Below, one piece after another: positions 1 to 64,000 of a stretch of 64,000 nt of DNA. Under the pieces are notes generated by a model that had not been told where the DNA came from, did no database searches, and worked only from the letters and a program-made list of their open reading frames with translations. Every line of letters starts with the position of its first letter. Positions within the stretch are counted from its first letter, which is position 1. The stretch lies in contig OY979718.1 in assembly GCA_963855995.1 (NCBI GenBank), positions 48,271,559 through 48,335,558 of the forward strand, in the 5' to 3' direction. A program made the translations under genes and the position numbers. This DNA is from Muricea muricata. Taxonomy: Eukaryota; Cnidaria; Anthozoa; Malacalcyonacea; Plexauridae.

Positions 1-3000
1 GGCATAGTTGAAAGCAAACTTGGCAATTTTAGTGCATTTTTCTTCAGTCATTATTTTAAGACTCTCAACAACGCCAGGAACATTCTAGAACAAAGTAATG
101 AAACATGTAAACAGTCACGTCCAGTTCATTAGTTTGGTCGCAAAAACGTGAGCGATTTCCATGCAGCTTTCAACGATGGTGGCAAACATTGTGCTTAATG
201 ATTGTACATTTTCTAAACCATTTTACACTTAAGTGTTGAATTGGGATTATGAATCTATTCAAATACGATCCCTTTTTCCCTTTGCATTTTTTCTTGACAC
301 ACTACATTATAGTATTCATAGCTAGCTATATTTTCAGTACTATATTTAATTTACTGTATGCTAAAATATATACGTTAACACAAATATTATATTTTACAGT
401 AAGAATAACACAGAGATCGTGCTACCTCGTGTTCCAAATGACTGTACTCTCCTTCTGTATTTTCTCTGATCATCACGAGATCAACAATTTCATGTCTGAA
501 ATAGTAAAGATACAAATTAGTATACTTGTATAAGCACGGTACAAATATTTGTTTTGCTCAAATAAATCATAAACATGTCACTGTATGTCTCGTAACCTTA
601 GCCTTAGGGTTGGTAAAGAATGGAAACATACATATATGCAGTTATTTACGGTGCCCAAAGAGAACAAAATATGTTTTCGATTCCACGACTACTACAATAC
701 TTGCACTACTTGCCCCCTATACAGGTTAAGGTGGGATCCTCTCCATACTTAAAATTTCACTAGGCTAAGAGAAATAAGTGTGACTCCGCATACAATTATG
801 TAGTTAAGGTTCAAGACTAAGTAAATTTGTTAAAGAAAATAGCCCACCTCGTTCTGATGTTTTCAAACGACTTGCATTTAACAACATTGGCATAAAGATC
901 CAGTTTTACTCTGTTCAAAAAGTAAATTACACATGATGCATGAATAAAATGCTATTAAATCTGCCTAGTAGAGTTCATCTTGATGTAAATTGCAATGTTT
1001 CTACTTCCTGCAGTTAAAAATAAACAAGAAGTTGTGTTGATGTCGCAGCAAGTTACCACAACAGCCTTTTTCTTACAGGTGAAAGAAAGGAATGTTCAGT
1101 TGAGAATTCCTGTACGATGAAACAAGCTGTAATGGAAACTGTGCAGGTAACAAAAACTAACGTCTGCTTTATCTATATCGATTGCTCTCTGGCAATTCTT
1201 AAATAAAACTTAAATACAGCTAAATAAATAATGGTTGCACGCTCGGATCACATGGAATTTTTTTGGGTACCCAATGCAACTGGTTGTGGGACATATAAAT
1301 CACTTTAATAGGCGAATATTTTATCAGCCTTTTAGCCAATCTCGTACCCAGAGCAATGCCTGTTCGCGGGTTAGGCTGGCATTGGCTCTGGGGGAACGGT
1401 CATGGCTAAAGGGGATAGACGAGAGGTAGGTTTTCAAGATGGCGGCTGTTTTTCAAGATTCTTAAAACGAGAACGAATTAACAACCTAACATTTATATCA
1501 TTCCCAAGGCTCACCCTAACCTTACCCTGAACCTAATCCCAATTTAGGAATGCTATAAACGTCTGGTTGTTGATTTGTTCTCGTTTAAAAAATTTTAAAA
1601 AACATCCGCCATCTTGAAAACCTACCTCTCGTTCATCCCATTTAGCCATGACCCTGGGGAAACGGAATGAACTGCGTATGATTTCATACGCGCTCACTTA
1701 ATGCGCATGCTCTCCACTAATAGGCTGTGCTTTATTTCCAGCAAAATAATCATAAATACAACAGTTGAGCCCGAATAAATAAAGCATAGCCTATTAGTGG
1801 AGAGCATGCGCATTAAGTGAGCGCGTATGAAATCATACGCAGTTCATTCCGTTTCCCCAGAGCCAATGCCAGCCTAACCCGCGAACAGGCATTGCTCTGG
1901 GTACGAGATTGCCTTTTAGCTGATTTATTTTTTATCAACTAGTGCTTTATTTGAAAGACATCTGAATTAGAGGTTAGGTTTCCAATTGTAGTCTGCTGTC
2001 AGAAAAGCGTTTATTTTAAAAAGTCTAAATCTATCGAGCGAGTGTCTCCATGCAGCGAGTGTCTCCATGCATATGCAGGAGTGTGTGCATGCGAATGGAA
2101 CAAAATGCGTTAAAATTTTCAACTGCATGACAACTGACAACAGCCTTGAAAATACGCTCATCTTTTGAGACAAAACATTGTAGTTTCAGATCTTCACGAA
2201 ATAAATACATTTTATCAACATATTTACGCATCAGGCCTGGCCATAAGTATTTGGATATGCGCGTAGCATACTGCGCGTTTAGAAAACAGCTAATATTGCA
2301 CTCACTGCATGGCTATACTGAATAGAATACCAGAATACATTACTCACAAAACTAGTAAAAATATATAGTTTAAACCGGCAAGAATTTTAGACTCAAATTA
2401 CAGCCCCCTCTCCCCAACAAAAATCGATATTTTTAACATCAAAATAATTGCCAATCAGTTGCAATATGAGTTGCTTGTGGAGGAGGCTATTTCATTTCAC
2501 ATTTTGAACGTGCAATTTCATACTAAGAAATGAAAGGAGGCGCGCGTTAAAAGGCGCGTCACGGGAAGTCAATGCGGAAACGTGCGCTCCCACAATCAAT
2601 TCGCTCTGGAATTCCACAATATCTCAGCGTGCATCCTCTATACATGCTTTGCAGTCACATTATATATTTACCGAAGTTCCACATTTAGCGACTTAAAGCT
2701 TGCCGGTTCAATTGGAGTGTGAAGGTTCCCTAAAAAATGTAAACTGCATTAAGTCGCATAAAAATGAATTTTGATCACTGCATCTGGTTATTCTTGGCGT
2801 TGATTGGAGCAAAGGAGAAACGTCTAAAAATATCAGCAAACTAAAGCTGTTTTGGTTTATGACTAACGCTGATTTTCGCGTATTGCTTTTGTGACAGGAT
2901 CCTCCGTGAACTTTATTAGAGAGGTTCAGATTTGACTTCCTCTACCACTACCGCGACCTACCGCGATTTTTCAACAGTTTGATTGGTTAATCGGATAGGT

Positions 3001-6000
3001 CCGGCAAATCTGATTTGGCTGAAGGGTAGATTAAGGTAGCGGTAGATGTGTTGGAAGCCAAATCTGAACCTCTCTAATATCTCCAGGAGCAGAGACTGTG
3101 CTTTTGTGAGCAAACAATAAAGCAGTAAAAAAAAAGCCTGGCCAGTCACATGGCTTTGTGTAGAGTAAACACGTTATACAACAATTTTTCATGTATAGTT
3201 TACAAGGTTTGTTTCCGATAACATGCACTTAGAAACATTCCTTGCCTTTTAGTGCAACACCATTTCTTTGGATGGAAATTAAAACATCCTCCAATCGGTC
3301 TGTTAATTGTTGTCGATCACTGAAACCACTAAAAGCCAAAAACAAGAAAAGTAAGTAAACTGTTTTTCAACTTTAAAGAGATATAGCAATATTTTCTCTT
3401 TGGCAAATCAACAAGAAATAATTGTAATATCCGCTGTTAAATTTTTGGTAATATGCTTTGTTTCTCAACTATTTTGAAGTTCAAATTACTCTAGCCATCC
3501 CGCCATCTTACGGAAAATCTTCCCTGCTTGTGACATCATGGTTTTTACGAATATCCAATATGGCCGGTAACTATATATTTCAGAAACCAAGCATGCATGT
3601 TTTAAAAAATAATTAACAACGGATATCATTACATTATAGTTATTTAAAAGGAGAAAATCGATTACTCAATGAAAAACATACTACCTCATCCTTTTAAGCA
3701 AACTTTCTAGAATACCAGCTTTTTAAATATTTTATTAGAAAATGGCTCTCGCAGCAGGTAACTGATTACTGTCTCAGAATACAATGTTCCAAACTAGCTA
3801 CACACAGAGAAAAAATTCTGAACGAAAGTGTATTCTTTCCTATAGATTTTTGCTTAACAATGCCCTACTTTAATCTCATATGGATTTCTAAAGTGGCGGT
3901 ATCTACACCCTGTTAATAATTATTATGCAAATGAGAAAATTATCGATATCTCCAGTAGCATTGACACCATAAAAATAAGAATAAAACAACATGAGCTTTA
4001 CATAATGGTTTAAGTTTATACGAAGTGCAATGGAGCAAGAATAGTTACCTCCAAAGTAATTGATTTTTTGCATAAAACTCTCCTAATTAATGTAAATAAT
4101 TATTCAGCAACCCTTATAAAAACCAGCGAAAATCTCACTCAGTCTGTTAAAAGTTAGCAATATGGGACGTAAAACAGATCTAAAACCTGAGGAGAAGCAA
4201 AGAATAGTAGAATTGTTAAGCCACGTTAAGCTACCCAGTTGTTAACCAGTTTGGATATTTCAAAGTTAATTCATCGAGATCATCGCACAGTCAAAAGATT
4301 TATGGAAGATAGTAATAAAGTGAGGGGGAGGGCAGATTAAGGAAAGTTGCGAAAGATTTCTCATAGGGAAATCAGCTCAGTAAAGAAAACGTTATCAAAA
4401 ATTCCTCATTCAACAAGTGCCAAGATATTTCATGAAGCTGGAGTGCCATCAAGATCCAGAGCTGGACGGTGCAAGATCTTAAGAAGCATTGGAAAAGTTA
4501 CAAAGCAAACTATTAAACCACCATTGAAACAAAGACATAAGCTGGCACGCTTGGACTGGGCTAAGTCAGGCATGAAAACCAATTTCGAAAATGTTTTGTT
4601 CACTGACGAGTCTCGGGCAACTCTGGATGGTCCAGATGGTTGGATGAGTGCCTGGCTACTCAATGGTACAAAGCCACAGAGCAAGATCAGGCAGCAACAA
4701 GGCAGTGGAGGTGTAATGATTTGGGCGGAAATCATTAATAATCAAATTGTGGACCCTTTTCGTGTGCCCAATGGGGTTAAGATGTATGCTAAATCGTATG
4801 TCGACTTCCTAAACAAAATTTCCTTCCTTGGTATAAGAAACAACCACTAGCATCAAAGAGGAAGATGATTTTCATGCACGACAATGCCCCTTCCCACGCA
4901 GCTCATTACACTCGAGAAGCATTAACCTAATTTGGGTTTAAGGAAGCACGTTTCATGCTGTGGCCAGCATGTTCACCCGGTCTCAACCCCATCGAGAACT
5001 TCTGGTCAATACTAAAGCGCAAAATATACGAAGATGGCAATACTCATCTAAGAATTGTGTTTGGGAAGAAATTCAAAGATGGGCAGCTGCTGTAGACATG
5101 CTGTAGACACCATTAAAACGTTAACAGATTCAATGAACAATAGACTTATTAAAGTGATGGGTGCAAAAGGGGGTCACATTCATTACCAACCATTAGAACC
5201 AGTATGTTTATGCAAGAGAAAGATTTGATTTTAATTGACTGTTATTGAAATATATGTGGTCTGGATTTTTAGTTCATCTGAGGTGAACTGTCCACATTGT
5301 ATATGTTATCAGTGCCTAGTGTACGGTTTTAAAAAGTTAAGATTAAATAATGAGCGGCTTTTCATATTTATTGCATAATAATTATTTTCGTAAATTTTGA
5401 GTGTAAAGGGGAAAATACTCCATAAAATTAAAATTATACAGTCGATTAACTCCAAAATTGCTGAAAATTCCAAGAATTCGATAAATTCTATGTTGTTGTA
5501 GTCTCATTGTCATAGTTTCAATGCTTTTTGAGATATCGCAGATATTCGCATTTGCATAATAATTATTAACAGGGTGTATTCCGTGGGACTTTTTTGGCGC
5601 GATGTTACCGTACGCGCTTACGTCTCGATTTTGGGTACATTTAATAACACTCTTATGTGCAGTGTATAATACGAAGTATAACGGATGGGGGGGGGGGGGG
5701 GGGGCGAGGAGAGAGAAACAGTGAATCGCGATCGCGTGGATATTTTACATATGGCTTTTAATAACATACACCGTTTGATTGAATTAATAGCCCTGAAATT
5801 TGCATGTGAATGAAGGACTCTGTTTTTTCATATATCCTGCAGTTAACTACAATGGTTCAATACCCAATGAAAGTGAAAGTCACATCAAACTACATGAGTC
5901 AGCAACAATATTTGTGATATGACAAAGGCGAGACAGTATATACGATTGCCTTTTTGAATCCCATATTTTTTCTTCACAAAATATCTGATAACTCAATCTT

Positions 6001-9000
6001 CAGTAGATGTATAGCAAAAAGTTTAAACTGATAAGCAAGACGAGACACTGATAAGGTTTAGAAATCAAAGTATAATTATAATATTTTAGATTCCGAAAGG
6101 TTATAGTATATGCACATCATTCACACAATAACGACTAAAAAACAGCTAATATACATATGTAAATTATATTATCATATAAAGCTAAATACTGGTACATGCA
6201 GCAAAATTTACTCCTAAAAACATTGGACAAGAAGATAAACACAGTTTTTCCATAAACCATGTCTGACCCTCAGTCTAAAGCCTTGGTGGTAGTCGCAAGA
6301 AACGCAAGAAAACAAGCGCAACGTCTTCTTCATTCACCTGCTTTTGACACTATAATCAAGGTATAATTTGTATCTCTAAAGAAAGTTGTTTTCCCAACAT
6401 TTTCTTGTTCTAAATCTTGTTTCATAAATACACTAATCAAAGTATGCGTAACTGTGCTTAGCCATGCAGGTATTTACTTGTAATTAATATTTGTTGCACC
6501 TTATTCAATTCCACGACGACATATGTTCGTTAATACATAGATTTATAGACTAGGCATAATTCTCACGATGTATAATATAACAATAGAGTTGACGTTCGCG
6601 GGCATAAATATGCTTTTGGCCCGACGCAGAATCATTTTAGCCCGAGCGTAGCGAGGGTTAAAATGAGCTCTGAGGAGGGCCAAAAACATATTTATGCCCG
6701 CGAACGTCGACTCTATTACCATTATAATAACTTTAAAGGCCATATATTTGAGCAAAAACTTGAAATATCACTCAAAAGGGGCATTTAAAATTATTTATAA
6801 ATTAGCCATTACGTCAGCGGGCTAAAATACATTTTAGCCCGCTGATTTGTTTATTTTAGCCCGGAAAATACGTCACAATGCTCGCTAATGTTATTAGTTG
6901 ACCTGCATCTAAGGACATATAGACTCATTATTGCCTCATTAATATATTATCGAGACATAGTATAAGCAAAATCACCAATTCTTACTGGTTGGCGCTATTA
7001 CATTTGCATGCTTTAGGCAAAATACTTCGTTGCCATTGGTTTTCAACAATGGCTCTGAATAAATTGAATGTAGATCAGTACATGGCTGTCTTCTGTGTGT
7101 ATCGTGTAAAATAATGTTTTAAAATTATGCTTTACAAATCGATTGATCCAGTGAAAGTTTGTTGTTGTACTCATATGCCCAATATTTTTCGTAGGTGCGG
7201 GCAAATTTAAAATACGAAGAGAAGAAGAATTCTCTACGTACAATACATGATTGTTAAGTATTATAATCAGTATGAAGTGACACTGGATACCCTCGCCAGT
7301 CCCTAGGCCTTATGTATAGTCTTTTAGTTCGTATTTTGCAAACTTCGGTTACTAACATGGCATGAAGGAATTAACACATGTCACAAATCTAAAGTTGTCT
7401 TTATTTTTCACGAATAGGGAAAGTACAAGAACTGAAGCATTTGATATTCTAAAACAAAAGACAAAATAAAAAAATGCAGTGAAGTATGCGTTATCAGCAT
7501 CGACATAATCACGACCACAAGCATAAGACTGCGAGCATAAACTACGAGAGAACAAAAGGAATTTCAAAAGAATATTCTTTCTGCTTTTTCTTCGCAATTT
7601 GAATGTCATTCGATGCATGAAAAATTCTACGTCTATAACAGGCCTTATTGCGCCTGTAATAACACGCGAAGTGATCATGGAGAACGAAATTGTTGATTTA
7701 AATGTTTTATTTCTTAATTTAAATAATATATTTCAAGTTTTATTTACAATCTACATACCTACCATTAACGCCGCGTTTGTCCCAAAGTGCACCGTTCCTT
7801 CTGTACATGTTGTACAGTAGGTTTCTTTCTACGGCTTGAAAAGGCCTACGCAAGCGTGGCATTTTTTCTCGGATTTTGCAGGATTGATGTTGGTATGTCA
7901 TCAGTGGAATTGACAATTTAGGTTTGTTTTAAAAGTAGGATTTTTTCATGTATCGAGTGCAATTCAACAACAGATTAACAATAACTCCCATTTAGCCTGG
8001 TCCACTCTGCAGTATTGACGCATGCAAGCATAAGCAAGAAAACAAAGGCAAAGCATTAATGTTATACTCTAAGGATTTTAAAGACAAAAAAGAAAGAATT
8101 TTCCTTTAAATTTGCTTTTGTTGAAACATAATAACTTACACTTGGAGTCTTGTGCTTAAGCTCGTATTTAATTATGATTATAAAACCCTGGTCCTAATTA
8201 CGGTAGCAACATAATTATGCACAAATACAAGTTCAAACAAAAGACAAAGCAAACAAATGCAGTGATGTGTGCGACGTAATAGTCTACAGGGTGTCCCAAG
8301 AAACCCCAAAAACTATTGAAAATGATCTACATATGGTAAACAAAAGCAAATTCAAAAGAAAAATCTTTCTGCTTCTATTCGTAAACCTCCGAGGAAAAGT
8401 TATTTTTAATGTAATTTATCGCTTGGTCAGTTCGGTTGCAAACCAAGTAATTATTTACTGGCTTATGCGCTGCGTCATTTTCGCTCATAGCACACATGGT
8501 GGCGGGCTACAAACAGTTTCGATAATGAATAAAGTGGCTTTTGCCCAAGTAGGCTTTTACTTGGTTAAGAAATATTGGACTGTGTCAAAAAAACTTATAA
8601 TAACACTACGCCACTACATTTTATGCTTTTGCTTGTTGCTTTAAGTCCATCAGGTCGTAGCCAGCATACATTTACAAACTTGAACCAATCAGATCTTGGA
8701 TTTTGACAAAAGACATTGCGTAATAAATTAATATAAGTCTGCATATGTCCTTAGATGCATATGGTCATAAACAAAACCAATCAGATCTTGGATTTTGACG
8801 AAAGACATTGCATAATAAATTAATATAAGTCTGCATATGTTCTTACATGCATATGGTCATAAACAAACCAATCAGATCTTGCATTTTGACGAAAGACATT
8901 GCATAAATGAATATAAGTATGCATATGTCCTTATATGCAGGTCAACTATTATAATAATATATGTACATATCCTTTTTATTAACTTAATTATACATAAATT

Positions 9001-11444
9001 TAAACTGGCACATATTTATTTTAGGTGGTGTTTGTCTTGGTCTCTATTCCTTGGTTAATATCAATCATCTTCTTTTCCATATTCGACACAAAATGCATCG
9101 TACTTGAGCAAGCTTCAGTCGTCAATTGCAGTCTAGATTTTTTTATCTCGAATCCCAGACAATGGGTGTTTGCTTGGCTATGTATGTCACTAATTTCCTC
9201 TGCACTTCTTATTCTTATCATTCGCATCAATCACAATGCGCTAAAATACCGATGCGAGAAAGCAAAAATGATCCACAAAAAAGGATCATTCTTCTCCTTA
9301 ATTTTTCTACTTGTCGTTTCCTCAATCAACTACTTTGTTCGCATGCTTGCCATGGGATCTCAAACAATCGGCTTGTCGATATCAATCGCTATCTTCCTTT
9401 GGTCGCCTGTAATTGTTACCGTTGTTTGTTGTTTGAATTATCTACCTCGAGTACGTTGGCAAACTCTCACAAGGCGAATGAATTGCCTCAATCTCGAATG
9501 GTGGAAGGAATGCCTCGACAAAAATTCCAATTTCATTATCTACTGGCTCGCCCTTTTTCTGTACCTCGTTGAGGTAACGTGCAAATTAGTCGCGATTATG
9601 CTTGATGTGGCTCACGATGTCGCACCGCTTATTCAAAACAAGTTTCCAGCCGAATCTGGCCAATACTGGGGAGCTATGGTTATACTTATTGGGTTTAGAA
9701 TGGCATTTCACGCACGTTTACTCTCGTTCTTCTGGCAGAAGATTTTCCACGGGGAAAAAGATCTCTTGACAGAGCCAAGCGAAAATCTACAAGACGAACC
9801 ACCGAGAGCACTTGCTTCGCAGACTAACCAACAGCAGGAAAATCGTGTGTGAAGGGTAAAAATACTTTGTATAGATAAGCATAACATACAGAAATACTGC
9901 ACTAGTTTAGAAAAGAGTAATAAAATACACAGTATAGAGGACAAACTTTTCAGCCACTCAGATGAATCTTCATACTTTTTATTTATATGCAGTACTATTT
10001 TGGATATACTTCCTTATCCAAAAAGAATGTAACTACATTTTTGGACTTTAAACAATAAAAATAACTTTATTACTTCAATTTCATATTACAGCAGTTACAT
10101 ATAACATATATCATTACTTCTATATGTGTTTTTATTAAATTACAATCGTGGATAACATTTTAAGACCACTTCACAGCTTTCTATGCACAATGCTGTGTAA
10201 CATATTGAGTAACATAGGACGATTACGAAATGCATTATCAACTGGGCGTGTATGCATGTAACATGTCACAAACTTGTACATATTGTATGGCAAACATTAC
10301 ATGAGGAGAATGATCCTAGCACTCGGCGTGTGTGTGTGTGTTGTTGTTGCTTTGTGAATGCTAACTTAACTCGTAACAGCTGCACATGATAGAATTTGAA
10401 GAAATTACTTCGTTATTCCTCCCACGTTAATTATATGTTCGTGTTTTTGTAACCAAGTGAGCAATGTAATACCACGGCGGAGTTCAAACACGTGCGAACA
10501 GCAACAAGGCAAGATTCAACTATGTTTTCCTTGATCACGTGATCGCCTACAGAACCGGATTATTTACGGAGGAAGGGGGGCATCTGCCCCTGGCCCTGGC
10601 TTAAAAAATACTAGCCGGCCCAAAAATAATAGCGAGAGTAAATGAAATTCCTGCAGTTAATAACTGCACCAGCGCATAACACCAGTACTGTTTCTAATTT
10701 TTAGGGCTTATGTATAGGGTTTTCTAGCCTGCGTGATGACTGAGAAGGGCTTGAGGTCACGTAGCGGCTTTTAAAAAGGCTTTGCAAGCAAGTGCTATCA
10801 AGCCATGTTACAAAATGATATGCCGGAAAATGTCTAATTACAGTGCTCCCAAACGTTCTATGAAGCTGCCCTAGGTCAACGCAAGTATTAATTGAGATTT
10901 TCTAACTCGCAAAGAAAACTTGATACAGTTTTGTAGACTACTCGACCTTTTAGAAAGGTCATCTAATATATGCTGCAAAATTAAAGTTAGGAAATTCTTA
11001 TACCTTAATTCCAAGACTTCAAAATTCACAGGAACACCTACATGACTGAAAAAGTTTGGCCATTAACAGAAATATGTTTTTGTCAATTGGGCTGGACAAT
11101 GCCTTTAATAATTAATAATTCACGATTACGGAACGGTCTATTCCTTAAAATAATGATTCAACATTATATCTATCTCTGCTTTCTCTGCAGTTGCTTTGAT
11201 ATATTTAAATAGGTTCAATAAGTTTTTTAGGTCGTCCCAGTAACATTATGCATTTATATTGTCTTGTTTCACAGTCATTTATATCCTGCTTCACAATGAC
11301 AAGGACTAGGTTGATGATTCAAAAGACTTACTTAAATAAATCTTGGACTGTGTTAGCAAGCTCAGGACCAATGCCATCTCCTGGGATTAATGTGACTGTT
11401 TGCCAACCACCATACTTAGCCAAAGGTGGTTTATGTTGTAAAGT
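1..11444 (-). CDS. IDH3G: NAD-dependent isocitrate dehydrogenase regulatory subunit (IDH3 gamma-like), 7 exons, partial at both ends
   Basis: Exons in transcription order: 11444-11332, 11045-11004, 3319-3246, 2729-2672, 910-848, 495-426, 84-1 (runs off the window). Phases agree at every junction. The product shows [20 protein letters not shown] (start of the isocitrate/isopropylmalate dehydrogenase fold), [29 protein letters not shown] and PGVVESLKI, in the order known from IDH3 beta/gamma subunits. RNGVALKG, the FEV stretch and VPGVVES favour gamma over beta. In the mitochondrial matrix this subunit would regulate the alpha catalytic subunit, which converts isocitrate and NAD to 2-oxoglutarate, NADH and CO2. 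The exon with the mitochondrial targeting peptide was not found; it should lie right of 11444. The intron after 3246 has a GC donor (GCAAGG). The 7684-bp intron 11003-3320 contains a gene on the other strand and a Tc1-like element. Confidence 0.9.
1337..1911. mobile_element. Mutator-like foldback MITE with 9-bp target duplication
   Basis: Perfect terminal inverted repeats of more than 50 bases begin CAATCTCGTACCCAGAGC and end as their reverse complement. They are flanked by the 9-bp direct repeat CCTTTTAGC (1328-1336 and 1912-1920). A 9-bp duplication with long terminal repeats is the habit of Mutator-like elements. Inside are two further inverted pairs (about 1395-1500 with 1545-1650; 1657-1743 with 1773-1856), so a single strand could fold into a cloverleaf-like shape. 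No coding capacity. It lies in the IDH3G intron between the exons ending at 2672 and starting at 910. Confidence 0.85.
2916..3077. mobile_element. short MITE with TA duplication
   Basis: About 24-base inverted ends, TTAGAGAGGTTCAGATTTG at the left and the complement at the right, are flanked by TA (2914-2915 and 3078-3079). 162 bp, noncoding, in the IDH3G intron that has the GC donor. TA duplication suggests mobilisation by a Tc1/mariner transposase. Confidence 0.7.
3906..5576 (+). mobile_element. Tc1/mariner-superfamily transposon, DD37E type, degenerate
   Basis: Inverted ends CACCCTGTTAATAATTATTA(...) are matched by the complement ending in CAGGGTG, flanked by TA (3904-3905, 5577-5578). 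Length 1671 bp, normal for a complete Tc1-type element. It sits in the long IDH3G intron. The single transposase gene inside is broken. Confidence 0.9.
4162..5093 (+). pseudogene. Tc1/mariner DD37E transposase, frameshifted
   Basis: Starts [19 protein letters not shown], a helix-turn-helix beginning, then meets a stop within 28 codons. The DDE domain is open in 4347-4850 and shows VLFTDES (first Asp) and GGVMIWA. After a frameshift near 4830 it continues with MHDNAPSH (second Asp) and [15 protein letters not shown] (Glu). Counting codons between the second Asp and the Glu gives 37, so this belongs to a DD37E group rather than Tc1 proper (DD34E). Stops at codon 28, at the frameshift and at TAA within the DD37E interval show it is inactive. 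A live relative would cut and paste DNA at TA sites. Confidence 0.88.
5685..5705. repeat. poly-G tract
   Basis: An uninterrupted run of about 18 G in an otherwise plain AT-rich intron; could form a G-quadruplex on this strand and is a likely place for assembly or length error. Confidence 0.8.
6259..9852 (+). CDS. six-helix membrane protein, two exons, nested in IDH3G intron
   Basis: Exon 1 6259-6360 (34 codons, ends AAG|GTATAA), exon 2 9025-9852 after a TTTTAG acceptor; phase 0 on both sides, 309 residues. The first ATG follows ACC and no upstream in-frame ATG is close. The N-terminal 34 residues are basic ([11 protein letters not shown]) and probably cytosolic. Six hydrophobic segments follow: about residues 35-56, 82-103, 127-145, 154-180, 205-230, 248-270. 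A charged tail ends with EENRV-like polar sequence. A cysteine-bearing loop lies between helices 1 and 2. Polyadenylation signal AATAAA at 9919-9924. I do not recognise the family; a vague likeness to TMEM26-type proteins at the C-terminus is not enough to name it. The gene lies entirely inside an intron of IDH3G on the opposite strand, so the two transcripts overlap. Exon 1 is the less certain part. Confidence 0.65.
6571..6729. repeat. near-perfect palindrome
   Basis: Arms read ACGTTCGCGGGCATAAATAT inward and its complement outward, with GCCCGAGCGTAGCGAGGGTT at the centre. A second small palindrome built on CGGGCTAAAAT follows at about 6814-6866 and shares the TTTTAGCCCG motif, so both may be parts of one foldback element. 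Noncoding, in the intron of the nested membrane-protein gene. Confidence 0.75.
6895..8952. mobile_element. putative 2-kb inverted-repeat element of unknown class
   Basis: Left end TAGTTGACCTGCATCTAAGG and right end, reversed, TAGTTGACCTGCATATAAGG match for about 28 bases. TTAT lies just outside each end (6891-6894, 8953-8956), a possible 4-bp duplication. Inside are diverged direct repeats (about 7445-7600 and 8230-8385) and a three-unit tandem array at the right end. No reading frame inside resembles a transposase. Class unknown; boundaries moderately supported. Confidence 0.5.
8680..8955. repeat. tandem repeat, about 91 bp x 3
   Basis: Three copies of a unit containing CCAATCAGATCTTG, GACGAAAGACATTGC and ATATAAGTCTGCATATG, the last copy shortened. 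It forms the right end of the inverted-repeat element in the intron of the nested gene. Confidence 0.85.
9925..11003. other. intronic sequence without recognised genes
   Basis: Remainder of the long IDH3G intron between the polyadenylation signal of the nested gene and the 42-nt IDH3G exon at 11045-11004. A TG microsatellite (about 10329-10340) is the only pattern I see. Confidence 0.6.
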
Positions 11445-14101
11445 CTGGTTATGAAGAAAATTGTAATAATAAGTTCCTTCTATGTTTGCATGGTGATTAT
11501 CAATCAAAGCATAATTTTCAATTTTGTGGTTCCAAATATGGTGTAAATGCAATGATTAATGTATGTGGACATGTAAGTGTACTAAATGTTTTCAAACTCT
11601 TTTAAACTTTTTCGTCTATGCGATAATAAATGGTCCAGTCTTTATAGGATATGCTTTAAGGGTCGAAATGTCAAGAGGGCACAGGGTTAGGACCAGGGTC
11701 CTAGTGCTCTCTTCATATTTCAACCTTTATTCAGGTATCCTGTAAAGCCACGAGAGATAATAAATTTACGTGGTGTTTCCACAAAATTATACTTTGAAAA
11801 TTGTTATAATAAATATAGTATTGTCACTGCATGGAAGAAACCCTGCACTCTGGTTTCGTATTAGCTGGTTAACCTGGTTAAGCCTAGTTCTAACATGTCG
11901 CTGATAATTGGCAAGTCATTAATTGTCAGTGATTATTCAGAAATTTTACTCATGACATGATACTCAAGTCATAGACAATGGTCATTTCCAATGTTGGGAC
12001 ATAGAGAACTAGCTAGGTGTTATAATGACTTAAGATTGGAAGAAACACTAAATATTTTTGCATTGTATGTGTTGGTCAATTTTTACCCAAATAATCACTG
12101 ACAATTCATGAGATCAAGGTCACACAGTTTTGACATGTTCACAAAGCATTAACAAGTCTCAACAGTGAAAAAATACATTTTTCATCACGGTGTTTCATTG
12201 AACCAATTGCACAAAAATTGTGTCATTTAGTGGCTAGAAGCATGATCTTTCTTGATTTCATATAAAAAATAATCATGTTTACAACTTATTTTAGGAGTAA
12301 TAACGTTTTGGAATTAGACACCCTGTATATATTTTGCATTCATTTTTTGAATAGTAATATGATTCCACTGGTCATCAAAATCGTGATTACAACTATTGAA
12401 AAGCAAAAGACTAGTTGGCTTCACTTAGTACTATATGCAATGACAATGTGTCAATGTACCAAATGCCAGTGATGTTATTAAATGTGAATCGTGTCTCATT
12501 GTGAAGTGACATCTATAGATTGGCCTCTTGTGTGAAGTGTGATAAAATGTAATGCATGTTAAAGCTAAATAATAATTTGGTCAATATATATTAAAAAACT
12601 ATTCCCAAAACTAAACAATACTGGATCTCATATGTGATCAAGCCATCTGATCTGAGATGATGAATTTGAAGCATAACTGTGATGGAAAGACAGTCAGTGA
12701 CTGCTCATAAAACAGAAAATTCTTGAATGTTAAAAGATTGTTGCAATATTTTAATGTTTGAAGCAGCCTGTATTATTGTATTTTGAAGCAGTATGATCAA
12801 TTTTGCTCTAATTACCCAAAAAAATCTTTAAGAATTGTCCTAAACATGTTATACCATTTTTGTTTTGAAAATTGTAAAAATAAACAACTTGTCTAAAAGT
12901 ACATGTGAGTGAACATGAATCACCACAAGTGACCACAAATGATCAAGAGTGTTTGGTATGAATGACTATATCAAGATGACTACAATAACTATACCAGAAT
13001 CAAGAACAGGCTCATGCAGCAAGTTTTACTGATCAAGAGCAAGGCATGGACACAATGACGCTTTAAAAATGTGAGGTTTCCACATTACATTATACATCCC
13101 TAGTACATTTTTTCCAGAATATATAGAGAATATTAGATATTGTTAGTGACATGATCCCTTAATAATGACTTACTTTTGTGTAACAGTTGACTTGAGGTCA
13201 TTCTGGGTCACTCGTGGGTATTTGACAAGACATGTGAAAATCTTGTATTTCTAAAGGGCCATTATATCCGTGCTTCATTCTTAATAAAACTCACTTGTGG
13301 TCACGTTTAGTCACTAGTAATTGTCATCCATGGTCACTCATGATCATGAAATTAAAGCAGCATCTTGGTATAATTTTTTATACAGTAATAAATTCGAAGT
13401 GAATTTTTATATAGTTTTGTTGATTATTGTTTGTAAACACCTGGAAATTTATACTGAAACAATTAGTTGTCTCAGGCTCGGTGATAACAAAACTATATTC
13501 ACTTTGCCTAGTGTATATACTTTGCCTTTAGCTCAGGGAATATAGCAGCTATGATGGTAATTACAACTTCAAAATTAGTTTGACAAAACATTTTGCATGC
13601 ATCGTCCCGATCTGTAGTCAAGAGTGCTTGGGAACAGCATGTTAGCTCATTAGCAAAGCATTTAACATAATGATATATTCATTTGACTAGTGCAATCTAG
13701 AGTTGCATACTTATCTACAATGATATGTTAGGATTTTCACAATTCTTTACCTGAATAGATACAAATCTGCGACTGAGGGATAAATTTGTCCCACGACTGC
13801 GTAAATATATTGGCCTTAACACATTTTGAATAAATATCCCAGCTTTATTTGACATCATATTGATTCAGATTTGCAGTTTTTTCACTCAAAAAGTCTAAAA
13901 CATCATTAATTTGACAACAAACTGTATTCTGACTTCCATTTGACTATTAGTAATTTTAATTTATTATTTGTTATCACATGCAGGGGGGGGTCTCCCATCA
14001 CGGACAAAACATTCACGTGACTTCCGTCATTTTATGCCTTTTAATTTTGGCCTTCGTCTTGAGCAGAGTAAAGGTTTTAGAATCCCTTTCAATCTGTCAA
14101 A
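11445..14101. other. space between IDH3G second coding exon and TCTP
   Basis: Should hold the IDH3G first exon (minus strand) and the TCTP promoter (plus strand), since the two genes diverge. I could not place a targeting-peptide exon. A 17-base perfect inverted pair, AATTGTCAGTGATTATT (11932-11948) and its complement (12089-12105), and a weaker inverted pair around GTGACCACAA (12920-13340) are present. Confidence 0.5.
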
Positions 14102-17100
14102 ATGATTATTTATAAAGACGTTATATCTGGTAAGAATTGTTTGTGGACATTTTAAAATTACATATCAGTTGTTTTTTAACATATATACTCAACTTTTCAA
14201 AGTAATTTCAGGCTAATAAGTTCAGATTTCAGATGATAATTTGATTTGTTTATATATTTAATCACGTGATGTTAAATTAGTTGGTAAAAGTGTATACCAT
14301 ATGGGGTTTTATGACTTTTATGAAATGATATGTATAAACTGAAGCAATGAATGAAAAATAATTTGTAAGCAACCACAATAGTCACAACAGGGCTGGATTG
14401 AATTTGTTGTTTGTAAATTATCATTTTAGGCCTATGGAATTAAGGTAACTGTTTACCGTCACTTAAACTTTGGAAAGCTGACGCGGAAAATTTTCATTAT
14501 TCATTATTCATTATTGCAAATGTAGAAAATGTGAAGGCATCTAGATTCAATGACGTCACACATTGAATGTTTTTGCGATTGGATCCTCGCTGTTTTAATT
14601 ATATCATAAATGACATATATAAATTAATTTAAGCACACTTTAAATTATTTAGACCCTATTCAGTGTCTATAAAAATATAGCAAACAATCCATCACATATT
14701 GCATCAAGAGATCGATACCCATCCACAAAACTGCGTGTCATACTAATAACAAACTCTCTTCACCCGAGCGGTTATCTACACTATTTCGTAAATTTGCATA
14801 GAAATTAGTAAAACTTGGATACCCTAGAGTGAACTTACTTTTCATATTTGCATTTCCATTCACCATGGCTTAATATTGGCTTCGCTCGCCTTCTCTTAGT
14901 GGGAGATGTGTCAAAGGATGCGATTGGCTGACACACCAATTTAATGGCCAATCCGCGACAAGAAAGTATTTTGGCGCGTCTTGTTTTGAATAATTGTATC
15001 CGAACATTCCGAAAATATATCTTTATTTGATATTGAGTAAGTCATGTTGTGTTGCCTGAAATATTACCTAAAATATTTAGCTTTAGCTAGAAAAAATAAA
15101 TAATGAAAAAAATTCAAATAAGCAGGTGACAGTAAACAGTAACCTTAATTCCATAGGCCTTATTATTCACAAAGTTATTCTAAAAAATTATTGACTTGAC
15201 CTGGTCTGCAGAGTATGGCAGTTTTCGTCAAGATCTTGGGTGTGCCAAAGACCAGAATTTGGGTGCGGGTGTGCAAAAAATGGTCAGGTGCGCCAGGAAA
15301 AGTTTTCCAGGCGCGCCAGGAAAAGTTTTCCAGGCGCGCCAAAGTGTGCCTAAATATTTAAGGGATGCATTATATTTCAAAGCTTGGTTATAATGTAACT
15401 AATTGTGAACATAAAAAGTGAAAATGAAGTGTTTCTGAGGTCTTCCAAAACACCAGACGAAGTCGACTAGGCAGGCGGCAGGTGCCCTGAAATTCTTCTC
15501 TATTTTCTTGCAAGGTGCGCTATTTTTTACCCGAAGAAAATCTTGGGTGCGCAGATGCCATACTCTGCATTCTGTGACTTGACCAATGACCAGGTTAGCC
15601 AGTCTCACAAATCAGGTATAAAATTCATGAAAAAGTATTGGCGTAAACTCAGTTGAACTTAACCAACTTAGGTGAACGTAGCAACCCAAAACTGATAGCA
15701 ATGGTCCAAAAAAGTACCCAATTTTTGGTAATGTGTTTGATCATTTAGGTGATGAGATGTTCTCTGACAACTTCCCAACAAAGCTTATTGATGGCTTATA
15801 TTATGAAGTGGAAGGCAAAGTAAGTTGGGTCTCTCAGAATAATTTAATTTGGAAATGATTGTTGGGTTTCCAGTTTTCCATGGTTGATCAAAAATATGCA
15901 CATGACAACTACAATAAATAATAATTACTTAAATTATTGGGTAGCAAATGCATAATTTCTCTTTCAGTTTCTTTGTAGTGAAGTCTTAAGATTACATTAA
16001 GGCTAGTATTTTGTTTGCTTTCAAGAATGAGTGTGTGTAATAGAAAATGCACTTTTATTTTTGCACTGTTGCATGAAGTCCATCATGGTTGTATAAGTAA
16101 GTTACAGGAAGACTGTTTTTGTATGTGGGTCATGTATACAATATTTGTATGCTAAGAAACTTTCAGTAAAAACCACCAAAAACTATTGTTTTTTCTGCAG
16201 ACAGTTGCAGAAACATCTGGTGACATTGATGATTCTTTGATTGGTGGAAATAAGTCTGCCGAAGCACCTGCTGAGGAAGAATACAGCAGTGATACCACAT
16301 ATGGTGTCAATATTGTACTATTCTACAAATTGAAAGAATCTATGCCTATGTCTAAAAAGGATTATGGCACTGTGTTCAAAAAGTATGTAAAGAAAGTACT
16401 TGAACATCTTCAAAAGGAAGTTGACAACACACAAGATCCAGCTAAGAAAGAGCAATGTGAAGCTGAGATTGCAATTTTCAAAGCTGGAATAGGAGATGTG
16501 TTGAAGAAGTTAAAGGATATGTGGAAAGATCTTGTTCCATACACTGGGGAGAGCATGGACTCTGATGCAATGATTTGTTTTCTGAATTACCGCGAAAATG
16601 GAGATCCCTATATGATCTTCATCAAGCATGGGTTAATGGAAGAAAAACAAGTAAGTATTTCATGTAAACTGCTGCATGTTTCTCCAATTGTGATCCACGT
16701 TTTCTCATTAAGTTTACATTGATACAGACGAAAAGTAGAAACCCACCCCCAACATTTTTTGAGTGAGTTTTCATCCAGCATAGACAGATTTTCTTTGGTG
16801 GGGTGCAGGGGAGTTGCTGCCTTCTCCCCCCAATATTAGTCATGACCCCCTGAAATAAAATGTTCAGCCCTCCAACAAAACGTTTACTCTACCCAATTTT
16901 CGATAATGATGTAATAAATGGAGTCAACTATCTAAGTATTATGTGCTCCCTGTTTGCTCATAAGAAAGTTAAGGGAACTTCTAGAAAAAAAACTTGACAC
17001 TCCAACTATATTTTCAACTTAGGAAGTCTAGAAAGCAACAAGGTACCATCTCACCTCCCCCCTCCCCCACCTAAAATGCACACCCCCCCCCCCCAGGAAA

Positions 17101-17326
17101 AGAATATGAAAATCTGTCTATGATTTCATTAACCTTTCATGATTTGGCTCAATGTAAACATGTAAAAGTAAATTTCCATCCATCTCCTCCTGAAAGTGAA
17201 TTCCATTCGAGTCAGTTGAGCAATATTTGCAAGAGAAGTGGAAAACAAGGGCCCAGTATATACAATAGAATCATGGCAAAGCTTTTTATTCACAGGGAGT
17301 TCAGGCATCTGTCCATTTTGATTTAC

Positions 17327-17406
<80 letters not shown>

Positions 17407-17970
17407 AAAACTTGAATATGAGTGATAAGAGATTTTCTGCGCAATATCAATTACCACTACTCTCCTGCGACCGTTCAATGTTGATGATGTCTTTGAGGTT
17501 GCTAGAAAGTTGTGTTAATCATGATGCATAAATCCCAGCGAGCAGGGAGAAATATGATTTCATGCCTCACTCTTCCACAGTCCCTGACCAAAAAAATGCG
17601 CCGAGTGAAGCGGCCGCCATTGCGTCCATGATGTTAAACTATGATTTCCCAGCCCCTTAGGTAAGTGTCTAGGGACCAGTCAGACCTGTGTATTAGTCTA
17701 CAAAATTTTGTTCAAGATTATAGATATAAAATGTATACTGATGACGGATGTCTCTATCTATGCTCGTATCACAGAGTAGATACGATACTACAGAGCTCTC
17801 ACTCGCATCGGAAACTTTGAAGTTATTGCGTACATTTGTCTAATCAAACCATTGACCCTCGATCTACCATATCCCATTTATGATTGTGAATCGCATGTAA
17901 CGCTATCTTTTATTTATTTATGTCTATTATTACAAGAATTAAATCTGTATTGTACTTTTTTGTTTAGTAA
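14102..17970 (+). CDS. TPT1: translationally controlled tumour protein, complete, 4 exons
   Basis: Exons 14102-14129, 15749-15819, 16201-16650 and 17968 onward; phases 1, 0, 0 all agree. Product 183 residues (vertebrate TCTP is 172). It begins MIIYKDVISGDEMFSD, carries the family signature GDIDDSLIGGNKSAE in exon 3 and ends with the conserved FLNYRENGDPYMIFIKHGL. TCTP is an abundant cytosolic protein with a Mss4-like beta fold plus a helical hairpin (here about residues 85-145, lysine-rich); it binds calcium and microtubules and affects growth and survival signalling. The final exon, after a pyrimidine tract and TTTAG, starts directly with TAA, so it is wholly untranslated apart from the stop. 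Polyadenylation signal AATAAA at 18072-18077. Pyrimidine-rich stretches upstream of the ATG (CTTCCGTC, CCTTCGTCTT) would fit the terminal oligopyrimidine start known for TCTP messages, but the start site is not visible. Confidence 0.93.
14429..15159. mobile_element. PIF/Harbinger-type MITE in TCTP intron 1
   Basis: Ends GGCCTATGGAATTAAGG and its complement, about 34 bases of inverted match continuing into AACTGTTTACYGTCA, flanked by TTA on both sides (14426-14428, 15160-15162). A 3-bp TTA duplication is diagnostic of PIF/Harbinger. 731 bp, no reading frame. Confidence 0.85.
15205..15590. repeat. foldback repeat with GGCGCGCC direct repeats
   Basis: GCAGAGTATGGCA near 15208 pairs with TGCCATACTCTGC near 15556, with further matching inward (CTTGGGTGYGC). 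The middle has two tandem copies of CAGGCGCGCCAGGAAAAGTT. Lies just before TCTP exon 2; likely a small nonautonomous element, ends not fixed. Confidence 0.55.
17327..17403. repeat. (TA)n microsatellite
   Basis: About 37 uninterrupted TA dinucleotides in the last TCTP intron. Confidence 0.97.
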
Positions 17971-18095
17971 CAAGCCAAGACATCAAGGCCCAATATAGGA
18001 ATTTTTCATGAAGGAAGTCAAACTTACAAATTACAATTATATAATTTTAGTAGTATGTATTTCCTTTAATGAATAAAAAATGTAACCTTTTTTAT

Positions 18096-18905
18096 GGTTA
18101 TAAATTATCATCACTCGATCTGCATCGTCCCTTTAATTCTGTTTGTATCATACATAATATTTCTCGTAAATTCATTATACAGTATGTTATCATGATATCA
18201 AATATATAGTGTAATATAGTCTATAGAACGTACACATTGTATTATTGACACGTGGTAAATTGTCCCGTCTTTGATGAATATGAAATATATTCTCACTGCG
18301 CTTTTTGCCGCAAATACCCCAGCTTTAGACTAAATTCAGGATGTGAATAAAGTAGTTTTAACTAAGAGTAAAGTGCGGCGTGAGATCAGTGTTGCAGGGG
18401 AGGTGGGCGGGCGAACCGTGGCAAAACATGGAAAAAAGCTGCTCATTCGTTCAGATGTTAAGAACAAAACCCCCATTAATTGGAACAAGGATTGCGACTG
18501 AACACATAAGGTTTGTACAAAGTTATTCAAAGAAGGGGAACGCTTGAAGCCAAAAGACTGCCATGCTATTCCCATTGGGGGGTATAGTATCAACAGTAGG
18601 ATCACCTTTTAAGAAATTGTGAAGACATCTTATTCCTATTTTAAGAACAATTCTAGAGAGTTAAAAGAAATTTAAGAACTGGCGTGTAGATAAAAATGAA
18701 GTACTAAGTTATGACGTGCTCATCGATTTCGATAGACAAAGCCCTAAAGTTGGTAAAAAAGTGGTTGAAGAAAAATAAGACCTTGAAGAAGAGCCTAGAG
18801 CGCATTTGCAGGTCAACATTATGTATTGGAAACGTGCAACTAAGAAAGAGAGCGCAAGAACCACTTGGTGAGAAACAAAGATCGGTAATTTTCGAAATTA
18901 TCTGT
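18096..18905. other. intergenic sequence after TCTP, no recognised gene
   Basis: Short open stretches on both strands (for example a lysine-rich one at 18711-18920, plus) have no family features I can name. The right edge is the target site of the hAT-type MITE. Confidence 0.5.
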
Positions 18906-19107
18906 CAGTGGCGGATCTAGCGTAAGTCAAAATAAATTACCACAGCTCATTCTAGGATATATTTACATTTTAAAATACCTTCAAAGCAACTTCATTGGTT
19001 AGATTTTATTCTTTTGAAATTCATAGCCTATGACATTGTTATAAAGTTATTTTGAATTTAAAATTGAGCTGCTATAATTTATTTTGACTTACCCTGGTCC
19101 GCCACTG
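18906..19107. mobile_element. hAT-type MITE, 202 bp
   Basis: Inverted ends CAGTGGCGGATC and CAGTGGCGGACCAGGG, followed inward by AAGTCAAAATAAATTA. Flanked by TTATCTGT (18898-18905) and TTACCTGT (19108-19115), an 8-bp duplication with one mismatch. 8 bp and CAGTGGCG ends suit the hAT superfamily. Confidence 0.85.
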
Positions 19108-19119
19108 TTACCTGTAAAT

Positions 19120-19890
19120 ACAAGAATGCGGTGATTATCGGGGAATATTCACTGAGACGAAGTCGAGGTAAATATTTCCCGAAAATCACCGAGCCTGAGG
19201 CGAATATAAAATCACCTGTAGGGGAATATTAAGGATTAGTATTTTTACACAAGTGAACATAAGAAATCCGACGTTGTGATTGGTCCAATATGACGTGACA
19301 TTCCTTTATATTCACCTACAGGTGAATATGACAGTAAAAACAAGTTTACAAAATGGCGACTAGCCGCCGTTTAGTACAAATTACGGACAAAGAAATAAGC
19401 AAAATTAAAATAACTTGTGTAAAAATACTAAAACAATTATTCGCCTCAGGCTCGGTGATTTTCGGGAAAAGTTAGAGTTAAATACCGAGAAGGGGGGATG
19501 TATGTCATATACAACCCCCGAGAACGCGCAGCGTCCGAGGGCTGTATATGACATACATCCCGACTTTCGAGGTATTTAACTAACTTAATTTATGTTTGAA
19601 GAGGTTTTCTCACAGAGTCTTTTGACTTTAAACAATTTAAGTCGAGATTCGTCGAGATTTTTCCACAACTTTGATCTAATTATTTATTCAAGGTAAATAA
19701 CCTGTATACAACCCGCGGTACATCAAAGAAAACCGACTCAAAAATAAATTAATCTTCGATAATCACCTCGCCTTCGGCGAATAATTGTTAAATGTCACGT
19801 CATATTGGACCAATCACAACGTCGGATTTCTTATGTTCACTTGTGTAAAAATACTAAACCTAGTAAAAGCTTGTAATCACCTCTTCTTCG
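19120..19890. repeat. composite inverted-repeat cluster
   Basis: A long inverted pair, 19237-19303 and 19795-19860, contains GAAATCCGACGTTGTGATTG. Inside lies a 114-bp palindrome (19471-19584) around CCGAGAACGCGCAGCGTCCGAGG. GATAATCACC and CAGGCTCGGTGATTTTCGGG recur several times. Probably layered foldback elements; no coding sequence and no clean target duplication. Confidence 0.7.
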
Positions 19891-19969
19891 GCGACTAATT
19901 GTTAAACAGCACGACAAGAGATTGGAAATAACAATATGACAAGTTTCTGGCAGCTGTAAAAGGAATATT

Positions 19970-20440
19970 TATTTACAAGATTGATTTATAATCATAAGAT
20001 ATATCCATATAAATAACGATAAGTCGATAAAGAAATAATGAAGAACAATTACATCTAACAACAAACCTGTGCGTAACCATAACTCGTGGATGTCAGGGTG
20101 CACTTGACGTCTGATATCAGGCCAGCCTTGAGGCATTACAGTCTTTAAGCATGTTTTTAACTTGTTCGGCTTGAGTACAGTCACTGTGGTACAGTCAACA
20201 TGCTATTCACGTTACTGGTTGGCTCGGACTCCTTTTCAATCATGCCGAGATCTTCCTTGCGTTGCAATTCCTTTAATACTCTTAGACGCAATGCAGCAGG
20301 TACCTTTCTTGGTGGATGAATAACTGGCTTAATGTTGGAGTCAACTTCAATGAGATGTTTTCCAATTGACTTGAGGCAACCAAAAGTAAATTTAGATATT
20401 GATTAACAATATCATCACCACTTTCGTTGCCACCATCAGT
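19970..20440 (-). pseudogene. Ty3/gypsy retrotransposon pol remnant, internally deleted
   Basis: Minus-strand translation from about 20420 reads GCLKSIGKHLIEVD, then VIHPPRKVPAALRLRVLKEL and GMIEKESEPTSNVNSM, the well-known lead-in to Ty3/gypsy reverse transcriptase. After a stop at about 20192 the text jumps to MPQGWPDIRRQVHPDIHELW, which in intact elements lies between RNase H and the integrase zinc finger. Reverse transcriptase and RNase H are therefore missing between two adjacent fragments. Confidence 0.8.
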
Positions 20441-20519
20441 TTGATTTAAATTCATGATTCTTTCAGTTAATTCCAATTTCAAACAGGGTTTTTTTGCCAA
20501 GAAGAGATAGAGCATCGGG

Positions 20520-22328
20520 TTGGGATAAAAAGCTGAAACTGAATGGCGGAAACTGAAACTGAAATGAAAAATTGAACAAATATAATCGGGGGGCCAAACT
20601 TAAGTACCGGATGTATAGCGATGAAAACACACAGTTTTTGTCAATTTTTGATTGTTATTATGACCAGTATGCACACAGATACTGCCTATAATGAGAAAAT
20701 ATGTTGTAACTTTCTAGTTTTTGTAATTTTAGGTGCAAACAGCCAGATTTTTTGTGTAAATATAGGAGTTTTTCAACCTTAGGTTCTCCCTAGCAACGCA
20801 TAGCAACCAGTTTTTAATGGCAATTTCGAAAGAGTTTTGTGCTATTTAAAAAACGACTTTGTTGCTCTATCCAGATTAAGCAGAATTAAATTCGACTAGA
20901 TGCAATATTGTTCAAGCCAAAAATATTTGTAACATTTGCACTCTACAGTTTTAGCTATTAAAAAATTTACAACATTGTGAGCGTGGCATTCACATGATAT
21001 TAACGAACACAAAAGCATCTTAACTACCGTTACAATATAATTCAAATAAATGTGAAAGTGAGAGTGAAGTCATTATTAGCACAGAGGAAGGAAGCACCAC
21101 TAAAGTTACCGTCGTTTGCATCTAAGAATGAAAAGGTCCTTCGACCAGTTAGAATATCAAATGAGACAAAGGCAACCAATACCTGGATGCAAGATTGTTC
21201 AATGTTGTCAATACTCGGCATTGTTACAGCTGATTGTAGGATGATTCATGTTCAACGATATTATTCAACATTTGTGACGTCATTCTTGCGTCAGCAAAGA
21301 CCGAATCCCGTGTATTTGGCAAGTTAGTTCAGACCCACACCATAATAATCAAACAAAATAACTTTCATATTTCATATTAGCACAGGTTGTACGTTAAAAA
21401 TTGGCGCAAAATAACTGTTAAAATTCCAATTGACTGGTATTTCAATTCGAAAGCATCTAGAAAGCACATAATAGCCCCAGTCTAATATCAGATCAGTGAT
21501 ACCAACAAGCTCTGTGAGTGGTTTGTTATAACAATGAAAGATATTAGACAAAAGTTGTTTCAAGGTTGGTATTTTCCCACTCAGACCCATATTTATTTTT
21601 GACCAACCCAACAACTAACCAAAAAACATTGATGGGATAATGCTGTGTTTGAAGGTCACATTAGGGGCTACTTTTGTGGCTATTTAGGTACATTTGATGC
21701 TTAACAGTGTTTCTAGTACCAGTTTGTCACGTCACATGGGCGAAAGCAACCAATCAAAATCATGCCACACCATGCCAGGCTGAGGTCAAATTGTCTTCCC
21801 GCCAAAGCCCAAAGCCTCACTTGTGCAAAATCTTGAGATCATAAACAGCAAAGCTTCGTTCTGAGCTGTCAAGTTATTTAAAGCTGTTCACAAACCGCTC
21901 AAAAGACTCAACAGAAGTCGCCCTTCGCTGTTTGAAGGTATGTTGTTCTATTTTGCCCGTTTTTTTACGTTTTTCTCTTTAAATTTTCTAGTTTTCGTCG
22001 CCGCGAACCGGCAGTTACGAATTCCCGAACAGGACACGTCGTTCGCTTACAGGACGTCAAAACAAACTCTAAGTCTCTATTTGACAGTTTTTAAGCTTCT
22101 TACTTCCCTGTCTGAAACTACAAGACACTAGAAAGCTATGTCAATCGGAATTTAACCAAAGTTCACGGTATTTGAGCATTTTTTAGGGAACAATTTGAAA
22201 CGAGTTTAAAGAAGCTGTAATATTCCAAGCATTTGCCAACATATTTGTGTTAAAATCGTCTTTCTTCTTATATTACAGTGATTAAAGCGAATGAGAGACG
22301 TCCAAATGGTACTCGCCAGTAAATACAG
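20520..22328. other. intergenic sequence, no recognised gene
   Basis: Scattered short reading frames on both strands, none with recognisable motifs, codon bias or splice partners. Confidence 0.5.
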
Positions 22329-24305
22329 GTATACACTAATTATACTGACCTTTAATTTTTTTGTATTTTGTACAATTTTGCTTCAAAAACCTATAGTGAG
22401 AGAGTAAACCCGGAGACGGCCGTCTTGAACCAACTATAGCGGATTTTTGTTTGAATACTCTTCACATCTACCGAAAATGAACAATATGGAGGCACTATAC
22501 ATAAGATATCAAATAAAATTTTGTATTTTCAGTGTGTTTTCTCTCACTTTTTGAGCATTCGCAGGCGCCATGAGAGAACTTGTCGGTAACATAAAAGGGC
22601 TTCTCAGGCGCTCGAATTTAATGCACCGGCGCCATAAGCAAACCTCAGGGGAATAAACCCATTTGCCGGCCATGCTTTCAACAATCAAACGTCTGCTTTT
22701 GAAAGAAAACTCGCAAAAAAAATTAAAACTGCAAAAATGAGAACAAAACTCACAGATATCGTGCTTTGGTATTGGAGGCAATTGTTCATTCTAATTTGTG
22801 AGTCTATCTAAACATTTTCTTGTATTCTCTAAGTCCGAAAACCATTCCACGCCTAGAGTTTACGGCTAATTATGGTGGAATTTGCAGCAATTCACGGTTT
22901 AAAAAACAAATCTGACTCACCTTTTTGAGCTTTTGCTCAGTCGCTTCCATGAACTGCAATATTTACTTGGCTATGGCGTAAGTTTAGAAAAATTTGGTAA
23001 TTTAAGCACTTTAGTCTTTTTAAAGATTGCAATTAGAGCCAACCGACACACTTTAGTCAGTTTAGAGTTAAAAATAAATAAAAAATATTCTTGCTTTTTA
23101 CAATGGAGGCGACTTTTATGGCGGCATTTACAGCAACTCATTATTCGTTTTTGAAACTTTCCGTACTTTTGTTTGGTTTTAAATTCTTCTCGGACAGGTG
23201 ACTGCTCAAATACCGTAACATGCAATTGGTTTTGAGGAAGCTTAACAATGTAGACTTTTTAGTTAATCATACAATTCTCACATGGTAGATTAAATTTTGG
23301 TCCACGCAAGATTAACAAATCTTTTATCACAGCTAAATAGAGCATTTAAAATTAGCAGACTGCAAAGTTTGGTGGGAAAATGTTGTGCAATACGGGAAAT
23401 ATAGCCCTGCGAAGTTTGCGAATTTTGTATATTTTTTGTATTTACGGACGAGAAAGCGAATTTTGAGACGAATGTGGTAGGCTTTGGCAAATATATTGCG
23501 AAATGCTAAAATTTGGAAACTTTGCAGGGCTATGTTTCCCGTATTTTACAAGATTTTGCCACCAAATTTTGCAGTCTACTAATTTTAAATGCTCTTTTTT
23601 GCTATGATGTAAGATCCTGATTTGTTAATCTTGCGTGGATCCAAAATTCAATCTACCATGAGACTGCATGTATATTAACTAAAAAGTCTCCATTGTTAAT
23701 CCCTTAAAACCAATTGCAAGTTACGGTATTTGAGCAGTCACCTGTCCCAGAAGAACTTACAACAAAACAAAATTACGGAAAGTTTTGTAAAAAAGAGTAT
23801 GGAGTTGCGTAAATGCCGCCATAAAAGTCGCCTCCATTGACATTGTAAAAAGCAAGAATATTTTTTATATATTTTAAATTTTAAATTTTTTTTGTTCGCT
23901 TTTTAGCAGTTTTTAATTTTTTTTGCAAATTTTCTTTCAAAAGCAGACGTTTGATAGTTGGAAGCATAGCCGGCAAATGAGTTTATTCCCCCGAGGTTTG
24001 CTTATGGCGCCGGTGCATTAAATTCGAGCGCCTGAGAAGCTCTTTTATGTGACCGACAAGTTCTCTCATGGCACCTGCGAATGCTCAAAAAATAAAAAAA
24101 AAAGACTGAAAATAAAAAAATTTATTTGTTATCTGAAGTATAATGCCTCTATGTTGTTCATTTTTTGGTAGATGTGAAGAAAATTCAAACAAAATCCGCC
24201 ATAGTTGATTCAAGATTCTTTCAAGACGACCTTCTCTGGCTCTACTCCGCTCTCACTAGGTTTTTGAAGCAAAAATTGTACAAAAATACAAAAAGAGACC
24301 TGTGT
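22329..24305. repeat. large foldback palindrome with arms near 1 kb
   Basis: The sequence from about 22340 to 23445 is repeated in reverse from about 24305 down to 23480, with small gaps. Landmarks are GCGCCGGTGCATTAAATTCGA, present at 24007 and as its complement near 22617; ATGGAGGCGACTTTTATGGC near 23103 with its complement near 23820; and AGGGCTATGTTTCCCGTATT near 23527 with its complement near 23390. The centre is around 23455-23480. Arms have diverged by small indels. No open frame or target duplication recognised. Confidence 0.85.
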
Positions 24306-25057
24306 ACTTGGACACTGGGATTTAGTCAAATGGGGGATGGGAAATTTAGGGGCTTAGCCAGGCGCCTAATTTTGAGGGAGCAGAAAGAGGTGCGGTGAAC
24401 AATATAACCGAGAAAATTCTATAGCTTATGATATGAAAGTTCCAATATTCTGGGGGAATTTTAATCAGAAAAATTTACAAGAAGAATTGAATCTATAGTT
24501 TCCTGCATGTTTTCTTGTAGTGTGGTCTCCGTTTGCCTCGAACTCCCCCTTCCTCCCTCCACATTTTTATCCGGTTTTAAACGTTAAAAAAAATTTTCAA
24601 ACAATTGGGGTATGGTCCCCCCTTGGTACATCCTTATAGGGAAAAGGCAATAGTACCCCCAACCCGGCTCCATTCAGGACCCTGAATTAAGGAAAACCTC
24701 TTTAAATTTTATTTGGGTAAAATCATTATTCGGATTAATCCATCCGCACAGTCTACAGAAGAAAAATTTAAGACAAAATTTCATCAGTTTTAGCAGTTGA
24801 AAAATATTTCTTGTTTTTAATATTTTATATTGTTTGGCACTTAGTGCACATGAGAACCTCAGCTTGTGTTTAAGTATCCTTTTGTACAAATCTTTCGAAA
24901 AGATAACAGCACCTGATGATAGCGAGAAAGCGAAATCATAGGCGAAGTATCCTCAGTTGCACGTTCATGAATTCATGTTCATTGTCTGCTTAAACTTTAA
25001 AAGTCATAGGCTTTCACTTTTACCCAAAAAATCGTCGTAAGGCAAACAAAAATTTAA
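24306..25057. other. intergenic sequence
   Basis: Nothing recognised. Confidence 0.5.
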
Positions 25058-25578
25058 AGGAAAATGGCAACAAAATTTTTTATCGTCTTGTTTGAAAGAG
25101 ACTCCAAAACAATATATAGAAGTCTATTACAGAATTTTTATATCTGCCTTATTTAGTGAGATATTTTGACTTGAAATCTTTAGTTGTCCGCCATCTTGAA
25201 TATTTGTAGATATGCATGATACGTCACAACTGGGGTCACGCAATTTTTTTTTCTTACGACACAATGATTAATCTCCTCCAATAACCACACACATGGTAAG
25301 TGTTTTGGATTTCAACACAGACTGAAAAGGTTTCACAAATATTTTATTGCTGGTAGGTGTTTAGGAGAAGCTTTGAACGGCTTATCCCTGTTGTGACGTC
25401 ACCAAAACATTGTTAATGAGGTTAAAAATTCACTCAAGATGGCGGACAGTTCGATTATTTGCGTCAGAATATTTCCCTCAGAAGTAGAACAGATACAAAA
25501 ATTTTGTAATAGACTTCTATGTATGATTTTCGAGTCTCTTTCAAATAGGACAATAAAATTTTTTGTTGCCATTTCCCT
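25058..25578. mobile_element. TTAA-type foldback MITE
   Basis: Ends AGGAAAATGGCAACAAAATT and, reversed, AGGGAAATGGCAACAAAAAA, with inverted matching over about 190 bases (GTCCGCCATCTTGA). TTAA sits on each side (25054-25057, 25579-25582). TTAA duplications are made by piggyBac and Kolobok transposases; AGGG-like ends lean to Kolobok. Confidence 0.75.
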
Positions 25579-26760
25579 TTAAGAAAAAAAATTGATCAAA
25601 CAAATTTTGCACATAAACATGCTTGTGCAAATTAATTAGCGAGCCATTTCAATGAATCTTGACGTCTTTTCAAAAGCCTAAACTGTGAAGTTTCATCGCG
25701 CAAGGAATGACGGATTATTCTTTATTTAGGTCCTGATACTTAGGCAACTACCTCGATCATGTTTCAAAAAATTAATTCTATCCAGGTAAGGAATACTAGC
25801 CATCCATCGCTTGTGCACTAGGACTTCTAGATTCTACTTACAAAATAATACAAGTGCGTGAAGGTCTTAAGATAATCTAAGAAATATATAATAACAACAA
25901 AGAAATCAAAAACGATAGGCAATGACCGAGCAAGAACGAAACACGTACATGTCTAACTAAATGATATTGTTTTCAGGTGCAAATATTCGAACGTTAGCTG
26001 ATGAAGTGTTTTGGGGGTTGTCTTACTCTGTATGCACTGATTTTCAAAAGAAATTTTTCAGTAGGCTTTTTCGCACTATATTTTTTACTGTTTACCAAAA
26101 AGGCGCTAAGTGCTGGAAATATACACCCATGGCCTGGGCACTACTCTCAGATATTTACTATTAGAGGTATTCACATACGATGCATGCTATAGCTACACAA
26201 ACTTTAGCGGACAGTTGGACATAATTTATATTTAATGATAATATTAATCAATAACAAAAATAATAGTAATGATATCTTATTATATAACACATAGAAGTAT
26301 ATTACCTAGTTATTATATTTGTTACGTATTACGTAGTTATATATACGTAAACCGTATTTATTACGTGTATTACCTATGTATGCATGTTACTGACATAATT
26401 TTAACCAATATAATTATATGTATATATATACTTTACAGGCCTATTTATCGGTAAATATTTAGTATTTATATTATGTATATTTTTCAGCCATCGTATATGG
26501 TCTCTTACATGCATAGTTAGGCCTATTGCATACTAGTATATGATAATGTCTTATATTGGATAAAAAACATTAATTTTGTTATCTGTGTGTCATTTGTTAT
26601 CTGTCAAACATTTGAGTGATATGTATATATCAATCTATGTTCTATAACCAGATCTAGAGTTACTATTTGTTACTTTTTTGTAGCCATATTCTATATAAGT
26701 TCAATAGCTTTTTTCACGTCAAGACATATAACGGCAATCGGAGTTCGATCGGCCATATAG
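25579..26760. other. intergenic, very AT-rich
   Basis: No gene seen. From 26210 on, AT content rises with repeated TATTACGTA-like motifs. Confidence 0.5.
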
Positions 26761-27090
26761 GTATATGGACATAGGCGAGGCCATATGTATAACAAAATGG
26801 TCAAATATATATTCATGAGACCATACGAAATAGTCAAATATTTATTCATAAAACCATATGTATAAGGAGATGGTCAATGATCAATAAAGACAACATAGGT
26901 ATATGGACATAGGTACATGGTCAAAAGTACATGGATAAAGGTATATGGACATAGGTATAAGCACATAGCTACATGCACAAAGGTATATGGACATAGGTAT
27001 ATGCACATGCGTATATGGACATAGGTATGTGGACATGGGTATATAAACTTAGGTATATGGACAAAGGTATATGGACATGGGTATATGGAT
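26750..27090. repeat. diverged short tandem repeats
   Basis: Irregular repeats of GGTATATGGACATA in about 12-18-bp steps, preceded by diverged relatives of the 42-bp satellite unit (CCATACGAAATAGTCAAATA). Confidence 0.8.
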
Positions 27091-27515
27091 AAGTGCTGTA
27101 CAATGTTCTGTTGTATATTGTTTTAAATGTGTTGCGCTGCGTCTGCGCTGCCATTCCATGCTTCTGCGTTTTGTGGTTGGTGGTTGTTATGGACTCGTGT
27201 CTCGTTGTTTTTCTGAGTGAGAGAGAAAGTGAGTAAATGAGTGAGTGGGTCAATATATAACTAGGTTAGGCGAAAAACAACGACGACATGAGGGGTGAGG
27301 TTGTGGTGAAGGATCGGTAATGGGTTCACACTTGCATTGCGCGCGCTTGCGATCGTATATTTTGTTGTATTGTCGTGTCGTATTCATGTCGTATCGTTAC
27401 TGTCCTGCACAGCATCTTTCCATATGGATCGTGTACATATAAACAAGTCAAATATACCTCAGACCATATGCCTAACAAAGTGCCGGACAAATATAATATA
27501 CATGAAACCAGACGT

Positions 27516-30500
27516 ATATAACAGAATGGTCAAGTACTTATTCATGACAGACCATATTTATAACGGAATGGTCAAGTACTTATTCATGAGAGACCATATT
27601 TATAACGGAATGGTTAAGTACTTATTCATGAGAGACCATATTTATAACGGAATGGTCAAGTACTTGTTCATGAGAGACCATATTTATATTGGATGGTCAA
27701 GCATTTATTCATGAGAGACCATATTTATAACAGAATGGTCAAGTACTTATTCATGAGAGACCATATTTATAACGGAATGGTCAAGTACTTATTCAAGAGA
27801 GACCATATTTATAACGGAATGGTCAAGTACTTATTCATGAGAGACCATATTTATATCGGATGGTCAAGCATTTATTCATGAGAGACCATATTTATAACGG
27901 AATGGTCAAGTACTTATTCATGACAGACCATATTTATAACGGAATGGTCAAGTACTTATTCATGAGAGACCATATTTATAACGGAATGGTCAAGTACTTA
28001 TTAATGAGAAACCATATTTATAAAAGAATGGTCAAGTATTTATTCATGAGAGACCATATTTATAACGTGATGGTCAAGTATTTATTCATGAAATACCATA
28101 TTTATAACAGAATGGTCAAGTACTTATTCATGAGAGACCATATTTATAACGGAATGGTCAAGTACTTATTCAAGAGAGACCATATTTATAACGGAATGGT
28201 CAAGTACTTATTCATGAGAGACCATATTTATATCGGATGGTCAAGCATTTATTCATGAGAGAGCATATTTATAACGGAATGGTCAAGTACTTATTCGTGA
28301 GAGACTATATTTATAACGGAATGGTCAAGTACTTATTAATGAGAGACCCTATTTATAACAGAATGGTCAAGTACTTATTAATGAGAGACCATATTTATAA
28401 CAGAATGGTGAAGTAGTTATTCATGAGAGACCATATTTATAACGGAACGAATGGTCAAGTACTTACTCATCAGAGACCATTTTTGTAACGAAATAGTCAA
28501 ATATTCATAAAAGACCATATTTATAACAGAATGGTCAAGTATTTATTCATGACAGACCATATTTATAACGGAATGGTCAAGTTCTATTCATGAGAGACCA
28601 TATTTATATCGGATGGTCAAGCATTTGTTCATGAGAGACCATATTTATAACGGAATGGTCAAGTACTTATTCATGAGAGACCATATTTATAACAGAATGG
28701 TCAAGTACTTATTCATGAAAGACCATATTTATAACGGGATGGTCAAGTACTTATTCATGAGAGGCCATATTTATAACAGAATGGTCAAGTATTTTTCATG
28801 AGAGACCATATTTATAACAGAATGGTCAAATATTTTTCATGAAAGACCATATTTATAACGGAATGGTCAAGTACTTATTCATGAGAGACCATATTTATAA
28901 CAGAATGGTCAAGTATTTTTCATGAGAGACCATATTTATAACGGAATGGTCAAGTACTTATTCATGAGAGACCATATTTATAACAGAATGGTCAAGTACT
29001 TACTCATGAAAGACCATATTTATAACAGAATGGTCAAGTACTTACTCATGAAAGACCATATTTATAACGGGATGGTCAAGTACTTATTCATGAGAGGCCA
29101 TATTTATAACAGAATGGTCAAGAACTTATTCATGAGAAACCCTATTTATAACGGAATGGTCAAGTACTTATTCATGAGAGACCATATTTATAACGTGATG
29201 GTCAAGTATTTATTCATGAAAGACCATATTTATAACAGAATGGTCAAGTACTTATTCATGAAAGACCATATTTATAACAGAATGGTCAAGTACTTATTCA
29301 TGAAAGACCATATTTATAACGGGATGGTCAAGTACTTATTCATGAGAGGCCATATTTATAACAGAATGGTCAAGTATTTTTCATGAGAGACCATATTTAT
29401 AACAGAATGGTCAAATATTTTTCATGAGAGACCATATTTATAACGGAATGGTCAAGTACTTATTCATGAAAGACCATATTTATAACGGGATGGTCAAGTA
29501 CTTATTCATGAGAGACCATATTTATAACAGAATGGTCAAGTATTTTTCATGAGAGACCATATTTATAACGGAATGGTCAAGTACTTATTTATGAGAGACC
29601 ATATTTATAACAGAATGGTCAAGTACTTATTCATGAAAGACCATATTTATAACGGGATGGTCAAGTACTTATTCATGAGAGGCCATATTTATAACAGAAT
29701 GGTCAAGTACTTATTCATGAGAGACCATATTTATAACGGAATGGTCAAGTACTTATTCATGAGAGACCATATTTATAACAGAATGGTCAAGTACTTATTC
29801 ATGAGAGACCATATTTATAACAGAATGGTCAAGTACTTATTCATGAGAGACCATATTTATAACGGAATGGTCAAGTATTTATTCATGAGAGACCATATTT
29901 ATAACGTGATGGTCAAGTATTTATTCATGAAAGACCATATTTATAACAGAATGGTCAAGTACTTATTCATGAAAGACCATATTTATAACAGAATGGTGAA
30001 GTAGTTATTCATGAGAGACCATATTTATAACGGAACGAATGGTCAAGTACTTACTCATCAGAGACCATTTTTGTAACGAAATAGTCAAATATTCATAAAA
30101 GACCATATTTATAACAGAATGGTCAAGTATTTATTCATGACAGACCATATTTATAACGGAATGGTCAAGTTCTATTCATGAGAAACCATATTTATATCGG
30201 ATGGTCAAGTACTTATTCATGAGAGGCCATATTTATAACAGAATGGTCAAGTATTTTTCATGAGAGACCATATTTATAACGGAATGGTCAAGTACTTATT
30301 CATGAGAGACCATATTTATAACAGAATGGTCAAGTACTTATTCATGAGAGACCATATTTATAACAGAATGGTCAAGTACTTATTCATGAGAGACCATATT
30401 TATAACGGAATGGTCAAGTATTTATTCATGAGAGACCATATTTATAACGTGATGGTCAAGTATTTATTCATGAAAGACCATATTTATAACAGAATGGTCA

Positions 30501-31183
30501 AGTACTTATTCATGAAAGACCATATTTATAACGAAATGGTCAAGTACTTATTCATGAGAGACCATATTTATAACAGAATGGTCAAGTACTTATTCATGAA
30601 AGACCATATTTATAACGGAATGGTCAAGTACTTATTAATGAGAGACCCTATTTATAACGGAATGGTCAAGTACTTATTCATGAGAGACCATATTTATAAC
30701 GGAATGGTCAAGTACTTATTAATGAGAAACCATATTTATTAAAGAATGGTCAAGTATTTATTCATGAGAGACCATATTTATAACGTGATGGTCAAGTATT
30801 TATTCATGAAAGACCATATTTATAACAGAATGGTCAAGTACTTATTCATGAAAGACCATATTTATAACGGAATGGTCAAGTACTTATTCATGAGAGACCA
30901 TATTTATAACAGAATGGTCAAGTACTTATTCATGAGAGACCATATTTATAACGGAATGGTCAAGTATTTATTGATGAGAGACCATATTTATAACGTGATG
31001 GTCAAGTATTTATTCATGAAAGACCATATTTATAACAGAATGGTCAAGTACTTATTCATGAGAGACCATATTTATAACAGAATGGTCAAGTACTTATTCA
31101 TGAGAGACCATATTTATAACAGAATGGTCAAGTATTTATGCATGAGAGACCATATTTATAACGGAATGGTCAAATACTTATAG
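27516..31183. repeat. 42-bp minisatellite, about 87 copies, with higher-order structure
   Basis: The unit contains GAATGGTCAAGTACTTATTC followed by ATGAGAGACCATATTTATAA. 42 is a multiple of 3, and one plus-strand frame stays open over many units, reading MVKYLFMRDHIYNG again and again; other units change the frame or add stops. An irregular block with GGTGAAGTAGTTATTC and a shortened GTTCTATTC unit occurs at about 28403-28600 and again at 29991-30188, an offset of 1588 bp, showing a segmental duplication inside the array. I regard it as a satellite and not a gene. Confidence 0.95.
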
Positions 31184-31624
31184 GATAAGACCTTTAGCAT
31201 TAAGGCTACCCTTTCCATGTATGCATTTTCCAATGCTTAATGCTATGTGGCAAATAGCAAATTAGTAAAGAATATTTGTCCTATTGGGTTGAAAAGATGT
31301 ACGGGAAGAGAATCTTCAAAACGCGAATCAATCTGACGTTGTAAACTAACTGCAACGAAGTTAAAAGAAGCAGTTAAAACAAATTAACAATGATTAAATG
31401 AAAGTTTGAAACAAGTTCAAGAAACGAAATGAAGTTAAAAGAAGTGAAAAATGAAACCATGAATGCGTTGACGTATTTTGTGAATGAAGGTTCAAGAAAG
31501 AAGGGAGATGTCTCATGGAGATGGAAACTGCGCAAGAATGTTGTCCTTTGAAAACTGTGCAAGAATGAAGAGAAGTTTGTCCTATGATTTGTACAAGATG
31601 ACGTAAATGACGACGATGACGATG

Positions 31625-31745
31625 CCTGATGAGTGACGAAGATGCCCGACGAACCATGACGATACCTGACGAATGAATACGATGCCCGACGAACGACGAC
31701 GATCCCGACGAACGACGACGATGCCCGACGAACGACGACAATGTT
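31625..31745. repeat. about 20-bp tandem repeat
   Basis: Five to six imperfect units of GATGCCCGACGAACGACGAC. Confidence 0.85.
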
Positions 31746-32584
31746 GAAGCGAAAGATGACGATGCCTGACAGACGATGATTTAAAGGTGACGTAAACGGA
31801 ACAGGTAATTGATATAGAATCCTGGTGGTTAAATTAAAGTTGAATAACTGATGACTTTCAAATATTAAAAATATATTTGAAAACAGAAGTTAAACATGAT
31901 TCCCAGAAGTTAAACAGGATTTCCCCGGGCACTCCGGTTTCAAGCCTTAGTTCAATCCTGTATAGAAAATTAAACACAGTTATTCAACTTTGGTTTTCCA
32001 AAATTTGGTTTAAAAATGGGTCATGTTATTATATCTTGCAAATTTATAAGATATTTCATTACATAAAAGATAGTTTGTATCTCTTATGTAAGGAAATTAT
32101 CTTATACATTTGCAAGTTTCCATCTATATTAACTTCCCGACGAAGGACCTTGAAGGGCGTGAGCTCCAAATGCTCGAAAAGCAAGTATCTGACGTTTTCA
32201 TACGGGAAATAATTAAAATAACTGGCAGATTTCTGGATCGCACTCGAAGCAACTGGAGGAAAGAGGTTTCGCCCTATTTCCAAAGGTTTTCTTCCTGAGA
32301 TCCTTTTTGAACCACCAGGATTAACGACGAAATTCAAGGAAAATGAAATTAAATTTTAGATTTCTTTGAGGTTCGTCTGTCTTAATTTAAGTTGCTACAT
32401 ATAGTGTAGGATTTAGTATAGTTTGCATGTACATGAGCATGAAATAAAATATGAAAGTTAACATACTCCGGATTCGGAGTATTTGCTTAACTATCATTCG
32501 GAAATTATTCGGAAACTCAAGCTTGGTAAGCGAGTTTAAAACGACGCGAAAACGAAGAAATGAAGAATAAATATTAACAAATCT

Positions 32585-33130
32585 ATCAAGTCATAGTATA
32601 TATCACATGAAATCATAGAGCAAATACATACTGATGCAAATTAGCTACAGCTACAAGTAGGGCACATATGTCAGCAGCACGCACATATAACTACAACTAA
32701 GAATGGCACAAGCCAACAACATCGGACTTTTATACATTACCATGTATTCCAATAATATAATTGCTAATATTCTAATATGTCTCATATGACACTATATACT
32801 ATACAGCATAACACCATCTTATATACCATCAGATCTGATACCATCATGGGAATTTATCTGCTTAAACGTAGTATATCCTCACGTATATCAAGTCATAGTA
32901 TATATCATGCACGTGAAATCATAAAGAAAATAAATATAAACTGATGCAAATTAGCTACAACTAAGTATAGGGAACCCAGCTAACAACATCGTACTTGCGC
33001 ACATTACGATACAATCAGTATTATTATTATGTTAATCATTATAATATGTCGCATATAGCTGCACAACATACTATATAAAATAACATTATCTTACACCATA
33101 TAAAACTACCATTAGAATTCAATGCTTAAA
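32585..33130. repeat. two direct copies of a roughly 300-bp segment
   Basis: ATCAAGTCATAGTATATATC starts both copies (about 32586 and 32888). ACTGATGCAAATTAGCTACA, CTAACAACATCG-like and CACCATCTTATA-like stretches then follow in the same order. An old tandem duplication. Confidence 0.75.
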
Positions 33131-34302
33131 CATGGTGAATCGACACGTATATATTATATTACCTAAATATGATCAACTGTGTGTTGAAAGCATGCACTTT
33201 ATCGAAATTAAAAAACTACAATTACTACAACAATTTATTTGTACACAATTTGTAACACGTTTTATTAATACAGCTATACACACACGATGTAGGTATGGGC
33301 AAACTAAAGCCAATTAACTTCATGTTAACTGGAAATTAACATTAATATATGTGTACATAAATAATACAGAAAATATACAAAACAGTTGAAAGCAAATGCA
33401 AAATGAAATGAAATAAAAGAAAGAAAACGCGCGCGCCAAGAAACCAAGCCAAATTGCGAACTCCGAGAATAAATTGCAATGATCGTCGAACAGCACATAT
33501 AAATTTATCCACACAGTCGCCAATATACCAGATGATTTGCTGTCCTGCGTCTTAATGTTTGGCATTATAAACCCTTTAAAATCTGTCAGATCCTTTCTTT
33601 TTTTTTTACTTGAAATCGAATCTTTTTGATTAGAGACGCACGAAAAATATGATTTAAAATCCTTTTTTACCAATAAAAAAGTGAAGTTTAATATCTCCCA
33701 GTTGCCACTTACTAAACGCTATGGTAAACAGTGTTTGTATGCATGTATGGATGGATTAAACTGATAGTTATAAAGGGTTTATAAGGTTTGTTGGATATAA
33801 GGTAATATCATGTTTGGCGTGACAATTTCATTTGAACTTTAACCGCACGATATATGTATGAACTTTATTTTTTAAGTTGAAAAATAACACAACAAGAAGA
33901 ATATGTTCATAACCATTTCGTTTTTTACCATATACAGTTTTCATTCAGACAAGCAATCATTACGCCTCGTATGATATGACCTAATTAGTTAACACTCCAC
34001 AAACCAAAAAATTGAAATACGTAGATGAGCATGTTAAAAAAAGTCTTAATTGCATGATCTTGCGAGTCTGGGTCTGTATATCTGTTGTCTTTCAGCCCAA
34101 TAACCAAAAGGGCACAAAAAATGAAACTCATGAGAGTACAAAGTAAAGAGAGGTTATTGAGGGCTTAAAAGGGAAATGTTATAAAAGGTTTGAAAGGGAA
34201 ATATTATAAAGCGTGCATGTCAATAAAAGGGAAAGGCTGCAAGTAAAGGATTAAAAAAGTTAAAAAACGGAAGAATTACAAAGGTTTTAAAAAGCTAGGG
34301 AA

Positions 34303-34411
34303 GAGGGCTGTACATTGGGGGTAATACAACTAACTGAAAAAGAAGATTCGTAGAGGAGGTCCTTCGTCGGGAAGTTCGGGTAGTTGTATATCTCTCTATG
34401 TACAGCCCTCT
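34303..34411. repeat. short inverted repeat
   Basis: GAGGGCTGTACAT at the left and its complement at the right enclose about 80 bp. Confidence 0.65.
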
Positions 34412-34540
34412 CATTCAAGAGTCTTGGTGGTGAAAGTTAAAGCTGAATAATGTCAACATCCGACTGATTTATACCTTTTAATTTCTTTTCGAACAAACAA
34501 AAAGTTATTGATTGCGCAAAGACACGATATTTACTTGAAA

Positions 34541-35030
34541 CCGGTCTGTGGCAAATGTTTAATACACCCATTGTTCGTTTTGTACCTATTTTGTTCAACT
34601 CCAGCCACTGTAGTCCATATAGTTAACAGTCAATAGTCTTCAAAAAGGTATCCACCGAATAGGATAGAAATTCAGACATAAAACCGACGTCTAAGATGAA
34701 AAAAGTAGTGTAATACGCAACTTCATGCTGCTAACTGATGTCAGCGGCGCCACGAAGAATTACAAATTGCTGCTTCAATATCGACATTTTATGCATTAAA
34801 TAACGTACGTATTTCGCTTAAATCGATATGGGTGTAACTTTGAAGATCTTTTCCCCCGATAAGCTTAATAAACCATGTATTAATTGTGGTAGAGTCGAAA
34901 AATATTGTTCAATAAATAGACACAAGTACACGTTCACTTTGTCGTTCATGTTTCTTTGTCGATTTCAGAATTCGTAAAATTGACCAATCACAGCGAAGCA
35001 CAAAAGTTCTAAACATTTGCCACAGACCAG
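34541..35030. mobile_element. nonautonomous inverted-repeat element, 6-bp duplication
   Basis: Inverted ends CCGGTCTGTGGCAAATGTTTA and, reversed, CTGGTCTGTGGCAAATGTTTA. TTGAAA lies directly outside each end (34535-34540, 35031-35036). Noncoding, 490 bp. A 6-bp duplication does not settle the superfamily. Confidence 0.7.
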
Positions 35031-36299
35031 TTGAAATAAATGTTCCTTTAAAACCAATTTACGTTATTCAGGTTTAACTACAGATATTTTCAGTGCATGA
35101 ATTAGGATATAATTGTAAGCGGTACAAATGGTACCTAGGAGTAAGTTTCAGGTACGCGAGTGTTGGACACAGAAGGATTGGTGGACGTCTTTTGTTCGTA
35201 ACGTATGGGCAGGGGCCCAGGGATGGGGGCCCCAACCCTTAAGTCCCAGTTCGGTCGGGTACTAACGTCGCTTTAGTTTCAGGTGTCGTCGACGACAGTT
35301 CATCGTCAGGTGATTAGCTAAAACTACTATATGATCAGTTAGGTCTTTTTTTATTGTGAAAGTATGACTTTAGATATTTATTAAGCTTCTTTTCCATTTA
35401 GTCGTAAGTTCGCTATAGTTATTTACATTTAGTGCGGACAGTTGGTGACTAAATGGAAACGAAGCTTTGCATGGTTCGGTTCATCACCATCAAGATTGCT
35501 AACTTAAGCTGTTTCAGACGTCGAACTTTACATGTGCCAAACTTAATGCAGACGAATTAAAGCGAAGTTTCAATTCATTTGTATTATATTCGGCACATGA
35601 AAAGTTTGTCTTCTGAAACATATTCAGATATACAGACCATCAGGCAATAGGTGTTCTGGGATAACAAAAGATAGCGGTGCCGACAATCCAAAAAACAGAA
35701 CATGCCGTACTGGATTGTCGAAAAGAGAAAATGGCGGTGCCGAAAACGAAAAAAACAAAAATGGCGGTGCAAGATAAAATTGGAGATATTGACAGTTTTA
35801 AACTGCAGCATTGGCATTTTTGAAGTGATATGTGGAAGAAGTAAATAAAGAAAATAGGACAAAGGAAATAATTGAAAAAAGAAAATAAGGGGGAAAAATA
35901 AAAAAAAGAGAAAAGATTGAAAAAAGAAGACGTCAGAGAACTGGTGATCTGAAGGGCTCAGGTAAGAGGGTTTTTCTCCGGGTCCTCCGGTTTCCCTCAA
36001 AAAAAAAAGAGTGGCTATGTTTAGGACCATCAAAGATCATAATTCTTAGGCATTCTCATTGGACCAAAGTTTTATGCATAGGCATAAAAATTAGCATCAG
36101 TGACGTCGACGATGTATTGTTAGTGTATGTAAAATAATTGTTCCCACTTCTTCAATATAGCAATTAGTTGTATTAGTCTGGATGCATGCATACACCCATG
36201 CTTATTTCATTTTCAAATTGTTCTCGGCTTTTTCACTTTGGATAATGTAAGTGATTTTGACACATGAGAATAAAATTCGTTTAATCGTGAAACTATAGG

Positions 36300-36380
36300 A
36301 GCTGGCCATGGCCGGTGAGGATCTTACTGAGTTTAATGATCTGTGGTCTGCAGGTTAGATTCCTGCTCCACTCAAAGATC
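36300..36380 (+). repeat. tRNA-like sequence, possible tRNA-derived SINE head
   Basis: TGGCCGGTGAGG resembles a polymerase III A box. GCAGGTTAGATTCCTGC forms a perfect 5-bp TPsiC arm and matches a B box, followed by TCCACTC, which pairs partly with GAGCTGG at the start. On the minus strand at about 36560-36620, TAGTCTAGTGGTAAATGG and GGTTCAAATCTC give a second tRNA-like A/B box pair. Neither folds cleanly along its full length, so these look like SINE or pseudogene relics. Confidence 0.35.
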
Positions 36381-37411
36381 TAAGCAGAAAATTGATCAGA
36401 AAACAAGTAATATATGTTAACAATAAACAAGATAAATCAGATAACTTCACAATTGTTGTAAAATAATCTAATGTAGCAATTTTGTATGTGGTGTAGTGTT
36501 AGGTTCGTATTTGTAGTTTTGTAGCCTTTATTTTAAGCCAAATTTACTTCAAGTGAATTTAGCGAGATTTGAACCTAATGGAAACTCACGCGAAACCATT
36601 TACCACTAGACTATGAACTCATACTTAAAACTGCGATGTAAATTATCGACTTTACCTAATCTTTGGTTATTATTTTAAACTAAACTCAAAACAAATTCTT
36701 TACCATTGGACCACTCGTTCATGCCTGAAATTGCGACGCCAGTTATTTAACCAATTTTTGGTCTTTATTTTAAGTGAAAAAATTTAATTTCGTCTTACCC
36801 AAAACATTTTTCAATTTTTCTGACAATGTGAAGATTTTATTATGCTAAACTGTTGCATACTGCTATGTGTCCCCAAAAATGTAACACTTGTACATGTGGT
36901 CTTCTTTTACCTCGACCTCCCCCTTCCCCAAATTTTTTATGAATTTGAAAGTTTCAAAAAACAAATCGTCAAACGATTAGGCAGGTGTAATCGCCCATTG
37001 CTCCCCCCCCCCGTTTTGGCTACGCCCCTGCACATGCTATTCTGTTCGTAACACAGTGTAAAACGAGCGTTTAATGATTTTATCTGCTATCTTAGTGTTT
37101 AGAATATTTTTTTCATTACTGATAAACTGAACTTGTACATTTTCATGTGAGGAATAGGGTGGAGGGAGACTTTATGCTCATTAATAAAAAAAAACTATAG
37201 TAAAATCAAAAAGCACTAATCGAAAAAATCTTCTGCCTACTCGCAGGTGAATTAAATATTGCAATTGTGGACATTTCACGAGTACGTATTTCATATTCGT
37301 GGATGTGAGCTATCCATAATACATCATGCGATGCAAATTTCCGTGCTGAAATACATCGCAAATGAAAGAAACACAACAAACATGACTATACTTGACGTAT
37401 ATAGCCCGGCT

Positions 37412-37596
37412 GGAAGTAAGGTAATAATTCCGTGTTCTCATATAAATCTTAATCCAAGCCCTAACCCAAACCCTAATCCTAACCAGCGTTTTATTTGTCA
37501 TGTTTTAACTTTAATGAATTGAAGATTTGATTAGATTTAGGGCTTGGATTAAAATTTATTTGCGCGTACTGAAAACACGGAATTATTACCGGAAGT
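37412..37596. repeat. inverted repeat, MITE-like
   Basis: GGTAATAATTCCGTGTT at the left and its complement at the right, plus an inner pair AATCCAAGCCCTAA / TTAGGGCTTGGATT. The loop holds CCTAACCC-like repeats. No duplication fixed at the edges. Confidence 0.65.
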
Positions 37597-38538
37597 GAAA
37601 TGGAGTTTTGTGTACCTAATAAAAACCATGGCTCGAAAGGATGCACTAAGCCATACGAAATATACAATGCTATACTTTGCCCAAACTTTACAACAATGTT
37701 GAAAAGAATCTATTAGAAGCAAAACTGACTTGAACTTACTAAACGCTAAAGGCCAAGGTTTTTTTTCCACAAGACCACAACGTATTCTTTAAATTTTACA
37801 TGATCTAGAATGTGTTAAAGATATCTCAAACCGCAAATTCTATCTGCAATGTGATACCACGTTGTACTTGCGCACTAACAGTTCTTTGATAACCATTTTG
37901 TAAAGCTATAACCGTTTTATTTACAAGAGCTAGTGAGGATATCTATACTGCTAACCAAAAACTCATTTATACACGCATTACATGAAGTGACATTGGTGTA
38001 GGGCAGGGGACGAACTGGATACCAACTGGTCTTTAATGGATACGAAAAAATGGTGACCAGATAATAAGTCTAGGATGAATCAGTTATTTTTCTCAACTGT
38101 TCCTGCTTGAATTTCAACATGGGCATGGTTTTCTGATTATATATAATGTATGCAGTTTATCTAAAAAAATCTAGTGAACTAACGACTAAAATAAGATCTT
38201 GTTAACATTTGAATACCTTAGCACTAAGTTGAACGCAATGATGCCCCATTTATAGGGTGCATGCATACATGCAAGATATTATATAGATATTGGCTGATTA
38301 AATATCTTTAATTGTAAATTGTACACCGTTCTTTTTGATGCCTTCATATGAAAGGCCCAAATATATCCGCGGCAAGAGTCCTCAAGCAGTATGTGGCAGA
38401 GAGCTGTTTTGATCGGATAATCATGTCAACACTTCTAGGTAATTGGCACTCTTATTTTAAAATCCCATACTATCCTATAAAGACAGAATAGAAAATAAAC
38501 AGAAAGGCCACTCGAGTCGGAACCTTTGAAGTTTGTTG

Positions 38539-38544
38539 TTTATT
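38539..38544 (-). promoter_or_regulatory. UBXN7 polyadenylation signal
   Basis: AATAAA on the minus strand about 190 bases beyond the UBXN7 stop codon, the nearest downstream canonical signal noticed. Confidence 0.5.
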
Positions 38545-38730
38545 CGCTTTGCTATGCTGTAAATACCCGACAAACATGGTATCCAGTACATCCCCCATGC
38601 AAGGCCTATATACAATATGAACAATTACCGCGACCTCTAATCACGATATAATTCAGTTCTTCTCATGGTCGAAAGTTTACAGTTATCAGAAGAAAACGCA
38701 AAATTCCGTTGTCTAGTCCTGATATGTAGA

Positions 38731-41700
38731 TCAGGATGAACTTTCGTGTAATCTTTCTTGTATAAACACAGTTTCTCTGGGGAAGAGTCCAGCATCTTTT
38801 AAAGAAAGATCAGCGTCCATGTACGAAAGTTTCTTACGTGGAAAATTCGTAATAAGTTCAAATCTTTCATTAGAATATCCTTGACGTTCCACGTACTTGA
38901 TAAGATCCTGTCAAAATAAATAACAAGAAAATATGCTGCGTGTTTCGCTGTCGGTTTAAGTTTTCTTCCCAGTACGCGAAAGTTTTTTAAAGGGCTTTGT
39001 TGAAACACAAAGCAAATGTCATGGTAAAACCAAGTCAATAAAAATCACCTTTCAAAGCAGATATTACATAAATCCTAATGAGCACTAGCGCAATTGACAA
39101 AGTTGCCTTAAACATTTCATACTTTAATTTCTTAACTACACGTAGTAAAGGGTCCAATAGATCGCATCAACTTACATGTAAATTAACTTATTTCAGATCG
39201 CTTGATTGTTAAAAGCCATTTTAAGTCACATGATTCGAAAATTAAATGTACAGGCATGTATACATGCTGATGAGGTCTATTTAAAAAAAATTACACCGCT
39301 CTCAGACGTCATAGCCATAAAAAATAGTGACATTTTTCAGTTATATATGTCTACAATCCATGCATTCTTCGTTAAAAATAGTTTGAATTTATAATATACT
39401 CACACCTATATGATAAGCTAAACTAGCTTCGTATGCTACGACCCGTGACGGCAAAGTGAAAGTTTAAAGTAATGTCTACTCTACCTACCAGCAAAGCTGC
39501 TTTTGCAGGGAATGCTTTTTGTTTTCGTTTACCATTAGGATATCTCAACATTATGTACGCCATAACACAACCTGCCATAAATTAAGGAAATATATAAGAA
39601 CTGCACAAAGTATCTGCTGCATTCCCACGCATTACCACCTTAAGATAAAAACTACGTAGCCCGTTTTAACATGCAATAGGACATATTTATAATTTGATAG
39701 AGATTATAAATATTACACGAGAGGGGGAATCATAATCTTTTTAAAATTAAGTAAAATAGAGAATGCAAGGTGGAGTGAAAAGGCAGTGTTTTTTAAACTG
39801 GTTTTATTACTTCACACAATCCTAAATGATAATTTTCAAAAGTTTTAGTTTTTCACAGGCCAAAATAATTTACAAAATAAAAAAGCTTATGTAAAACAAT
39901 TTATTTTGTCTCGCTCCGTTTCTAAAGCTTTCGATGCTTGATCTGGTGCTATTTATAATCCGTATGCTCATATCACGAAGCTACTTCGAACAATAAAAAA
40001 CGCCGTCTGTCTTAACGCACCTGGATCAATTGGATCATCGTCATCTGTATCAGTATTTTCAGTCTCCACATTGCAATCTAGTCTTTTAACATGCCTTGAT
40101 TCAGTTTCATTTTTTTTAATACAAACACCATCCACAACGCTTTCTTCTTTCTGTTTATTATCATTTTTCACCCACTTTTCTGTGTTAGTTCTCGTTTCAT
40201 TTTTAATGGCTTCATTACCTAAAGTGTCTTTACGAGTTCTTTCTGACTCGGATTCAGAGTCTGTAAATTCGGTCAAACTGTCGTCATCTGGAGTGTCGAT
40301 GTATTCCCGCGCGTCATTTGCCGATTCTTCAGCCGAGGTTTCTTTCAATGATGCAGCGATTGCAGCTTCTAACTGCGAGTCCTCCGATGCATCAATGATA
40401 CTTTCCTGTATCAAAACGTGAGCGAATACAATTGTTCATAAATTGGTATAATCTTATATTTATTCAATAGAATATATAGCTACAATATTTAATACTGTAT
40501 ATGTTATTTTCAATAATGTTGTTCAGCATTGTTAAACCTGAACAATGCAACAAGTCGTTTTGACTCTCATTACCCTTTTTCGTCGTTTAGCTGCAGGCGG
40601 AAAACACCCATTTGATTCCCTTGCAAATGAATGATTTAATAAAAATTCTGTGGCTAAACAAAGAAGAAAACAGTTATAGCATTGTCTTCCTCCTAGCTTC
40701 CTGTACGAATTGCGAAATTCGATGTTTAGTAAGTATTCATTGCAATAGGAACATCCCATGCAAGAAAAACCCAAAAGGGTCTTAACGCTCCTAGCTCTCT
40801 TATTTTTTATTGCCTGTTTAAATGATTCTTCAATGTGCCTTAATTATTCTTGGGGCACATTCACCATAACTTGCGCCTCTCGTCCGCTATGAAATCAATT
40901 TCGGAATGGTGTACAAAGAACAATCTTATCCTGAATACTAACTCACGAAAAAGACATCAAGGAATGCTCTTTCGCATTGTCAAAAATTGGTCCCAACAAC
41001 TACAAAGTACGCGTTAAATTGTATAAGATAACGATTTCATGATCAACATTGCTCGAAAATACACCTACCATATAGCTAAATCGAGTTTTAAGTAAGTACT
41101 TTCTGTACACAATAAGATTTCTTACAAAGAAGAAACGCTATTTAAACTGGCCAACTGTTATTACGCCTCATGCATACTGTACTTCATGTCTGTATTTTAT
41201 TTTCTCAATTTTTTGTCTGTACTTTATTTTCAAATGTTATGTTAACACTGACCTACTTCACAGAATGATTGCGCTTCAACAGTCTCCCATTCTACCAACT
41301 TTTCTCCTGTGAAAATAAAAACATATACAGTTGAAGTACAGTTAAATTGTATTATTGCGACGAGAGAAATTCGTTTTGACCACGTATATAGCTGGATGCA
41401 AACAGCTTAAAACTTTACAAAAAGAAAACGTAATATACCAGGCGTAAATATGTTTGTGAATTTCCTAGATAATTTTCATTTTTTTCCAACTTTCTATTAT
41501 CGGTAGCCTATACTATTATGTCTGTCTGTTTGCCTGTGCGCACTCGCTACTTTATTTGACTGACTCTCTATATATCAGTATTAAAAGCACATAAAGCGCA
41601 TGGGTATATGAATTGAGGATACAACGAAAACATGGATATGAAGAAAACGAAGTTTATGCAAATAAACAGATGTAGGTTTGCATAAAAGAATTAAAAATTG

Positions 41701-44700
41701 TCATATAATAAACTACTTTTTAACCTAGGCTACTTGGCAGAGGCGTAGGAACGAATTAAAAGTTGGGGGGGCTGAGCATACGAGCGCCGAAGGCGCGAGC
41801 CAGCCTCGTCCCCAGGCCCAACCGTTACCGTTGCGTGGGTATTGCGTGGAAAACACAGTCGGAAACGTGCGGTCGGGCCTGGCAGAAAATGCAGAAAAAA
41901 GTGTATGATTCAACGAAAAAGTGATAAGATAGTATTTTATTGAGAATTTCGTTTTCAAGTCGCGTGTGTCGGCCATACATGTGTTTGATAGATGGAAGAG
42001 ATTACCGAAAGCCTTAAGAAATCTAATCTCGAAGCTGCTCTTCTTCCCTTATATCGTCGAGGGGAGTTTCTATTAAACTTGGCAGTGGTTGCTCCACGCA
42101 TGCCGCCATCTTGAATTCATTTTCTGCCAGACGCTTTCGCTCCCTTCCCCCCTATTTTCTCCTCGCGTGTTTCCCGCGCGCATTCACGATATTAAATCGA
42201 TATATACAATCCTATACACTTTTCCTGATTAGAAAATTAGAAAGCGCCTGGGAACGAGGCTAGGCGCGAGCCCTGTAGAGGGGTCCGGGGCATCCTCCCC
42301 CGGGAAATTTTGAAAACTAGAACCCCGGAAATGCCACTTGCGGCGATTTGGGCACTTAATTTGGAGTTTATTTTGATTGCAAAAATGAGCTAAATTTGGC
42401 ACATTTTTTACAAAAAATGTGAATAATGTATGACGATTTCAAGAAAAAAATGCATCAGTTGAAGTTTGGATATTAATTAGTGAATGTGAATTTCTGATAT
42501 CTATACTAAATGCTTATTGAAGTCAAATACTGATTTTATGGGTCCTATGACAATGTAATTAGATATTGACACGAGAACAGGGAAATTGTGAAACTATCTG
42601 GTTAATCTTGGTGTATTCTTCCAGGGAAAAATGTAATTTTTTAGGCCCTATATTGCTCTAAGAACCAATCTGGGAACCAATCTAACATTCTAACCATTCT
42701 AACACACAATCTAACACAACATTCACGTGATTAAAATCACGCCGGACGGATTTTTCCTACGCTACTGCTACTTGGTCTTTACGGAAAAATATTAAACCAC
42801 GGTTTAATATTTCCCGGTAAAGACCTCGCCCTGGGTTAACAAGTAGTTAATATTGTCAGTATGGCAGGCTGTATACAACAATGTAATTTCATGAGCAAGT
42901 TTATCGAATAAAAATACGACATTTATTTTAACCGTCCTAATACCTGTACCTGTTCTAGGATCAAGAACTGCGAGATGAGGAAATTTTGTAACGTGATAAA
43001 ATTGAATATATCTGTCACCATCATCACTATCATGGTATACCTAGAAGAAAATAACAGGAGCGGTTGTATGGAAAGTGGACTACGCTTCTTATTTCAAAAA
43101 CGCTTCACTTGGGGTGAACTGCCATTTCTAATGACAAAATGTCCTGTACTTGAGTTGGGTTGGTCTTAAAGTAGTCTTAGTCATGCGTTTCATTCGCCCT
43201 TAGTGGTGGCTTACCACCGCTTGAAACTACTGCATTTCAAAGTACTTAAATTACGGTTAGTGCGGTATAATGTGTAGTTAATTATGTCTCTAAAGGCCTG
43301 TTCAAACGAAGCCAACATCATGCAACATTGTTGGCCCAAAAATGTTGCATGATGTTGGACGAAATTTTAAGCAAGTTTAAAGCCAACATCTTCCAACATG
43401 GTATTAAACGAGGCCAACATGTTGCATCCAACAATGTTGGGCGATGTTGGACCAACATGTTTTCGTTTGAACAGGCCTTAATGGTTTGCAGAAAAAAATC
43501 CATGCCTGTATTTCACACTTCAAAAGTACTGAAAAAGTACTGTAGCCGCCCTCTCCAGTTACATATACAGAAATTACATATTTTAATTTATAATTATGTA
43601 CGTATTATTAATTATTATATATTGCTTATAACTACTGTATACAATTTTACCTGCCAGAGAATAAAATGCTCAGCCATAATATTCCTCACAGCTTCGTTAC
43701 TCCAAACATCTCTATTCAACTGCTGACATTTAAATTCCTTGCTGTCCTGGATATTTATTAACAACCATTTTCTTTCTTGTTCTCCTGCAACTTTTGCCTT
43801 CACAAAATATGTTCAGTGTACATAAAATTTAGAAAACAAATCTTCAACATCAAATTTACCTTTTTATCTACGCTAATAATACACGCATGTCTAAGTGTAT
43901 ATTGACATGTGTTTTCATACATCTTTTCTATCTTAAAATGTGTCTATTGTGTGTACTTTTCCATCAATAAAGGGTAAATCAATGGTCAGAGATGAAAACT
44001 TTGTACTGTAACAAATAAAAATGCTTTTCTCAATGAAAATCAAAAATTGAAACATAGTACAAAACGAGCGGTGTTTGTTAAAGAAAAAGGACGCCAGTAC
44101 GACATCAATGTTGTAGATGGTAAATGATGGCCAAACCGTTTTTCTCCATATCGTGGATCGATTCACTTAGCAATGACAATAGCTAGTGCAAACTAATCAC
44201 GCAAATCGTCGGTTCAAACATTTCATTATCTTTTCAGTGGTTCTAAACTCGCCATCGACTCACTTAATAGGGTCCTGAAGGGGAAGGGTTCAATTCCATT
44301 TCCAACCCAAATTTTGATCAAATCACATTGTCTAAATGCACAAATCCTATAATTCTAGTGGCTGACTCAAATCTCAATCCCATTTTCTATTGTTTTTTGG
44401 CCAATGAACTCCAATCCTAGTGGAATCTCTACTTTCCAAGCACAACATAGCCAATTCCTAGCTCCCAATTTACCCCTTCTAGACCATCACTCACCATTGT
44501 CACATGATTGTGTCATAAAAGGTGGCTAGCTGAAAAAACAGCATCTGAAAAAACAGCATCTTACTCACCGTCTCAAATGTTCCCTTGTGCATAATATCTA
44601 GAGGTGGTTTGAAGAGATCCTTTAGAGTCTTGCGTTTGCCCTTGCCAGCATTGCCACTTAACTTCTGTTCATATTCCTCTGCGATAAAAATAAGTAAAAA

Positions 44701-47700
44701 GGCTAAAAGTAAAATTCAAACAAACGTTTCTAATCATATATTTAAAAAAGCATGCTGCTTTCTAATAAAATAAAACATTACTGATTTCAGGTTTTTGACT
44801 CTGTCAGTAATACTTAACTATTTGAGTTGCATCACCATCGTTTCATACACTAGATTTTCCGTTTTAACGATTGTATTTTACAACCAATATTTTATCTAAG
44901 TTGACAAAATGCATGTTTTGGAGAATTTACGAAACCACAATACAATCGCCCATTATTTAATATGTTGATGTAGGTTTATGCAAAATGTGGTGATGTTTAC
45001 ATTGGTGAATTTTCCCTGTCATATTTGAACTGATCCTGTCATGCACACGACAAGGATGGGTACAAATTTTTGCGCAAACCTGACTCTCCTTGTGCAAAAG
45101 ACGTTTAATTTAAGTGGCCTTTAACCTCAATCTAGCTTAATGATTTTCTATTTGCTATCTGACAGAGAGTAATTTAAAAAAGGTAGATATGAGACAGCGA
45201 ATCTCCAGGATTTGAAACTTTGTTTACTTATAAGTTGTACATACTGGCCTCAGCTTGGAAGTCTCTGAATGCATCAAATACCGACTGATTACCATGTCGT
45301 CTTGGCCGATTTACTAAAACAACATATTGCTTTATTTTAAATTATTCAATAAAAATGTCAATTACTGTTATTAAAACTTAATATTCTCAGTTTTCACAAA
45401 CCTCTAAAGGCAACAATTTTCCCACCTACATTGATTTTAGTACAAGGTCTGGTTCTAATTGGGAAGGGGGGGCATCTGTAGGCAGTGGCATAGCCAGGGT
45501 CATTGTTTTGGGGGGGGGGGGCAAGCAGCGAGTGGCGAAGGAATTCTAGAGGGTCTGCCCCAACTTCTACATGGATTTAGACTTTTGGAATGGTCTTGAA
45601 CACAATTGGGGGGGGGGGGGCGGTTACCCCTCCCCCCTTGCCCCCCCCCTAACCATGCCACTGTCTGTAGCTGTGAAATTAATCAACTTTTACATGTCTA
45701 TTAAAAGTAATTTCAAACAACCTGAAAGCCTATTAGCAAATTGAAGAAGGTGCACCCCCAGAGCCAGAAATAATACTACACTCACTCCAGTTTAAAAATA
45801 TTTAAAATAAATGCAAAGATTCAAAAAATATCAATGACAATGGTTCATCTAGCAATAGAAAAATAATAAATTACTTTACACATTTTCTTGATATTTGCAA
45901 AAGAGCAGATATTTCACACTGATTCATTGCAATTGTTCACAAATATGTTAGCCACAACAATGTATTGTACAATTGATGCACATATATTGAAATAACCAAC
46001 ACCAATAAACAACTTATGTTGCATGGGTAAATATTTACCTCTACTATAAGGCCCTTCCACCAAAACACCTCTTGTTTGAGGAATAGGAGCCCTTACAGAA
46101 TCATCCCTAACAAAGGAAGAAATTCAAAGTGTCTACTATCAAGAGCAATAAAGCAATTTTAAATACTGTTCTTATACCTGTACCTTGGTCTGACTGTATA
46201 GTACACCCATCCATTTAAAGCATCCCAGGGTGTTAGCTAGACAATATAGTGTCCACTGAATGGACGCAGCTACAGAATTGAAATAATAACTGAAGGAACT
46301 TTCCCAATCAGATCTGAGTGGGATGTTTTTATAAGATAAATGTGACTGTGTATTTTTGTCTGCCATTATTCCCATCTATATTTGTAATATTCCAGTCAAC
46401 TACAGCAAATATGTTTTATTTCAGTTTTTTTACAACAAATCTTCAAAATCTTCACAACTGTTCTCCAATGTCGCTAAAGCAACAGTCTTATTTGAACCTT
46501 ATGTTTTTCTATCCCTGTCTATTGATGTTCTTCAATGTTCAGACATCAAATCTGTCCTTTACCTATATTATGGCTCAGGGTAGAGCTATAAATACAGGGT
46601 GTATAAAAAAGTAGACAACTTTGAAACACAAAGCAGCTTAAGTTTTGCATGCTAGGCATATTTAACTTCAGTTGTTGTAAAAGACACAACCCCCTCCCCC
46701 TCCCCCTCCCCGGGTATTGAAGTTTTAAAATTTTCATTTTTTCAGTTTATTCCAGATTATAAGTACCAAAACAATCTATTTTAATAGTGTCAGGGCTGTG
46801 CTACTGGCCATGGTCTGAAGGATTTCTTTGTATGCTTTTTTGGATTGGGCAGTCCAAAGAAATTTAGTGCTCTTTTTGATGAGGTCTCTCACAGGCTTGG
46901 TGATTTGTGTATACTAGGCATTCTCTGTGTTGTACATGAAGCGGGCATTAAGCTGTCAAGCTTGCAGGTAGCTCTTGACTACATCGGCATTCTGGGATAG
47001 TCCTGCTTCCTTTGGAGAAAATGGTGACACTGAGGTTGCTCCAAAGGTGCATTTTCTCTTCTAAGCATCAGACCTTTCTCCTCCAGGCTGGTAAGGCATG
47101 CATCAAGGTTTGCTTCTTGTTTCTTTGGTATCTGTCCTCATACTAAGATGTTGATGTGGATGCAGCAAGACGTTGACATGCACCCAAGAAAGTCAGTTAG
47201 TGCAGCCTTCACTCTGTCATGGTCATGGAATAATTCAGTAGCTGGGAAAGCCACAAAAAAACAGAATCTTGAATCAATGCAGCCCTTCATGAGTTTGAGA
47301 TGCACCAACATACCATGAATCTTCTGCTAGACCAATCTTGTGATACCGGTACCCATGACCCATGTAAATGTCCTGAAGAGAGTCTGGTGGCTCCTTGTAG
47401 TTTGAGTCTGATCTCTTGTATTGTTTCTACACTGCGTTCTGTGTGGTGGAGAGCCTTGTTTGCTTCTGTCAGATCTACGTTCATGTGACTTTTTCCCTTT
47501 TGTCTCTTTTCTGTAATGACAACATTGGAGATCCATGGGCAGTGGTTCTTAGGTTCAACAATCTTGTTTTCTTGTCTGAGGCCTTGTAAGTGGGCGCTAA
47601 GTTTCTCTCTGTACATGGGCGCTAAGTTTTTCTCGGTAGGCCAATGGAACAGGTAAATGGGGGCTTGCAACTGGTGGGACCATCTGGTCTATGTGAAAGC

Positions 47701-48638
47701 TAACTTCTTTATCTTTGAGGAAGCTTATTCCCAAAAAGGCCGATGGGTGTTTGCACATAATAATAAAAATCTTAGGCCAAAACCTCTTGTTGCAGTTTAT
47801 CATCTGAAGTAACAAAAATCCATACCTTTGGGCCACCGTGTAATAAATTCTATTTATGTTGCTGTGCGGCCTGCAAAAAAGTAGGGGTGCCACTATCTAC
47901 TGACTTCAAAAATAATGGAGGCTGTATGTTCATTCTGTGCTGTAGAAATTTGACAAAACATTGATCCTTCTCTAGTTCAACCAAAATGTCCCACTTTCAA
48001 TATTACTTTCCCAACTCACACAAAACGGACTTGATTTTGTGACTGACACCCTAGATCCTGCCAGTATCCTACAAAGATCCTAATAAAATATCTCATAAAA
48101 TGTCTCATAAAGCAGTCTTGCTTGTTTTTTAAATTATACCTAAACATTGCCTGTACATGCTTACTTGAGAGAACACTGTTTTGCCTGTTGAAAACAATGA
48201 AACATTAAAATGTGGGGAAATTCATAGAAAACATAGTAGAAAATTAATACCTTCATAGGCATCATCAAGGTCCATCATGCGTAAATTTGCTTGTGCCAAT
48301 ACTGCTTAGCAAAACAATTTTTGAGCATGTTATAATATTTTTTTGAAAGCAAGTTTTGTTTCGGAAATGTTCACATTAATAAAGAAACACTGACATGACG
48401 CCTAATGTTTCCGCGGTGATGTTTTCAGGGCTTGAAAATGAACTCACCCAATACACTGATGACTTGTGCTCTCTCCTTGAGTTTGATTTCTAGATGATTC
48501 TGGCTCTTCTAAGTGCATGCCTATCGCCATTTCTAAATTCCCATTGCAAACCTCCAATAATGTCTGGGCTCTACGCTCAGTAGCACCTGTTATGCTCACA
48601 AATTGCTCGACTAAAGATGTATGACCTCCGTCCTCCAT
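38731..48638 (-). CDS. UBXN7: UBX domain-containing protein 7, complete, 11 exons
   Basis: Exons: 48638-48448, 46106-46039, 45313-45245, 44678-44569, 43797-43651, 43040-42944, 41306-41253, 40653-40574, 40405-40021, 39571-39489, 38907-38731. All phases agree; 486 residues against 489 in human. N-terminal UBA (VEQFVSITGATERRAQTLLE, residues 11-45), VRAPIPQ motif, VFDAFRDFQAE, thioredoxin-like UAS domain (about 147-262, with LNRDVWSNEAVRNI), ubiquitin-interacting motif EDSQLEAAIAASLKE (about 280-294), acidic linker, and C-terminal UBX domain with the p97-binding TNFPRKKLS loop (FPR about 460-462). Family knowledge: UBXN7 links the p97/VCP segregase to ubiquitinated clients and cullin ligases such as the VHL-HIF1A complex. 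The start chosen matches the human N-terminus in length; an in-frame ATG 24 codons upstream (48710) is the alternative. Introns host gypsy, hAT, Mutator-like and Harbinger insertions. Confidence 0.97.
41738..42767. mobile_element. nonautonomous hAT element in UBXN7 intron 6
   Basis: Ends CAGAGGCGTAGGAA and, reversed, CAGTAGCGTAGGAA, flanked by a perfect 8-bp duplication CTACTTGG (41730-41737, 42768-42775). 1030 bp; no transposase. It carries a second, nested element. Confidence 0.92.
41802..42261. mobile_element. Mutator-like element nested in the hAT element
   Basis: Ends AGCCTCGTCCCCAGGC and, reversed, AGCCTCGTTCCCAGGC, flanked by the 11-bp direct repeat AGGCGCGAGCC (41791-41801, 42262-42272). 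The duplicated site is hAT sequence, so this insertion is the younger of the two. 460 bp, noncoding. Confidence 0.88.
42776..42826. repeat. 50-bp palindrome
   Basis: GGTCTTTACGG and AATATTAAACC read in both directions around CACGG. It begins inside the right copy of the hAT target duplication, in UBXN7 intron 6. Confidence 0.85.
43294..43478. mobile_element. PIF/Harbinger-type MITE, 185 bp
   Basis: Ends AGGCCTGTTCAAACGAA, perfect inverted match, flanked by TAA on both sides (43291-43293, 43479-43481). The interior is built from repeated CCAACATGTTGG-like words. In UBXN7 intron 5. Confidence 0.88.
44355..44490. repeat. dispersed repeat, copy 1
   Basis: CTCAAATCTCAATCCCATTT, TTGTTTTTTGGCC, then AGCCAATTCCTAGCTCCCA-like text. 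It matches 59845-59990 in the same order and orientation (copy 2). In UBXN7 intron 3-4 region; class unknown. Confidence 0.6.
45483..45663. mobile_element. hAT-type MITE, 181 bp
   Basis: CAGTGGCATAGCCAGGG at the left, CCTAACCATGCCACTG at the right, flanked by TCTGTAGG (45475-45482) and TCTGTAGC (45664-45671). The interior is G-rich then C-rich (runs of 12 or more), so it can fold back on itself. In the UBXN7 intron between exons 2 and 3. Confidence 0.82.
46800..47890 (-). pseudogene. Ty3/gypsy reverse transcriptase remnant in UBXN7 intron 1
   Basis: Minus-strand pieces in several frames: FLKDKEVSFHIDQMVPPVAS, YREKLSAHLQGLRQENKIVE, WISNVVITEKRQKGKSHMNV, DLTEANKALHHTERSVETIQ, then LEEKGLMLRRENAP and RDLIKKSTKFLWTAQSKKAY. 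These follow the order of gypsy reverse transcriptase (lead-in, fingers, thumb) into RNase H. The YREKLSAH segment occurs twice. Catalytic YxDD region is scrambled; stops and frameshifts throughout. Same strand as UBXN7. Confidence 0.85.
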
Positions 48639-48710
48639 ATTGAAAATTATGATTGTGGCCTCTGATAGGCTTAACAACCCCCCGGTCATTAATCCGAAGA
48701 TCTTACTCAT

Positions 48711-49159
48711 GGTTCGTACACGTGAACGAGAGTAAAATTGAAGGACGTTTTAAGGACTTTCAAGGTCATATATCAGGAAATTCAAAAACTGGACTAGAAA
48801 TTTAAAAGAATTGTCAAATAATGTTCTAACTGCAACCTAAATGAATTTGATACAGATTTACAAGTGATGAATATTTAATTTTCATGTCAAAAGTGTTCCA
48901 TATGCCAAAAATTTAGTGCTCTGAAACTAAAAGACAATTCAAGGTCTTTCAAGCACTTCTTTATAAATTCAAGGACTTTCAAGACCTTGAATCTTTATTT
49001 CTAAATTCCAGGACATTTAAGGACATTCAAGTCTTGTAGTCTTGTACGAATCCTGTTACTTCAAATAACTTCAAATAGCTATTAAAATTCTTGGGTTTCG
49101 TGTGACGTCATAAATTTTACTGGGGTCAACTCCAAATCGATACACAGTGAGCAGGGGTG
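48711..49159. other. sequence upstream of UBXN7
   Basis: Presumed UBXN7 promoter and 5' region, with repeated CAAGGACTTTCAAG-like words (about 48750-49030). No TATA box can be singled out. Confidence 0.4.
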
Positions 49160-49390
49160 GTAACGTTACGTTACATATACGGGCTCGTTACCAATACGGG
49201 CGTGTTACATATACGGGCTATGAGATTGCTACACATTACGCAATCGGCATTCGTATATTTACACTTGTTTTAAAACCTTGATATGCATAAACATGTATAT
49301 ATAACATAATGTCTAATATATAATAATATTTAACATGTTATAACTTAAAACATATAACTTGTAATATACGCATTATGTATATAAAATACC

Positions 49391-50899
49391 CCGCATATGT
49401 AACATAGAGCCCGTATATCAACACAGAGCTCGTATATGTAACATGGAGCCCGTATATTAACATAGAGCCCGTATATTAACACAGAGCCCGTATATGTAAC
49501 ATAGAGCCCGTATATGTAAAATAGACGGAGTATATTAACATAGAGCCCGTATATGTAACATGGAGCCCATATATGTAACATGGAGCCCGTATATGTAACA
49601 TGGAGCCCGTATATGTAACATAGAGCCCGTATATGTAACATGGAGCCCGTATATGTAACATGGAGCCCGTATATGTAACATAGAGCCCGTATATGTAACA
49701 TAGAGCCCGTATATGTAACATAGAGCCCATATATGTAACATAGAGCCCATATATTAACACAGAGCCCGTTTATGTAACATAGAGCCCGTTTATGTAACAT
49801 GGAGCCCGTATATTAACATAGAGCCCGTATATGTAACATGGAGCCCGTATATTAACATACAGCCCGTATATGTAACATGGAGCCCCTATATTAACATAGA
49901 GCCCGTATATTAACACAGAGACCGTATATGTAACATAGAGCCCGTATATGTAACATAGAGCCCGTATATGTAACATGGAGCCCGTATATGTAACATGGAG
50001 CCCGTATATGTAACATGGAGCCCGTATATGTAACATAGAGCCCGTATATGTAACATAGAGCCCGTATATGTAACATGGAGCCGGTATATTAACACAGAGC
50101 CCGTATATGTAACATGGAGCCCGTATATGTAACATGGAACCCGCGTATATTAACACAGAGCCCGTATATATGTAACATAGAGCCAGTATATGTAACATAG
50201 AGCCCGTATATGTAACATGGAGCCCGTATATTAACATGGAGCCCGTATATTAACATAGAGCCCGTATATTAACACAGAGACCGTATATGTAACATAGAGC
50301 CCGTATATGTAACATAGACGGAGAAAATTAACATAGAGCCCGTATATGTAACATGGAGCCCGTATATGTAACATGGAGCCCGTATATGTAACATGGAGCC
50401 CGTATGTAACATGGAGCCCGTATATGTAACATAGACGGAGTATATTAACATAGAGCCCGTATATGTAACATGGAGCCCGTATATGTAACATGGAGCCCGT
50501 ATATGTAACATGGAGCCCGTATATGTAACATAGAGCCCGTATATGTAACATAGAGCCCGTATATGTAACATAGAGCACATATATTAACACAGAGCCCGTA
50601 TATGTAACATAGAGCCCGTTTATGTAACATGGAGCCCGTATATTAACATAGAGCCCGTATATGTAACATGGAGCCCGTATATTAACATAGAGCCCGTATA
50701 TGTAACACAGAGACCGTATATGTAACATAGAGCCCGTACATGTAACATAGAGCCAGTATATGTAACATAGAGCTAGTATATGTAACATAGAGCCCGTATA
50801 TGTAACATGGAGCCCGTATATGTAACATAGACCGAGTATACTAACATAGAGCCAGTATATATTAACATAGAGCCCGTAGATTAACACAGAGCCCGCGTA
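49391..50899. repeat. 20-bp subterminal minisatellite, about 75 copies
   Basis: Unit GAGCCCGTATATGTAACATG with variants (TAACATAGAGCCC, shortened TATATTAACA units, a recurring AGACGGAGTATATTAAC block). The core CCCGTATATGTAACAT is the motif that makes up the terminal repeats of the element, here reversed relative to the left terminus. Because 20 is not a multiple of 3, the reverse strand has three overlapping open frames with a 20-residue period; these are not genes. Confidence 0.95.
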
Positions 50900-51507
50900 T
50901 ACCAGAAATACCTCTAACCATCTTTTACAAGTTCGTAAATTCTTTTAACAGATAGAAACTGGTTTAGAAATAGCACCGAAAAAAAATTTTTTGTGAATAT
51001 CATTTATTATGAAATATTCGTGCATAAAAGCAAAGAATTCTATTCACAAAGGCTTTAGAAAAGTTTACATATATAGTATCTGATATCTTTTTGTAAGCAA
51101 TACTGTTTATAAACGTTTGATTATATTTTATTTTCTTAAAATTTTGAAACACAAAACAGTACAAGAACACACCGAATATTTGTTGGACATTTTGACATGG
51201 ATTTTGTTTGAAATACATGCTATGATTGTGCATAATTACCCGCTATAGGACTATATTTTAAAACAATTATACTATTCCTTTCGTAGCACATTAAACAATC
51301 ATTTAGTGAGGTCGAGTAGGATATGAGGAATTATTAAGGCACAGTTTGTGTTATCTACCGAAGCAACACTAGTCGAGGCCTTAATAATTTCTCATATCCC
51401 ACAGATATGGCGATTTCGTCCACCGCTCTTAACCAATTCTAGTATAAAGTAGATAATGTCCCCATAACTGTTCGGTAATAGATCCACAGTATGCTATGAA
51501 GTCTAAT

Positions 51508-51698
51508 GCCTAGTTTCCATTAAGTCGTGAGTGTCTTCTATATATCAAAGTGACCGATGTGATAAAATATATGTACGCTGATCTACACTTAATATGACTA
51601 ATTTGAATACGGTCCACAAACGAAAAGATAGATCTAGACTATGTCACATCGTCGACAATGACTTGGCTACGACAGCTACGAGCAAATGGAAACTAGGC
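51508..51698. mobile_element. small MITE abutting the end of the transposon gene
   Basis: GCCTAGTTTCCATT at the left and its complement AATGGAAACTAGGC-like at the right. The right edge lies one base from the stop codon of the metallopeptidase frame (51700-51702). The duplication is not clear (flanks TAA / TTT). Confidence 0.65.
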
Positions 51699-51699
51699 T

Positions 51700-52740
51700 T
51701 TACCACGCTACCTTAGCCTTAAATATGTCCGTTTCATCAATTTCCATATCACAGTATGGTTTGTGAAACTCCTGGAGTCTTGATCGCAGCGCACGTGATA
51801 CTTGTTTGCCAAGACTTTTGAATTCTTTCCCGTGTGACCTTCCCCTGATGTTTTGCTTTATCATCTTTGCGTGCACCATTTCATGAATCAGCGTTTTGAA
51901 AATTGTTAACTTGTCAGTGTGTGTTTCTGGAAAGATTATGATGAACATAAATTCGCCATGACTGTAAGTAATACCAAGGTCCCCATGGCACTTCTTCTCA
52001 CCTGTACAATTGTTGAACTCCTTGATACCTACAAAACCAACGTTGTCATTACCAGGAGGAAGCTCGCCGTTAAATGCTACTTCGTTTAATTTATCGTACA
52101 GTGCCACTAAATCCTGATGATCTTCGTTTTTCTTGGACACCTCGCGTAATTTTATGAAGCATTTCTCTCTTTCCTGACGTCGGGCCTCTTTCCATCTTTT
52201 TGCCTCTTCTTCTCGTTTGGTGCATTTGATGCATTTCCATTCGGGATCATCGAAATTTCCCTGCTCGCAATCTCTGTGGAACCACCTCTTGCATTTCTTG
52301 CTCTGTCCCATTAGCTTCCCATCATCTGGCGAGGTACAATGACAATGCACCCAGCACACCCACTCAAAAAGATACTTCTCAATAGGTGGATCTCTCCGTT
52401 TGCTCGTAGAAACCAGGAATGTTGCAAAATCTCGATCAACAAACAACCGCATAAGATTAGGACCGATGACTTCTTGATTCCATCTTAATGTGAGACGATC
52501 CTCTCCAAAACATAGCGCAATGGTGTTTGACACTGCATACAGACCACAAGCAGCACCACCTTTTTGTTGCTGAACGTTAGCCACAGCCATGTTAAAAAAG
52601 CCAACTGAGCTTGCCAACTTGCAGGCACATTGCTCAACATTGATTGGATAGCTGACTTTACCGCCCTTTCGATTCAGGTTTATATAACTATCGTATATGC
52701 AGACATCACCATTCCTGGACTTGATGTTCGATATTGTTAC
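51700..52740 (-). CDS. transposon protein, C-terminal part: Ulp1 catalytic half, PHD finger, SprT-type metallopeptidase
   Basis: Continues the same frame as the upstream transposase block after a TAA. From 52740 it reads VTISNIKSRNGDVCIYDSY, the acidic part of a Ulp1/C48 protease (Asp in YDSY), then QQQKGGAACGLYA (Gln and nucleophile Cys). Next comes a PHD-type finger, CWVHCHC... CKRWFHRDC... WKCIKC, and a basic, coiled-coil-like stretch (EEEAKRWKEARRQEREK). Last is a SprT-like domain, LYDKLNEVAFNGELPP to SHGKEFKSL, with the zinc motif HEMVH and a third His in SHGKEF. SprT proteases such as SPRTN digest proteins crosslinked to DNA; here it may act on the transposase-DNA complex or chromatin (inference). 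The first internal Met is at about codon 51, so alone this piece lacks a good start. Confidence 0.85.
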   Translation of the reverse strand, partial: VTISNIKSRNGDVCIYDSYINLNRKGGKVSYPINVEQCACKLASSVGFFNMAVANVQQQKGGAACGLYAVSNTIALCFGEDRLTLRWNQEVIGPNLMRLFVDRDFATFLVSTSKRRDPPIEKYLFEWVCWVHCHCTSPDDGKLMGQSKKCKRWFHRDCEQGNFDDPEWKCIKCTKREEEAKRWKEARRQEREKCFIKLREVSKKNEDHQDLVALYDKLNEVAFNGELPPGNDNVGFVGIKEFNNCTGEKKCHGDLGITYSHGEFMFIIIFPETHTDKLTIFKTLIHEMVHAKMIKQNIRGRSHGKEFKSLGKQVSRALRSRLQEFHKPYCDMEIDETDIFKAKVAW

Positions 52741-55050
52741 TTAGTGATTGCCACGGACATTTACAATCTGGACAAAATGTACACAGTTTTCTTTCCGGAA
52801 TCCGTATTTGACTGCGGGAATCAGGTCTTGTAGTCCGCCAATATCAGCTGTACAAGGGTGGGCACGCAGGATCTTAAACACCGCCAGCATAATGCGATCA
52901 TTCAACCAATGTCCTTTTTCTAAAATCGTCTTGTCAATGATGTGCAAACCCAGTTCTTTTATCCAGAAGTCTTCCTCAGTCTGTAATTCTTCAAATTCTG
53001 GAGAGTTGGTTGTATTCATTACGCGAGGTTCATTTGACGTATCTGGTGGTCGACTGTAAAATACGCATGGATCATCGTCTGGACTGCTTGGGCAATCTGT
53101 CAAAATAACTTGACTTTGCGATGCACTTTTTATCTCACTTTGTAGAGTTTCTTCAATTTCGGAAGTTTGGGCAGGAGGTAGTAGGCTTGTATCTGACATA
53201 TCGGGCTGCTTCGTAGAAGTAGTTGTTGCTTTCGTGGGTGTTGTTGCGGGTGCACGTTTTGTTTTGTCAAATATGGCTCGTCCAAATTGATCTTCAGTTA
53301 CTGCGAACGATGATAACTGGGCAATATTACTGATGTTTCTTTCATTAATACGTTCATTCAGCAAGTCAATATTTGATCGGAATAAAAAAATATGATTAAC
53401 AGGAGTCATAGAGTTTAAGAATCGGCTATCTCTTTTAAACACATTGTATAACTGCTCTTGAAGTTGGGTGTTTATCAAACCGTTTAACTGTCTAACATGC
53501 GTTACTCTCCGCAACACCTCACGCTCATTCTGGGGATTGCATTCATGAAATCGGTCAAATAAACAGAAGTGGTCGTTTGAACCAGTAATTGGGTGGCCAG
53601 TAACCGCTGTATTTTCTGAACCTTGAACATTCAACCAATCCAACGAAATGTCTAAGTGACGTGCCTTTGCTTCTTGAACATTTTCGGGTGTTGGTTCCAT
53701 CAACATACCGCTGTTAGGCGAACACATTCCATTTTTTCTACGATTACCGTGTGCCGCGACCAGGTTTGCAACATCAACTATTGTGACGTTTGGTTGGTGT
53801 TTCATCGACAGCAAAATGTCGACATAATCACGGGGACTCTCTGAACGAATAAGGAATTTCAATGCATAAACAACGCCATGGGGGCAAGTTCTGGATGCCC
53901 ATCCTCCAGAACAACCCCATAATTTGCTGAAAGCTTTCTTGAATTTCTCATCGTTATTTTGAACAGCATTTTTAATGTTCATAATAATGTCTAGCTTGCT
54001 GCCAGTTCCAGTCAGCCCAAGTTTTTTGGCAAAGGATCGTACCTCTTTCAGCGTTGAATGGTGAAGCATCTCCAGCAATCTTTCTTCAGTTACTTCGCGA
54101 CAATCGTCTTCGATTTTTCCGTCTTCCACTTTAACTTTTCTGTGCTCTGTATTGAATACACGTTTGCTTTCTCTCGTATCGCTGCCAATAAACGGTGACC
54201 AGTTCAACAAATCTGGTTTAACACAAAACTCTTGCACTGCAACCCCCGGAAACCCTCGGACAATCATAGAGAACTCAACATTTTCCCAAAACAATTCACA
54301 GTCTACAACATCATTTTCCTCCGAATCTTGCTCGTACTCGTCTGGAAGGCGCAACGATTCTGCTGGACACTGAAATGATACTTTACGGTTTAGATCCATG
54401 TTCATGATGGCAGGGTGATGTCCACATATTGAGCAGTTAAATTTGTATTCGTGGCAACTTAGAGCATCAAAATGAAGAAAAGCATTAAGGATCGTACGGC
54501 TGTTTAACTTAGTTTTCAAACTCCTTTCTAAAACTTCGGTCGCGCTGCCAATTGGTATGTGACATTGAAGGCTCTCTCTGAAATAGTTGCACACGTCCAA
54601 TCCTATTAAAAAGGTATCATTAAAATTATGCACGCCTTCGTCGTGTTCTTGGTAGCGGAAGCACATCTCACAAGACCCACATTTCACAAAATATGTTTCT
54701 GCGTTGGTTATTACAAAATCCATCGTAACTACCGTTGCTTTTGCCGTTATTCGTATGGGCTTACTCAGGTGAACATCGCAAAACGGACATCTCTTTTCAA
54801 CGGGAGTGTAACGTCGAGGAACGGATTTAGATTTATCACGAGTGGCTGACATTGGAATTCTTTTATTTGCTTTTAGGTATTTGCACATGTTTGCAACCAT
54901 ACGTTCGTCAGTAGGAGGATAAAAAAGTCCATTATTGTCAAACGATGCATCTGTTTCAGCACTCTCGTCTCCTATATCATTGCTATTATCGTCGTCTCTA
55001 AAACTACGGAATCGTCCAACTTGTCGACACTGCGCAGATACCACAAACAA
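52741..55050 (-). CDS. KDZ/Zisupton-like transposase core with SAP domain and N-half of a Ulp1 protease
   Basis: 769 codons open. Residues 88-130 form a cysteine cluster (CPFC... CGSCEMC) followed by NFNDTFLIGLDVCNYF, typical of the CxC clusters tied to KDZ transposases and of the host protein HMGXB3. FNCSICGHHPAIMNMDLNRK (about 205-223) supplies a likely first catalytic Asp (219), VTIVDVANL a second (426), and INTQLQEQL the Glu (532), flanked by CPHGVVYALKFLIRSESPRD and LFDRFHECNPQNE. Residues 325-365 look like a SAP DNA-binding helix pair. A low-complexity acidic/Thr-rich linker precedes the start of a Ulp1 domain (700-769) that ends at the catalytic His. The next codon is TAA where families have Trp. 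It should act in the nucleus as a DDE transposase. Catalytic assignments are mine from motif order. Confidence 0.85.
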   Translation of the reverse strand: MFVVSAQCRQVGRFRSFRDDDNSNDIGDESAETDASFDNNGLFYPPTDERMVANMCKYLKANKRIPMSATRDKSKSVPRRYTPVEKRCPFCDVHLSKPIRITAKATVVTMDFVITNAETYFVKCGSCEMCFRYQEHDEGVHNFNDTFLIGLDVCNYFRESLQCHIPIGSATEVLERSLKTKLNSRTILNAFLHFDALSCHEYKFNCSICGHHPAIMNMDLNRKVSFQCPAESLRLPDEYEQDSEENDVVDCELFWENVEFSMIVRGFPGVAVQEFCVKPDLLNWSPFIGSDTRESKRVFNTEHRKVKVEDGKIEDDCREVTEERLLEMLHHSTLKEVRSFAKKLGLTGTGSKLDIIMNIKNAVQNNDEKFKKAFSKLWGCSGGWASRTCPHGVVYALKFLIRSESPRDYVDILLSMKHQPNVTIVDVANLVAAHGNRRKNGMCSPNSGMLMEPTPENVQEAKARHLDISLDWLNVQGSENTAVTGHPITGSNDHFCLFDRFHECNPQNEREVLRRVTHVRQLNGLINTQLQEQLYNVFKRDSRFLNSMTPVNHIFLFRSNIDLLNERINERNISNIAQLSSFAVTEDQFGRAIFDKTKRAPATTPTKATTTSTKQPDMSDTSLLPPAQTSEIEETLQSEIKSASQSQVILTDCPSSPDDDPCVFYSRPPDTSNEPRVMNTTNSPEFEELQTEEDFWIKELGLHIIDKTILEKGHWLNDRIMLAVFKILRAHPCTADIGGLQDLIPAVKYGFRKENCVHFVQIVNVRGNH

Positions 55051-55775
55051 ACAGCCTTATGTACACAACCACGTTTACGGCGACAACATCCACAATCGAG
55101 TTGTCCATTTTTGAGGTCACATGTTACGATAACTCTTCCTAGTTTGGAATAATAGTGGACGCCGCCATCGTATACAGAAAAATGAATGTATCTTTCGCCA
55201 TCTTCAAAACTGACAATTAAATCTGCTTTGTTTTCAGATGCTGCTTGCAAAAGAGATATGCATTGATTGATGCGTTCTTCTTTTATCATTTTAAATTCTC
55301 CTTCACACGAAAGGTCATCAAGATCACTTCTGCGTAGTTGCACTTTTTCTTTATACATTGTTTTCACACCAACTTCCCTGATGTGGTGACATTCCATAGC
55401 ATTCATGCCACTTCTCCAGGCAACTCCCATGTAATCTCGGCAACTGTTGCTTTCACAAAAGGCATTTTTGTTGCCACTTTCTTCACTTGGAGACCAAACA
55501 CATTTCCGGACATGAAGTGGATAACTAACGCCTCCATGTGAACTTTTGCGCACCATATAAATTCCTCTTGTTTCATCAACGCAAACATTAGTTGGAATTA
55601 TTTTCTTGTGGATGTCTCTTTGATGCCTTGGAAGGCTTCCCACATCCATTACTTTTTTGCACGCTGGGCACTCTTTTCTTTCTGATTTTTGCCTTTTCGG
55701 CTTGGGCTCTTCTATTTCCTCAGTCGTCGCCGAACTCTCTTTCTCTTCCAAGAGTGGTGTGGCGCTTGATTTTAT
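54972..55775 (-). CDS. transposon protein, SWIM-finger segment
   Basis: Starts after an in-frame TAA shared with the zinc-finger block and has an NLS-like KPKRQKSERK. A C2H2 finger follows (CPACKKVMDVGSLPRHQRDIH), then a Cys-rich middle (CVWSPSEES... CESNSC) and a SWIM finger CGCCRRKRGCVH (CxC...CxH). The frame then runs past the true junction: the SWIM block and the transposase block overlap by 79 bases (54972-55050) with a -1 shift, so they were one protein before a frameshift. No slippery heptamer stands out there. SWIM fingers bind DNA or proteins and are standard in KDZ-type transposases. Confidence 0.82.
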   Translation of the reverse strand: MKSSATPLLEEKESSATTEEIEEPKPKRQKSERKECPACKKVMDVGSLPRHQRDIHKKIIPTNVCVDETRGIYMVRKSSHGGVSYPLHVRKCVWSPSEESGNKNAFCESNSCRDYMGVAWRSGMNAMECHHIREVGVKTMYKEKVQLRRSDLDDLSCEGEFKMIKEERINQCISLLQAASENKADLIVSFEDGERYIHFSVYDGGVHYYSKLGRVIVTCDLKNGQLDCGCCRRKRGCVHKAVCLWYLRSVDKLDDSVVLETTIIAMI

Positions 55776-56084
55776 TTATTTTTCACTGAAATGATTTTCG
55801 TAATGTTTTAAAAATCTGTTTCGATTAATTATAGTCTTTTTACATTTCGGGCAATGATAATGAGCTCGACCACAACCACTTTCGCCATGATTTAATTTGC
55901 AAGGAAAACAAGACTGACCATTTACGACAATAACTCTATTTAGATGCGCTTCTTTAAAGTGCCTTCGACACTTGTATTGCGAGTCAAACGATTTTCCACA
56001 AAGCTTGCAATGCTTATGCAGCACACATGTGTTCTTGCATGGCAACGTAAATTCACTACAATTTATAAAGTAATCTTGATAGTC
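55776..56084 (-). CDS. transposon protein, N-terminal C2H2 zinc-finger segment
   Basis: Two C2H2 fingers, CKLCGKSFDSQYKCRRHFKEAH and CPKCKKTIINRNRFLKHYENH, separated by another Cys/His stretch. Frame open from 56084 with no ATG, so a 5' exon is likely; a pyrimidine tract ending in TTTGCAG (about 56097) could be its acceptor. Ends in TAA, eight codons before the first Leu/Glu-rich codons of the SWIM block in the same frame, so this stop is probably a mutation within one long frame. Confidence 0.75.
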   Translation of the reverse strand, partial: DYQDYFINCSEFTLPCKNTCVLHKHCKLCGKSFDSQYKCRRHFKEAHLNRVIVVNGQSCFPCKLNHGESGCGRAHYHCPKCKKTIINRNRFLKHYENHFSEK

Positions 56085-59000
56085 ATCCTACATTTGCTGC
56101 AAAAGAAATAAAAATTAACACCTTAATAGTAAACGAAAGGAATGATTCCAGTTATTCAACCATCAACGTAAGGTGGCTCGATGCAGTTTTCAAAACACCA
56201 GGGGCCGGTTGTATAAAACTCTTAATCACTTTTTTAATCACTGTTTTGTAGTTAAATAGTAATTAAGTAGAAGGTACGTGGTTCTGATTGGTTGACGTTT
56301 CCCCTAATCATAGTTAACTTTAATTACTTTTTTATACAACCGGCCCCAGGTGTTTAAGGAATAAGTAAAAAACAATAATCACAAGTTATGAAATTTTTAA
56401 AACAATACATAAAACAATACAAATACTTCAACCTTTTTAGCCAAAATTTTTGTTACCTTTTTCACATTTGTATGTACTAAAACGATTATTAGCCTCAGGC
56501 TCATATAGGTAAATAGCAGCCTCCCGCACAGGCGTAGCTAGAACAATAATTAGAAGGGTGTCTATTATATCGCGTTCTGCCCGACGAGAAAAACAATCGA
56601 TTTAAAAAAATCGTATGGAAAAACGCGAATAGTATATGAATAAACAACCCCCCTAATTAACTACACCTACAATCCTAGAAAAAATATTCGTAGACTTCAA
56701 AACGTTAAACTATCTTTTATATGTTTCAGCATAATAATCCGCCTTTCGCAAAAAAATTGAATTGTGATTCTAACCCCCCCCCCCCCCCCTCCTGCGAACA
56801 ATGTTGGAAAAGCGAGCGTCTATTTGTATGGTGTGTGACCTTAATTCCGACATTGTAAAAGGAGGGGGGGATTGGGAAATACCATTAAAATTAGTTAAGT
56901 CTACGAATTAATTTCCAGGATTGTAGTTACCCCTGTTTCCTCCAGCCCTCGACAATGTCTCGGCCTGGAAACATATCTCCTTTACGATATGTAAGACCAG
57001 TGTCTCGTAATGTACGTGTACGTCAAAAATGGTGAGGGAGCGCAGGCTAAAAAGCGTTTCTGGCCGTTTTGCACTTTTCGGCCCGTTTGGTTTTTTTGAC
57101 TCGTTCGTCTCAAATGGCCGCACCGGCTCAAGCAGTCAAATACCTGCACCGCCTCGGGGTTCCCTCGGGGGTTCCTCGGAGGTCGCCACATTATACAGGG
57201 TGTCCCAAAAAAAATTCCCTCCGGAAATTTGTAGCATAGTTATTTAAGCAATAGGCCAGTTTGCAAGTTGTTACTCTCTACCAAAAGTTTAACATCATAT
57301 CTTCCTGAGTCCAACAGATTGAGGCCCTCAACTATTATCCGTCAGTGATACCTTTTGGTGGTCATACAAATACATCGAAGATCAGTATTTTTCATTTATT
57401 GAATAAATCGTATAGTTTGAACATTTCACGGTTCATGATTTCGATTTTATAAGAAAGAACATGCATGAGGTTTGCCGTTTGCCGTAAACGCCAATCTAAA
57501 GGTCTCTAATAAAATGCGTGGAACTTGAAGGCGGACACGTTGAAGGAAGAAATTGATGATATGGCATTTAAGCTAGTTTACGTTCTATTTCGTTATGTGT
57601 AAACCTTGTCAATTAAATGTGTTGTTAAACAATTTCACACTGTAAAGTAACCTCTGGGAATTTTTAATGTTAATAAATTATGCAAAACTTGGACAAGTCA
57701 GAATTTTGACCCTGCTTATTCCTGTACTTTTCAATTTCGAAAAAAAATATGTACACCACTTTTGATTACCCGCGAGGGAATAGGAGGGAAAACCTACATG
57801 GAACTTAATAATTATTTATACTGCAGCAATAAATATTTATTAAACTATATTCAATGCAATGACTGAAACGTATGGCTTACCTTTAATAATTGTTATATAT
57901 TTTCTCTTGAAATAATCGTCAAAGTGCAGACTCAGCTAAAGATTCTTTCATAAATAAATGCCAAATCAAATATATTCCATTACCAGCACGCAATGTTAAC
58001 ATCCAATGTTATTCGAGCATCCAATGTTATTCGGAGATTTGTAGCTTTTTCAAAGTAGCATATCCAAATAGCAGTAAGATTTTAATTTTTGGGACAAGTT
58101 CAGTTTTATTTATACTAATCGTTAGCGTGACGTTATAAGTCTTTGATCACGCAGAAATTGGTTTATCAGGGCGCAGTAAAGCACTTCGTTTACCGCGCCC
58201 TGGGCTTGTCTATTTTATTACGTAAGCGTGGACGTTAGGATTATTAGCATATACAGCGCCTCCTACAAAAATATTTTGCGTGACTAACAAAGTGACGTAA
58301 ATTGTATTTTTATATTGTTTTTTGATTTTTATTTTGCATATAACAGCACACAATTCTGTTGCAACTTTCGAGATTTTTCCATAATAGTGTAAGAATAATT
58401 TTTTTAATGCGACATACCCACCCAGTAATATATCTTTATCTCATTCGATGTTGTACTTTTATAACACAAATTAAAAAAATAATCGTGACAGTAAATTGTG
58501 TTCAGTTGATTTATTGTGAGCACAGAAGCTGGTCGAGCACCTGAGAATCCCCTCAACCAGCCCTAATGTTAACATGTATAGCGTTTCAGCTTGGAAAGCG
58601 CGACGCTGAGGTTTGTTTTACGAAGCTTCGATCGAATAATCTATTACTATACGAACATCCATGGCTATACAGTCATGGATGTTCGTATAGTCATAGATTA
58701 TTCTTGAATATTGCGAGAATCCACCCCACATTCCTGCCACACTTGGTATCGAGAAATGCACACACGCACGCATAGATTTAAAAATATTATCATGACGCAC
58801 AAGTCTGGCTCAGCTTGCGTTACTAGATATACAACAGTTTGTCTAACGACATTCAGCTTTGACCGCATCAGTGAAATGGAAAAGTTACATTATGCCAGAA
58901 ACAATATATAAACGCATGTATTTTGATTCATAAGACAGAAAGTCGCGCCGAATAAATGCCATGGTTAAATGCTTCATTAGCTGACAATGTTATAATATCT

Positions 59001-59239
59001 CAGACGAAATGAGAACATAAAATTCCTTAATTGCCGTATTGTATCATAGGATATCAAGATATAAGTACAATAAAATATGTTTGCGCAGAACTCGAGAAAA
59101 TGTATTATAACTCAATTTTAAAAATGCGCTTTACAACAGAGTTCGACATAATTTCAGGCATGTGTAAATTTCACGATAGATTAGTCAACACGTCGACATA
59201 ATGTAACTCAACACGCAATTTGTGGATGTGTAAATTGGA
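56085..59239. other. 5' region of the large transposon, no recognised exon
   Basis: Between the zinc-finger segment and the right terminal repeat. Contains a MITE, a lone mariner-like terminus (TACAGGGTGTCCCAAAA at about 57195), and a 44-bp palindrome (58647-58690, ACGAACATCCATGGC). The transposase promoter and first exon should lie here if the element was once complete. Confidence 0.5.
56202..56346. mobile_element. MITE within the large transposon
   Basis: Inverted ends GGGCCGGTTGTATAAAA, flanked by CAG (56199-56201, 56347-56349). 145 bp; a later insertion into the transposon, of unsettled superfamily. Confidence 0.7.
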
Positions 59240-59310
59240 TTACGCAATGTAGCCCGTATATGTAACATGCCCGTATATGTAACATGCCCGTATATGTAAC
59301 GTAACGTTAC

Positions 59311-60490
59311 GACATCATATGTACACAGTCACTGGAGGGAGATAATTTTTCACTGTATGTGTTGAACGTTTTTTTGGTTGCAATTATGTGCGATTTCGTG
59401 AGATTTGTTCACTCCAGTACAGTATAATCATCAATACATTTTGGGTTGACCCCCACTCAGATTTACAGCAAAATGCCCCAGTGAAACCAAAAAATAGGTA
59501 TTGGTATAGGAACATGTACAGGTAAAAGGCTAGGTAAAGTAATGTTCCCTTTTTGTAGAAATTTGTACAAGAATTCAAAAACATTTTGCAGCCAGGGTAC
59601 TTTGTACAGAAGGCATTTTCCCAAAATCTTAACTGGGAAAGTGTCTACTACCCTTGCAAAGGGGGCAAAATCGGTCAAAAAATCAAAAAATAAGATCGGT
59701 AGAATCACGCTTGTGCTTATTGTAAATGACAATCGCTGTGTGAAGCTGTGCAGTGTAAACGCCGTAGACCTGAAAGACAAGGAATCCGTATATTTTTACA
59801 AATCCGGAAACTTTTCCTATTGTGTAAACAGGGTCCTAGTAGATGTCTTGCTCAAATCTTAATCCCATTCCCATTTTCCATTGTTTTTTTTTGGCCCATA
59901 AATCCCAGTCCCAATCCATGGTGTCCTATTTTCACAGCAAAAATAGGCAATTCCCAGCCCCCATTTTGCCGCTTCAAGACCAGCTTGCAAGGTAATAATA
60001 AGTTATTGACTAGAATCTTTCGCTGCCAAAACGAAACGAAAACTCCTTCGATACTCGAATTTCCATACACAGAAAATATCATAAACAAAAGAAGAATTCT
60101 TCAATTTACATTCACCGTTTTTCCTATAAACTCATTATTTTCTATTAAAATTTGTGTACATGAATTGAAAATTATTTGAGCGTCCAGCCATGACACATGC
60201 ATTTTTATGTACTTTGATATTTATTATCTACAAGCGTTTAGACCAAAGTATAGGGAAAAGACAGTAGAGCCACTCAAATGAAGTTTGTGTGTCCACGCAT
60301 CTCATTACCATCATGCCAGCCAGTCAATTGCATTTTCTGGCCAATAAGAACGCTGAACTGGCTGGCGGCAGCCACTAAACTGTATAAGGATAGGGCGCCG
60401 TGTTGCACTGCTGAGTGGCCCTACTGTCCATTCCCTATACTGTGGTTCAGACTGCCATCCTATACCGATTATATTATATTTTCTTGGCCA
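59311..60490. other. intergenic sequence between transposon and deacetylase gene
   Basis: Holds copy 2 of the dispersed repeat (59845-59990, CTCAAATCTTAATCCCATTC) and the 3' flank of the deacetylase gene. No other gene recognised. Confidence 0.5.
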
Positions 60491-63400
60491 TTAATCAACT
60501 GTCTCATTCTCTTTTAGATTTTTCCAGTAGTTTGAATGAACACCAACGGTGGAGGTGATAGAATCAAGTGCACTAAAACAATTTTAAGTGTTAGAACATA
60601 GAACTATTGTAATTTCAGTTATATCACTGTGCTCAGACTAAACTATAACAAGTAACCCTCTGAACTCTGGCATCTCCCAAACCGGCTTTCACATTACACC
60701 TTTCATTGCAAAAAGCCTCTTTTCTTGTATGCTCTGCAGGCCTTGACTTCTCCAAATACAAACGCTTATTTTGAAAATGTTTCATTTCTGGCTCAACCAT
60801 GCAGCAACAAATTTCTCGTTGCCCTTTTTGGTATTTCATGTAATCAAAAAGCAAAGTAACCAAAGACAGGGTAATCCTCAATCAATTTTGCATCAGATTT
60901 TTGTGTCAACAAGCACATGACTAGACTTATATCAAGTCCGCGTCTCTGTGAAGTCCAAGTGATCTTATTTCATCCCATTCCCAACGGCATACGAGGTTGA
61001 TCTATATTGTCCCTCAGACTCTTAAGAGAGACGGATTGTATACCTGTCTGAAACAGCAAGAGATTCCAGTAATGGACAAGAGTCTCCTAACAATGTTGCT
61101 ACACATGAACATAACGACTCTGCCACAGAGGTCAAATTATAACCACCCTATAATATGGTAGCAAAAGAAATATAGGGTTAAGCGGCTGATTAGAATTAAC
61201 CCAAATTCAAATTAACAAGTTTTTTTGTACGGTATTGTATATATATATGAAGTACCTCAAGAACAAGTACAACTTTTCCAGCTGCAAGACTCATTAACAT
61301 GTGGGTCAAGTGTGCAAATCCCTCAGGTGTAACGTCACATAGACCCTGGTGTAAAGAAAAACTTAAAAAGACGAAAACGAATCCATCTATGATTGGTAGC
61401 TATATCTTTCATGAGACAGTCCACAAGTTTGAAAGTCAAGTTACAAATATAACCTATTATGTAAGGATTATAATAGCAAATATGGCGTTAATCAATTGTT
61501 TTTTAGAACCACATATGTCGTGATGTCGTAGTCGTAGTCTTCTCACCTTTGGATCTCCTCGAGCAGAATCAAATCCTGCAGAGATTATGACCAATTCTGG
61601 GCAAAACTAAAAGTCGAAACAACATTTGTATGTGTGCCATTATTTTTTAAAGAAGCTGGTTCATTTGAGAAAATAGGGGGAAAATCATGGGCGAAACTAA
61701 AGCGCTTTAATTGGATATTCGCATATTCGTGTTTTGTCCGACTAATTTCTTTTGAAAACAGCCTCGATTTAAGAGAATGACCTCCCTCCCCCATCCCCAC
61801 CCCTATATCCCGTTTCAGAGTGACATTTACGCCACTACATAGTTAGTTTTTTACTAATGTTAACAAGTCAGAGCATGCAAAATCCAAATGATTATTTTCT
61901 ATAGTTGCGTTTGTATGATGGTAATTGCCTTTGTACGTGTAATTGTCAATATCCTTTTCATGAGGGTTACGTCAATGCTTCTTAGTAATTCCGCACATGG
62001 CATTCTAATGTTACCTTTATGAATTATTGGCCTCCAAGACCGACATATGACGTTCAAATTACTTATTTTACACGCTATTACCTCATACGCAACAGGAAGT
62101 AAAATCCTTTGAAAGACAGCGATATAATCTGCGTCATTCATGTGCGTCTTGAATGTAGATAAGAACAGTTGGTTAGTGCCTTCAAAATCATCTATCAGGT
62201 GCAGGTATATGCCTGAGTTATAACCAGACACCAACATTATTTAGTCATGAAGAAAATAAAAAATACATATTTAATCAGCACCTGTAAATCGATTGCCCTG
62301 ATTTACAGTACATAAACTTCATGCTTGATTTTTAACTAAATATCACTCATTTCTTAGAGATTATGACAGAACACCAACGTTTTCATCCCGGCATGTCAAA
62401 AGTAAGATTTCGGCTCGCGTTTAAAAATCAGATGCAGATCGGCTGCTCATGATGCTTTATGTACAACCACACGCAGCTATTAAGGACCGATCATAAAATA
62501 TCTACAACTCGGGGGCGGAGGATAAATCAAAATTTTTAAAAAGGTTTTAATGCTCTCACACACTTTGTCAAAAATATTTCGCAGCTTTTTTAAATATAAT
62601 TAAAATATTTCATACACCTCCGTATTATTAGATTAAATAGTAGTTGAATTAATCAAACCCTGTAAAAAATGTACAATCCACTACATTTTAAAGAGTATGC
62701 TACTTCACACAGAATTTTTCGGAGAAAGTTAAATAAGGATTATGAGGAGAAAAAAATAAAAAAAAATGGGTATTTTGGTTTCAGAGAGCAAATATGAAAA
62801 TGCCATTAATGTTGTGCGATACCGCAGTACCAGCCTGGGAACTATTAAACCAGGTGACAAATCCGAAGCAGAATTGTGCTAAAGGTTGATGGGCAAACTG
62901 ATAAATGAAACAGAAGGCATGTTAAAATATATAAGACCTCAGATCAAACATTTTGATTTGCAAAACAATGTGGTGTTTTTGAGGGAAAATGAACTCCAAT
63001 ATCAACCATGCGCACCTTTCGTCACCTGGGTACGAGGTGGAAGCCAGTGTCTTTACTTACATCCGTCGTAGGTTAAAGACCCTGGACACGAGGTTGCTCT
63101 AATTTTTAGATTTAAGAATAATTGGCCCATTTTGATTCATTGTGAGCAACCTAAGCTGGTTGAAGAGTAAAATTGATGATGACTCATTGTGTGATCTAGC
63201 TGCTAAAGTGTATGCTGCTAAAATCTCTCACGATTTTGACCACGTGCAACAGGAAACCAAAAAAGTGAAAGCTGAAGAAATTGATCTGAATTGAGATTTA
63301 CCCCCTCCCCCAGGTTTCATATGGATACTCTAGTAGGCAATGCGTGGTTTGGAGCTGACACAAAAGACATTATTGACAAATTGCTGAAAACATACAATTT

Positions 63401-63893
63401 AAAAAACTTGAAGTCAGAGAGCATAACATAAAAGAGAAAAAGAAAGGCAAAAGATTCACAGAGAACATTGCTGGATTACTTTTCCCAAAAAGATCAATGA
63501 TGAAACATTTTTATATTTATAGTTTAGGTTCTAAGACTGTGACAATAAAAAAAATTTCTAAAAATATTTCATACTCTCTTAATATGCTACTGAAATACAT
63601 CATGTTCCTCAAATTTTTCATGCCCACACAAAACATCTTCGCACCGGGGTTGTAGGTATTTTATAGCCGGTGCCTTACTTATTTTGGGGTAATATCTCAG
63701 TGTTCTTTTCAGGTTAAAACATTCATAAAAATTAGGTTCCAACATGCAATGAGTGTTTCATAATACCTTATTCCAAGCAACATTTATATTGAAACCCTCT
63801 CCTCCTTCCTTTCCGACAAAATCAAAATCAGAATATTTTTTCTCTGGCCAGAAACAACCATGATCATATCGATGTATTGAAAAATACAGAACA
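60491..63893 (-). CDS. class IIb histone deacetylase (HDAC6/HDAC10-like), 3' six exons
   Basis: Exons: 63893-63767, 62147-62082, 61606-61547, 61345-61256, 61147-61044, 60572-60491; phases consistent throughout, 5' part beyond the window. Sequence order: [67 protein letters not shown] (zinc-ligand Asp), [28 protein letters not shown] (catalytic Tyr), then [20 protein letters not shown] and the stop. This matches the C-terminal half of an HDAC6 or HDAC10 catalytic domain, a zinc hydrolase removing acetyl groups from lysine (or polyamines for HDAC10), mostly in the cytosol. The protein stops eight residues after YWKNL, so no C-terminal ubiquitin-binding zinc finger or second domain follows in this transcript. 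Alternative: a downstream exon could be spliced in place of the last exon. Confidence 0.92.
62148..63766. other. large intron of the deacetylase gene
   Basis: 1619 bp. On the plus strand a broken coding-like trace (62886-63071 open; 63330-63500 with [16 protein letters not shown]) suggests a decayed transposon fragment; the last motif resembles the PCNA-binding tails of pogo-type transposases, but nothing firm. Confidence 0.35.
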
Positions 63894-64000
63894 CTAAATA
63901 AAGCAAAATGACATATGGTAGTAATACCGAGGTTTGTACTACAATGGATGCCGTTCCATCTCATATTGTATCTTGTTCTTGTGTAAAAGCCCTTACATTT

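What the first reader, a model, noticed from the sequence alone, without database searches (positions are those of the whole stretch)
49160..59310. Large KDZ/Zisupton-type transposon carrying two different proteases, a PHD finger and a SAP domain
One minus-strand frame (broken in three places) joins C2H2 fingers, SWIM, cysteine cluster, DDE-like core, SAP, Ulp1-type cysteine protease, PHD finger and SprT zinc metallopeptidase, inside matching inverted ends. Known KDZ elements carry SWIM, SAP and Ulp1-like parts. A SprT domain, known from DNA-protein crosslink repair, in the same polypeptide would give the element its own means to remove SUMO and to digest a protein bound to DNA. That function is inference.
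Basis: partly seen in the sequence, partly recalled or inferred. Interest (0 to 1): 0.88.

Follow-up and report, generated by a model that had tools for sequence, protein, structure and literature searches.

The report
Jumping gene with two built-in proteases
This is a multi-copy cut-and-paste transposon in an animal genome whose transposase carries two protease domains, one of the kind that removes SUMO-like tags and one of the kind that digests proteins stuck to DNA, and distant relatives carry the same pair.

The parts
49141..49148 (.). left 8-bp target site duplication TACACAGT
   Evidence: copies
49149..59321 (-). whole transposon (gene on the minus strand)
   Evidence: limits of copies; duplications
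49157..49220 (+). left terminal inverted repeat, with three 17-bp motifs GTTACATATACGGGC.. (the middle one diverged)
49390..50895 (-). array of about 76 units of 20 bp built on the terminal-repeat motif (right-end orientation)
   Evidence: counts in other copies
51700..56093 (-). transposase frame incl. stop codon, about 1464 codons, broken in this copy by 3 stops and 1 frameshift
55608..56030 (-). C2H2-type zinc fingers
   Evidence: zf-C2H2_4 0.0041, below cut-off; mapping
55038..55136 (-). SWIM-type CxC...CxH cluster
   Evidence: residues C334 C336 C343 H345 in 5 of 5 rows that reach it; mapping
54460..54747 (-). CxC4 cysteine cluster
   Evidence: Pfam PF18717 1.4e-9; mapping
54295..54417 (-). 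first strand of the RNase-H core with catalytic D567
53980..54081 (-). SAP domain inserted in the RNase-H core
53305..53979 (-). rest of the DDE core (D774, E880)
52390..52974 (-). Ulp1/SENP-type cysteine protease (H1117, D1135, Q1175, C1183); frame cut here in the window copy
52219..52353 (-). PHD finger, closest in sequence to H3-reading PHDs; one zinc Cys is Ser in the window copy
51703..52167 (-). SprT metalloprotease domain (HEMVH, third His H1421)
   Evidence: Pfam PF10263 9.5e-8
59250..59313 (-). right terminal inverted repeat
59322..59329 (.). right 8-bp target site duplication TACACAGT

Best explanation
A recently multiplied cut-and-paste DNA transposon of the CxC4/HMGXB3 lineage. Its one protein recognises the terminal motif (three copies at each end and about 76 in an array near one end) with zinc fingers, SWIM and SAP, and cuts and joins DNA with an RNase-H/DDE core, leaving 8-bp duplications. 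A C-terminal module rides along: the Ulp1 domain removes SUMO or a related tag, PHD docks on histone H3 (perhaps K4-methylated, open chromatin), and SprT digests protein held on DNA. I think most likely that this module clears proteins from donor or target DNA around transposition, either the element's own bound transposase or marked host proteins, so that the gaps can be repaired. Shown: anatomy, mobility, active-site conservation, predicted folds. Inferred: all activities, what each part binds, and the order of steps. About 0.95 for what it is, about 0.42 for the mechanism (lowered from 0.45 on checking: the nearest Ulp1 fold is a NEDD8 protease tied with SUMO ones, and the abstract seen sets the SUMO route beside the SPRTN route).
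Against: No activity is measured and no unbroken frame exists among 15 copies. Eleven relatives end after PHD without SprT, and fish and tetrapod relatives lack it, so the lineage does not need it to exist. SprT ends 43 residues after its third His, without a zinc ribbon. It is the least conserved domain (mean 32%); its shared within-genome changes are 3 silent and 4 not, too few to prove constraint. Sequence alone barely sees SPRTN (phmmer 0.52; Foldseek 0.031), and Foldseek gave nothing significant for the core (best E 0.57). Removing SUMO could as well protect a bound protein; PMC8441304 (abstract start) sets targeted SUMOylation beside the SPRTN route.
Confidence: 0.48

Rival explanations
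1. The Ulp1-PHD-SprT module counters host silencing: it strips tags from, or degrades, chromatin repressors on the element so that it can be transcribed.
For: A PHD of the H3-reading type would place it on chromatin; one relative has OTU and one USP where others have Ulp1, all tag-removing proteases, which fits a changing host target. That animals silence transposons through SUMO is recalled.
Against: Does not by itself explain why a SprT protease stays behind the PHD in this clade.
Confidence: 0.28
2. The SprT domain cuts its own polypeptide, separating the transposase from the accessory module or switching it off.
For: A variable linker (residues 931-1040, mean identity 21%; pLDDT under 50 over 343-431 of P0001) lies between core and module. 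SPRTN self-cleavage is recalled.
Against: The linker hardly aligns, so no kept cleavage site was seen there; none was searched for specifically.
Confidence: 0.13
3. The SprT domain no longer works and serves only as a binding or structural part.
For: Lowest identity of the domains; no zinc ribbon.
Against: The HExxH and third His are kept in 10 of 10 proteins that match the profile, with 24-42% identity over 21 pairs of seven sequences.
Confidence: 0.1
4. It is a single-copy host gene of the HMGXB3 type.
For: HMGXB3 proteins of tetrapods and fish are distant relatives (E 8e-21 to 7e-12).
Against: 15 near-identical copies, inverted ends and 8-bp duplications, all 15 frames broken.
Confidence: 0.01

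Closest known systems
KDZ (Kyakuja-Dileera-Zisupton) DNA transposons
   Same: 8-bp duplications as in Zisupton (PMC12730594, passages; Kyakuja 7 bp there), inverted ends, large transposase, cysteine cluster that Pfam names for KDZ transposases
   Different: Pfam KDZ core PF18758 not found; no SprT in the passages seen
Ginger1 DNA transposons (PMC2836005, passages)
   Same: transposase with a C-terminal Ulp1 or OTU protease; Ginger1-9_HM has Ulp1 plus PHD
   Different: Gypsy-integrase-like core of another superfamily; no SprT in the passages seen
HMGXB3 host gene of vertebrates (HMG domain-containing protein 3)
   Same: CxC4 and part of the same core, found with the family profile
   Different: HMG box listed for 22 of 23; no match to the Ulp1, PHD or SprT profiles in 23 of 23; here it is mobile
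SPRTN (Spartan) DNA-protein crosslink protease
   Different: no zinc ribbon after SprT here; fused to a transposase

Membership tests
KDZ/Zisupton | match to the KDZ core model PF18758 | tested here: not met
KDZ/Zisupton | CxC cysteine cluster | tested here: met
   CxC4 1.4e-9 in the window, 38.3 bits against cut-off 26.9
KDZ/Zisupton | terminal inverted repeats and 8-bp duplications | tested here: met
   7 perfect, 1 shifted by a base, 3 without, of 11 copies with both ends readable; 3 without a found left end, 1 not examined
KDZ/Zisupton | DDE residues on an RNase-H fold | tested here: met
SprT-like metalloproteases | HExxH and third His on the SprT fold | tested here: met
SprT-like metalloproteases | proteolysis of DNA-bound protein | not testable with these tools
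   needs biochemistry
Ulp1/SENP (C48) | His-Asp-Gln-Cys and fold | tested here: met
Ulp1/SENP (C48) | SUMO rather than NEDD8 or ubiquitin as the tag removed | tested here: inconclusive
   NEDD8 and SUMO proteases tie; SUMO proteases lead
Ginger1 | Gypsy-integrase-like core | not tested
   core aligned to CxC4/HMGXB3 relatives instead

The most novel reading that the evidence does not exclude
A eukaryotic transposon that brings its own machine to take apart protein-DNA complexes: one polypeptide that cuts DNA, reads histone H3, removes SUMO-like tags and then digests the DNA-bound protein, including its own transposase complex, the job that the cell's unfoldase does for phage Mu (recalled). It would be the first transposase with a SPRTN-type protease that I know of.
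Probability: 0.32. Interest if true: 0.82.

Novelty: new variant of a known kind. Interest (0 to 1): 0.64.

Why it matters
How eukaryotic transposase complexes are removed after joining is little known (recalled). A transposase with a SPRTN-type protease and a Ulp1-type protease would make that question testable in one protein. It also shows the lineage to which vertebrate HMGXB3 belongs carrying different tag-removing proteases in different relatives (Ulp1, OTU, USP) and, in one part of it, a metalloprotease.

Tried and rejected
Single-copy host gene: rejected. A second gene in the extra DNA that other copies carry at window 57715: four of the nine pieces were scanned and showed no frame above about 130 aa there. 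SprT remnants in the tails of 11 relatives that end after PHD: none better than E 0.13. Foldseek on the core: best E 0.57. In the tree P0023 was labelled degenerate for SprT; its HEMAH...H is intact, so that label, which came from a too narrow pattern, was wrong. Papers: Iyer et al. 2014 is not held. Searches for SprT with transposase or transposon terms listed no paper that joins them, judged by titles and abstract starts; one search listed 20 of 26 papers and 15 of 22, the others all. Genome-wide counts of the KDZ model, of the core and of the terminal motif, and the host's own SPRTN, could not be obtained: the genome search machine did not answer. Species of the window: not identified.

Full report
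What is there. The window carries a DNA transposon at 49149-59321. Its ends are inverted repeats of 64 nt, 91% complementary, 10 kb apart, flanked by TACACAGT on both sides. A 1-kb stretch of its gene finds 15 places in the 453-Mb genome at 96-99% identity (a lower bound by the tool's own note). Pieces of the 14 other copies were fetched and compared. Of 15 copies, 7 have perfect 8-bp duplications (window, L009/10, L015/16, L021/22, L023/24, L025/26, L029/30), 1 has a matching one shifted by a base (L031/32), 3 have none (L013/14, L017/18, L019/20), in 3 the left end was not found (L011/12, L027/28, L033/34) and 1 was not examined (L035/36). The right end matched with at most 2 mismatches in 13 of 13 copies examined, the left end with at most 1 in 9 of 13.

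Internal anatomy. Next to the left end lies an array of about 76 units of 20 bp (49390-50895), built on the 17-bp motif that also stands three times in each terminal repeat; the window has 56 matches with up to 2 mismatches, none expected by chance. The other copies show 19 to 67 motifs on the array strand in 13 of 14; L027 has none, and some pieces are cut or hold N. I read the array as a landing pad for the transposase; that is inference. Nine fetched pieces carry 1.7-3.5 kb of related DNA at window position 57715 (two of them, in L020 and L030, cut by the end of the piece), which the window copy, L010, L012 and L014 lack; L018 is deleted across the place. Four of the nine were scanned and showed no frame above about 130 aa there.

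Relatives and evolution. Three searches returned 79 different proteins; one of them, P0012, shares only the Ulp1 part. The SprT profile matches 10 (P0001-P0006, P0009, P0013, P0023, P0026), and 10 of 10 keep HExxH...H. Two are from named sea cucumbers, Holothuria leucospilota and Apostichopus japonicus; one lies in a Sedimenticola bin and is probably animal DNA. Eleven proteins reach past PHD without SprT. In the core tree of 48 rows, one clade of 16 rows (support 99/97) holds the window family's row and 8 further SprT rows, the other 7 being proteins that end before PHD; the sea cucumbers fall outside it. The fewest changes of SprT on that tree are 2, early-ending rows not counted: one gain and one loss, or two gains. 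The crinoid relative P0039 has an OTU protease (1.1e-12) and P0056 a USP-type protease (2e-13), and neither matches the Ulp1 profile. Of 23 vertebrate HMGXB3-type proteins (P0057-P0079), 23 match CxC4 and core profiles weakly (the core match covers only part) and none the Ulp1, PHD or SprT profiles.

Selection. Among copies, single changes shared by three or more are depleted in amino-acid changes in the core (11 silent, 2 not) and the N-terminal part (11 and 6), less so elsewhere (CxC4-SAP 8 and 14, linker 5 and 8, Ulp1 9 and 9, PHD 3 and 2, SprT 3 and 4). Normalised, private changes lie at 0.65-1.13 in most regions, with Ulp1 at 0.33 and PHD at 2.0 on small numbers. Since subfamilies share breaks, some shared changes may postdate loss of function. 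Within the genome constraint on SprT is thus not shown; the case for it is the kept active site across sequences 24-42% identical in that domain.

How it may work. Crosslinked proteins are marked with SUMO and ubiquitin and SPRTN-type proteases digest them (PMC12279946 and PMC4559962, abstract starts in listing); PMC8441304 sets targeted SUMOylation beside the SPRTN route (abstract start), so a SUMO-removing domain could also work against digestion. A transposase that carries both activities plus a PHD of the H3-reading type could clear its own complex or a blocking host protein. Precedent for Ulp1, OTU and PHD on a transposase is Ginger1 (PMC2836005, passages), whose authors suggested a role in repair during or after transposition. 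I found no paper that puts SprT on a transposase, within an open-access library and by listing only.

Verdict. Observation confirmed; the label KDZ only partly supported, since PF18758 was not matched; function unproven. A new variant of a known kind. On checking I lowered the mechanism odds from 0.45 to 0.42 and the overall confidence from 0.50 to 0.48, because the Ulp1 fold ties with a NEDD8 protease and the literature seen does not put SUMO and SPRTN in one simple pathway.

Noticed in passing
window 48444-48749 (-): UBA-domain exon (UBA_4 3.6e-14) that looks like the first exon of a UBXN7-type host gene (name recalled); the element sits about 400 bp upstream of it, so it may lie in that gene's promoter region.
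   Followed up: partly
window 49390-50895: Satellite-like array made of the transposon's own terminal motif; 13 of 14 other copies carry 19-67 motifs. A possible route from transposon to satellite DNA.
   Followed up: partly
L009, L011, L013; L019, L021, L023, L025; L029, L031, L033: Copies of one subfamily share frame breaks, so broken copies seem to have been multiplied, presumably in trans.
   Followed up: partly
window 27310-31183: Long tandem array whose + strand frames repeat MVKYLFMRDHIYNG.
   Followed up: no
own genome: 58 of 85 matches are weak (25-37%) and lie at other places: they cover the Ulp1 part, some also the PHD, and none reaches the SprT part; probably other Ulp1-bearing elements or genes.
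   Followed up: no
window 4341-4850 (+): Tc1/mariner-like transposase fragment, judged by eye.
   Followed up: no
P0006: Protein of this family filed under a Sedimenticola metagenome bin, probably animal host DNA.
   Followed up: no
P0056: A relative of 1455 aa with a USP-type deubiquitinase after the core.
   Followed up: partly
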